Part shown: positions 1 to 35,883 of the stretch, piece after piece
Layout of the letters: every line of letters starts with the position of its first letter
Numbering within the stretch: position 1 is the first letter of the stretch
Origin: a virus
Virus record (IMG/VR): IMGVR_UViG_3300033233_001247
Coordinates: 1 to 35,883 of that record
Reading direction: 5' to 3' (one strand)
DNA length: 35,883 nt
Made by a program: the position numbers and the translations under genes
Notes under the pieces: model-generated
Databases searched by the model: none
Told to the model about the DNA's origin: nothing
Seen by the model: the letters and a program-made list of their open reading frames with translations, nothing else

Positions 1-1
1 G

Positions 2-1240
2 GCGGCGACCTGGAACCCGCGAGTCATGTCCGACCAGGAGCGCCGCGGCCTCGAGAGGAGCCTCGCGCGGTGGAAGTTGGTTGACCTGCCGATCTTCAAC
101 GTCCGCACCCAGGAGCTCGTGGGCGGTCACCAGCGCGTCCAGTGGCTCCGGTCGCAGTCGATCACCGAGGTGGCGATCGTGGTGCTCGACCTCGACGAGC
201 ACGAGGCCAAGGCGTTGAACATCACGCTCAACGACCGCCGGGCGCAGGGCCATTTCGTCGTCGACGATCTCGGCCCGCTCCTCAAGTCGATCGAGGACGG
301 CGCCCCCAAGCTGTACGCCGACGCCGACCTCGCCGGCTTGCTCAAGTCGTTCGATGTCGCCGGGCACACCAGGCGCAAGGTCGCCGGCGAGGGTGGCACG
401 CCGGAGGGCGACGACGACGAGCTCAAGCCCCCCGAGACGCCGCGGACGCGCGAGGGCGACCTCTGGATCCTCGGCGACCACCGGCTCCTCTGCGGCGACT
501 CGGAGCGCCCCGAGTCGATCGAGCTCGCGCGCGGCGGCCAGCCGATCATCTGCGTCATCACCGACCCGCCGTACGCGATCTACGGCTCGAGCACCGGCGT
601 CGATTCCGACGTCGCGGACGATCGGATGGTGCGGGCGTTCTTTGAAAAGATCTGGGGCCAGGCGCGCCGGTTTCTGCCGTGGGAGGGGCACGCCTACCTG
701 TTCTGCGACTGGCGGAGCTACCCCGCCGTCACCGAGGGCGCCCGCCGGTCCAAAATGGCGCCGCGCAACATGATCGTGTGGGACAAGTCGAGCGGCCTCG
801 GCTCGAACTACTCGAACGCCCACGAGCTCATCGCCTACCACGCCAAGGTCGCGAGCCGGACGTACATGAAAAAGAAGGCCAAGGCCGACGAGCAGGCCCC
901 GTACCGCGCGATCCTCCGGCCGAACGTCATCCGCATCTCCAAGGCGACCGGCGACGACAGGCCGCACAACGCGAGCAAGCCGGTCGACCTGGTGATCGAG
1001 CTGATCCAGAACAGCACGGCCGAGGGCGAGGCGGTGCTCGACATGTTCGGCGGCGGCGGCGCCACGCTGATCGCCTGCGAGCGGTCGAAGCGCCGGGCGG
1101 TGATGTGCGAGATCGATCCGCGGTGGTGCGACGTCATCGCCGCCCGGTGGGAGCGCGAGACCGGCAAGACCGCCCAGCTCGTGCCCGCGGCTGAGCTCGC
1201 GCCGGTGGTGCTGCCCGAGCCGGTCGCCGAGCCGGCGTGA
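2..1240 (+). CDS. ParB-like domain / DNA adenine methyltransferase fusion (5' partial)
   Basis: Probably modifies DNA by N6-adenine methylation, either to protect phage DNA from restriction or for regulation. Counting from the ATG at 26, a ParB/sulfiredoxin-like domain occupies about residues 1-110, with the motif GGHQR at 33-37. A beta-class methyltransferase domain follows, with the catalytic DPPY at 180-183 and the cofactor-binding loop FGGGG at 341-345 near the C-terminus. DPPY favours adenine over cytosine-N4. This fusion is common in phages. The frame stays open to the left edge and reads AATWNPRV just before the ATG. NPR followed by an S-D-x-x-x-x-L helix is the usual start of this ParB fold, so the true start is probably outside the window. 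The next gene overlaps it by GTGA. Confidence 0.88.
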   Translation, partial: AATWNPRVMSDQERRGLERSLARWKLVDLPIFNVRTQELVGGHQRVQWLRSQSITEVAIVVLDLDEHEAKALNITLNDRRAQGHFVVDDLGPLLKSIEDGAPKLYADADLAGLLKSFDVAGHTRRKVAGEGGTPEGDDDELKPPETPRTREGDLWILGDHRLLCGDSERPESIELARGGQPIICVITDPPYAIYGSSTGVDSDVADDRMVRAFFEKIWGQARRFLPWEGHAYLFCDWRSYPAVTEGARRSKMAPRNMIVWDKSSGLGSNYSNAHELIAYHAKVASRTYMKKKAKADEQAPYRAILRPNVIRISKATGDDRPHNASKPVDLVIELIQNSTAEGEAVLDMFGGGGATLIACERSKRRAVMCEIDPRWCDVIAARWERETGKTAQLVPAAELAPVVLPEPVAEPA

Positions 1241-1578
1241 CCAGGTTCCTCTGCGTCGCCCAGCGCATCGGGCGGCCCGAGTGCCTGTGGGCTGGCCTCG
1301 CCGAGCGCTGCGAGAAATGCGGCGCCGTGGCGATCGAGGTGCGAGCCGCCGGCGACGTCCGGCTCTGGTACACCCGCCGGATCGCGCAGAAGCCGCGCAA
1401 GGTGCGCGCCGCGATCCTCGACTGGCGCGACCAGCAACCGGACGGCTCGATGTCGGCGGGGCGGCGCGCGGAGATGCTCTGGGCGCTGAGCAAGCTGCCG
1501 GCGTCGCTGTGGTGGGAGCGCTGGCACTTCGGCGGGCAGGGCGTCGTCATGCGCATGTTCTTCCCACTCAGCGCTTGA
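1237..1578 (+). CDS. Hypothetical small protein with CxxC motif
   Basis: A 113-residue protein of unknown function. It starts at a GTG that overlaps the methyltransferase stop (GTGA), so translational coupling is likely. The N-terminal half has a CEKC pair preceded by two other cysteines, which could hold a metal. The C-terminal part is rich in tryptophan and arginine. There is no signal peptide or membrane segment. It lies between the methyltransferase and the helicase in a tightly packed early operon, so a DNA-metabolism accessory role is possible, but this rests on position only. Confidence 0.65.
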   Translation: MTRFLCVAQRIGRPECLWAGLAERCEKCGAVAIEVRAAGDVRLWYTRRIAQKPRKVRAAILDWRDQQPDGSMSAGRRAEMLWALSKLPASLWWERWHFGGQGVVMRMFFPLSA

Positions 1579-1581
1579 CCC

Positions 1582-1614
1582 GTGCGCATGATTGTGCGCA
1601 TGATTGTGCGCATG
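1582..1614 (+). repeat. 12-bp tandem repeat GTGCGCATGATT (2.75 copies)
   Basis: Two full copies of GTGCGCATGATT and a third nine-base copy (GTGCGCATG) run from 3 bases after the preceding stop codon to the likely helicase ATG at 1612. Each copy contains the palindrome TGCGCA and an in-frame ATG. A related pair with the same 12-base period lies at 8277-8300. It could be a binding site for a DNA-binding protein, or just a slippage-prone start region. Confidence 0.8.
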
Positions 1615-3099
1615 ACGACGCGGACCCCCGAGCAGGAGGCGGTGGTCGAGCACTTCCGCTCGGGTGAGGGCGATGCGCTCGTGACCGCCCGCGCCGGCAC
1701 CGGCAAGACCTCGACGATCATCTGGGGCGTCCAGGTCCGGCCCGCGCGCACCGACGCCACCCTGTGCGCGTTCAACAAACGGATCGCCACCGAGCTCGTC
1801 GAGCGCACCAAGGGCATGCCCGGCGTCTCGGCGCTCACGCTCCACGGGATCGGCCTGCGCACCGTCAACCGCCTCAAGCGGGTCGAGCCCGACCGCAACC
1901 GCGAGATCCGGCTCGCCCGCGAGCTCATCGGCGACCAGGAGCCCAAGGATATGCTCACGGCGATCGCGCGGATCGCGAACGCCGGCAAGGAGGTGGCGCC
2001 CGACGACGCGATCGCCGGCAACCTCGACGCCCTCGAGCGGGTGGCGCTCGACCTTGGCCTCCTGCCGGCCGAGGACGACATGCCTCCGGGCTGGCACACC
2101 GGCCGGATCATGGCCGGCGTGAAGCGCGTGATCGAGCGGTCGGTCGACGTCAGCCACGACCGGAGCGTCTCCTTCGCGGACATGCTGTTCGTGCCGCTCG
2201 CGCAGCGGCTCCGGCCGGCGCCCAGCGATCTCGTCGTCGTCGACGAGGCGCAGGACATGAACCTCGCGCAACTGCGGCTCGCCGTGCGGGTGCGGCGCGC
2301 CGGCGGGCGGATCGTGGTGGTCGGCGACGATCGCCAGGCGATCTACGCGTTCCGCGGCGCGGCGCCGGGCGCCCTCGCCCGGGTGCGCGATGGCCTCGGC
2401 GCGATCGAGCACCGGCTCACCGTCACGCATCGCTGTGCGGCCCGCATCGTGGCCGAGGCGGCGCGGATCGTCCCGGACTTCACCGCGGCGCCCGGCGCGC
2501 CCGAGGGCATCGTGCGCAACGCCATGGAGTCCGAGCTCGTGGCCGGCGCCGAGGAGGGCGACTTCGTGCTCTCGCGCGTCAACGCCGACCTGGCCCGGGT
2601 GTGCCTGGCGCTCCTGCGCGCCGGCAAGCGCGCCCGCGTCGTCGGAAAGGACATCGCCGCCGGCCTGATCAAGACGATCCGGCGGCTGTCGATGGGCACC
2701 GACGATCTGCTCGAACTCTTCCGCCGCCTGTCCGCCTGGCGCGATCGCGAGGTCTCGCGCGCGCTGGCCCGCGGCGCCGAGCAGGCGGCGCAGATGGCCA
2801 CCGACACCGTCGACACGATCGCCGCGATCTCCGAGGACGCCAACAGCGTGCGTGACCTGATCGCTCGCATCGAGGATCTGTTCGCCGAGAGCGACGGCCG
2901 CGACGTGATCTACTGCTCGACCGTCCACAAGGCCAAGGGCCTAGAGGCTAACCGCGTGTGGATGCTGGTCGAGACCTTCGAGCGGACGCGGCCCAAGACC
3001 GACCTGGCCGCCGTCGAGGAAAGCAATCTCCGCTACGTCGCGATCACCCGGGCGCGCCGCGAGCTGGTCTACGTGTACCCGGACAAGGAGACCCGATGA
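1582..3099 (+). CDS. UvrD/Rep-like superfamily 1 DNA helicase
   Basis: An ATP-driven DNA strand-separating enzyme, probably for phage replication or recombination. Counting from the GTG at 1582, the Walker A loop AGTGKTS lies near residues 38-44. Motif II DEAQD is at 221-225, motif III GDDRQAIYAFRG near 248, motif V TVHKAKGLE near 447, and motif VI YVAITRARREL close to the C-terminus. At about 500 residues it is shorter than UvrD (about 720), with reduced accessory subdomains. The start is uncertain. The first 33 bases are a tandem 12-bp repeat with in-frame starts at 1582, 1588, 1600 and 1612. The ATG at 1612 (MTTRTPEQ) matches the usual beginning of the first helicase motif, and no ribosome binding site is seen at any of these starts. 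Confidence 0.92.
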   Translation: MRMIVRMIVRMTTRTPEQEAVVEHFRSGEGDALVTARAGTGKTSTIIWGVQVRPARTDATLCAFNKRIATELVERTKGMPGVSALTLHGIGLRTVNRLKRVEPDRNREIRLARELIGDQEPKDMLTAIARIANAGKEVAPDDAIAGNLDALERVALDLGLLPAEDDMPPGWHTGRIMAGVKRVIERSVDVSHDRSVSFADMLFVPLAQRLRPAPSDLVVVDEAQDMNLAQLRLAVRVRRAGGRIVVVGDDRQAIYAFRGAAPGALARVRDGLGAIEHRLTVTHRCAARIVAEAARIVPDFTAAPGAPEGIVRNAMESELVAGAEEGDFVLSRVNADLARVCLALLRAGKRARVVGKDIAAGLIKTIRRLSMGTDDLLELFRRLSAWRDREVSRALARGAEQAAQMATDTVDTIAAISEDANSVRDLIARIEDLFAESDGRDVIYCSTVHKAKGLEANRVWMLVETFERTRPKTDLAAVEESNLRYVAITRARRELVYVYPDKETR

Positions 3100-4592
3100 C
3101 CACGTCACTCGCCGGCCGCGCCGGCATCGCCAACCCGAAGAGCCTCGTTCTGTCGTCGCGGCACCGCCGCACCGTGTGGGGCAACATGGACAGCCTCACC
3201 GCCAGCGTGCGCGCCCACGGCGTGATCGCGCCGCTGGCCGTCCGCCCGCACCGCTGGCCCGACAGCGACGAGGGGCCGTTCGAGATCATCTACGGCGCCC
3301 GGCGGCAGCGCGCCTCCATCACCGCCAAGCTCGACGAGGTGCCGATTCTGATCCTGCTCGTCGACGCCAAGACCGCGACGGAGATGCAGTACGCCGAGAA
3401 CCACGAGCGCGAGGGCCTGCATCCCCTCGACGAGGGCGACCTGTTCGCCGACTTGCTCGACTTCGGCTACGACATCAAGGGGATCGCCAAGAAGTTCAAC
3501 GTGCCGCGGTACCACGTCGAGACCCGCCTCCAGCTACGTCGCCTGAGCGCACCGATCCGTGCCGCGTTCGCCGAGGGCGACGTCGGCGAGGACATGGCCG
3601 AGGTGATCGCGGTGATGCCGCTCGAGTCGCAGCAGGTCGCGGTGCTCGAGGCGGTCCGCGCCGGCGCGCTCACCGATCCCGACGAGGTGCGCGCCTGGGT
3701 GCGACGCCACCTGATAGCGCCGCTCGCCGGCGTCCCGTGGGATCTGGTCGACGGCGCGATGCCGGGCGGCTCGTGCGCGCGGTGCCCGAAGAACAGCGGA
3801 TCGCAGCGCGAGATCTTCCAGACGATCGCGGGCAAGGAGGACATGTGCCTCGACGTCGCGTGCCGCGGCGGCAAGATGGATGTGGCCTGGCAGCGCACCG
3901 TCGACGAGGCCGCGCGGCGCCCGAACGATCGGGCGATCCTCGCCGAGCTCGACACGATCGAGGTCGATGATCTGTTCGTGCCGCGCGCCGGTGGCGCCCA
4001 CGGCGTGGTCCGGGCCAGCGGGTTCGTCGACGCCGTCGAGGAGTGTCCGCACGCGCCGGGCAAGACCTGGTACGACGCCGCGGTCGCCGCCGGCGTGAAG
4101 CCGATGGTGTACCTGGCGCGCGACCAGGAGGGCCGGCCGCGCCAGCTTCTCAAGGAGGGCGACGTGGCCCGGCTGGTCAAGGCGTCGGTCAAGGAGGCCG
4201 GATCGGCGCTCGCCGACCAGGACGCCGCGATCGATCCGGCGCGCGCGGCGCAGCGGCTCCGGGCCTCCAAGCTGCGCGAGACCACCGCGGAGCTCGTCGC
4301 CAAGCTCCTGCGCGGCGTCCCCGAGGCCGCCGAGCGTGGCGTGCTGGCCGCCGCGGTTGACGCGCTGGAGACGTCGGTGCTGTCGGCGTCGAGCCTCAAG
4401 GTGGTCCGCACCGCGCTGGGCGTCGAGCCCGACAAAGCGCTCGCCGCGGCGTTCGCCACCGCGTCGGCGACGCCGACAGGCGCGCTGGTCGCGCTGGTCG
4501 CGGCGATGGTGGTGGCCGAGCTCGGCGCCGCCCGTCCGCCTGTTCCCGGCGTCGCGGCGCTCGCCGAGATCTGCGGCGTCGATCTGTCGTGA
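3096..4592 (+). CDS. ParB/RepB/Spo0J-family protein with cysteine cluster
   Basis: A 498-residue ParB-family protein. The N-terminal ParB domain has GARRQRAS at 67-74 and ENHEREGLHP at 101-110, the conserved nucleotide-binding and clamp boxes. A helix-turn-helix follows at about 126-150. Next comes a four-cysteine cluster (C227, C230, C251, C256; CARCPKNS...MCLDVAC) that recurs in phage and plasmid ParB relatives and may bind metal. The C-terminal half is helical and alanine-rich. The start at 3096 overlaps the helicase stop (ATGA) and has AAGGAG five bases upstream. No ParA gene is visible, so a role in DNA partition cannot be assumed. Regulation, replication or nicking are alternatives. Confidence 0.85.
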   Translation: MTTSLAGRAGIANPKSLVLSSRHRRTVWGNMDSLTASVRAHGVIAPLAVRPHRWPDSDEGPFEIIYGARRQRASITAKLDEVPILILLVDAKTATEMQYAENHEREGLHPLDEGDLFADLLDFGYDIKGIAKKFNVPRYHVETRLQLRRLSAPIRAAFAEGDVGEDMAEVIAVMPLESQQVAVLEAVRAGALTDPDEVRAWVRRHLIAPLAGVPWDLVDGAMPGGSCARCPKNSGSQREIFQTIAGKEDMCLDVACRGGKMDVAWQRTVDEAARRPNDRAILAELDTIEVDDLFVPRAGGAHGVVRASGFVDAVEECPHAPGKTWYDAAVAAGVKPMVYLARDQEGRPRQLLKEGDVARLVKASVKEAGSALADQDAAIDPARAAQRLRASKLRETTAELVAKLLRGVPEAAERGVLAAAVDALETSVLSASSLKVVRTALGVEPDKALAAAFATASATPTGALVALVAAMVVAELGAARPPVPGVAALAEICGVDLS

Positions 4593-4783
4593 CCGAGCGG
4601 CGGTGCGCCATGGGTGACCACCCGATCGGGCCGGACGGCGCGCCCGAGGGCACGTCGTGCCTGCGCTGCGGCCGGTCGATCGAGGCGTGCGCCGCCTGCG
4701 TCACCGTGTGGCGCGCCGCGAACAAGCTGATCGCCGGGTTCGGGATGCGCGCCGTCCTCGAGCGCGTCCACCGGTGCCCGTGA
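4589..4783 (+). CDS. Small zinc-ribbon-like protein
   Basis: A 64-residue protein beginning at a GTG that overlaps the ParB-like stop (GTGA). It contains CLRC and CAAC, two CxxC pairs about ten residues apart, with further cysteines near each end. This pattern suggests a compact zinc-binding fold. No family is recognised. It ends in a GTGA overlap with the next gene, so it belongs to the same translationally coupled chain. Confidence 0.6.
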   Translation: MTERRCAMGDHPIGPDGAPEGTSCLRCGRSIEACAACVTVWRAANKLIAGFGMRAVLERVHRCP

Positions 4784-4986
4784 CCCAGCTCGTCGCGCTG
4801 TGCCTCGTCGCGCTCCTCGCGTACGGGATGGTGGTGCGGTGCCACGCGCCGGGCTGGATCGGCACGCCGCGCCGGGCCACCTACGTCTCCGAGGTAGACC
4901 TGGACGACGGCCGCTGGATGGCGTTCCTGATGTGCCCATGCTGCCGGCCCACCCGCTCGGTGTTCTGGGAGACCTGCCCGCCGTGA
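4780..4986 (+). CDS. Small single-pass membrane protein
   Basis: A 68-residue protein starting at a GTG that overlaps the preceding stop by GTGA. Residues about 3-19 (LVALCLVALLAYGMVV) form one hydrophobic segment, followed by a soluble part with the cysteine motif MCPCC. Its stop overlaps the next GTG in the same way. The function is unknown. The longer reading frame open upstream overlaps the previous gene fully and has an arginine-rich shadow composition, so the short form is preferred. Confidence 0.55.
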   Translation: MTQLVALCLVALLAYGMVVRCHAPGWIGTPRRATYVSEVDLDDGRWMAFLMCPCCRPTRSVFWETCPP

Positions 4987-5321
4987 AGTACAGCGAGCGC
5001 GAGCGGGACTGGGACTACCTCCGGTGGGTGAAGTGCCGGCCGTGCCGCCTGCGCGGCGTCGACGGCGCCGGGGACTGCCGCGGCGTGGTCCAGGCGGCGC
5101 ACGCCGGCGACGTCGGGATCCGCGCGCTGTCGCGCCGCAGCGGCGACGACACCGACTGCGTGCCGCTCTGCGAGGATCACCATTTCGAGCGCGACAACCG
5201 CCGCGGCTACTTCGAGGGCATGGCCGTCCTCGAGCTACGAGACTGGTCCGAGGCCGCGATCGCCGACGAGCGCGATCGCTACGCGAGATACCTCGCCGGC
5301 CGGGACGCGATCCCATTCTGA
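4983..5321 (+). CDS. HNH/YbcO-like nuclease
   Basis: A 112-residue protein resembling the small phage HNH-fold nucleases of the YbcO/DUF1364 and DUF968/Rap groups, which act in recombination. Numbered from the GTG at 4983, the likely metal or active-site residues are C18 and C21 (KCRPC), C32, the AAH at 38-40, C59, C63 and the HH at 66-67 (CEDHHFE). The spacing AAH...VPLCxxHHxE is typical of this fold. It overlaps the previous gene by GTGA and sits directly before a recombination-type ATPase, which fits a role in DNA processing. The exact family assignment is by motif only. Confidence 0.72.
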   Translation: MKYSERERDWDYLRWVKCRPCRLRGVDGAGDCRGVVQAAHAGDVGIRALSRRSGDDTDCVPLCEDHHFERDNRRGYFEGMAVLELRDWSEAAIADERDRYARYLAGRDAIPF

Positions 5322-5331
5322 GAGGAGCCAC

Positions 5332-6669
5332 ATGTACAGAATCACCGCAGTAGAGATCCGCGACTTCCAACGCATCCAGGAGGTGCGCATCGAGCCCGAT
5401 GCCGACGCCTCGCTGATCCTGATCGCCGGCCCGAACGCGCAGGGCAAGACGTCGATCTTGAACGCCATGAGCTGCGCGCTCGGCGGCGCCAAGGAGCTGC
5501 CGCCCGAGCCGGTGCGGCGTGGCGCCGACGGCGCGGAGATCATCCTCGAGCTCGACGGCCGCGGCGCCGACTGCAACGGGCCGCTCGTGGTGCGCCGTCG
5601 CGTGACGCCAGACGGCGAGACCACGTTCGAGGTCCGAGAGGACGGGGTGAAGGTTCGCGGCCCCCAGAGCGTCCTGGACCGCCTCAAGCGCGGCCGGTTC
5701 CTGGACCCGCTCACCTTCCTCGCCAAGAAGCCCGGTGACCAGCGCGCCGCGCTCCTGGCGGTGGTGGGCAACGCCGACCGCCTGGAGGAGCTCGACCGCA
5801 AGAGGCAGCGCGCGTTCGACAAGCGCACCGAGCTCAACCGCGAGTTGAAGCGGGCGGAGGGTGAGCTGGCGCGCACGGTGGCGGTCACGCCGGCCGACCC
5901 GATCGACGCCGCGGCGCTCACCCTGGAGAGTCAGAAGCTCGAGCGCGCGGGCGCCGACGTCGCGCAGGCGCAGGCCGAGGCCGTCGCCGCGGCGCGAGAG
6001 AGCGAGCACGCTGCCGCGGCGGTGGCCGGCGCGCGCGACGCGGTCGCCGCAGCGGAGGAGGCGCTGAGCTCGGCCCGGCTGCGCCTGGTGACCGCGGAGA
6101 CGCGGGCCGGGCTGTTCCAGGAGAGCGCGGTCGCGGCGGCGGAGCGGTCGCACCGGATGGCCGGCGAGCGCGCCGGCGACGCGCAGCGATCCCAGGAGAT
6201 CCTCTTCGAGCTCCGGCGCGCGCAGGCGCACAACGACAAGGTCGCCGCCGATCGCGCGCAGGTGGCGCGCCGGGCCGCGCTGGTCGGCGAGATCGAGACC
6301 TTGCGCGCGTCGGTCGACGGCACCGAGCAGGGCATGGCCGAGATCGATCGGCGCAAGGCCGAGATCCTCGACGGCTCCAACCTGCCGGTGCCGGGCCTGG
6401 GGATCGACGAGAACGGCGTCACCTACCAGGGTCACCCGCTCGAGCAGGCCAGCGGCGCCGAGCGACACCGCGTCGCGCTCGGGATCGCGATGGCGGCGGC
6501 GCCCGAGCTCGGCGACGTGTGGATCCGCGACGGCTCGCTGCTCGACGACGACAGCCTCGCGGCGGTGGTCGCGGCAGCGGAGGCCGCCGGCGTGCGCGTG
6601 TGGATCGAAAGGGTCGGGACGCGCGACGACGGCGCGATCGTGATCCGCGACGGCCGGATCGCGAGCTAG
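5332..6669 (+). CDS. RecF/SbcC-like AAA ATPase
   Basis: A 445-residue ATPase of the ABC/SMC-like class, likely used in phage recombination or repair. The Walker A loop GPNAQGKTS is at residues 33-41, after an N-terminal strand-turn (EIRDFQRI) typical of RecF. Residues about 150-340 are alanine- and glutamate-rich and should form a short coiled coil. The C-terminal part has a signature-like SGAERHRVALGIAMA, then VWIRDGSLLDDDSL and VWIERVG, which are hallmarks of a phage ATPase family in which RDGSLLD replaces the usual LLDEP. A ribosome binding site AGAGGAG precedes the ATG by four bases. It is the last gene of the plus-strand block. Its stop TAG shares bases with the stop of the opposite gene. 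Confidence 0.88.
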   Translation: MYRITAVEIRDFQRIQEVRIEPDADASLILIAGPNAQGKTSILNAMSCALGGAKELPPEPVRRGADGAEIILELDGRGADCNGPLVVRRRVTPDGETTFEVREDGVKVRGPQSVLDRLKRGRFLDPLTFLAKKPGDQRAALLAVVGNADRLEELDRKRQRAFDKRTELNRELKRAEGELARTVAVTPADPIDAAALTLESQKLERAGADVAQAQAEAVAAARESEHAAAAVAGARDAVAAAEEALSSARLRLVTAETRAGLFQESAVAAAERSHRMAGERAGDAQRSQEILFELRRAQAHNDKVAADRAQVARRAALVGEIETLRASVDGTEQGMAEIDRRKAEILDGSNLPVPGLGIDENGVTYQGHPLEQASGAERHRVALGIAMAAAPELGDVWIRDGSLLDDDSLAAVVAAAEAAGVRVWIERVGTRDDGAIVIRDGRIAS

Positions 6670-7160
6670 CGCGACCAGCCGGTGCCGGCCGTGGTCTCGG
6701 GCGCGGACCGCAGCATCACCGAGGTGCGCAGGACCGCGCCGGTGCTGGCGCCCCACACGGGATCGACGTCGCCATCCTCGTAGGCGACCTCGACGTTGAT
6801 CGTGACCGCGCTCCATACGTGGACGATCGTCGCCGGCCGCTCGAGGCGGGTGCCGTCCTGGCCGATCGCGATGTACGTCACCGCCTCGCCGACCTTGGGC
6901 GGCGCCGGGCGGAACGCGCCGGACAGTCGCTTGCCGGTGGCGAGATCGTCGACGATCGCCTCGGCGTCGGGCCAATGCGTGAGCGTGGCCTTGCCGTTGG
7001 GCCCGGCGGGGCCGGCCCCGCCGAGCATCTGGACGAGGTCCATCGCGCGACAGTCCGGGCAGGACGGCGAAGCGCAGCGTTTGAGCTCCTCGCCGGGCTG
7101 CGCGTCGCGATCGCAGCCGTGCCCGCCCACCATGACGATCTCGATCTTGTAGGTGCCCAC
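6666..7160 (-). CDS. Hypothetical protein at the end of the late operon
   Basis: A 164-residue protein read from a GTG at 7160 (MGTYKIEIVMVGGHGC). It has one CPDC motif near residue 34 and a glycine-rich turn followed by mixed beta-type sequence. I do not recognise the family. It is the last gene of the minus-strand late block and follows the endolysin after a 32-base gap. Its TAG overlaps the TAG of the plus-strand ATPase gene. The open frame extends further upstream, but that part covers the endolysin and has an arginine-rich shadow composition. Confidence 0.7.
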   Translation of the reverse strand: MGTYKIEIVMVGGHGCDRDAQPGEELKRCASPSCPDCRAMDLVQMLGGAGPAGPNGKATLTHWPDAEAIVDDLATGKRLSGAFRPAPPKVGEAVTYIAIGQDGTRLERPATIVHVWSAVTINVEVAYEDGDVDPVWGASTGAVLRTSVMLRSAPETTAGTGWSR

Positions 7161-7192
7161 GCCCCGAGCATACGCCCGGCCGCGACGTCGCG

Positions 7193-8041
7193 CTAGCGGT
7201 CGATCCCGCGCAGGACGTAGCCGCGGTGGTGGAACCCGCCGGCGTCGGGCGGGGTGAGCGCGATCGCGTGGCCGGCGCCCAGCCGGCGGCTGTTGCCTGG
7301 CGAGCAGTGACCGATCACGAGGCCGGTGACGTGCCCGACGCCGACGTTGTCGTGGTTGAGCACGCGCATGTCCTTGGGGATGGTGCAGCCGATCCCGACG
7401 TGGCCGGGCGACTTGCGCACCCCGTTCTCGAACTTGCCGCCGAACACGAACACGTCGCCGCGGTGGATGAGCTCGCCGATCTCCACGAGCCGGTACTGGG
7501 TCTGCGCGCCGCGCTTGATCGACAGCGCCACCCCGTCGCGGTTCGACTCGGTGACGATCACCGCGTCGCGGAGGATCTTGTCGGTGTTCCAGTTGCCTTG
7601 GTTCCGCGGCTTGCCCTCGGCCCAGCGCGCCGCGGCCGAGCAGTCGCACTGACTCTCGCCATCCCACGGCCAGGTCGGCCAGTTGGGCGAGTGGATCGAG
7701 CCGCCAGAGCCGAGGTCGTAGAAGACGACGTGGGCGGCGGCGGCCATCATGCGATCGGCCACCTCGTCGCCAGTGAACACGTGCGTCGCCGGCGGTGGCG
7801 GAGCGGGCGCCGGCTGGCCGGCGGTCACGCTCTTGGCGGTCTGCGGCCCGTACTTGCCGTCCTCGATCAGGCCGTGCGCAGCCTGCCAAGCGGCGACGAG
7901 GAGCGCGAGCTGGCCCGGATCGGCCGGGCTGTACGCCTCGGCGCCGTGCCAGGCGGCGACCAGCGCCGCGGCCTGCGCCGGCGCGACCGGGTGGCTGCGG
8001 TTGTACGCGATGGCCTCTGCGATCTCGTCGTGGTCGAGCAT
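7193..8041 (-). CDS. Endolysin: peptidoglycan-binding domain plus NlpC/P60-type peptidase
   Basis: Degrades host peptidoglycan at lysis. Residues about 42-75 form a PG_binding_1-like repeat (AWQAAHGLIEDGKYGPQT), with a weaker similar half-repeat before it at about 17-40. A proline-rich linker spans about 77-86. The catalytic domain shows the NlpC/P60 pattern: DCSAAARW with the likely nucleophile C134, GDVFVF at 195-200, and GHVGI with H214. A CHAP-type assignment is the alternative. There is no signal peptide, so a holin is expected to release it. It sits in the lysis region next to several small membrane proteins. Confidence 0.85.
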   Translation of the reverse strand: MLDHDEIAEAIAYNRSHPVAPAQAAALVAAWHGAEAYSPADPGQLALLVAAWQAAHGLIEDGKYGPQTAKSVTAGQPAPAPPPPATHVFTGDEVADRMMAAAAHVVFYDLGSGGSIHSPNWPTWPWDGESQCDCSAAARWAEGKPRNQGNWNTDKILRDAVIVTESNRDGVALSIKRGAQTQYRLVEIGELIHRGDVFVFGGKFENGVRKSPGHVGIGCTIPKDMRVLNHDNVGVGHVTGLVIGHCSPGNSRRLGAGHAIALTPPDAGGFHHRGYVLRGIDR

Positions 8042-8072
8042 GCGCCACGGTATCGCCGGCGGCGACCAGGCG

Positions 8073-8234
8073 CTAGATCGCGCCGGACCAGGTCCGCCGG
8101 TCGTGCCAGCGGATCGCGAGCATCACCGGCGCGGTGGCGACCCAGAACGGCCAGCACGACGCGGCGACGACGGCAGCGAAGAACAGCGGGGCGAGCGGAC
8201 TGGCCGGGGTGGCCGATGAGGGGGAGGTGCGCAT
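8073..8234 (-). CDS. Small membrane protein in lysis cassette
   Basis: A 53-residue protein (MRTSPSSATPASP...) with a hydrophobic stretch from about residue 14 to 42, enough for one long or two short membrane spans. It lies between the endolysin and a spanin-like gene, so an accessory holin, antiholin or lysis role is possible. The frame is also open from a GTG at 8276, which would add 14 residues. That GTG lies next to the 12-bp-period repeat at 8277-8300. No clear ribosome binding site decides between the two starts. Confidence 0.5.
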   Translation of the reverse strand: MRTSPSSATPASPLAPLFFAAVVAASCWPFWVATAPVMLAIRWHDRRTWSGAI

Positions 8235-8276
8235 ACCGTTATCTGTCCAGCGATCGCCCGACCTCAGAGCTATCAC

Positions 8277-8300
8277 GTGCGCATGACCGTGCGCAATCTC
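8277..8300. repeat. Second copy of the 12-bp-period GTGCGCA motif
   Basis: GTGCGCATGACC is followed directly by GTGCGCAATCTC, so two copies of GTGCGCA sit 12 bases apart as at 1582-1614. It occupies the short gap between the spanin-like gene ending at 8299 and the small membrane protein gene. A related single GTGCGCATG box does not occur elsewhere as a tandem in this window, as far as I could see. Confidence 0.6.
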
Positions 8301-8796
8301 AGTTCAGGAGGATGGCACCGGCGAGAGCGCTCGCCGCCACCGCCGCGACACCCCAGCCGAGCCACGTCGTCCAACTCGTCGACCGCGCGTGCTGGTACTT
8401 GTCGTCGAGGTCCAGGTAGCGCGTGCGCTCCTCCGCGAGCGACTTGGAGAGCGTGCCGATCAGCACCTCGCGGCTGTCGAGCGCGTCGTCCAGCGCCTCG
8501 GCTCGAGCGCGCTCGGCGTCGCGTTGCTCGGCGAGCGCCTTGACCTCGGCGCGCCGGAGCACGAGCTCGGCATCCGCGTCGGCCACCGTTTTCCAGTCGT
8601 CGAGGAACTGGTAGCCGCAGATCTCGCCGACGCTCGGCACCACGAACACCCGGCACGTCGGCACGATCTGGGTGACGTACGGATCGCCGGCGTCCTCAGC
8701 GGATCCCGTGCCGCTGCCGGCGCCAGGATCAGCGAGCGCCGGGGTCGACGTCGCGCCAAGAGCGGATGCGATCAACAGCACGACGATCCCGCGCAT
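8299..8796 (-). CDS. Exported coiled-coil protein with C-terminal membrane anchor (spanin-like)
   Basis: A 165-residue protein. Residues 1-22 are a typical Sec signal peptide ending ALA before DPGAG, and no lipobox cysteine is present. Cysteines at 48 and 60 could form a disulfide in the periplasm. Residues about 70-138 are a charged, alanine-rich coiled coil, and residues 145-163 form a C-terminal membrane segment. The ATG at 8796 has AGGAG seven bases upstream. Its first 68 bases overlap the end of the preceding membrane gene in another frame, as Rz and Rz1 genes do. The topology resembles a one-protein spanin but lacks the lipid anchor. The function is inferred from layout. Confidence 0.7.
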   Translation of the reverse strand: MRGIVVLLIASALGATSTPALADPGAGSGTGSAEDAGDPYVTQIVPTCRVFVVPSVGEICGYQFLDDWKTVADADAELVLRRAEVKALAEQRDAERARAEALDDALDSREVLIGTLSKSLAEERTRYLDLDDKYQHARSTSWTTWLGWGVAAVAASALAGAILLN

Positions 8797-9124
8797 ACTT
8801 GTCTCCTGCGGCGGCGAGGTCCCGCCCCGCCTGTTCGGCGCGCGCCTTGGCCGCGTCGGCCTCAGCGCGCAGGGCAGTCACCTCGGTGTCGCTGGCGGCG
8901 ACCGCGGCGGCGTCGCGGTGCTCGCGCTCCTCCGTCTCGCGGACGACTTTCTCGTGTCGCAGCCGGGCGAGCTCGCCGCTGTGGCGCCAGAGCACGAATG
9001 CGCCGACGGCGAGACCGACGATCGCGAGCAGGGCGCCGAGGATCCACGCCAGCCACGAGCCGCCGGCGCGCTTGTCCTCCCCGGCGCTGATCTTGTCGGC
9101 GACCTGGCGGAGGAGCGACGTCAT
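8729..9124 (-). CDS. Inner-membrane spanin (Rz)-like coiled-coil protein
   Basis: A 131-residue protein with a short cytoplasmic N-terminus, one membrane segment at about 24-46 (WLAWILGALLAIVGLAVGAF) and a long charged coiled coil to the C-terminus. This is the layout of i-spanins, which join the inner and outer membranes for the last lysis step in Gram-negative hosts. The ATG at 9124 overlaps the preceding stop (ATGA), and its 3' end overlaps the next gene by 68 bases. The assignment rests on topology and gene overlap, since spanins share little sequence. A general membrane-anchored coiled-coil protein is the alternative. Confidence 0.65.
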   Translation of the reverse strand: MTSLLRQVADKISAGEDKRAGGSWLAWILGALLAIVGLAVGAFVLWRHSGELARLRHEKVVRETEEREHRDAAAVAASDTEVTALRAEADAAKARAEQAGRDLAAAGDKYARDRRAVDRIRSWRDVDPGAR

Positions 9125-9729
9125 CGCAGCGGGACGGGCTTGAGCGGTGGCGGGCTGCCGCTGAACAAGGCACGGAGCCCCTCGTAGCCGCCGATCGCGG
9201 CGAGGGCGACCATCGCCGCGCTCTCCAGCATCCGCAGGCTCAGGGCGTCGCCCGGCGACATGGCGAGCAGCCCGTGCCCTAGGCCGCCGAGGAAGGCCAG
9301 CGCGAGCACGAGGACGGCGCCGCCGCGGCGGGTGCGGAACCACGCGGGCAGCGGGATCTTGAAGTTGAGGAGCGGCACAGGCGTCGCGCTGTAGGTGCGC
9401 AAGGCGTACACGATCAGCGACAGCGCCGCGCCGGCCACGAGCTTCCACGCGCCCGGTCCGCCGTGCGTCACCGCGTCGTACGCGACCCGCAGCCATCCCG
9501 CAGCATCGGCCTGGGTCGCCTCGTCGCCGGTGCCGGCGTGTGCGATCGCGGGCGCGAACAGGGCGAGGACGGCGTACAGGAGCGCGAGCAGGACCGCGGT
9601 CGCGGCCAGGAACAGCCCGAGCGTGAGCAGTGCGCGATCGAAGTAGGTGCGCCGGCGGTGCGCGGCGAACGCGTTGGCGATGCTGTCGGGGTCGGTCGGC
9701 TCGAAGTGCTGTCGGATGGTGGTGTCCAC
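9121..9729 (-). CDS. Multi-pass membrane protein, holin candidate
   Basis: A 202-residue protein (from GTG 9729) with four hydrophobic segments: about residues 33-62, 97-115, 136-156 and 168-190. It lies in the lysis region directly before the spanin-like pair, so it may be the holin that lets the endolysin out, though holins are usually shorter. The start at 9729 is preferred because AAGGAG lies six bases upstream. A GTG at 9765 overlaps the previous stop (GTGA), as is common in this genome, and would add 12 residues (MIGSLLPDKEST). It could also be a structural membrane protein of unknown role. Confidence 0.6.
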   Translation of the reverse strand: MDTTIRQHFEPTDPDSIANAFAAHRRRTYFDRALLTLGLFLAATAVLLALLYAVLALFAPAIAHAGTGDEATQADAAGWLRVAYDAVTHGGPGAWKLVAGAALSLIVYALRTYSATPVPLLNFKIPLPAWFRTRRGGAVLVLALAFLGGLGHGLLAMSPGDALSLRMLESAAMVALAAIGGYEGLRALFSGSPPPLKPVPLR

Positions 9730-9761
9730 GGTGCTCTCCTTGTCGGGTAGCAACGACCCTA

Positions 9762-9971
9762 TCACTTGACCGCAGCCGTGCGCATCGTTTCGATTCGCGT
9801 CACCAGCGTGTCGTCGTCCTCGACCGGTTCGAGCACGATCCCGCCGGCGCCGAGCTCGCCGCTGTCGAGCGAGTCGAGCAGGTTCTCGACCCGGCTGATC
9901 GCCTCGTGCATCGCTGTGCGCGTGCGCGTGCGCTCGGTCTTGATGATGGCGGTGGCGGTGGCCTCTGGCAT
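9762..9971 (-). CDS. Small hypothetical protein
   Basis: A 69-residue acidic protein with a predicted amphipathic helix (HEAISRVENLLDSLDSGELG). Near the N-terminus there is a run of arginine-threonine pairs, encoded by a GTGCGC tandem on the plus strand near 9917-9934. The ATG at 9971 follows GGGAGGGG at good spacing. No family is recognised. It lies between two membrane-protein genes of the lysis region. Confidence 0.6.
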   Translation of the reverse strand: MPEATATAIIKTERTRTRTAMHEAISRVENLLDSLDSGELGAGGIVLEPVEDDDTLVTRIETMRTAAVK

Positions 9972-9983
9972 CGTCCCCTCCCC

Positions 9984-10412
9984 CTACTTGATCTTGTCCG
10001 TGAGCGACTGGACGGCCTTGACGGCGGCGGTGGCCAGCGTTCGAGTCTCGGCCTCGACCTCGCGCTGCGCCTCCAGGAGCTCCTGGTAGCGATCGTCGTG
10101 CGCCTTGCGTTGCTCGGCGAGCATGGTGAGCGTCTGGGCGTGGTTCTCCTGGACGAGCTCGAGGAGCTTGTCGTGGAGGGCGATCGCGGCTTTCTCGCGC
10201 TCGGCGAGCAGCGCCTCTTTCCCCGCGATCTGCGCTTCCTTGGTGGCGATGAGTTGATCGGTGCGCGCCTGCGCGTCGGCGCGATCCTTGGTGCGCTCGC
10301 CGAAGATCCAGCGGCCGACGAACGCGAGGGCGCTGAGGAGCGCGGTCACGATGATCGCGATCAGCGGCCAGTTGTCGCCGCCGCCGCCCGTGCTGGATGG
10401 CGGTTGCTGCAT
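9984..10412 (-). CDS. Membrane-anchored coiled-coil protein
   Basis: A 142-residue protein with a short glycine-rich N-terminus, one membrane segment at about 15-37 (WPLIAIIVTALLSALAFVG) and a continuous coiled coil from about 40 to the end. The layout matches an inner-membrane spanin, making it a second candidate besides the gene at 8729-9124. A role in superinfection exclusion or in virion or lysis timing is equally possible. The ATG shares a base with the preceding stop (TGATG), so it is translationally coupled to the beta-helix gene. Confidence 0.65.
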   Translation of the reverse strand: MQQPPSSTGGGGDNWPLIAIIVTALLSALAFVGRWIFGERTKDRADAQARTDQLIATKEAQIAGKEALLAEREKAAIALHDKLLELVQENHAQTLTMLAEQRKAHDDRYQELLEAQREVEAETRTLATAAVKAVQSLTDKIK

Positions 10413-11719
10413 CACGAGGCTCGAACGAGCTGGGTGGTGTCGGTGAACGGGAGCTGGGCGTAGCTCTTGACCCCGGCCGAGCCGACGCGGACGTCGCCGG
10501 CGCCGCCGGTGACAGTGGTGGAGACGCCGACGCATTTGACCTGGGTGCCGTCGTGGATGTCGATCCCGACGTCGACGTTGGTGCCCACGACTTGCTGGAC
10601 CAGGATGTAGCCCGGTCCCTCGGTGTACACGCCCTGGCTCGCGCCGTTGATCTTCGTCTGCCGGACCCGCCCGTGGTTGCCGCCGCGGTAGGTGACGCCC
10701 GGGCAGGCCGCGCCGCTGCCGTCGGTCTTGGGCGAGATGATGTCGCACGAGTCGATCGAGAACCCGCCGCCCCTGGTGAAGTCGATGTAGTGCCCGAGCG
10801 GGTCGCAATTCTCGAACACGCTCTGACCGAAGAACTGGCCGCCGGCCTCGTGCATGCGCATCCCGAGCGCGCGGAAGTAGCTCTGCTGGATCGTCAGCTT
10901 GACGTCCTCGCCCGCAAAGAACCCGTCGTGGATGTAGCTCGCGTAGATCGTCGCGCTCGGTGACCCCTCGATGCTCCACCCCTGGATGTCGCAGAGCTCG
11001 AGGTTGAGCCGGCAGCGGCGCGACAGGAGCGAGATCCCGAACAGGTTGTTCGTCTTGAGGAACTTGATTCCCGAAAACGCGACGTCGCAGGGCGTGTCGA
11101 GCAGCGCGATGTAGTTGTAGGTCTCGGCGAGGTCGCCGAGCGCGAGCGTCGCCGTCTGGTCGAGCACCTGGACCGGCGCGGTGAAGCCGGCCGGCGCCGA
11201 CACGTAGACCTGGCTGTTGGGCCCAGCGGTGTTCGAGACGATGACGCCGGCCTCGCCGAGCTGCGAGCCGCGGACGAGTTTGCCGCGCAGAGCGTTCAGC
11301 GTGAAGTTGTTCGAGGTCGTGAGGGTGCAGAGCCCGTTGGTGGCATCCGATGCGGTGCCGGTGACGACGAGCGTGGCGAACACCGACGGCGTCGCGAACA
11401 CGGTGATCGGCGCCAGGGCAAGCTGCTGGAGGAACGCGCCGGAGCCGTCGATCAGCGTGTCGGTCGGCAGCGTCGACACCTTGGGCGGCATGAACCACCG
11501 CGCGCCGCCGGCGATGTCGGAGATGCCGGTGATGTCGATGCGCCACCGCGCGTCGTCGATCACGCTGGGGATACGGTCGAGCGCGCCGAGCAGGGTGGCG
11601 AGCGGCGCAGCCACGTCGCCCCGCGCGCCGTCGTTGCCGCCCGGGCGCACCACGAGCGTCTTGACCGGCAGCGGCCGAGCTCGCGGCGCCCGCGTGTTGC
11701 CGACGTGCGAGCCGCTCAC
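10412..11719 (-). CDS. Beta-helix tail spike / fibre-like protein
   Basis: A 435-residue protein read from a GTG at 11719 that overlaps the previous stop (GTGA). The middle and C-terminal parts show many short beta-strand turns with repeated N, D and G positions (for example NLELCDIQGWSIEGS, QSVFENCDPLGHYIDF, FSIDSCDIISPK). This is the pattern of right-handed parallel beta-helix proteins such as pectate-lyase-like tailspikes. These proteins bind and often cut surface polysaccharides. No catalytic residues can be assigned by eye. It lies next to other probable fibre genes at the distal end of the tail block. The open frame extends upstream, but that part is an arginine-rich shadow. Confidence 0.7.
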   Translation of the reverse strand: MSGSHVGNTRAPRARPLPVKTLVVRPGGNDGARGDVAAPLATLLGALDRIPSVIDDARWRIDITGISDIAGGARWFMPPKVSTLPTDTLIDGSGAFLQQLALAPITVFATPSVFATLVVTGTASDATNGLCTLTTSNNFTLNALRGKLVRGSQLGEAGVIVSNTAGPNSQVYVSAPAGFTAPVQVLDQTATLALGDLAETYNYIALLDTPCDVAFSGIKFLKTNNLFGISLLSRRCRLNLELCDIQGWSIEGSPSATIYASYIHDGFFAGEDVKLTIQQSYFRALGMRMHEAGGQFFGQSVFENCDPLGHYIDFTRGGGFSIDSCDIISPKTDGSGAACPGVTYRGGNHGRVRQTKINGASQGVYTEGPGYILVQQVVGTNVDVGIDIHDGTQVKCVGVSTTVTGGAGDVRVGSAGVKSYAQLPFTDTTQLVRAS

Positions 11720-12453
11720 GCGCGATCCCGGAGAAAGAGATTGACCGTGGTGCCGGCGACCAGCGCGCCGCCAGCGCTGCACTGGAGGATCAGCGTGGTC
11801 TGGGTCTGGAACGCCGGATCGCTCTCGAGGTCGGCGGTGGGCGCCTCGGCGAACGGCAGCGCGCACACCTCGGCCTCGGCGATGAACGAGGCGTCCCGCA
11901 TGCCGGTGCCGGGGATGGTAACGACGTCGCTCGGGCCGGTCGCGCTCCACGTCCACACGAACGAGCGCTCACGCTGGTCCTGGGTCGCGGCGAGGTCGCC
12001 GGGAACGGTCGGCGCTGGCGGCGTGCCGGTCGGCGCCGCCATCGAGTCGCCGAGGAGCCACCGGCCCGGGTAGACCACCACGCTGTGGCCGGTCGGGCGC
12101 GTGACCTGGACATCCCAGGCGAGCGCCATCGCGGGCAGGAACCGGGTGTCGAGCCCGGGCACCACCAGATCGTACTTACCGCGCCCGCGCGCCGCGGCCT
12201 TGGCGGCGGAGCGCTCGACGATCTTGCGGGCGCCGCGCACGCCGCGCTCGAACGGCGTGCGCGCCGTGAGCACCATGGAGTCCGCGCCGCCGATGTCGAG
12301 ATCGACCGGGCTGCCGAGCGGGTTGACCAGGTCGATCTTGAACGTGACGTCCTCGCCGCGGGTGATGGCGAGAGCTCGGCGCGGTCGCGCCGGAACCCAG
12401 CCGGCCCACGGCCGAGCTCCGTCGTCGAGCACCGCGACCAGGTCGATGAACAC
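11716..12453 (-). CDS. Distal tail protein with BppU/Ig-like N-terminus
   Basis: A 245-residue protein from a GTG at 12453. Residues about 30-140 resemble the N-terminal beta-sandwich of baseplate upper or fibre-base proteins: RGEDVTFKIDLVNPLGSPVD, then a strand SMVLTARTPF and later WDVQVTRPTGHS. The C-terminal part is beta-rich (TQTTLILQCSAGGALVAG) and may be a second sandwich. It is probably a structural protein that links fibres to the baseplate. Its neighbours are the beta-helix protein and the PKD-like protein. The family call is tentative. Confidence 0.6.
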   Translation of the reverse strand: MFIDLVAVLDDGARPWAGWVPARPRRALAITRGEDVTFKIDLVNPLGSPVDLDIGGADSMVLTARTPFERGVRGARKIVERSAAKAAARGRGKYDLVVPGLDTRFLPAMALAWDVQVTRPTGHSVVVYPGRWLLGDSMAAPTGTPPAPTVPGDLAATQDQRERSFVWTWSATGPSDVVTIPGTGMRDASFIAEAEVCALPFAEAPTADLESDPAFQTQTTLILQCSAGGALVAGTTVNLFLRDRA

Positions 12454-12491
12454 GCGACGACGGTATCAGGCCGTGGTCAGCGAGCGCCAGA

Positions 12492-13712
12492 TCACGCCTT
12501 GGCCTCGAGCGCCGGGATGTAGTCGATCGAGATGATGCCGACCCGCAGGGCCGCGGCATTGCCGGTGAACTCGCAATAGAGCCCCGTCTCGGCCGTCATC
12601 TCGGTGGCGGTCACCGCAGGCATCGTCTCGGTCACCCAGGCCGCCGCCGGGTTGGTGATGCTGTGCGCAGCGATGTTGGTGGCGACGCCGGCGTGGAACG
12701 CCAGGAAGTTGATCGAGGTGAAGTCGGCGACGCCGTTGCCGTACCGCTCGAACCGGATGCCGGTGATCTTGTCGCCCTTGTTCACGTCGAACGCCATCAC
12801 GAACGCGCCGGCGCCGGTCGACTCGAGCCACCCACCGCCAGCGATCAGCCATGAGCCGCCGAACGTGCGCCCGGCCGGGTGACAGTGGCGGGTGTCGACG
12901 CCCTTGCGGACGCGGTGGCCCTCGACCACCCAGCGGAAGTTGCCGCCGGAGACCTGGACGACGCGCCCGATCGCGCGCGGGTAGGTGCCGGGGGTGAGCG
13001 CGGGGAGGCCCGCGTTGCTCACAAACACCGGATCGTTCAGCGCCGGCGCGCCGGCGACGGTGAGCTCGCTGAGCCCGTACACGCGGACGATCGCCACCTC
13101 GCCGACATTGATCGCGGTGCCGTCGGGCGATGCCACGACGACGCCGAGCGTGCCGGTCACGTGGTAGGCGGTGGTGCCGAGCGACGCGGTCGCGCCGGGC
13201 AGCCGCTCCTCGCCTGGGAGGCCGGTCTTGATCGTGTTCTGGTCGTGGATCTTCACGACCGTCCCGACCGCCAGCGCGCCGCCGCCGGTGTTCACGCACG
13301 CGATCAGGTTGCCGTCGGTCGCGCCGGTGAGTGCGTGGGTGGCGAGCCGGTTGAGCGCCTTAGCCCAGCCGCGCACGCCGTCGCTTTCGAGGAGCTCGCC
13401 CGCCGCCGGCTCGCGCTCGAACGTCCGCAGGTGCCGGATCCCGACGATCGCGTAGCCGACTTTCTCGTCGGCCGCGGCGGCGTTGACGACGAGCCGCAGC
13501 CGATACGTGCCCTCTTTCTTGGGCGTGAAGGTCGGGTTCTCGATCGCCGGGTTCGACAGCGCGTCCGCGGCGCCCTCGGGCTGGTCCGTGATCGTCCAGG
13601 CGTAGGTCGACTCGCCGCCGATGTCCGCGTTCGAGAGCTGGACGATCGTGTTGATCGGCAGGTTGTCGTTGCTGCCGGCGACGGCGTTGATCTCGATGAC
13701 GGCCTGGGGCAT
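12492..13712 (-). CDS. Distal tail structural protein with PKD-like N-terminal domain
   Basis: A 406-residue protein. The N-terminal ~100 residues look like a PKD/Ig-like domain, with STYAWTITDQPEG followed by NPTFTPKKEGTYRLRLVVN. This is the usual W-x-W-T strand, then the T-F-T-P and G-T-Y-x-x-x-L strands. The rest is beta-rich and alternates small residues. The C-terminal ~130 residues form a separate all-beta region. PKD domains in virions usually contact sugars or extend fibres. The ATG at 13712 has GAGGAG seven bases upstream. The exact role is unknown. Confidence 0.65.
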   Translation of the reverse strand: MPQAVIEINAVAGSNDNLPINTIVQLSNADIGGESTYAWTITDQPEGAADALSNPAIENPTFTPKKEGTYRLRLVVNAAAADEKVGYAIVGIRHLRTFEREPAAGELLESDGVRGWAKALNRLATHALTGATDGNLIACVNTGGGALAVGTVVKIHDQNTIKTGLPGEERLPGATASLGTTAYHVTGTLGVVVASPDGTAINVGEVAIVRVYGLSELTVAGAPALNDPVFVSNAGLPALTPGTYPRAIGRVVQVSGGNFRWVVEGHRVRKGVDTRHCHPAGRTFGGSWLIAGGGWLESTGAGAFVMAFDVNKGDKITGIRFERYGNGVADFTSINFLAFHAGVATNIAAHSITNPAAAWVTETMPAVTATEMTAETGLYCEFTGNAAALRVGIISIDYIPALEAKA

Positions 13713-13723
13713 GGCTCAGCTCC

Positions 13724-14887
13724 TCAGTGGTACGCGATGTCGATCGTCGCGTGGAACCGCAGGCTCTCGAGGTCGACATCGACGATCGAGGTGACACCGG
13801 CGGTTTGCTTCACCGGGGTCACCTCGGCGACCACGAGCTTCTGGCCGGTGGCGACCTTGGTGGCCGGCGTCGCGGTGAGCAGGTTGCCCTTGTGGAAGCC
13901 GTTGGCGACGTCGACGGGAAGCTGGGAGACGCCCATCGGGCAGACGATCAGATCGTTCGTCGGGCAGGCCACCGAGACGTTGATCGCGGCCTTGGTGGCC
14001 TCGCCAGCGACGGCGTAGAGGTAGTGCCGCCCGCGCGTCGAATCGACCGGCTGCACCGCCATCCGCACGCCGGGCGGCGCATTGATGTCCTCGATGGTCA
14101 CGGTCTGGCCGCCGCCGCCGCCGTTCCAGGCGACCAGGTAGCTCATCGAGCACCGGACCGAGCCGTAGAGGCCGGCGATCTTGCGACGGTCCACCACAAC
14201 GTCCTCGTCGATGCTCGCGACCGCGCTGCCGACGAGCACCTCGGCGATCTTGATGTATCCGGCGGTGGTCGCTGGCGCGACGCCGGGGTTGGCCGGCGTG
14301 CCGGTCTTGTAGGAGATCGCCGCGGTGCTGGGCGCCGGGTCCGCCACGGTGCCGGTGAGCCCGTCGAGCTTGAACGAGAGCGTCTTGTAGAAGTTGTGCG
14401 GGTCGAAGTTGCCGCTCGTGGTGTTCAGTTGCTTGCGCGCCTCGGCGTCGACGAGCGCGCGGGTGGCCTTGACCTCGATGATGTCGATGCGGCTGTTCGG
14501 CCCGGCGGGCGCGGCCGGCACCGCGAACAGGAACCCGCTCTGGAGGACGAGGGGCTTGTAGTTGGCGAGATCGTCGACGCCGAGGAAGTCGGGCGAGCCG
14601 ATGTCGGTCGGCACGTCGCCGGGGAGGTACTGGAGGCCGAGTCCGGCGCGCAGGTTGACCTCCATCGCCGCCGGCGAGCTCGGGTAGACCCGGAAGCTCT
14701 GGCCCATGAACACGTCGCCAGGCGCGAGCACGTGCGAGGTGTTCGACGTCCGACCGCCGAGCATCTGCTCGAGGGTGGCGCGCAGCGCGCGATCGAGCTG
14801 GGCCTCGACGCGGTTCCAGTCGTCGGACACTGGCCGCTCGCGCTGGCCGAAATTCACGCGGTCGAAGGGGGCGTCAGCCATCGTCAT
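13724..14887 (-). CDS. Baseplate/fibre-associated structural protein
   Basis: A 387-residue protein whose start overlaps the previous stop (ATGA). The N-terminal ~45 residues are helical and charged (FGQRERPVSDDWNRVEAQLD), a plausible attachment or trimer segment. The rest is beta-rich with a tract of five glycines near residue 258. No enzyme motif is visible. It sits between the second baseplate-J-like protein and the PKD-like protein, so it is probably a structural part of the tail tip. An ATG two codons downstream is an alternative start. Confidence 0.6.
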   Translation of the reverse strand: MTMADAPFDRVNFGQRERPVSDDWNRVEAQLDRALRATLEQMLGGRTSNTSHVLAPGDVFMGQSFRVYPSSPAAMEVNLRAGLGLQYLPGDVPTDIGSPDFLGVDDLANYKPLVLQSGFLFAVPAAPAGPNSRIDIIEVKATRALVDAEARKQLNTTSGNFDPHNFYKTLSFKLDGLTGTVADPAPSTAAISYKTGTPANPGVAPATTAGYIKIAEVLVGSAVASIDEDVVVDRRKIAGLYGSVRCSMSYLVAWNGGGGGQTVTIEDINAPPGVRMAVQPVDSTRGRHYLYAVAGEATKAAINVSVACPTNDLIVCPMGVSQLPVDVANGFHKGNLLTATPATKVATGQKLVVAEVTPVKQTAGVTSIVDVDLESLRFHATIDIAYH

Positions 14888-16080
14888 TCTCCTCGGGCAT
14901 GGATCACGGCGGTCACGCCGTGCGCCTTGGTCGTGTCGAGCAGGTTCCAGAGTCGCAGATGCAGAGCGTCGAGCGCGAGATCCACCCCGTCATACGCGCA
15001 CCCGCTGATGATCAGGGCCGCGTCGTCGGGGATGTCGGACGCCGGGTGGGCGCGTCGGCCGAGCGTGGTGGTGAGCGCCGCGGCGGTGTCGGCGGTGTCG
15101 TCGAGCGCGAAGCTGTGATCGTCGACGCACGGGAAGCTCGGGATCTCGAGGATGAACGCGCCCTCCAAGATGGCGCGATCGTAGAGGCGGTTGCGGATTG
15201 GCGACGCCGGGCGGGGATCGTCGAACGCGAACAGGTTCTGATCGTACTCGGGCTGGAACGGGTAGGTCGCGTCCGGCGCGTCGTAGCACTCCTGGAAACG
15301 ATGCGACCAGGTCTCCACGAGGTACCAGTCGGCATCGGTGTAGCCGAGGCCCTTCATGAAGCGATCGACCTGGCGCCGCACCGCCGCCGGCGTGACGACG
15401 TCAGGCACCGTGCGGATGCGCAGCGAGTAGACCGGATCGGCCTCGCCCGCGATCCGCGTGAGGTCGCGCTCGGCGCCGTACAGGTCGAGCGCGGCCTCGG
15501 ACCCGCCAGTCGCGTCGTCGTACTGTCCGACGCTGATCGACGTGTCGCCGAACGGCGGGTCGTAGAGAGGGAGCTCGATCGTGTCGATCTCGCCCGGCAT
15601 CGTCTCGGCGCTCGGCACGTTGTGCGGGCCGAGCACGTCGTACTCGTGGCCGTAGCCGATCGACTCGACGCCGACGGTGTACGGCCCCGTCTGGCCGACG
15701 TCGAAGAACACGTCGGTCAGGACGCGGAACAGCGCGCCGTTGCTGGTCGCCTTGACCAGCGTCCCGGCCTTCACCGTCACCGCGCCGGCGGCGCTGTTCG
15801 GGCGCACGAACACCACCTGACAGGTCGCGCGCGCGGGGCCGTGCGCGCTCGAGATGTAGCTCGCGCACTCGAACCGGCCGACCGCCAGCGAGACGCGCTC
15901 CCACATTTTGGCGTAGCCGCGGAGGAGCTCCCAGCCGTCCTCCTCGCCGGTCATGATCGGATCGAGCCAATTGGCCGCCATCACGCGCGGGATCACCGCG
16001 AGCAGAACCTCCTGCGACAGGAAGGTCGGATCGCAGTCCTCCATGAACGGAGGCGGTCCAGGGATGACGATGACTGGCAT
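14884..16080 (-). CDS. Second baseplate-J-like protein
   Basis: A 398-residue protein. A central barrel-like section (AAGAVTVKAGTLVKATSNGA, then FRVLTDVFFDVG) matches the pattern of baseplate J proteins, where a VxxPAGTxVxxxDG strand is followed by FxTxxDxxF. After it comes a helix-rich stretch with ERDLTRIAGEADPVYSLRIR, similar to the conserved D-x-x-x-R-x-R of J proteins, and then a divergent C-terminus. It immediately follows the clear J protein, with a gap of three bases. It probably forms another layer of the baseplate wedge, as gp6- and gp53-like proteins do. The similarity is by eye. Confidence 0.65.
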   Translation of the reverse strand: MPVIVIPGPPPFMEDCDPTFLSQEVLLAVIPRVMAANWLDPIMTGEEDGWELLRGYAKMWERVSLAVGRFECASYISSAHGPARATCQVVFVRPNSAAGAVTVKAGTLVKATSNGALFRVLTDVFFDVGQTGPYTVGVESIGYGHEYDVLGPHNVPSAETMPGEIDTIELPLYDPPFGDTSISVGQYDDATGGSEAALDLYGAERDLTRIAGEADPVYSLRIRTVPDVVTPAAVRRQVDRFMKGLGYTDADWYLVETWSHRFQECYDAPDATYPFQPEYDQNLFAFDDPRPASPIRNRLYDRAILEGAFILEIPSFPCVDDHSFALDDTADTAAALTTTLGRRAHPASDIPDDAALIISGCAYDGVDLALDALHLRLWNLLDTTKAHGVTAVIHARGE

Positions 16081-16083
16081 GGG

Positions 16084-17286
16084 CTAGACGAACGTCGAGA
16101 GGCTCGACGTGATCTCCGCGATCGGGGTGGAGGCGAGCGTCGACACCTGGACGAGCGCCATGGTGGTGCGGAGCACCTGGTAGATCGATACCGGGATCAC
16201 GATGCCGGCGGGGTTCTCGATCTCGTCGCCGACCACGTCGAGGCCGGGCACCGCCCGCAGCCGCGCGACCACCGCGGCGGGGTCGAACGTGTCGCCGGGC
16301 CGCAGGCTGTTGCAGACGTCGACCACCACCGCGCGCGCCATGAGGGTCGCGAGCTGGGTGTTGGCACCGGCGCGGAAACGCAGCCGCAGCGTGACCGGCA
16401 CGAGGATCACCTGCGCCACGAACACGTCGACGGAGATGCCCATCGCGCGCCACTCGTCGAGCCCGTTGAACACGGTGCGCGCGAACGCCTGCGACTGGGT
16501 GTCGTAGGTCGGGACGTCGACGCCTTGCTTGACCAGGGCGTCGGTGAACTGGTCCGTCACGACCAGGCCGGTGATCCGGTTCTGTCGGCCGACCGAGTCG
16601 ACGCCCTCGAACGCGGTGGCCTTGACGACGCCGGGCACCGATAGTGCGGCGAACTCCACCGCCGCCTTGACGCCGCCGCGGAACGCCCGCCAGAACTTGC
16701 GGATCCGCGCCCGGAAGTCGTCGTCGCGCTCGCGATCGGCGCCGCCGGCGGAGGCCGCGGCGTTGGTGACGGTGAGATCAGCCGGCTGGCCGGCGATCTG
16801 CGACACGATGGAGGTGATCTTGCCGATGCCGACGCGCTGATTGGCGCCGGCGAGCTGCGACCGGGCCTGCACGGTGATCGGACCGACCGAGCCGAGCGGG
16901 TAGGCGATGTCGTCGACGGTGATGAACTGCTTTCCGTCCGAGCTCGACAGCGATGTGCCTGCCGGGATGTTGAACGCGGTGGGCGCCGCGGCCACGGTTG
17001 AGAACTGGACGTCGACGAACGACGGGCCGGCCGGCTTGCGGAGGATGCCGTAGCGATCCCACGCGAGCTTGTCGAGCTTGATGCCGATCGCGGTGTCGAG
17101 GAAGTTGCCCTCGACGACGCTGGCGAGCTGCGCGACCACCTCGCTCCCCATGGCCGCGCCGCCCGCGATCATGTTGTTCGAGTCGCTGCCGTCGCGGGTG
17201 ACCGCGGTGAGCGCGAGATCGGTGTTGGTGTCGAGCACCTCGGCGGCGCCGATGCGGAACAGGGTGTCTTCGCGGGGCAGATCCAT
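16084..17286 (-). CDS. Baseplate J-like wedge protein
   Basis: A 400-residue baseplate assembly protein, the wedge component that contacts the inner tail tube and the fibres. Diagnostic stretches are FNIPAGTSLSSSDGKQFITV (about 100-120), the glycine-alanine stretch AASAGGADRERDDDFRARIR (about 178-197) with the D-D-x-x-R-x-R motif, and VPGVVKATAFEGVDSVGR. The length is typical for P2 gpJ-like proteins. The ATG at 17286 follows GGAG by nine bases. It is downstream of the gp25-like gene, the usual W-J order. Confidence 0.88.
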   Translation of the reverse strand: MDLPREDTLFRIGAAEVLDTNTDLALTAVTRDGSDSNNMIAGGAAMGSEVVAQLASVVEGNFLDTAIGIKLDKLAWDRYGILRKPAGPSFVDVQFSTVAAAPTAFNIPAGTSLSSSDGKQFITVDDIAYPLGSVGPITVQARSQLAGANQRVGIGKITSIVSQIAGQPADLTVTNAAASAGGADRERDDDFRARIRKFWRAFRGGVKAAVEFAALSVPGVVKATAFEGVDSVGRQNRITGLVVTDQFTDALVKQGVDVPTYDTQSQAFARTVFNGLDEWRAMGISVDVFVAQVILVPVTLRLRFRAGANTQLATLMARAVVVDVCNSLRPGDTFDPAAVVARLRAVPGLDVVGDEIENPAGIVIPVSIYQVLRTTMALVQVSTLASTPIAEITSSLSTFV

Positions 17287-17288
17287 GG

Positions 17289-18122
17289 CTAGAACTCCAC
17301 GAAGGTGCCGTCGCCACCGCGCCGGACGCCGACGTTGAACGTCACGCCGTTGCCCATCTTCGCGCGCACGCGGACGAGGACGACGTTGGTGTACAGGATG
17401 CTGACCTCGGCGCGCACGGCGGTGATGTCCGGCTCTTGGAGCACCTGATCCTCCACCTCCTTCGAGAGCTTGGCCAGATCGCCACCCTGCGGCAGCGGCT
17501 CCTTGATCAGGAACCCCACGCCGAAGTTGGGCAGGTGGCGGAACGCGCCGCGCGGCGTGGTGACCCGACGGATGACCATCTTGCGGGCGACCGCCTCGCC
17601 TTCCTCGGTGTCGTAGTCGCCGTCGCTGCCGATGACGATCGAGCCGACCAGGTGTCCGTTGGCGCCGTCGATGCGCACCGGGTTGGCGAGATCGCGCCAG
17701 CGCTGTCGGCGCACCTGATTCGGTTCGACGATCGAGCCCTCGGTGACGCCGCGGAACTCGGCGGTGTAGGGCGCGACGATCGCCGAGAGGTCGGCGGCGA
17801 GGAGCTCGTCGGACCCGACGGTGTGCACGACCGTGGCATCGCCGAGCGGCTCAAGCACCGTCAGGTTGAACTTGGTGGCCGTGGCGTCGTCCGCCATTTC
17901 CGACGAGATCACGGTGAGGATCTCGCCGCTGTCGCGCTTGACCACCGACCAGGTGACCGGGTTGAGCGCGTCGCCGATGTCGAACGCGTCGATCGCGCGC
18001 GCCGCTGCGGTGAGCTCGACGTGCACGCCGTGGGTCGAGATCGCCCACGCGCGATCGACCGACAGCGTGCCGCCGCCGCCGCCGTACGAGCCGAGGCCGT
18101 ATGCGCTCGTGCCGTAGCCCAT
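17289..18122 (-). CDS. gp25/gpW-like baseplate wedge protein
   Basis: A 277-residue protein. The C-terminal ~140 residues carry the pattern of gp25/W-like baseplate proteins: VIGSDGDYDTEEGEAVARKM, then TTPRGAFRHLPNFGVGF, then a helix and EPDITAVRAEV. The N-terminal part starts with a glycine-tyrosine-rich stretch (MGYGTSAYGLGSYGG) and a beta-sandwich. gp25 starts sheath polymerisation from the baseplate. The ATG at 18122 shares a base with the previous stop (TGATG). Upstream open frame on the same strand belongs to the shadow of the next gene. Confidence 0.75.
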   Translation of the reverse strand: MGYGTSAYGLGSYGGGGGTLSVDRAWAISTHGVHVELTAAARAIDAFDIGDALNPVTWSVVKRDSGEILTVISSEMADDATATKFNLTVLEPLGDATVVHTVGSDELLAADLSAIVAPYTAEFRGVTEGSIVEPNQVRRQRWRDLANPVRIDGANGHLVGSIVIGSDGDYDTEEGEAVARKMVIRRVTTPRGAFRHLPNFGVGFLIKEPLPQGGDLAKLSKEVEDQVLQEPDITAVRAEVSILYTNVVLVRVRAKMGNGVTFNVGVRRGGDGTFVEF

Positions 18123-19345
18123 CAGAGCTCCGCGTCCGCGGTGGCGTGCACCGCACACTGATCGCCGGCGGTCCCCGCAGCGTCGCCGGTGCCGGTGAAG
18201 TCGACGCTGTTGGCGTTGCTGTTCGCCACCGCCGTCGCCGTCATGTCGGCCGCGGCGGCGCCGGAGAGTCGGCGGATCTGCGCGCTCGCCGCGCCCGGGC
18301 TGTACGTCGTGATCGTCGTCGGTTGCGCCCGCATCGGCGGGTTGTAACGCCACGTGATGAACCCGGCCAGCGCCGTCGCGCCGGCCTTGGCGACGAGTCC
18401 GGTGACCGCACCGCCGCCGATGCCGGCGTTCTGCGCCGGGTTGGTGTCGGGCAGGAATGTCTTCTGATAGAAGCGCTGGACGCGGCTGAACGCGTCGGAG
18501 ACGTCGCCAGGCTGCCAGTCGTTGATCTCCTCGCCGTCGCACAGCGAGGCCGCGGTCATGGCGAGGCCGCCGTTGGCCGCGTTGATCTGGGTGTCGGAGA
18601 ACATCACCACGATCAGGTTCTTGAAGTCGCCCGGCAGCGTCGTCACGAACCCGTACCGGGTCCATGCGGAAGTGAGGGTGCAGGTGAGTGCGTTGCCGGT
18701 GATCGTACCGCCGTCGCCAACCTGCACCGGCGAGCTGCGCGGCGCCGAGAAGGACAGGTTGGTGCCGAACGTCGGATCGGCGCTCGCCCCGTTGAACGCG
18801 GAGATGAACGTCGCCGGGATGGTGTCGATCGTGCCGGCGCTCGTGAGGTACAGGAGCCCGAGCCGCCACACGTTCGACGTGGTCACCTGGCGCGCCCAGA
18901 CCTGGAGTCGCACCGCGCGACCGCGGAGCGACTGCGCCTCGGTGCCCTCGAGCACCTGCGAGACACAGATCTTTCCTGCCGCGGTGATCTTGGTCCACTC
19001 GCCGTAGTGCCGGCCGAGGAGCTTGGACTCCGCGGCCGATGACGTGTCGACGCGTCGATACTGGATCGACGCGTTCTCGTTGGTGACGCCCCAGCCATCG
19101 GCGCCGGCGATCGATCGGCCGGTCAGGTTCGAGTACGTCGTGAGCGTGCCGGGCACCTGGCGCTGTGCGAACCAAAAGCCGCTGTTGCGGATCCGGTTGA
19201 AGCGCGCGGCGTCGGCCATGAGGCTCGTGACACCGCTCGCGCTCAGGTGCCGCGGACGCTGGCCATCGGTGTCGAGGTAAACGCTCCCCTTCCCCGAGGC
19301 CGGGTTGCTCGGTGCCGCCGTTCCTGTGAGGACGATGCGCGACAT
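18122..19345 (-). CDS. Tail fibre / receptor-binding-like protein
   Basis: A 407-residue protein. It begins with a short repeat-like attachment segment (NPASGKGSVYLDTDGQR) seen at the start of many phage tip proteins. It continues into a carbohydrate-binding-like beta-sandwich with RNSGFWFAQRQ, ADGWGVTNENA and YRRVDTSS, patterns common in tail fibre domains. The C-terminus has ADAFSRVQRFYQ-type features usual in such fibres. It probably contributes to host binding. There is no enzymatic motif. It lies between the collagen-like fibre cluster and the gp25-like gene. Confidence 0.68.
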   Translation of the reverse strand: MSRIVLTGTAAPSNPASGKGSVYLDTDGQRPRHLSASGVTSLMADAARFNRIRNSGFWFAQRQVPGTLTTYSNLTGRSIAGADGWGVTNENASIQYRRVDTSSAAESKLLGRHYGEWTKITAAGKICVSQVLEGTEAQSLRGRAVRLQVWARQVTTSNVWRLGLLYLTSAGTIDTIPATFISAFNGASADPTFGTNLSFSAPRSSPVQVGDGGTITGNALTCTLTSAWTRYGFVTTLPGDFKNLIVVMFSDTQINAANGGLAMTAASLCDGEEINDWQPGDVSDAFSRVQRFYQKTFLPDTNPAQNAGIGGGAVTGLVAKAGATALAGFITWRYNPPMRAQPTTITTYSPGAASAQIRRLSGAAAADMTATAVANSNANSVDFTGTGDAAGTAGDQCAVHATADAEL

Positions 19346-19353
19346 CGTCTAGC

Positions 19354-19722
19354 TCAGGCGACGCCGATCTCGCCCTCGCCCTCGATCGACAGGCTCGTCG
19401 CGGCGGACGCGCCGCCGACGAGGAAGTCGGCCGGATCGAGGAGCAGCGCGCCGTACCAGTCGACGTAGTTGTTGGCCGGGACGCTGAGCCCCTGGCCGAT
19501 GACCTCGGTGCCGGCGACGTTGCCGCCGGTGGCTCCGAGCCAGAACGAGCAGGTGACCGCGCCGGCGGTCTTGTTCACGATGCGGATGTGCCGCAGGAGG
19601 ATGCGTTGGCCGGCGGCGCCGGCGTTCACACCGCCCGACGCCGCGGGGGGGTTGAGGATGTTCGTGGTGAGCGTGTTGCTCAGCGCGACGGGGCCGAATC
19701 GGAATGCCTTGTTCGATGCCAC
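19354..19722 (-). CDS. Small virion-associated beta protein
   Basis: A 122-residue, mostly beta protein starting at a GTG preceded by AAGGAG at six bases. It has a repeated pattern of strands (ILLRHIRIVNKTAGAVTCSF, SVPANNYVDWYGALLL) resembling the small jelly-roll-type proteins often found near tail fibre genes. It could be a fibre tip, head or fibre decoration, or chaperone. No specific family can be named. Confidence 0.65.
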   Translation of the reverse strand: MASNKAFRFGPVALSNTLTTNILNPPAASGGVNAGAAGQRILLRHIRIVNKTAGAVTCSFWLGATGGNVAGTEVIGQGLSVPANNYVDWYGALLLDPADFLVGGASAATSLSIEGEGEIGVA

Positions 19723-19736
19723 GGTGGTCTCCTTGC

Positions 19737-21020
19737 TCAGCCGATCTCGAACACGGCCTCGACACCAGCCTCGAGCTGGTAGCCGGCCGCGATCTCGTAG
19801 TAGTCCGGCGCGTAGGCGCCGTTGCTGTCGGGGATCAGCACGTCGCTCGTCTGGACGAGCAGGTTGCTGAACATGGTGGGGAGCGGCGTCATCGGGCCTG
19901 GCCGGCCATCGACGCCATCCTCGCCGTCGATGCCGGGCGGCCCCATCGGACCCTGCGGACCGATCGCGCCGCTCGAGCCGGCCGCGCCCGCCGGGCCAGG
20001 CGGACCGATCGCGCCGTCCTCGCCGTCGACGCCGTCGAGGCCCTGCGGACCTGTCGGGCCGGCCACGCCTTGCGGCCCCGTGTTTCCGATCGGCCCCTGC
20101 AACCCTTGCGGGCCGGGCGGGCCGTCGTTGCCGTCCGCGCCATCGGCGCCGTCGAGGCCCATCGGCCCGACGGGGCCAGCCACGCCTTGCGGCCCCGTGT
20201 TTCCGATCGGCCCCTGCGCGCCAGCGACGCCAGGCGGGCCGTCGTTGCCGTCCGCGCCATCCGCGCCGTCCATGCCCTGCGGGCCGGCAGGACCGGCGAC
20301 GCCCTGCGGTCCGGTGTTGCCGATCGGGCCCTGCGGTCCGGTGGGCCCCGGCGGCCCGTCGTTGCCGTCCGCGCCGTCGAGGCCATCCATCCCCTGCGCG
20401 CCCGCGGCGCCAGCGACGCCCTGCGGTCCGGTGTTGCCGATCGGACCCTGCGGACCCACCGGCCCCGGAGGTCCGTCGTTGCCGTCGGCGCCATCGATCC
20501 CGTCCATGCCCTGCGCGCCTGCCGGACCGGCGACGCCCTGCGCGCCGGTGTTGCCCTGGATCCCCTGGACGCCCTGCGGGCCAGGCGGCCCATCATTGCC
20601 GTCCGCGCCGTCGGCGCCGTCGATCCCGGGCACGCCTTGCGGACCCGTGAGCCCCTGCGGGCCGGAGCCACCGGTGGCGCCTTGCGGGCCCTGGGGTCCG
20701 GGCGGGCCGAGCTCGCCGTCGACGCCGTCGACGCCATCCATGCCGGCGGGACCTGGCGGGCCCGCTGCGCCGGTAGCTCCGTTCGCACCGCTCGCGCCGA
20801 CCGGCCCCGGCGGACCGAGCGGGCCCATCGGCCCCTCCTCGCCGTCGACGCCGGGCGGACCCATCGGGCCGACGCCGCCCGACACGGTCGCGTTGATGTA
20901 GTTGGCGAGAACCTCGGCGATGATGTCCCACGTCGAGCTCGTGCCCGCGTTCCACACGCGGCCGGCCACCTTGTAGGCGGTCTCCATCTGCGACGCGAGA
21001 TCGTGGGGGATGAGCGACAT
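19737..21020 (-). CDS. Collagen-like tail fibre protein
   Basis: A 427-residue fibre. Residues 1-50 are a non-repetitive helix-rich base ([17 protein letters not shown]...). From about residue 50 to 375 it is an almost unbroken run of Gly-X-Y triplets, which form a collagen triple helix. The last ~50 residues ([12 protein letters not shown]...) form a globular tip for trimer registration or receptor contact. Five successive units of 39 residues (13 triplets) repeat within it, each with acidic GMDG-DGADGND blocks and a QGVAG segment. Collagen-like fibres are known in phages. The gene starts two bases after the spike stop. Confidence 0.9.
20016..20600 (-). repeat. Five 117-bp tandem repeats in the collagen-like gene
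   Basis: Five direct repeats with an exact period of 117 bases (39 codons) are visible from the recurring GND codons at 20600, 20483, 20366, 20249 and 20132. Two adjacent units share a 39-base identical block (20062-20100 and 20179-20217). Others share a nearly identical block (from 20296 and from 20413). This suggests recent duplication or gene conversion, and probable variation in copy number. Confidence 0.9.
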
Positions 21021-21022
21021 GA

Positions 21023-21604
21023 TCAGCCGGTGCTCGGAAGGCCCTTGAGCGCCTGCACCCGCGTGCTGGCGTTGGTGAGTGCAGCGTACGTGAGACCGCT
21101 AAACGGATCTATCCCCTCGCCCTGGACGACGCCCGAATGTCCGGTGTGGAGAGGATCGAGATCCGGCGAGCCGAGCAGGATCCGGCCGTTGTCGCGCGCG
21201 TCGATCACGACGTCGCCACCGCCGGCGACGATCACGCGGCAGGTCGCGCCCGGGCGGACGACGATCACCACGTCGGTCGGGTGCTCGAGCACGTCGGTCG
21301 GCACCGCCTGGCCCCCGTCCCACGCCATGCCGACGACGACGGCGCCGAGGCCGTGGTCGCCGCCGACGTACATGATCGCGACCCAGTCGTCGACCGCGTA
21401 GGGGAAGTGCGCGCCGTAGCCGTCGCCGCCGTAGGGCGTCGCCGCCTTGGCCATCTCGCGGTTGCCATCGTCGAGCTCGACCTCGACCAGGTGGCCGGTG
21501 GTGTCCACCACGACCTTGGTCACCACGCCGTGGGCGGTCCAGCTCCGGGGATCGATGCCGGGGAAGCCGAGGGCAGCGCCGGCGCGTTGCGCGTCGAGGC
21601 CCAC
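21023..21604 (-). CDS. Baseplate spike / gpV-like assembly protein
   Basis: A 193-residue protein with a probable OB-fold of the gpV/gp45 spike family: [20 protein letters not shown], then [20 protein letters not shown] and [20 protein letters not shown]. It forms or precedes the membrane-puncturing spike at the tail tip. After the OB-fold a beta-rich segment ([20 protein letters not shown]) may form the start of a triple-stranded beta-helix. It starts at a GTG that shares a base with the hub stop (TAGTG). Confidence 0.75.
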
Positions 21605-23622
21605 TAGAAGTTCCTTCCGACGTTGTCGCGCTGCGCGCCGGCGGTAGCCGCGCGCTCGCGGCGGGTGGTGTCGCGGACGTACTCGCGCACCTCGCTGGGC
21701 GTCATGTTGCCGAGGTCGGGCGGCGATCGCTCACCGCCCGACGCCGAGCCGAACCCGCCGGCGGTGGCCTTGCCGACCGAGACCCGGCCGCGCGCCTTGC
21801 GCTTGCGATCCTCGGCGCGGCTCTTGGCGCTCGCCCGCCGCTTGCCGCGCGGCTGCCGACGCTCCTCGTTCGGGTCGGCGGCGTGGCGCGCCACGATGTA
21901 GTTCTGGAACTCGAGGCCGACCTTGACGCCGCTCTCGGTGCCGCCCCAGTCGTAAGTGACCTTGGAGACGCGGAACATGTCGAGCACGCCGACCGCCGCG
22001 CCTCGGTTGGCGGTGACGATCGCGCGGGCGGCGTCGAGGTCGCCGATCCGCGCGTACACCTCCGACACCTCGGCCTGGAAGGTCTTGGAGCTCAGCGGCG
22101 TCGTGCGGTCGTTGTCGACCACGATCTCGATCGCGTTGGTGGGCCGGAGCCGCAGCATGTCGGGATCGGCGTTGTCGCCGCCGAACGACGCGAGCTCGTA
22201 GGTCTCGGCGCTGCCGCCGATCTCCCCGCGCCCGATCTCCTCGTACACGTCGCGCGCCACCTCGACGAGGCGGCGCGGGTCGCGGATGTTGGCCATCGGC
22301 ACGCGGAGGATGTCGTTGGAGTTTTTCGACTGCGCGGCCACCGTTGCGGTCGGCGGCCACAGCCCGCGCGGGTAGCGCGCTGTGCCCTTGGCCTGATCGT
22401 CGAAGCCGATCGCCTCGACGGCGGGGACGGTGACGCCGCCGAACTTGCGAGCGAACGAGAGCTTCTTGACGTTGCGGCCCCAGACCAGGCGGCGGAGCGA
22501 GAGCTGGTCCTCGCCGACGAACCGCGGCGACGCGAACGGCGACTCGCTGGTGTCGATCGCGGTGTCGAAGATCGACCTCGCCGGACGGATCCAGATCGTC
22601 GAGCCCTCGAAGTAGGGGATCGCGCCGAGCAGGTTGCAGAAGTTGGTGATCAGGTCCCAGTAGCTCGGCTTGCTGCCGCTCGCGCCGCCGCCGCCCGCGC
22701 CGGACTGCGGCGAGCTGCCGGACGAGCCGAGCTTGACGCGGGTGAAGCCCTTGACGTCGCCGGGCGACGGCACGACGCCGTTGGCCCACTCGCTCTCGAC
22801 GGTGAGGACGTCGACGGCGATGCTCACGTCGTAGGGGATGGTCGCGATCAGGTCGGCGATCACGCGGTGGATCGGCCTGGTGAGGTCGATCTTGTCGAGC
22901 ACGTTGGCGGGCGGCTTGCCGTCGAGGAAGATCCCGCGGATGTCGCGACCCTCGATGGTCACCCACGAGCCGGTGTCGTCGTGGTCGACGGTCCAGGTGT
23001 CGGCCGAGCCGTAGAAGAGGAGCGTCTGATCGCGCGGTGCTGGGTTGCCGGTGCGCGGATCCAGGAGCCCGCTGCGGGTGCGGAGGAGCGAGCGCGAGCG
23101 CCCGCCGGCGTCGACCTTGCCGCCCATGCCAGCGCTGTAGTCGCCCATCGACACGCAGCCGAGGTGGACCTCGACGCCCAGCGCGCGGACGAGCCGGGGG
23201 TCGATTGGGATGTCGCGGTAGTCGAGGATCAGGTTGAACGTCGCCGCCTGGCGCGGGTGCGGCAGCACGAACGATCCGCGCTTGGGCACGCGGTCGAGCA
23301 CGACGGTCAGCTTGTCGCCGCCGTAGGTGAGCGGCGCGAGGCTGCGCCCGCCGGTGTCCTCGACCGTCTGATCCGACACGAACGACTGAGTGACCAGGTT
23401 GCCCGCCGCGTCGAACCCCTCGCTCTGGATCGTGCCGACGCGGATCCGCGGGCGGAACTGCCGGCCGAGTTTGCCGCCGGTGCGGAGCCCGAGCTCGCCG
23501 GTCTCGGTGGCGCGCTGGAGGTCGCCAGGGTTCTCGGCGACCTGGATCGCCTCGTCGTAGCGGATCGTGAAGTTGACGACGCACTGCGGGTTGTATCCCA
23601 GGCTGGCCGCGACGCCGCTCAT
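21604..23622 (-). CDS. Baseplate hub protein (late control D / gp27-like) with basic C-terminal tail
   Basis: A 672-residue protein. It resembles the hub that joins the tail tube to the spike: YRDIPIDPRLVRALGVEV, then WTVDHDDTGSWVTIEGRDI and GIFLDGKPPANVLDKI, then a long mixed beta region. Late-control-D relatives show the same order. The last ~90 residues are unusual. A lysine- and arginine-rich stretch (RRQPRGKRRASAKSRAEDRK) is followed by a glycine-serine linker and a helix. The start ATG at 23622 overlaps the LysM gene stop (ATGA). The longer frame upstream lies over the LysM gene and is a shadow. Confidence 0.75.
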   Translation of the reverse strand: MSGVAASLGYNPQCVVNFTIRYDEAIQVAENPGDLQRATETGELGLRTGGKLGRQFRPRIRVGTIQSEGFDAAGNLVTQSFVSDQTVEDTGGRSLAPLTYGGDKLTVVLDRVPKRGSFVLPHPRQAATFNLILDYRDIPIDPRLVRALGVEVHLGCVSMGDYSAGMGGKVDAGGRSRSLLRTRSGLLDPRTGNPAPRDQTLLFYGSADTWTVDHDDTGSWVTIEGRDIRGIFLDGKPPANVLDKIDLTRPIHRVIADLIATIPYDVSIAVDVLTVESEWANGVVPSPGDVKGFTRVKLGSSGSSPQSGAGGGGASGSKPSYWDLITNFCNLLGAIPYFEGSTIWIRPARSIFDTAIDTSESPFASPRFVGEDQLSLRRLVWGRNVKKLSFARKFGGVTVPAVEAIGFDDQAKGTARYPRGLWPPTATVAAQSKNSNDILRVPMANIRDPRRLVEVARDVYEEIGRGEIGGSAETYELASFGGDNADPDMLRLRPTNAIEIVVDNDRTTPLSSKTFQAEVSEVYARIGDLDAARAIVTANRGAAVGVLDMFRVSKVTYDWGGTESGVKVGLEFQNYIVARHAADPNEERRQPRGKRRASAKSRAEDRKRKARGRVSVGKATAGGFGSASGGERSPPDLGNMTPSEVREYVRDTTRRERAATAGAQRDNVGRNF

Positions 23623-24764
23623 CGCTGCGCCCCGAGCGCGGGGATGATCACGACGTCGCCGGGCCCGACGGTCGACGACGTCAGCCCGTTGTAGCGGCGG
23701 ATCGCGTCCCAGTCGCTCGCGTTGCCGTAGTAGCGGCGGGCGAACGTCCGCAGATCGTCGCCTTCGCGCACCACCACGACGTCCAGGACGTCCTCCTCGA
23801 TTGCGGCGAGCGCGGCCCGCCGACGCTGCGCGGACTCCTGGCGCAGCGCTCGAGCGGCGCGCGAGGCCCGGCGCTGGCCGCACTCGATCGAGATCTGCAC
23901 CGCCGGCGAGACGACGGTGAGATCGTCGACCTCGTCGCCCAGCGCGATCGCGCCCGACACGTGGCTGTCGATCTCGAGCGCGAGCTCGTCGGCCTGCTCG
24001 TGGAGGATCGACATCGTCGCCAGTGCCCGCCGCGTGGTCTCGAGCGGCGCGGTGACGCCGTCGAGCGACGCCCGCACCGCGTCGGCGGACTGCGAGATCG
24101 ACGCCTGGAGGTCGGCGATTCCGCGGTCGATCGACTCGAGGAACGTGGGGTCGAGCGAGTCGACCGCCTCGAACGAGAGCGCCTCGGTGGCGGTGTCGAG
24201 CTTGGCGGCGAGCGCCGCCGTCGACCGCGCGTTGTCGGCCGAGGTCGGCGACGGCAGCGCCTCGGCGCCCTCATCCTGGCCGATCCAGTCGAACTGGATC
24301 TCCCAATGACAGTCGTTCTCGGTGTCCCACTCCTGGTTGAACTCGATGATCCGGCCGATGCGCACGAGGTGCCAGAGCGACACCCGCACCGGCATGCCAC
24401 GGACCCGCATGTCGTCGACCAGCTTGCAGAGCTCGGCGACGCTGGCGATCGCGTTGTCGGACACGCTGATCGCCTCGTACCCGTCGATCATCTCCGAGGT
24501 CGCCGACGACACCGACGCCATCGCCAGGGTGCCCGACGATCGGTCGCCGAGGAATCGATCGTTCCATTCGCCCTTGAGCGTGCTGGGGAGCTCCTCGGCG
24601 CCGAGCGCTTGCTGGCCGCTGTTCGGGGATCCCGGGTAGCTCGTGTGGACGACGTTGTGCTTGCCGCCGACCTTGAACGGCCGCTCGCAGATCGCGCGAT
24701 CGCGTAGCGACAGCACGCGCTCGTCTCCGGCGAGCTCGCGGATCTCGAGGGTCCCGCCGCTCAC
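23619..24764 (-). CDS. LysM-domain tail/baseplate protein
   Basis: A 381-residue protein from a GTG overlapping the tape measure stop (GTGA). The C-terminal ~50 residues are a LysM-like domain (VREGDDLRTFARRYYG...WDAIRRYNG...VGPGDVVIIPA), which in phages often attaches baseplate components or contacts peptidoglycan, as in XkdP and gp53-like proteins. The central part is a helical coil (about 200-320), and the N-terminal ~170 residues are beta-rich. The longer open frame over the tape measure gene has a shadow composition and is excluded. Confidence 0.8.
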   Translation of the reverse strand: MSGGTLEIRELAGDERVLSLRDRAICERPFKVGGKHNVVHTSYPGSPNSGQQALGAEELPSTLKGEWNDRFLGDRSSGTLAMASVSSATSEMIDGYEAISVSDNAIASVAELCKLVDDMRVRGMPVRVSLWHLVRIGRIIEFNQEWDTENDCHWEIQFDWIGQDEGAEALPSPTSADNARSTAALAAKLDTATEALSFEAVDSLDPTFLESIDRGIADLQASISQSADAVRASLDGVTAPLETTRRALATMSILHEQADELALEIDSHVSGAIALGDEVDDLTVVSPAVQISIECGQRRASRAARALRQESAQRRRAALAAIEEDVLDVVVVREGDDLRTFARRYYGNASDWDAIRRYNGLTSSTVGPGDVVIIPALGAQR

Positions 24765-26548
24765 AGCCGGCCTCGCATCGCGTACAGCGGGGCGAACCCG
24801 CTCTGGAGCTTGCGATCGCTGAGTTTGATCAACTCGTCGCCGAACGTGGCGGCGATCCGGCCGGGGTCGAAGCCCTCGGCGAAGTTTTGCTGGACGTCGA
24901 AATGCGAGCCGCGGAAGTCGTTGTAGGTGGGCGGCGGCTTGCCGTCCCCCTTGTTCGCGGCCTTTTTCTTGATGAGGTCCGTGGTGATGTCGGACTCCTC
25001 CCACGCCTTCTGAAACGCACGCATCGGATGGTTGACGAACCACCAGGGCGAGTTGATCAGCTCGCTCATGACGTTGCCGATCGTGATGATCAGGCGGAGA
25101 GCCAGGTTGAGGCTCTCGGCCATCACCGCGATCTCCATCACGACCATCTTGATCGACTGATTCAGGAGGACGGTGAAGATCTTGTGCAGCGCATCCCACA
25201 GGGGCTGGAGCGACTGGATGATCGCTTGGATCTTCGCCCAGATCTCGCTGAAGGTCGCGCGCACCGACTTGGCGAGGTCGCTGCCGCTGGTCTGGATGTA
25301 GCGGAACGCCTTGTAGAGCATGAACAGCGCGGCGGCGATCGCGATGCCGTACGGGCCGAACTTGGCGGCGCTCGAGACCAGCGTCTCCATCGCCGAGCCG
25401 GAGGCCATGAGCTTGCCGAGCTGCGGGGAGATCTTGCCGACCATCCCGGTGATCCCCGCGCCGGTCGAGCTCATCCCCGCCATGCCTTGCTTGATGCGGG
25501 CGGCGTCGGCGATCGCGCGGCCGAAATTCATGCCGCCGGCGCCCGCCATCGACACCGGCCCGGCGCCCGCCGCCTTGCCCGCGCCGGCGAGCGCGCGGCC
25601 GAGGTTCTGCGCCCACGAGCCCGCCTTCATGCTCTTGGCGAGCTCGGCCACCGCGACCGTCTCCTTGGTGACCGCCGAGATCTTGGTGGCCTTGCCGATC
25701 GCCGAGGTGAGCGCGCCGGCGATGTTTCCGCCGATGCCCTTGCCGGTGAGCAGGTTCAGCACCTTGTTCCCGGCCATCGTCGCGGCGAACACCTTGGCCG
25801 CCGAGATGATCGCGTCCATGTGCTTGGTGACGAACTGAAAAAAGCTCGTCATTGCCGGGATCAGATTCTTGTAGATCTTCCCGACCACCTCGTCCCACGC
25901 GTCGGAGAGCTCGGCGCGCGCGCGCTTCATCTTGTCGTAGGCCGCCAGCGCGGCGTCGTCGACCAGGTCGGCGCCGTTCTTGGTGTCCCGCATGATCTTG
26001 CGGAACTCCTCGGGCCCTTGCTGGAGGCTCTTGAGCAATGCGGCGGCGTCGTTGCGGCCGATGCCGAACGACTTCATGAGGCCGCCGACGCCGACCTTGC
26101 CCGCCTGCGCCGCCTTCGAGAGCTGGAGGAGCTGCATCGTCATGTTGTCGTGGACGTCCACCCCCATGCGCTTCCAATCGCCTCGCATCTCCTGCCCGGC
26201 CTTGCCGGTGCGGGTGAGTTGCTTGGTCATGCGCAGGATGACGCCCTCGACGCGCTCGCCGGCGAACCCGGTGATCTCCAGGGCGTCGTGCATCGCGTGA
26301 ATATCCGCGGCGGACTCGCCGGTGGCCGTCTTGATCCGGCCGATCCGCTGGTAGAGCTGGTCGGTCGACCGCAGGCCCTCGCCGAGTGAGAACAGCGCGC
26401 CGAGACCCGCGACGCTCTTGAGGGTGTTGAGCATCCCGCCGAGGCCGCCGACCACCCGCCCCACCGCGCTGTTGACGCGGGTGAGCGCCTGGACGGCGGC
26501 GGTGTCGTGGATGACCAGATCCTCGCGGATCTCGTTGCGCTGAGACAC
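24761..26548 (-). CDS. Tape measure protein
   Basis: A 595-residue protein that sets tail length and is expected inside the tail tube. It is mostly helical, with glycine- and alanine-rich stretches. The N-terminus contains VNSAVGRVVGGLGGMLNTLKS, typical of tape measures. There are hydrophobic segments at about 235-255 and 405-425 (GIAIAAALFMLYKAF) and around 455-500. Using the usual 0.15 nm per residue, the length predicts a tail of roughly 90 nm. The start is GTG. It lies downstream of the tail chaperone, the standard position. Confidence 0.9.
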   Translation of the reverse strand: MSQRNEIREDLVIHDTAAVQALTRVNSAVGRVVGGLGGMLNTLKSVAGLGALFSLGEGLRSTDQLYQRIGRIKTATGESAADIHAMHDALEITGFAGERVEGVILRMTKQLTRTGKAGQEMRGDWKRMGVDVHDNMTMQLLQLSKAAQAGKVGVGGLMKSFGIGRNDAAALLKSLQQGPEEFRKIMRDTKNGADLVDDAALAAYDKMKRARAELSDAWDEVVGKIYKNLIPAMTSFFQFVTKHMDAIISAAKVFAATMAGNKVLNLLTGKGIGGNIAGALTSAIGKATKISAVTKETVAVAELAKSMKAGSWAQNLGRALAGAGKAAGAGPVSMAGAGGMNFGRAIADAARIKQGMAGMSSTGAGITGMVGKISPQLGKLMASGSAMETLVSSAAKFGPYGIAIAAALFMLYKAFRYIQTSGSDLAKSVRATFSEIWAKIQAIIQSLQPLWDALHKIFTVLLNQSIKMVVMEIAVMAESLNLALRLIITIGNVMSELINSPWWFVNHPMRAFQKAWEESDITTDLIKKKAANKGDGKPPPTYNDFRGSHFDVQQNFAEGFDPGRIAATFGDELIKLSDRKLQSGFAPLYAMRGRL

Positions 26549-26749
26549 CTAGCGCGGCCCCCGCGCCGCGAGCGCCTGATCGTGCTCCTCCTGGAGGAGC
26601 TGGGCGGCCTCCTTGGCCCACGCGTACACCTGTGTCATCGGCTCGTGCTGGACGAGCGACGCGGGCTGGTGTGCGTAGCGGCCGAGGAACATGAGGATCC
26701 GATCGATCTGAGCTATCCGGTTGTCTGGGTTCGGCCAGACGCGGGCCAT
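26549..26749 (-). CDS. Tail chaperone extension (gpGT-like T domain), likely made by -1 frameshift
   Basis: If translated alone it is 66 residues from ATG 26749 (MARVWPNPDNR...). However, it lies in the -1 frame of the gene before it and directly upstream of the tape measure gene. The frame is open back through the end of that gene, reading SQEPTPGPYLGGLALALR before the methionine, so it is probably expressed as a fusion. This is the classic organisation of tailed-phage tail assembly chaperones (G and GT, or P2 E and E+E'). No ribosome binding site is obvious for the ATG. A separate short gene is the alternative. Confidence 0.6.
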   Translation of the reverse strand: MARVWPNPDNRIAQIDRILMFLGRYAHQPASLVQHEPMTQVYAWAKEAAQLLQEEHDQALAARGPR

Positions 26750-26772
26750 CCTGAGGGCGAGCGCGAGCCCCC

Positions 26773-27312
26773 CTAGGTACGGACCCGGCGTCGGCTCTTG
26801 AGAAAATCCTTGGCGACGTCCTCCGTGGTCGTCTGGGTCGCGCCGTACGCCGACACGCACAGGTTGCGCATGGCCGGGTGCATTCCCGTCCAGGCCGCGT
26901 CGGCGGTGCTGTCGGTCACCGAGAGCGGCGTGAGCGGCTGGCGCTCGAGGCGCGCGACCGCGGCGTTGATGAGCTCGCCGGCGCCATCGCCCGCGGCCTT
27001 GAGCTCGGCCTCGCTCGGCCACCCCACGTCCTCGTCGAGCACGATGCCGGCGAGGGTCGAGATCGCGAGCTGGAACGCGAGGCCGCTCGGATCGCCGCCG
27101 CAGCGCTTGAGCGCCATCTTCTCCTCGGCGGCGGAGAGCGTCGCGAACGCGAGCCGGCGGATCTTGCCCTTGCGCCCACCCGGCAGCGACACCTCGCGCT
27201 GCTCGTCGTCCATGGTGAGGGGAACGTCGAACGTGTCGACCGGCCGCGCCGGCGGCGCCTTGAGCCCCTCGGCGAGTCCGCTGCGGATGTCCTGTGAAAA
27301 CGGCTGTCCCAT
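26773..27312 (-). CDS. Tail assembly chaperone (gpG/E-like)
   Basis: A 179-residue protein (MGQPFSQDIRSGLAEG...), probably the chaperone that holds the tape measure protein during tail assembly. It is helical and charged, and it lies between the tube and the tape measure genes. The start ATG 27312 is preceded by GGAGG at five bases. A TTG three codons earlier is possible but lacks this. Near the 3' end, a run TTTT in GATTTTCTC (26803-26806) precedes the stop by nine codons and is a candidate slippery point to the -1 frame. Confidence 0.75.
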   Translation of the reverse strand: MGQPFSQDIRSGLAEGLKAPPARPVDTFDVPLTMDDEQREVSLPGGRKGKIRRLAFATLSAAEEKMALKRCGGDPSGLAFQLAISTLAGIVLDEDVGWPSEAELKAAGDGAGELINAAVARLERQPLTPLSVTDSTADAAWTGMHPAMRNLCVSAYGATQTTTEDVAKDFLKSRRRVRT

Positions 27313-27384
27313 CGTGTCCTCCAAGTTGAGCCGGCCGGCGCCGGCCCCGTGTCGCTCGCTGTCGTGCGGCAGTGCGCCGCCCGC

Positions 27385-27828
27385 TCAGCGGAAGATCAGG
27401 CCCGCGGTCTCGGCGCCGTAGGTGAACCGGAAGGATCCGTGATCCTCGCGGCCACTGACGCCCACCGGGATGTCGCCGAACTTGGCGTCCGGCATCGTGA
27501 TCAGCGCGCGCCGCCCGTTCTCGGGGAACACGATGACCGTCTTGACGGTGACCTTGGGGATCGGCGGGACGCGGCGCTGGGCGCGCGCCATGATGGTCGA
27601 GACCAGCTCGAGCACCGAGCCGTCCGAATCGTGCGCCTCGAACGCGCCGGAGATGCCCTTGAACACCTCGTCGAGGCGGTCCGAGAGCTCGCCCACGTAG
27701 CCCTTCTCGATCATGTTGATCTTGACGGTGAACTCGTGGGAGGCGATCGCGGTGATGTTCGACAGCGGCTTGCCGTCGACGGAGATCAGGAGCTCCGTGT
27801 CCTGTCCGATGAAGCGAGGTGCCGTCAT
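27385..27828 (-). CDS. Tail tube protein
   Basis: A 147-residue protein (MTAPRFIGQDTELLISVDG...). The small size, beta-rich make-up and place between sheath and chaperone match the myophage tail tube. The central section ASHEFTVKINMIEKGYVGE and the C-terminus GSFRFTYGAETAGLIFR are typical beta strands of tube subunits. The ATG at 27828 is chosen because an upstream TTG (27861) has no ribosome binding site. The assignment is by size and gene order more than by motif. Confidence 0.7.
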   Translation of the reverse strand: MTAPRFIGQDTELLISVDGKPLSNITAIASHEFTVKINMIEKGYVGELSDRLDEVFKGISGAFEAHDSDGSVLELVSTIMARAQRRVPPIPKVTVKTVIVFPENGRRALITMPDAKFGDIPVGVSGREDHGSFRFTYGAETAGLIFR

Positions 27829-27862
27829 GGCGGGGTGGTTTCTCCTGGTGTCCGAAAGCAAG

Positions 27863-27906
27863 TAGGGCGCGCCGGTCGGGATATGGATCCCGTCTGGCGC
27901 GCCCTA
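27863..27906. terminator. Large perfect hairpin between sheath and tube genes
   Basis: An 11-bp perfect inverted repeat (TAGGGCGCGCC at 27863-27873 and GGCGCGCCCTA at 27896-27906) encloses a three-base internal loop and a second 6-bp stem (CGGGAT/ATCCCG). No strong U run follows on either strand. It may be an attenuator, a stability element or a weak terminator. It lies 35 bases upstream of the tube gene start. Confidence 0.6.
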
Positions 27907-28008
27907 TCCCTGCCCTCGCGGGTGGTGCGGCGCGGTCGCCCGGACGTCCCGGAGCGACTTGAGTACCACCAAGATCTATCACCACCGCGCCACCGCGCGC
28001 AACGTTCC

Positions 28009-28057
28009 GCCCGGCCAGCGGCGCCAGACCCCCCGGTTAGGCCACCGCTGGCCGGGC
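28009..28057. terminator. 13-bp hairpin just after the sheath gene
   Basis: A perfect inverted repeat GCCCGGCCAGCGG (28009-28021) and CCGCTGGCCGGGC (28045-28057) with a 23-base loop. On the minus strand it starts 21 bases after the sheath stop. No U run is present, so it is more likely an attenuator or mRNA-protecting structure than a simple intrinsic terminator. Confidence 0.6.
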
Positions 28058-28078
28058 AAACGAGGCGGCGGCGCGAGG

Positions 28079-30085
28079 TTACGCCGCCAGCGAGACCGAC
28101 ACGTCGATCACGCCGTAGCCGACCTTGCTGTCGACCACGAGCACCTCGGCGATCGAGATCATCTCGACCAGGTGCTTGACCACGAACACGCCGGCGTTCT
28201 CGAGGTCGGGGCGGTTGCCGCCGATCGGGTCGACGATGTAGTCGCGGATCCGGGCGGCGCTCGGGACGCGCGTGCTCTTGAGCCCGTCGAAGAACTCGAT
28301 GTGACGCGCCACCGTCTCGTCCTTGAGCTGCTCGGACATCGGCAGCTTGGCCAGCGGCGCCAGGAACGCGGCGAGGCTGTCCTGAATGAAGAACGAGAAC
28401 CGGCGGACGTTGATCTCCTTCTCACCGGCGTTGAGCGAGCTCGTGACGCCCGACTGGAAGATCGGCCCGCTGTTGCGGTCGATCCGCGGCCCCATGATGC
28501 CGCGCGCCTTCATGCGCTTGTAGACGTTGATGTCCATGCCGGCGGGGAGGCCGCTCTGGAGGCCGACCACCTTGGCCATCGCCGTCTTGATGTTGTCGGA
28601 CGCCTCGCCCGGGTTCCGCTCGGGCGCGATCACCGACTCGCACATGACGGCGAAGCCGTCGCTGGGCACGTCGAGGTAGCCGTCGGTGACGAGCACGCCG
28701 GTCGCGATCTTGACCGACTTGCCGACCGCCTCCTTCACGAAGGTCAGCACGCCGGGCCAGTTGTAGACCACCTCGCGCGCGCGGTTGGCGCCGACGCCGG
28801 GCGCGACGTCGCCGAGCACCGTCGAGACGTTGACCTGCGACAGCGCCGGCGCGATGTGCGCCATCCGGCCGATCCCGTTTTGCTTCTGCCGCAGCACGTG
28901 GGCGCGCAGGAGCGTCGCGATCGTGTCGGAGTGCCGCGCGCTCCACATGATGTTGACCTCGCGCTCGGGGAGATCGTCGGCGAGGAGCGCATTGATCGCG
29001 CTGTCGTAGAGCGAGTCGATCGCGGCGTTGTTCACCGCGTTCGGCGCCTGGATCGTCGCGGTGTACACGAGCCCGGTGACCGGCGCGCTGCGCGCCATGA
29101 GGCCGGACAGCGGCGCCGCGGTGGTGCCGGTGAGCGCGTCGGGCACCACGGTCGGGGTCAGGAGCAGGTTGATCGCGATCGTCGCGTCGAGCGGGCGCGC
29201 CGGGATCCGGTAGCCCGACTGGGTCGCGACCGCCGCGAGCCCGCCGGTGTCGGCGACGTCGCCCGGGTGGATCCGGTAGGGCAGGTTCGTGGTCGTGGTC
29301 CAGTCGAAGTTGGTGCCGTCGAGCTTCTCGAGCGAGAGCGCGGTGCCCGACGTGACCAGGCGGACGCGGTAGGTGTCCGCGTTGGCGCCGAGCGCGCCGG
29401 CGCCGCCGATGACACCGATGACGACGATGTCGCCGACCTGGACGCCGGTCTTGCCGTCCGGGCGCACGAAGGTCTGGAACGTGCCCGAGGCGCTGGTGAA
29501 CGACTGGAACGCCGCAGCGCCGGCGGAGGTCGCGCCGCCGTCGGTCGCACTCCAGTAGTAGACCGTGCCCTGGAACCGCACGCGCGCGGCCAGGTGGACG
29601 CGGTTGTTGCCGTTCTTGAACTCGGTGCCGGCGGCGACGGCCGCGCCGGTCACCTCGACGATCGGGTTCGGATCGGTGGCGCTCGTGCACGTCGCGAGCT
29701 TGCGCCACACGCGGATGCCCTGCGAGCTCGCGTAGTTGATCGGCGCCGCGACCAGGCGCGGGAACCGCTTGTTCTTGAGCTCGAGCCAGCCGTTGCCGCC
29801 GACGCCGCCGAACTCGCCGAGGGTCTCGTCGAAGCCGCCGAGCTTGTCGTCGAGGTCGGCCGAGCTGAACACCTCCACCGGCTGGCAGAGCGTGGTCACC
29901 ACGCCGTTGGCGTCGATGTTCACGCCGTAGGTGCAGTCGGCGAACTCCCCGATGATGCACGCCACACCGGAGCCGATGCCGGCGACCTGGCCGGGCTGTT
30001 GGCCGTCGATGACGACGACGCCCTCGATCTCGGTGAGGGTCTCCTTGGGGGGCATGGTGTCGAAGCGACGAAAGAAACCGGACAT
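28079..30085 (-). CDS. Tail sheath protein
   Basis: A 668-residue contractile sheath protein, close to the length of T4 gp18 (659). The N-terminus contains IEGVVVIDGQQPGQVAGIGS, the loop that begins most sheath proteins. The C-terminal part holds KARGIMGPRIDRNSGPIF, NVRRFSFFIQDSLAAFL and a final beta strand VGYGVIDVSVSL, where sheath subunits mesh. The central region is a large beta domain. A strong ribosome binding site TAAGGAGG precedes the ATG, fitting the high amount required. Downstream are two hairpins and the tube gene. Confidence 0.9.
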   Translation of the reverse strand: MSGFFRRFDTMPPKETLTEIEGVVVIDGQQPGQVAGIGSGVACIIGEFADCTYGVNIDANGVVTTLCQPVEVFSSADLDDKLGGFDETLGEFGGVGGNGWLELKNKRFPRLVAAPINYASSQGIRVWRKLATCTSATDPNPIVEVTGAAVAAGTEFKNGNNRVHLAARVRFQGTVYYWSATDGGATSAGAAAFQSFTSASGTFQTFVRPDGKTGVQVGDIVVIGVIGGAGALGANADTYRVRLVTSGTALSLEKLDGTNFDWTTTTNLPYRIHPGDVADTGGLAAVATQSGYRIPARPLDATIAINLLLTPTVVPDALTGTTAAPLSGLMARSAPVTGLVYTATIQAPNAVNNAAIDSLYDSAINALLADDLPEREVNIMWSARHSDTIATLLRAHVLRQKQNGIGRMAHIAPALSQVNVSTVLGDVAPGVGANRAREVVYNWPGVLTFVKEAVGKSVKIATGVLVTDGYLDVPSDGFAVMCESVIAPERNPGEASDNIKTAMAKVVGLQSGLPAGMDINVYKRMKARGIMGPRIDRNSGPIFQSGVTSSLNAGEKEINVRRFSFFIQDSLAAFLAPLAKLPMSEQLKDETVARHIEFFDGLKSTRVPSAARIRDYIVDPIGGNRPDLENAGVFVVKHLVEMISIAEVLVVDSKVGYGVIDVSVSLAA

Positions 30086-30095
30086 CGGATCCTCC

Positions 30096-30845
30096 TTAGC
30101 GACCGGGAAGCGTGCCGGCCGGAACGATCTCGCTCGGCAAGCGCTGGGGACGGAAACGGGTGGAGTTGAACAGGCGGAGCCACGACGTGCGCGCGCGCAA
30201 CTTGAACTGCACCGAGCGAATGCCCGGCCCGACGGTGTCGACGTCCTCGATCATCTGGCCGGTGAGGAGCGTGTACGCGGCGATCGAGTTGTAGTGGAAG
30301 GGCATCCGCAGAAAGAACCCGCCCGACCACGACACCGGCGCGAACGCCTCGTCCAGCATCCGCCGGACGCCGACGCGCTCCTCCTTGTCGTTGCAGTAGG
30401 CGCGCGCCACGACGTCGACGGTGAAGTCGCCGCGCTCCTGGAGGTACGAGACCGCCGGCTCCTCGAGCCCGGTGGCGACCTCCTTGGCCGGCAGTCCGCC
30501 GGCGCCGACGTAGCCGCCGTAGATGCCCTCGTCCTCGGACCACACCGCCGCGACGGGGTAGGTGCCACCTTCCTCGTACACGTCGGCCCAGTCCTCGACG
30601 ACGCGATGGAACCGCGTCGGCCGGCCCTCGTGCTCACCGTTGAGGCTCTCGAGGTACGAGCGCAGCGCGCGCGTCACCCCGGTGTGCACGTCGACCATCG
30701 CGAGCCCGGTGCTCTTGATCAGCTTGAGGTCGCGCGCCTCGCGCACGAGCAGGCCGTCGGCCTCATCGGGCGTGACCGGAGGCGCCTCCGATGCCCCGAG
30801 ATCGGGCATGGTGCGGGTCGCGCTGTAGTCGTGGCAGATGGTCAT
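30096..30845 (-). CDS. Tail terminator/neck candidate
   Basis: A 249-residue protein starting at an ATG that overlaps the gp10-like stop (ATGA). It lies directly before the sheath gene, the usual place for the tail terminator or a tail completion protein. It contains helix-rich N-terminal sequence (PDEADGLLVREARDLKLIKS) followed by beta-rich sequence (GDFTVDVVARAYCNDKEERV, VQFKLRARTSWLRLF). I do not recognise a specific family. The role is inferred from gene order. Confidence 0.65.
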   Translation of the reverse strand: MTICHDYSATRTMPDLGASEAPPVTPDEADGLLVREARDLKLIKSTGLAMVDVHTGVTRALRSYLESLNGEHEGRPTRFHRVVEDWADVYEEGGTYPVAAVWSEDEGIYGGYVGAGGLPAKEVATGLEEPAVSYLQERGDFTVDVVARAYCNDKEERVGVRRMLDEAFAPVSWSGGFFLRMPFHYNSIAAYTLLTGQMIEDVDTVGPGIRSVQFKLRARTSWLRLFNSTRFRPQRLPSEIVPAGTLPGR

Positions 30846-31366
30846 GGGCGGCGGGCCAGCTCGCGCTCGAGCTCGTGGCGGACTTCGCGTTCGAGGATCT
30901 TCGCGATCTCCTGCACCGCATCCTCGGATGTCAGGACGTGCCGCGCAAGGAGACCACGTCGGCCGATGGCCATCGCGACCGCTCGCGCGGCGCGGTTGGC
31001 CTTGGCTTCCTTCCACCGGAGCCGGCGGATCAGCCAGTCGCGGATCGCTTGCTCGGGCGGCGGGGCGGATCCGGGGCGGCGCCCGTACTCGATCACCGCC
31101 GCGGCGGGGTGATCGTTCAGCACGCGCGCGCCATCCGAGATGGTGATCCAGCGCCAGCGCCGGAGGTAGTCGCCGGTGTTGACCGCACCACCCTTGCCCT
31201 TGCCGGCGGGGTTCGCCGGCGGCGCCTGGCGGGTCCGTCGCTGCGCGACCGCCACCGTGGCGAGCGCGGCCGAGCGCGCGCCGCGAAGCGCCGCCGGGTG
31301 GAACTGGTCCGCGAGGCGCTCGTGGTAGCGCTTCCACTCCTTGAGGTTCATGCGCAGGACCGCCAT
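30842..31366 (-). CDS. HK97 gp10-like neck protein
   Basis: A 174-residue protein with the pattern of HK97 gp10-like head-tail joining proteins: positively charged N-terminal helix, then TGDYLRRWRWITISDGARVL and HPAAAVIEYGRRPG, and a basic C-terminal helix. The strand-turn -AAVIEYGRRPG- is characteristic. These proteins act at the neck, between the connector and the tail. It directly follows the previous gene's stop (TAAATG). Confidence 0.75.
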   Translation of the reverse strand: MAVLRMNLKEWKRYHERLADQFHPAALRGARSAALATVAVAQRRTRQAPPANPAGKGKGGAVNTGDYLRRWRWITISDGARVLNDHPAAAVIEYGRRPGSAPPPEQAIRDWLIRRLRWKEAKANRAARAVAMAIGRRGLLARHVLTSEDAVQEIAKILEREVRHELERELARRP

Positions 31367-31912
31367 TTACCGCGGCGCCCCCGTCGCGCGAGCTCGCTGG
31401 CCCTGGAACAGCCGGAGGACGATCGTCCACTCCATCGCCTCGGCGTTGAACCCGGGCACCCCGGACAGCGTGAAGCGCCGGCGGGCGCCGTCGCGATACC
31501 GGATCTCGTAGTACGCGGCCTCGTTCGGCGGCAGACCGCCACCGCCGGCCGGGCGCAGGCTCACCTGATCCTCGGTGTAGGCGCCGGAGACACCGGTGAG
31601 CACGACCGTCCCGACTTCCTCGATCTGCGCCGGCGTGAGCTGGCGGACCATCCCCGACAGGTCGCCGACCTTGGGGACCGGCAGGATCTCGAACTCGCCG
31701 ACGATCATCTCCGGGCCGACGCCGACGCGGTCGCCGGCGTAGCGGGTCCAGACGATGTGCACCGCGTACGGCCGGAAGCCGAGCGCGGCGTCGACGTCGC
31801 GGAGAGCGTCCTCGAGATCCACCCACTGATCGCCGAGGTGGCCGCCTGGCGTGAACGTGCACCGGCAGCCGAGGCCGGGCGATCCGCAGGTGCATCCGGT
31901 CGAGAGCCCCAC
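31367..31912 (-). CDS. Head closure/connector candidate
   Basis: A 181-residue protein from a GTG at 31912. The N-terminus has four cysteines in about 17 residues (CTCGSPGLGCRC), a possible metal site. The rest is mixed alpha and beta. It lies between two probable connector genes, so a role as head-completion or stopper protein is likely, but there is no recognised motif to prove it. Confidence 0.62.
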   Translation of the reverse strand: MGLSTGCTCGSPGLGCRCTFTPGGHLGDQWVDLEDALRDVDAALGFRPYAVHIVWTRYAGDRVGVGPEMIVGEFEILPVPKVGDLSGMVRQLTPAQIEEVGTVVLTGVSGAYTEDQVSLRPAGGGGLPPNEAAYYEIRYRDGARRRFTLSGVPGFNAEAMEWTIVLRLFQGQRARATGAPR

Positions 31913-31916
31913 GGGG

Positions 31917-32324
31917 CTACCCGATCACCCGGACGTTGCCGACGTTGGACCGACGCCCGGCCTTGAAGCGTTCCGAGTACGGGTTCGGGACACAGTTGAG
32001 CAGGTCGCACAGCCGCCACGCCCACCGGACGTACTCGTGTTCGAGATCGTCGCCCACGTTGAGATTGGGCTTGGCGCCGCTCGCCGCCTCTTGGGCGATC
32101 AGGAGCTTGGTGGCCTTGACCATCTGGCACTCGATCGCGTCCATGACGTCGAGCATCTCGATCACGCGGTTCTCGTGCACGGCGAGGATGTGCCGGATCG
32201 CGCCCTCGAACTGCGACGCCATCGGGACCGCGATCGGCAGGCCCCAGGCGAGGCCGTACTGGGGCGAGGTCCCGACGTAGCCGAGGTGCGCGCGGGCGCG
32301 GGCGATGTTCTCCTCCGACAGCAT
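31917..32324 (-). CDS. Head-tail adaptor candidate
   Basis: A 135-residue mostly helical protein whose ATG shares a base with the previous stop (TGATG). It contains long helices (FEGAIRHILAVHENRVIEML, then AIECQMVKATKLLIAQEA) and a C-terminal CVPNPYSERF. Size, helicity and position after the capsid and one unknown gene suggest a gp6-like adaptor. No sequence motif supports a specific family. The open frame continues upstream only as a shadow of the next gene. Confidence 0.62.
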   Translation of the reverse strand: MLSEENIARARAHLGYVGTSPQYGLAWGLPIAVPMASQFEGAIRHILAVHENRVIEMLDVMDAIECQMVKATKLLIAQEAASGAKPNLNVGDDLEHEYVRWAWRLCDLLNCVPNPYSERFKAGRRSNVGNVRVIG

Positions 32325-32902
32325 CAGGCCGCGGGCGCCTCCGCCGGCGGGTCGAGATCCGGCGTGACCGCCTCCAGCTCGAGGCCCTGCTCGACCAGGC
32401 TCTCCAGCGCGCGAGCGCCGTAGCCCGCGAGCTCGAGGATGGCGCCGGCGTGCACCTTGGTGCTGTAGCCGGCCACCGAGACCAGCTTGTCGGCCTTCGC
32501 GCGGAACTTGCCATCCTTGGACGGCGGCAGGCCGCGCATGCGCGGGATGCGCGCCATGCCCGGCTGCTCGATCAGCGGCGCCGGCGCGCGGACCTTGATG
32601 AGGTCGCGGCGCCGCTTGAGGTCGGCGGCGTAGAGCACCGTCGCCATCTCCTCGACGCTCATGATGTTCGCCGACACGATCCCGCGCTTCACGCACTCGC
32701 CGCGGAGCTCGTGCTCCTTGAGCTCGCTGAACGCGTTGGCGCCGACGTCGGTGAAGCCTGGCGCGTCCAGGATCTCTCGCGCCTCGGCGAGGGTCTTGTC
32801 GCGCATCTCCTGCACCTTGCGCTTGCCGATCTTCGCCCCGTCCTCGGCCACGCTGGCCTGGGTGAGGGGGTCGACGGCGTCTCGCTGCGGATTCTGTCCC
32901 AT
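32324..32902 (-). CDS. Hypothetical head-associated protein
   Basis: A 192-residue protein from the ATG at 32902. It is helical, with a charged N-terminal half that includes FSELKEHELRGECVKRGIVS, a helix-turn-helix-like pattern resembling the SAP/HeH fold sometimes found near phage capsid genes. The C-terminal part is proline- and alanine-rich. It is the first gene after the capsid gene. Its role is unknown. Confidence 0.6.
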   Translation of the reverse strand: MGQNPQRDAVDPLTQASVAEDGAKIGKRKVQEMRDKTLAEAREILDAPGFTDVGANAFSELKEHELRGECVKRGIVSANIMSVEEMATVLYAADLKRRRDLIKVRAPAPLIEQPGMARIPRMRGLPPSKDGKFRAKADKLVSVAGYSTKVHAGAILELAGYGARALESLVEQGLELEAVTPDLDPPAEAPAA

Positions 32903-32974
32903 GGGGGGTCTCGGGTGGCGCGCTGCGCGCCGGGCTGTCCCGGCGGCGCGCTACCACACGAGGAGCGCAGGAGC

Positions 32975-33012
32975 GCCGCGAGAGCCACCGTCGGGGGTAT
33001 GGCTCTCGCGGC
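32975..33012. terminator. 13-bp hairpin after the major capsid gene
   Basis: A perfect inverted repeat GCCGCGAGAGCCA (32975-32987) and TGGCTCTCGCGGC (33000-33012) with a 12-base loop. On the minus strand it begins six bases after the capsid stop. This is a typical position for a terminator or attenuator that lets the capsid be made in excess. No U run follows. Confidence 0.65.
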
Positions 33013-33018
33013 TGTCGA

Positions 33019-34458
33019 TCAGACCGTGCTCTCGCCGCTCTCGATGACGACCGCGCGCTTGTACATCGCCGCGTCGCCGGTGGCGCCGTCGGTGCGCGGC
33101 ACCCAGTCGCCGAGGAAGGACCAGGTGTTCGCCACCTGGTTCTGCAGGCGGTTCTGCGGCCGGCGCATGAACATCCAGACGCGATCCACCTTCACGGTGA
33201 CCTCGCCGTTCTCGATGCTGGCGCCCTGCTCGGCCGTGCCCTGGTAGCCCGCGTCGGTCGCGAACCCGCCCTGGTCGACCCAGTACTCGCGGAGCCACGC
33301 GCCGCCGGTGACGATCGTCCGGTGCACTAGCGCCGCCGAGGTCGCCGGGTCGCCGAGGTTGTAGAGCTCCCCGGCGAACGACTCCTTGGTGGGGTCGTAG
33401 TTGTCGACCGTGCCGTCCGTCTTGCCGGACAGGAGGTTGACGTTGATCGTCTGCGGGCACTCGTTGTTCTCGAAGAACACGCAGCCCAGCATCCGACCGA
33501 TCGCCATCTCCTTGTACATGATGCCGTCCGGGACGCCGATGTTGAGGCGCTGCACCTCGTTGTCGGCGAAGAACTGCGCGTTGGCCGTCGGGTCCACGTG
33601 GGCGTGGAAGAAGCCGTCGCCGTGCTTCGGGACGTTCATGTTCCGCAGGCGGGCGACCGCGCTGCGGATGTCGATGAGCGCGATGCGGTCCGCCGCACCG
33701 ACGTCATCGACGCGCCGACCACCGCCCGACCGGACGATGTAGCTCGCGTTCGACGCGATCAGCGCCTCGCGATCGTTCGGCGCGATCGCGACGTCGATCG
33801 TGATGGTGCCGGGCCCGATCTCGTCGCCGGCGAAGTCGGGCGTGAAGCCCGTGACGTTGCGCGCGGTCGGCACGCCGACCAGGTAGAACGTCACCGGCAG
33901 CGGGTTCGCCGCCGTGACCGGGTCGTAGCGGACCTGCGAGCCGGCCGCGAGATCGGGCCGGCGCGCGCGGGTGAAGCCGTTGAGGCGCTTCACGCGGATG
34001 GTCGTGCTCGAGCCCTGGGTGCCGTCGATGACGGTCTGCCCGGAGAGCCCGGCGTTGTACATGCGATCGCGGACGAGGCGGTTGATCGTCTGCCCGGCGT
34101 TGAGACCGAGCTGGGCGATGTCCTCGAACAGCTTGTTGACCGCCGCCATGTACGCGGTCGGGAGGTGGGTGTCGATCGAGTTGGCGTACTGGACGCAAAC
34201 CGCCTTCCACTGCTCGGTGTCGTACCCGGCCGGAGTCGGGTCGACGCCAGGAGCGAGCGGGGCGGTCTTGACCTCCATGAGGCCCTTGCCGGTGAAGATC
34301 TTCTCGTCTCCGGCGTTGGCCTCCCACTTGTCGAACTCCGCCTCCGAGCGCCACAGGAGCTCGGGGAAGAGGGCCACCTGGAACGTCTTGTCCAGCGCGC
34401 CCTGCTGGACGAGCGCACGGAACTGCGGGGTGTCGAGAATCGCGCTGAACGAAGGCAC
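33019..34458 (-). CDS. Major capsid protein
   Basis: A 479-residue protein, probably HK97-fold. The sequence FHAHVDPTANAQFFADNEVQ, followed by IMYKEMAIGRMLGCVFFENN and a C-terminal AAMYKRAVVIESGES, fits the pattern of N4-gp56-like or related capsid families, but the family is not certain. The start GTG 34458 has AGAGGAG seven bases upstream. A scaffold-like gene lies upstream and a hairpin downstream, as expected for the most abundant virion protein. Confidence 0.82.
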   Translation of the reverse strand: MPSFSAILDTPQFRALVQQGALDKTFQVALFPELLWRSEAEFDKWEANAGDEKIFTGKGLMEVKTAPLAPGVDPTPAGYDTEQWKAVCVQYANSIDTHLPTAYMAAVNKLFEDIAQLGLNAGQTINRLVRDRMYNAGLSGQTVIDGTQGSSTTIRVKRLNGFTRARRPDLAAGSQVRYDPVTAANPLPVTFYLVGVPTARNVTGFTPDFAGDEIGPGTITIDVAIAPNDREALIASNASYIVRSGGGRRVDDVGAADRIALIDIRSAVARLRNMNVPKHGDGFFHAHVDPTANAQFFADNEVQRLNIGVPDGIMYKEMAIGRMLGCVFFENNECPQTINVNLLSGKTDGTVDNYDPTKESFAGELYNLGDPATSAALVHRTIVTGGAWLREYWVDQGGFATDAGYQGTAEQGASIENGEVTVKVDRVWMFMRRPQNRLQNQVANTWSFLGDWVPRTDGATGDAAMYKRAVVIESGESTV

Positions 34459-34500
34459 TGGTGATCTCCTCTTGCGCAGACGCTATCGCGGTCACTCGAC

Positions 34501-34540
34501 CCGCACAAGAATCCGTGCGGCATCGTCCGGGTCCCGGACG
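34501..34540. terminator. Tandem small hairpins between scaffold and capsid genes
   Basis: Two adjacent inverted repeats: CCGCAC/GTGCGG (34501-34520, 8-base loop) and CGTCCGG/CCGGACG (34524-34540, 3-base loop). They lie in the 92-base gap between the scaffold stop and the capsid start. They may attenuate, process or stabilise the transcript. Confidence 0.5.
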
Positions 34541-34550
34541 GACGCGATCG

Positions 34551-35555
34551 CTACTTCGAGCCGGGGCGGATCCCCTGCTCGGCCAGCGATCGCTTGAGCT
34601 GGTCCGGGGTCATGGTGCGGTAGTCCACCTTCGCGCCGTCGGCCGCCGCACCCGTGGTCTGCGCAGGAGACGGGGGCGACGGTGGCGCGCCGGCGGGGCC
34701 GGTCACAGCGGGCTGGGGAACGACCGCCGCCTGGAACAGGAACGGGCGCTCTTTCTTCACGGTCTCGGTCCAGGTCGCGAGGTCGAACTTCTCCAGATCC
34801 TCGGGCTTGAGCTTCTCCGTCGCCTTGGCGTAGAGCCCGAGGGTGTAGTCGGGATCGACGCAATTGGCGCGGATCAGCGAGTCGCGAACGACCTGGTGCT
34901 TCTTGTAGGTCTCGAGGTCGCGCGCGTACTGATCGCGCTGCGCGGTCGCCTCGGTCTGGAGACGCTGCGCCTCGGCGATCGCCTGGGCGTTACGCTCCTT
35001 CTCCTTGCGGATCCGGTCGCGCGCGTCGCCGTCGTAGCGGCGCTGCTCGGGCGGCGGGGCGCCTCCGGGCGGCGCGAATCCCGCGACCGGTGCGGCCGGC
35101 GGAGTCGCCGGCGGGACGATGCCGGGCACGCCGGCGGGGGGGTTCTTGGGATCGGGGCTGGTCACGGTCGTGCTCCTTGTTTCGAGATCGGCGAAGCGCT
35201 TGGAGAGGTCGACGAATCCGGCAGCCATGGCGTCGAGAGACGAGAAACCGTGCGCGCTGAGGACTTGGTTCATGCGCTGTTCGACCGTCTTGCGCCCCTT
35301 GCTCTCGGCCTTGGCCTTGAGCTCGCGGAACTTGGAGGTCGGGACTCGCATGAACTCGCCGTCCTCGACGATGCCCTCGGGATCGTCCGCCTCGAGCATC
35401 GAGCTCGCGGGCGGTTGGGTGATCACGGGGGCCGGCGTCACAGGCGGCGCGGGCGGCGCGGGCGGCGGGGTCTCGGGTGGCGTGATGGCAGCGGGATCGC
35501 CAAGAGGCGGATCGCCGGGAGGCGCGGTCGTGCCCGGTGGGGGCGTGCTCGGCAT
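34551..35555 (-). CDS. Scaffold-like protein (proline-rich, coiled coil)
   Basis: A 334-residue protein. Two proline- and alanine-rich regions (about 1-50 and 135-168) flank helical sequence (FRELKAKAESKGRKTVEQRM), and then comes a strong coiled coil (about 175-215, rich in R, E, K, A). A C-terminal helix (TMTPDQLKRSLAEQGIRPGS) resembles the capsid-binding end of scaffold proteins. The position upstream of the capsid gene supports a scaffold role. A decoration or head-assembly role is the alternative. The start ATG 35555 has GAAAGG about nine bases upstream. Confidence 0.72.
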   Translation of the reverse strand: MPSTPPPGTTAPPGDPPLGDPAAITPPETPPPAPPAPPVTPAPVITQPPASSMLEADDPEGIVEDGEFMRVPTSKFRELKAKAESKGRKTVEQRMNQVLSAHGFSSLDAMAAGFVDLSKRFADLETRSTTVTSPDPKNPPAGVPGIVPPATPPAAPVAGFAPPGGAPPPEQRRYDGDARDRIRKEKERNAQAIAEAQRLQTEATAQRDQYARDLETYKKHQVVRDSLIRANCVDPDYTLGLYAKATEKLKPEDLEKFDLATWTETVKKERPFLFQAAVVPQPAVTGPAGAPPSPPSPAQTTGAAADGAKVDYRTMTPDQLKRSLAEQGIRPGSK

Positions 35556-35696
35556 TGTCGCTTGCCTTTCCTGTCCCGCTCTCTATCCGACCGTTGATCC
35601 GCCGTCGTACGCGTGACGGCGGGACGTGGTGGCTGGGGCGACTTGGTGGTGGTTGGGGTTGAGAGGGATGGGGCGCGCTCGCCTGCGCGCCGCCGC

Positions 35697-35883
35697 TTAC
35701 TGCGCGAACTTGGTGGCGAGCGCGACCTTCGGTGCGGGGACGTACGCGATCACGAACGCCGTCACGGTGTTCGGGAACGTGATGGTCTTGCCGTCGACCG
35801 AGATCGTGGCGATGCCGACCGCGGCGGACGCGCCGCCGGGCGGGATGAGCTTGGTGGCGTTGATGTCCGGCGTCACCAGGTAG
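35697..35883 (-). CDS. C-terminal fragment of an unknown, probably structural protein (5' partial)
   Basis: The last ~61 residues of a protein whose start lies outside the window. The readable end is beta-rich (GIATISVDGKTITFPNTVTA, then FVIAYVPAPKVALATKFAQ, then TAA at 35697-35699). It precedes the scaffold-like gene by a 141-base gap in which I see no strong feature. Its place suggests a head or decoration protein, but there is no motif to support that. Confidence 0.65.
   Translation of the reverse strand, partial: YLVTPDINATKLIPPGGASAAVGIATISVDGKTITFPNTVTAFVIAYVPAPKVALATKFAQ

Follow-up and report, generated by a model that had tools for sequence, protein, structure and literature searches.

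Tail genes and reading frames in the window

The DNA considered here (the window) is an entire virus record of 35,883 bases and 71% G+C, from an uncultured, contractile-tailed phage whose tail genes lie on the minus strand. The tail sheath gene (28079-30085, minus strand, 668 amino acids) was recognized by alignment with its relatives and served as the anchor for finding more of them. The window sheath has no PHROG match and no Pfam match above the Pfam cut-off; in one relative (L011) the sheath matches, at 35.9% across 15% of the query, a protein of Alicyclobacillus phage MMB025 annotated as 'tail sheath protein'. A presumed tail tube gene follows (27385-27861, minus strand, 158 amino acids), assigned from its position and from a homologue in another relative (L002) at 38% identity; its product has no family match in Pfam or PHROG. 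Between this tube gene, known from position and homology only, and the tail tape measure gene (24761-26548, minus strand, 595 amino acids, GTG start; PHROG 167 at E 9.5e-10 and PHROG 991 at E 1.6e-8) sits a tail-assembly-chaperone-like gene (26773-27312, minus strand, 179 amino acids, ATG start and TAG stop), an open reading frame with homologues in the relatives. A baseplate wedge match in the window (PHROG 6, E 7.5e-41) agrees with a contractile tail. In addition, a tail fibre gene (19740-21020, minus strand) carries a long collagen-like repeat (Pfam Collagen, E 1.1e-51), and a DNA methyltransferase with a ParB-like N-terminal part (2-1237, plus strand; PHROG 498, E 2.4e-72) is cut by the window end.

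The chaperone frame ends at the TAG at 26775-26773. The frame shifted by -1 is free of stops from far upstream down to its own stop at 26551-26549, and the GTG of the tape measure gene follows directly, at 26548. The open -1 frame reported by an earlier reading of the sequence alone is thus borne out by the open reading frames. The chaperone 3' end reads GAC GTC GCC AAG GAT TTT CTC AAG AGC CGA CGC CGG GTC CGT ACC TAG, and the -1 frame across the same bases reads FSQEPTPGPYLGGLALALRMARVWPNPDNR and onward. The -1 frame extension (26549-26803, minus strand, 84 amino acids plus stop) would form the C-terminal part of a fusion of 170 + 84 = 254 residues, in agreement with the length of about 254 proposed earlier, and the predicted tryptic junction peptide of that fusion is DFSQEPTPGPYLGGLALALR.

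At 71% G+C an open -1 frame is weak evidence in itself, since half (50%) of random 84-codon reading windows in the window sequence are equally stop-free. We therefore rejected the length of the open frame as sufficient proof, and built the case on relatives. A stronger sign within the window is the codon-position G+C of the -1 stretch (0.76/0.46/0.87 vs 0.70/0.52/0.94 in the chaperone), which is coding-like.

The window chaperone has no match in Pfam, PHROGs or NCBIfam, and neither does the extension. The 27 chaperone members of the first set of relatives (see below) gave one weak PHROG hit (E 0.0024), one weak Pfam hit (E 0.016) and matches to two NCBIfam models whose names are unrelated (best E 1.2e-4; one or two members per model); these weak single hits were taken as chance, and a missing family match does not in itself speak against a chaperone. 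The AlphaFold2 model of the chaperone (pLDDT 89.4) had no Foldseek hit in the PDB at E 0.001. Among 909 aligned PDB chains only three reached Z 2, with modest values: YqbN 3klu (Z 6.0, rmsd 6.7, 102 aligned), the HK97 tail assembly chaperone 2ob9 (Z 4.4, rmsd 5.7, 102 aligned) and 5ir0 (Z 4.4, rmsd 3.9, 83 aligned). In a BFVD fold search the best match was an uncharacterized protein of an uncultured phage (E 7.5e-5). The model of the extension (pLDDT 79) is a small, helical domain, for which a PDB search gave nothing at E 0.001. The Z values of the chaperone matches are modest by the standard of the tool itself, and what matters is that they agree with the position of the gene. Considering that neither part has a convincing family match, the role as a chaperone is suggested by gene position together with a weak fold match.

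Conservation of the frame and the site among relatives

Searching with the window sheath as query yielded a first relative, L002, which shares with the window a run of 13 identical bases, TTTTCTCAAGAGC, within poorly conserved surroundings. A two-row sheath alignment (window plus L002) then gave 41 loci, or 42 records with the window, and profiles of the chaperone and the extension found both parts in 27. Of the other 15, L020 has a chaperone with AGT_TTT_TTC on a contig that ends 37 nt past the chaperone stop, L024 has a cut chaperone, and in L017, L021, L027 and L028 the contig runs out within 470 nt of the sheath match. The contigs of L030, L032, L034, L036, L037, L038 and L040 stop within the sheath match or where it ends. 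In L015 (G001:54048) and L019 (G002:36149) both parts lie farther along the contigs, and these were counted in the second set as L043 and L044. In these two the sheath lies far from the chaperone-extension genes, unlike the loci where they adjoin, and is followed by long, repetitive-looking open reading frames.

The second, held-out set was fetched afterwards with an alignment of 20 sheaths, and the site rule of the first set (NNT_TTY or AAA_AAR close to the chaperone end) was applied to it. Its 80 loci, less 24 repeats under new ids and 7 under old ids, leave 49, and L043 and L044 bring it to 51, of which 42 have both parts. Among the misses, the contigs of L060, L078, L083, L089, L102 and L112 run out no more than 600 nt past the sheath match, L062 and L077 have neither part in the whole record, and L086 carries both parts elsewhere on its contig, in the -1 relation and with GAT_TTT, and stands outside the 69-locus set. 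With this one added as a later locus (L120), 70 records have both parts: 27, window included, plus 42 held out plus one. Once loci more than 90% identical at the site, across about 120 nt, are set aside, 59 of the 69 remain as non-redundant (23 from the first set, 36 from the second).

Other routes to relatives gave little. Single-query searches of viral contigs with the chaperone, tape measure and tube returned nothing, as did the major head protein against viral contigs and both the chaperone query and the sheath alignment against genome contigs. Searches of deposited phages by tblastn with the window chaperone, tape measure, baseplate protein and sheath, and with the L041 chaperone and L082 sheath, also found nothing; with the sheaths of three members as queries, a single weak match turned up among 50,697 deposited phage records. 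The numbering of the L082 contig (2710264767) resembles, we assume, that of an isolate or single-cell genome and not of a metagenome, and may lead to a host. In L035, a 436-residue open frame at about 11117-12427, between the extension and the next long open reading frame, presumably has DNA methyltransferase-like motifs.

The second frame is in the -1 relation in 27/27 first-set records, in 42/42 held-out loci and in the later locus, and in none of the 70 is it in frame or +1; the extension profile behind these counts was seeded with 8 loci already seen in -1, and the first-set profiles were reused on the held-out set. The extension itself is conserved in the relatives, in a domain around the motif GRYGHQ. 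At the aligned position all 70 records have NNT_TTY or A_AAA_AAR, by a rule that demands a T or lysine run; a recount on the Phe codon without the rule gave the same result. Counted in that way, a Phe codon lies 8-12 codons before the chaperone stop in 59/59 non-redundant loci. It follows a codon ending in T in 56 of them (T_TTY); in the other three AAG or AAA precedes it, and A_AAA_AAA or A_AAA_AAG stands at the corresponding place. T_TTY accounts for 39 of the 42 held-out loci and A_AAA_AAG for 3. A lack of conservation of the slippery run or of the -1 frame, along with a missing fusion product, had been named beforehand as grounds for abandoning the frameshift, and the comparison of relatives that had been proposed as a check finds both conserved.

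How unusual is such a site? In long open reading frames of the first-set loci a T precedes Phe in 186/2355 cases, and Phe is TTT in 316/2360 background cases vs 18/22 of the first T-type sites; this background comes from open reading frames of at least 400 codons with lowest G+C at position 2, which in the window include some possible non-genes. Over the 59 loci the slip codon is TTT in 50, TTC in 6, AAG in 2 and AAA in 1, and the distance from its end to the end of the chaperone stop is 24-33 nt in 69/69 loci. The codon before Phe at T-type sites is GAT, GGT, AGT, TCT, GCT, AAT, CTT, GTT or CAT, and since these specify eight amino acids, the T before Phe is not kept for the sake of the protein. 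The loci are related and are therefore not independent trials; their chaperone ends have a median identity of 22% over all pairs of the 69. The slip site has thus been kept by dozens of distant relatives despite strong divergence of the surrounding proteins.

Register of the proposed slip and competing explanations

The predicted shift site of the window is G_GAT_TTT (26803-26809, minus strand), with the tetramer T_TTT at 26806-26803. As the sequence-only reading had stated, this is the sole TTTT near the 3' end of the gene, the second TTTT in the gene beginning at 27300, at the 5' end; moreover, GATTTT is the sole in-frame NNT_TTY within it. An in-frame scan for X_XXY_YYZ heptamers before the chaperone stop found none. 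The only heptamer of this kind, the canonical G_GGG_GGC at 26773-26767 (minus strand), was rejected as too far downstream, its first base being the last base of the chaperone stop codon. G_GAT_TTT is not a canonical X_XXY_YYZ either: the A site re-pairs, TTT with TTT, and the P site only partly, GAT with GGA. It does place three equal -1-frame bases under the slipping tRNA, as a Z_ZZN tetramer should.

The relatives point the same way. The 59 loci have 22 different heptamers, G_GAT_TTT being the commonest (11), followed by G_GGT_TTT (8). Re-pairing in the P site would be canonical in 17, would keep the first pair in 15 and the second in 2, and would keep neither in 25. The part that is held is thus U_UUY, whose first U is the wobble base of the preceding codon, and this is the Z_ZZN tetramer as described by Sharma et al. 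2014 (PMC4066793).

In which ribosomal site does the Phe tRNA sit when it slips? The sequence-only reading placed the slip at the T run, and in this it stands, but it took the register to be T_TTT_CTC, with the P site on TTT and the A site on CTC, and hence expected the latter to re-pair poorly. We prefer G_GAT_TTT, with Phe in the A site, because the wobble T and TTY are conserved and the next codon varies among ten (CTC 25, CTG 11, TTG 6, TTC 5, AAG 2, TTA 2, ATC 2, CTA 1, CGC 1, CTT 1). A version of the P-site register in which only the Phe tRNA shifts between the two UUU triplets, the A site ahead being empty or at CUC and UCU being read next, seems to us rather unlikely. It requires the same bases and would give the identical product, and slippage in the P site alone is backed by experiments on a dnaX variant, as described in PMC5009743. 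CTN does follow the Phe codon in 38/56 sites; however, a conserved Leu of the protein can explain this, and the codon after TTY is one of ten. The E. coli rules set out in PMC4066793 also have efficient slippage occur on an A-site ZZN codon.

Shifting at such sequences has precedents. G_GAU_UUU is listed in the review of Atkins et al. 2016 (PMC5009743) as the shift site of pea enation mosaic virus. In the E. coli work described in PMC4066793, U_UUU and U_UUC tetramers shift with a strong stimulator, U_UUC and U_UUU ranking second and third among tetramers with a pseudoknot (Sharma et al. 2014); the six best shift at 0.26 to 5.6% with a strong pseudoknot and are barely shifty without one. The efficiency in the window may be low, since the P-site GAU would re-pair with GGA only partly. 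In the relevant passage of PMC3483164, GGATTTT is not a shift site, and a literature search for GGAUUUU as slippery or frameshift sequence returned, among the matches listed, eukaryotic viruses only, besides the review PMC5009743.

If the second frame were an ordinary overlapping gene with its own start, no slippage would be needed. The -1 frame of the window indeed has an ATG (26750) 24 nt past the chaperone stop, and some ATG, GTG or TTG occurs in the scanned stretch in 18/27 first-set records. However, the ATG at 26750 has no Shine-Dalgarno sequence at the usual spacing (the preceding bases are GCGCTCGCCCTC) and falls inside the conserved region. Moreover, in 21/59 loci the -1 frame offers no ATG, GTG or TTG in the stretch that begins 60 nt ahead of the slip and stops 30 nt short of the conserved core, so that initiation at such a codon cannot be the usual route, and a separate start would leave the fixed NNT_TTY unexplained. 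In 19/59 loci the 30 nt upstream of the slip contain a stop in the -1 frame, and both features, no start codon and a closed frame upstream, coincide in 4/59. We consider a separate start very unlikely. Slippage of RNA polymerase on the T run, giving mixed mRNAs that are read normally, is more doubtful still: a homopolymer is present, but four T's are short, transcriptional realignment being cited in PMC3711429 for T runs longer than 8, and the position of the T follows the codon phase, to which transcription is blind. That the gene is broken or mis-sequenced, conceivable for a single contig, has next to no credibility when the same frame break recurs in 70/70 records with both parts.

Two candidate stimulators flank the site. 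A predicted stem-loop (26734-26795, minus strand) begins 7 nt after the slip codon and contains the chaperone stop codon; the segment 26799-26730 folds at -40.1 kcal/mol (z -2.89), and 1/200 shuffles is as stable. In a scan of 51-nt folds over the 59 loci the mean z reaches its lowest value at the slip codon (-1.14 +/- 0.22), against a background outside offsets -60 to +40 of mean z -0.18 (sd 0.21). The mean peak is uneven among loci: at offset +12, which ranked only 7th of 76 in structure signal over 23 loci, z is positive in L005, L022, L029 and L033. The second candidate is a Shine-Dalgarno-like GGAGGA upstream of the site (26819-26824, minus strand). The corresponding duplex energy is at or below -7 kcal/mol in 19/27 first-set loci, and the core is absent in 4/27 (L008, L009, L014 and L033). 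Synonymous recoding gives a mean of -7.44 vs the observed -8.70 (mean z -0.51), and this GGAGG-like signal is mostly explained by conserved acidic residues of the protein.

A putative frameshift and its counterparts in known systems

We infer, with high confidence, that a -1 programmed frameshift at G_GAT_TTT yields a 254-residue fusion beside the 179-residue chaperone, and its location at 26806-26803 is very likely. Most ribosomes would read the chaperone gene to the TAG and produce the 179-residue protein. A minority would slip back one base at G_GAU_UUU when GAU is paired with tRNA-Asp in the P site and UUU with tRNA-Phe in the A site; the tRNA-Phe would re-pair fully with UUU and the tRNA-Asp partly with GGA, and these ribosomes would go on to read UCU CAA GAG onward in the -1 frame into the fusion. 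The stem-loop 7 nt downstream is a probable stimulator of the slip, and the upstream GGAGGA perhaps also stimulates. If lambda gpG/gpGT is a guide, the tape measure protein would be coated by the short form, and the extension at the C terminus of the fusion would recruit the tube subunit.

Judged from sequence, this putative frameshift is of a known recoding kind, the gpG/gpGT type; its chaperone group has no counterpart in the libraries searched, and its P-site codon is unusually free. Perhaps it is driven by little more than the A-site U_UUY. We lean slightly towards selection acting on single-tRNA slippage, and not on a two-tRNA heptamer, because the P-site codon has changed among nine codons, for eight amino acids, and has kept only its last base.

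Programmed frameshifting fixes the ratio of two proteins that many phage tails require. The 59 distinct natural sites, with 22 heptamers, hold the tetramer and vary in the P-site codon, the flanking codons and the stem-loop, and form a series ready for measuring what each of these contributes. The locus set also permits annotation of the chaperone and the fusion in an uncultured lineage. Searches restricted to X_XXY_YYZ would catch 17/59 sites in the register used here. PRFect admits looser backward motifs, including 'twoonefour' in the description in PMC10885494, and G_GA_TTTT may fit that motif. Our search of the open literature found no paper joining tail assembly chaperone, frameshift and tetramer.

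The lambda gpG/gpGT gene is located before the tape measure gene, and its shift site is G_GGA_AAG. Like the system proposed here, it has a short chaperone and, by a shift close to the 3' end, a -1 fusion product, as summarized in PMC5009743. Unlike lambda, the present phage has a contractile tail and the site G_GAT_TTT, and no shared sequence family was found. The P2-type E / E' frameshift, at T_TTT_TTG, shares the contractile tail and a T-rich site, and T_TTT_TTG itself occurs in relatives such as L014, L031 and L041; in contrast to P2, the following TTN codon is absent in 43/56 T-type sites here. Phage Mu has a gene order around FS-gp41 similar to that of the window, and FS-gp41 ranked third in the viral fold search (E 0.012). 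The shift in Mu is however -2 (as stated in PMC5009743) vs the -1 proposed here.

Two systems outside phage tails come closer in the site itself. The heptamer of pea enation mosaic virus RNA 2, G_GAU_UUU as listed in PMC5009743, is identical to that of the window, but belongs to a plant RNA virus with 80S ribosomes and different stimulators. The Z_ZZN frameshifting of IS elements on U_UUU and U_UUC (PMC4066793) serves transposase genes of the IS1 and IS3 families, whereas a tail gene is concerned here; what the two have in common is the constant part of the site, U_UUY.
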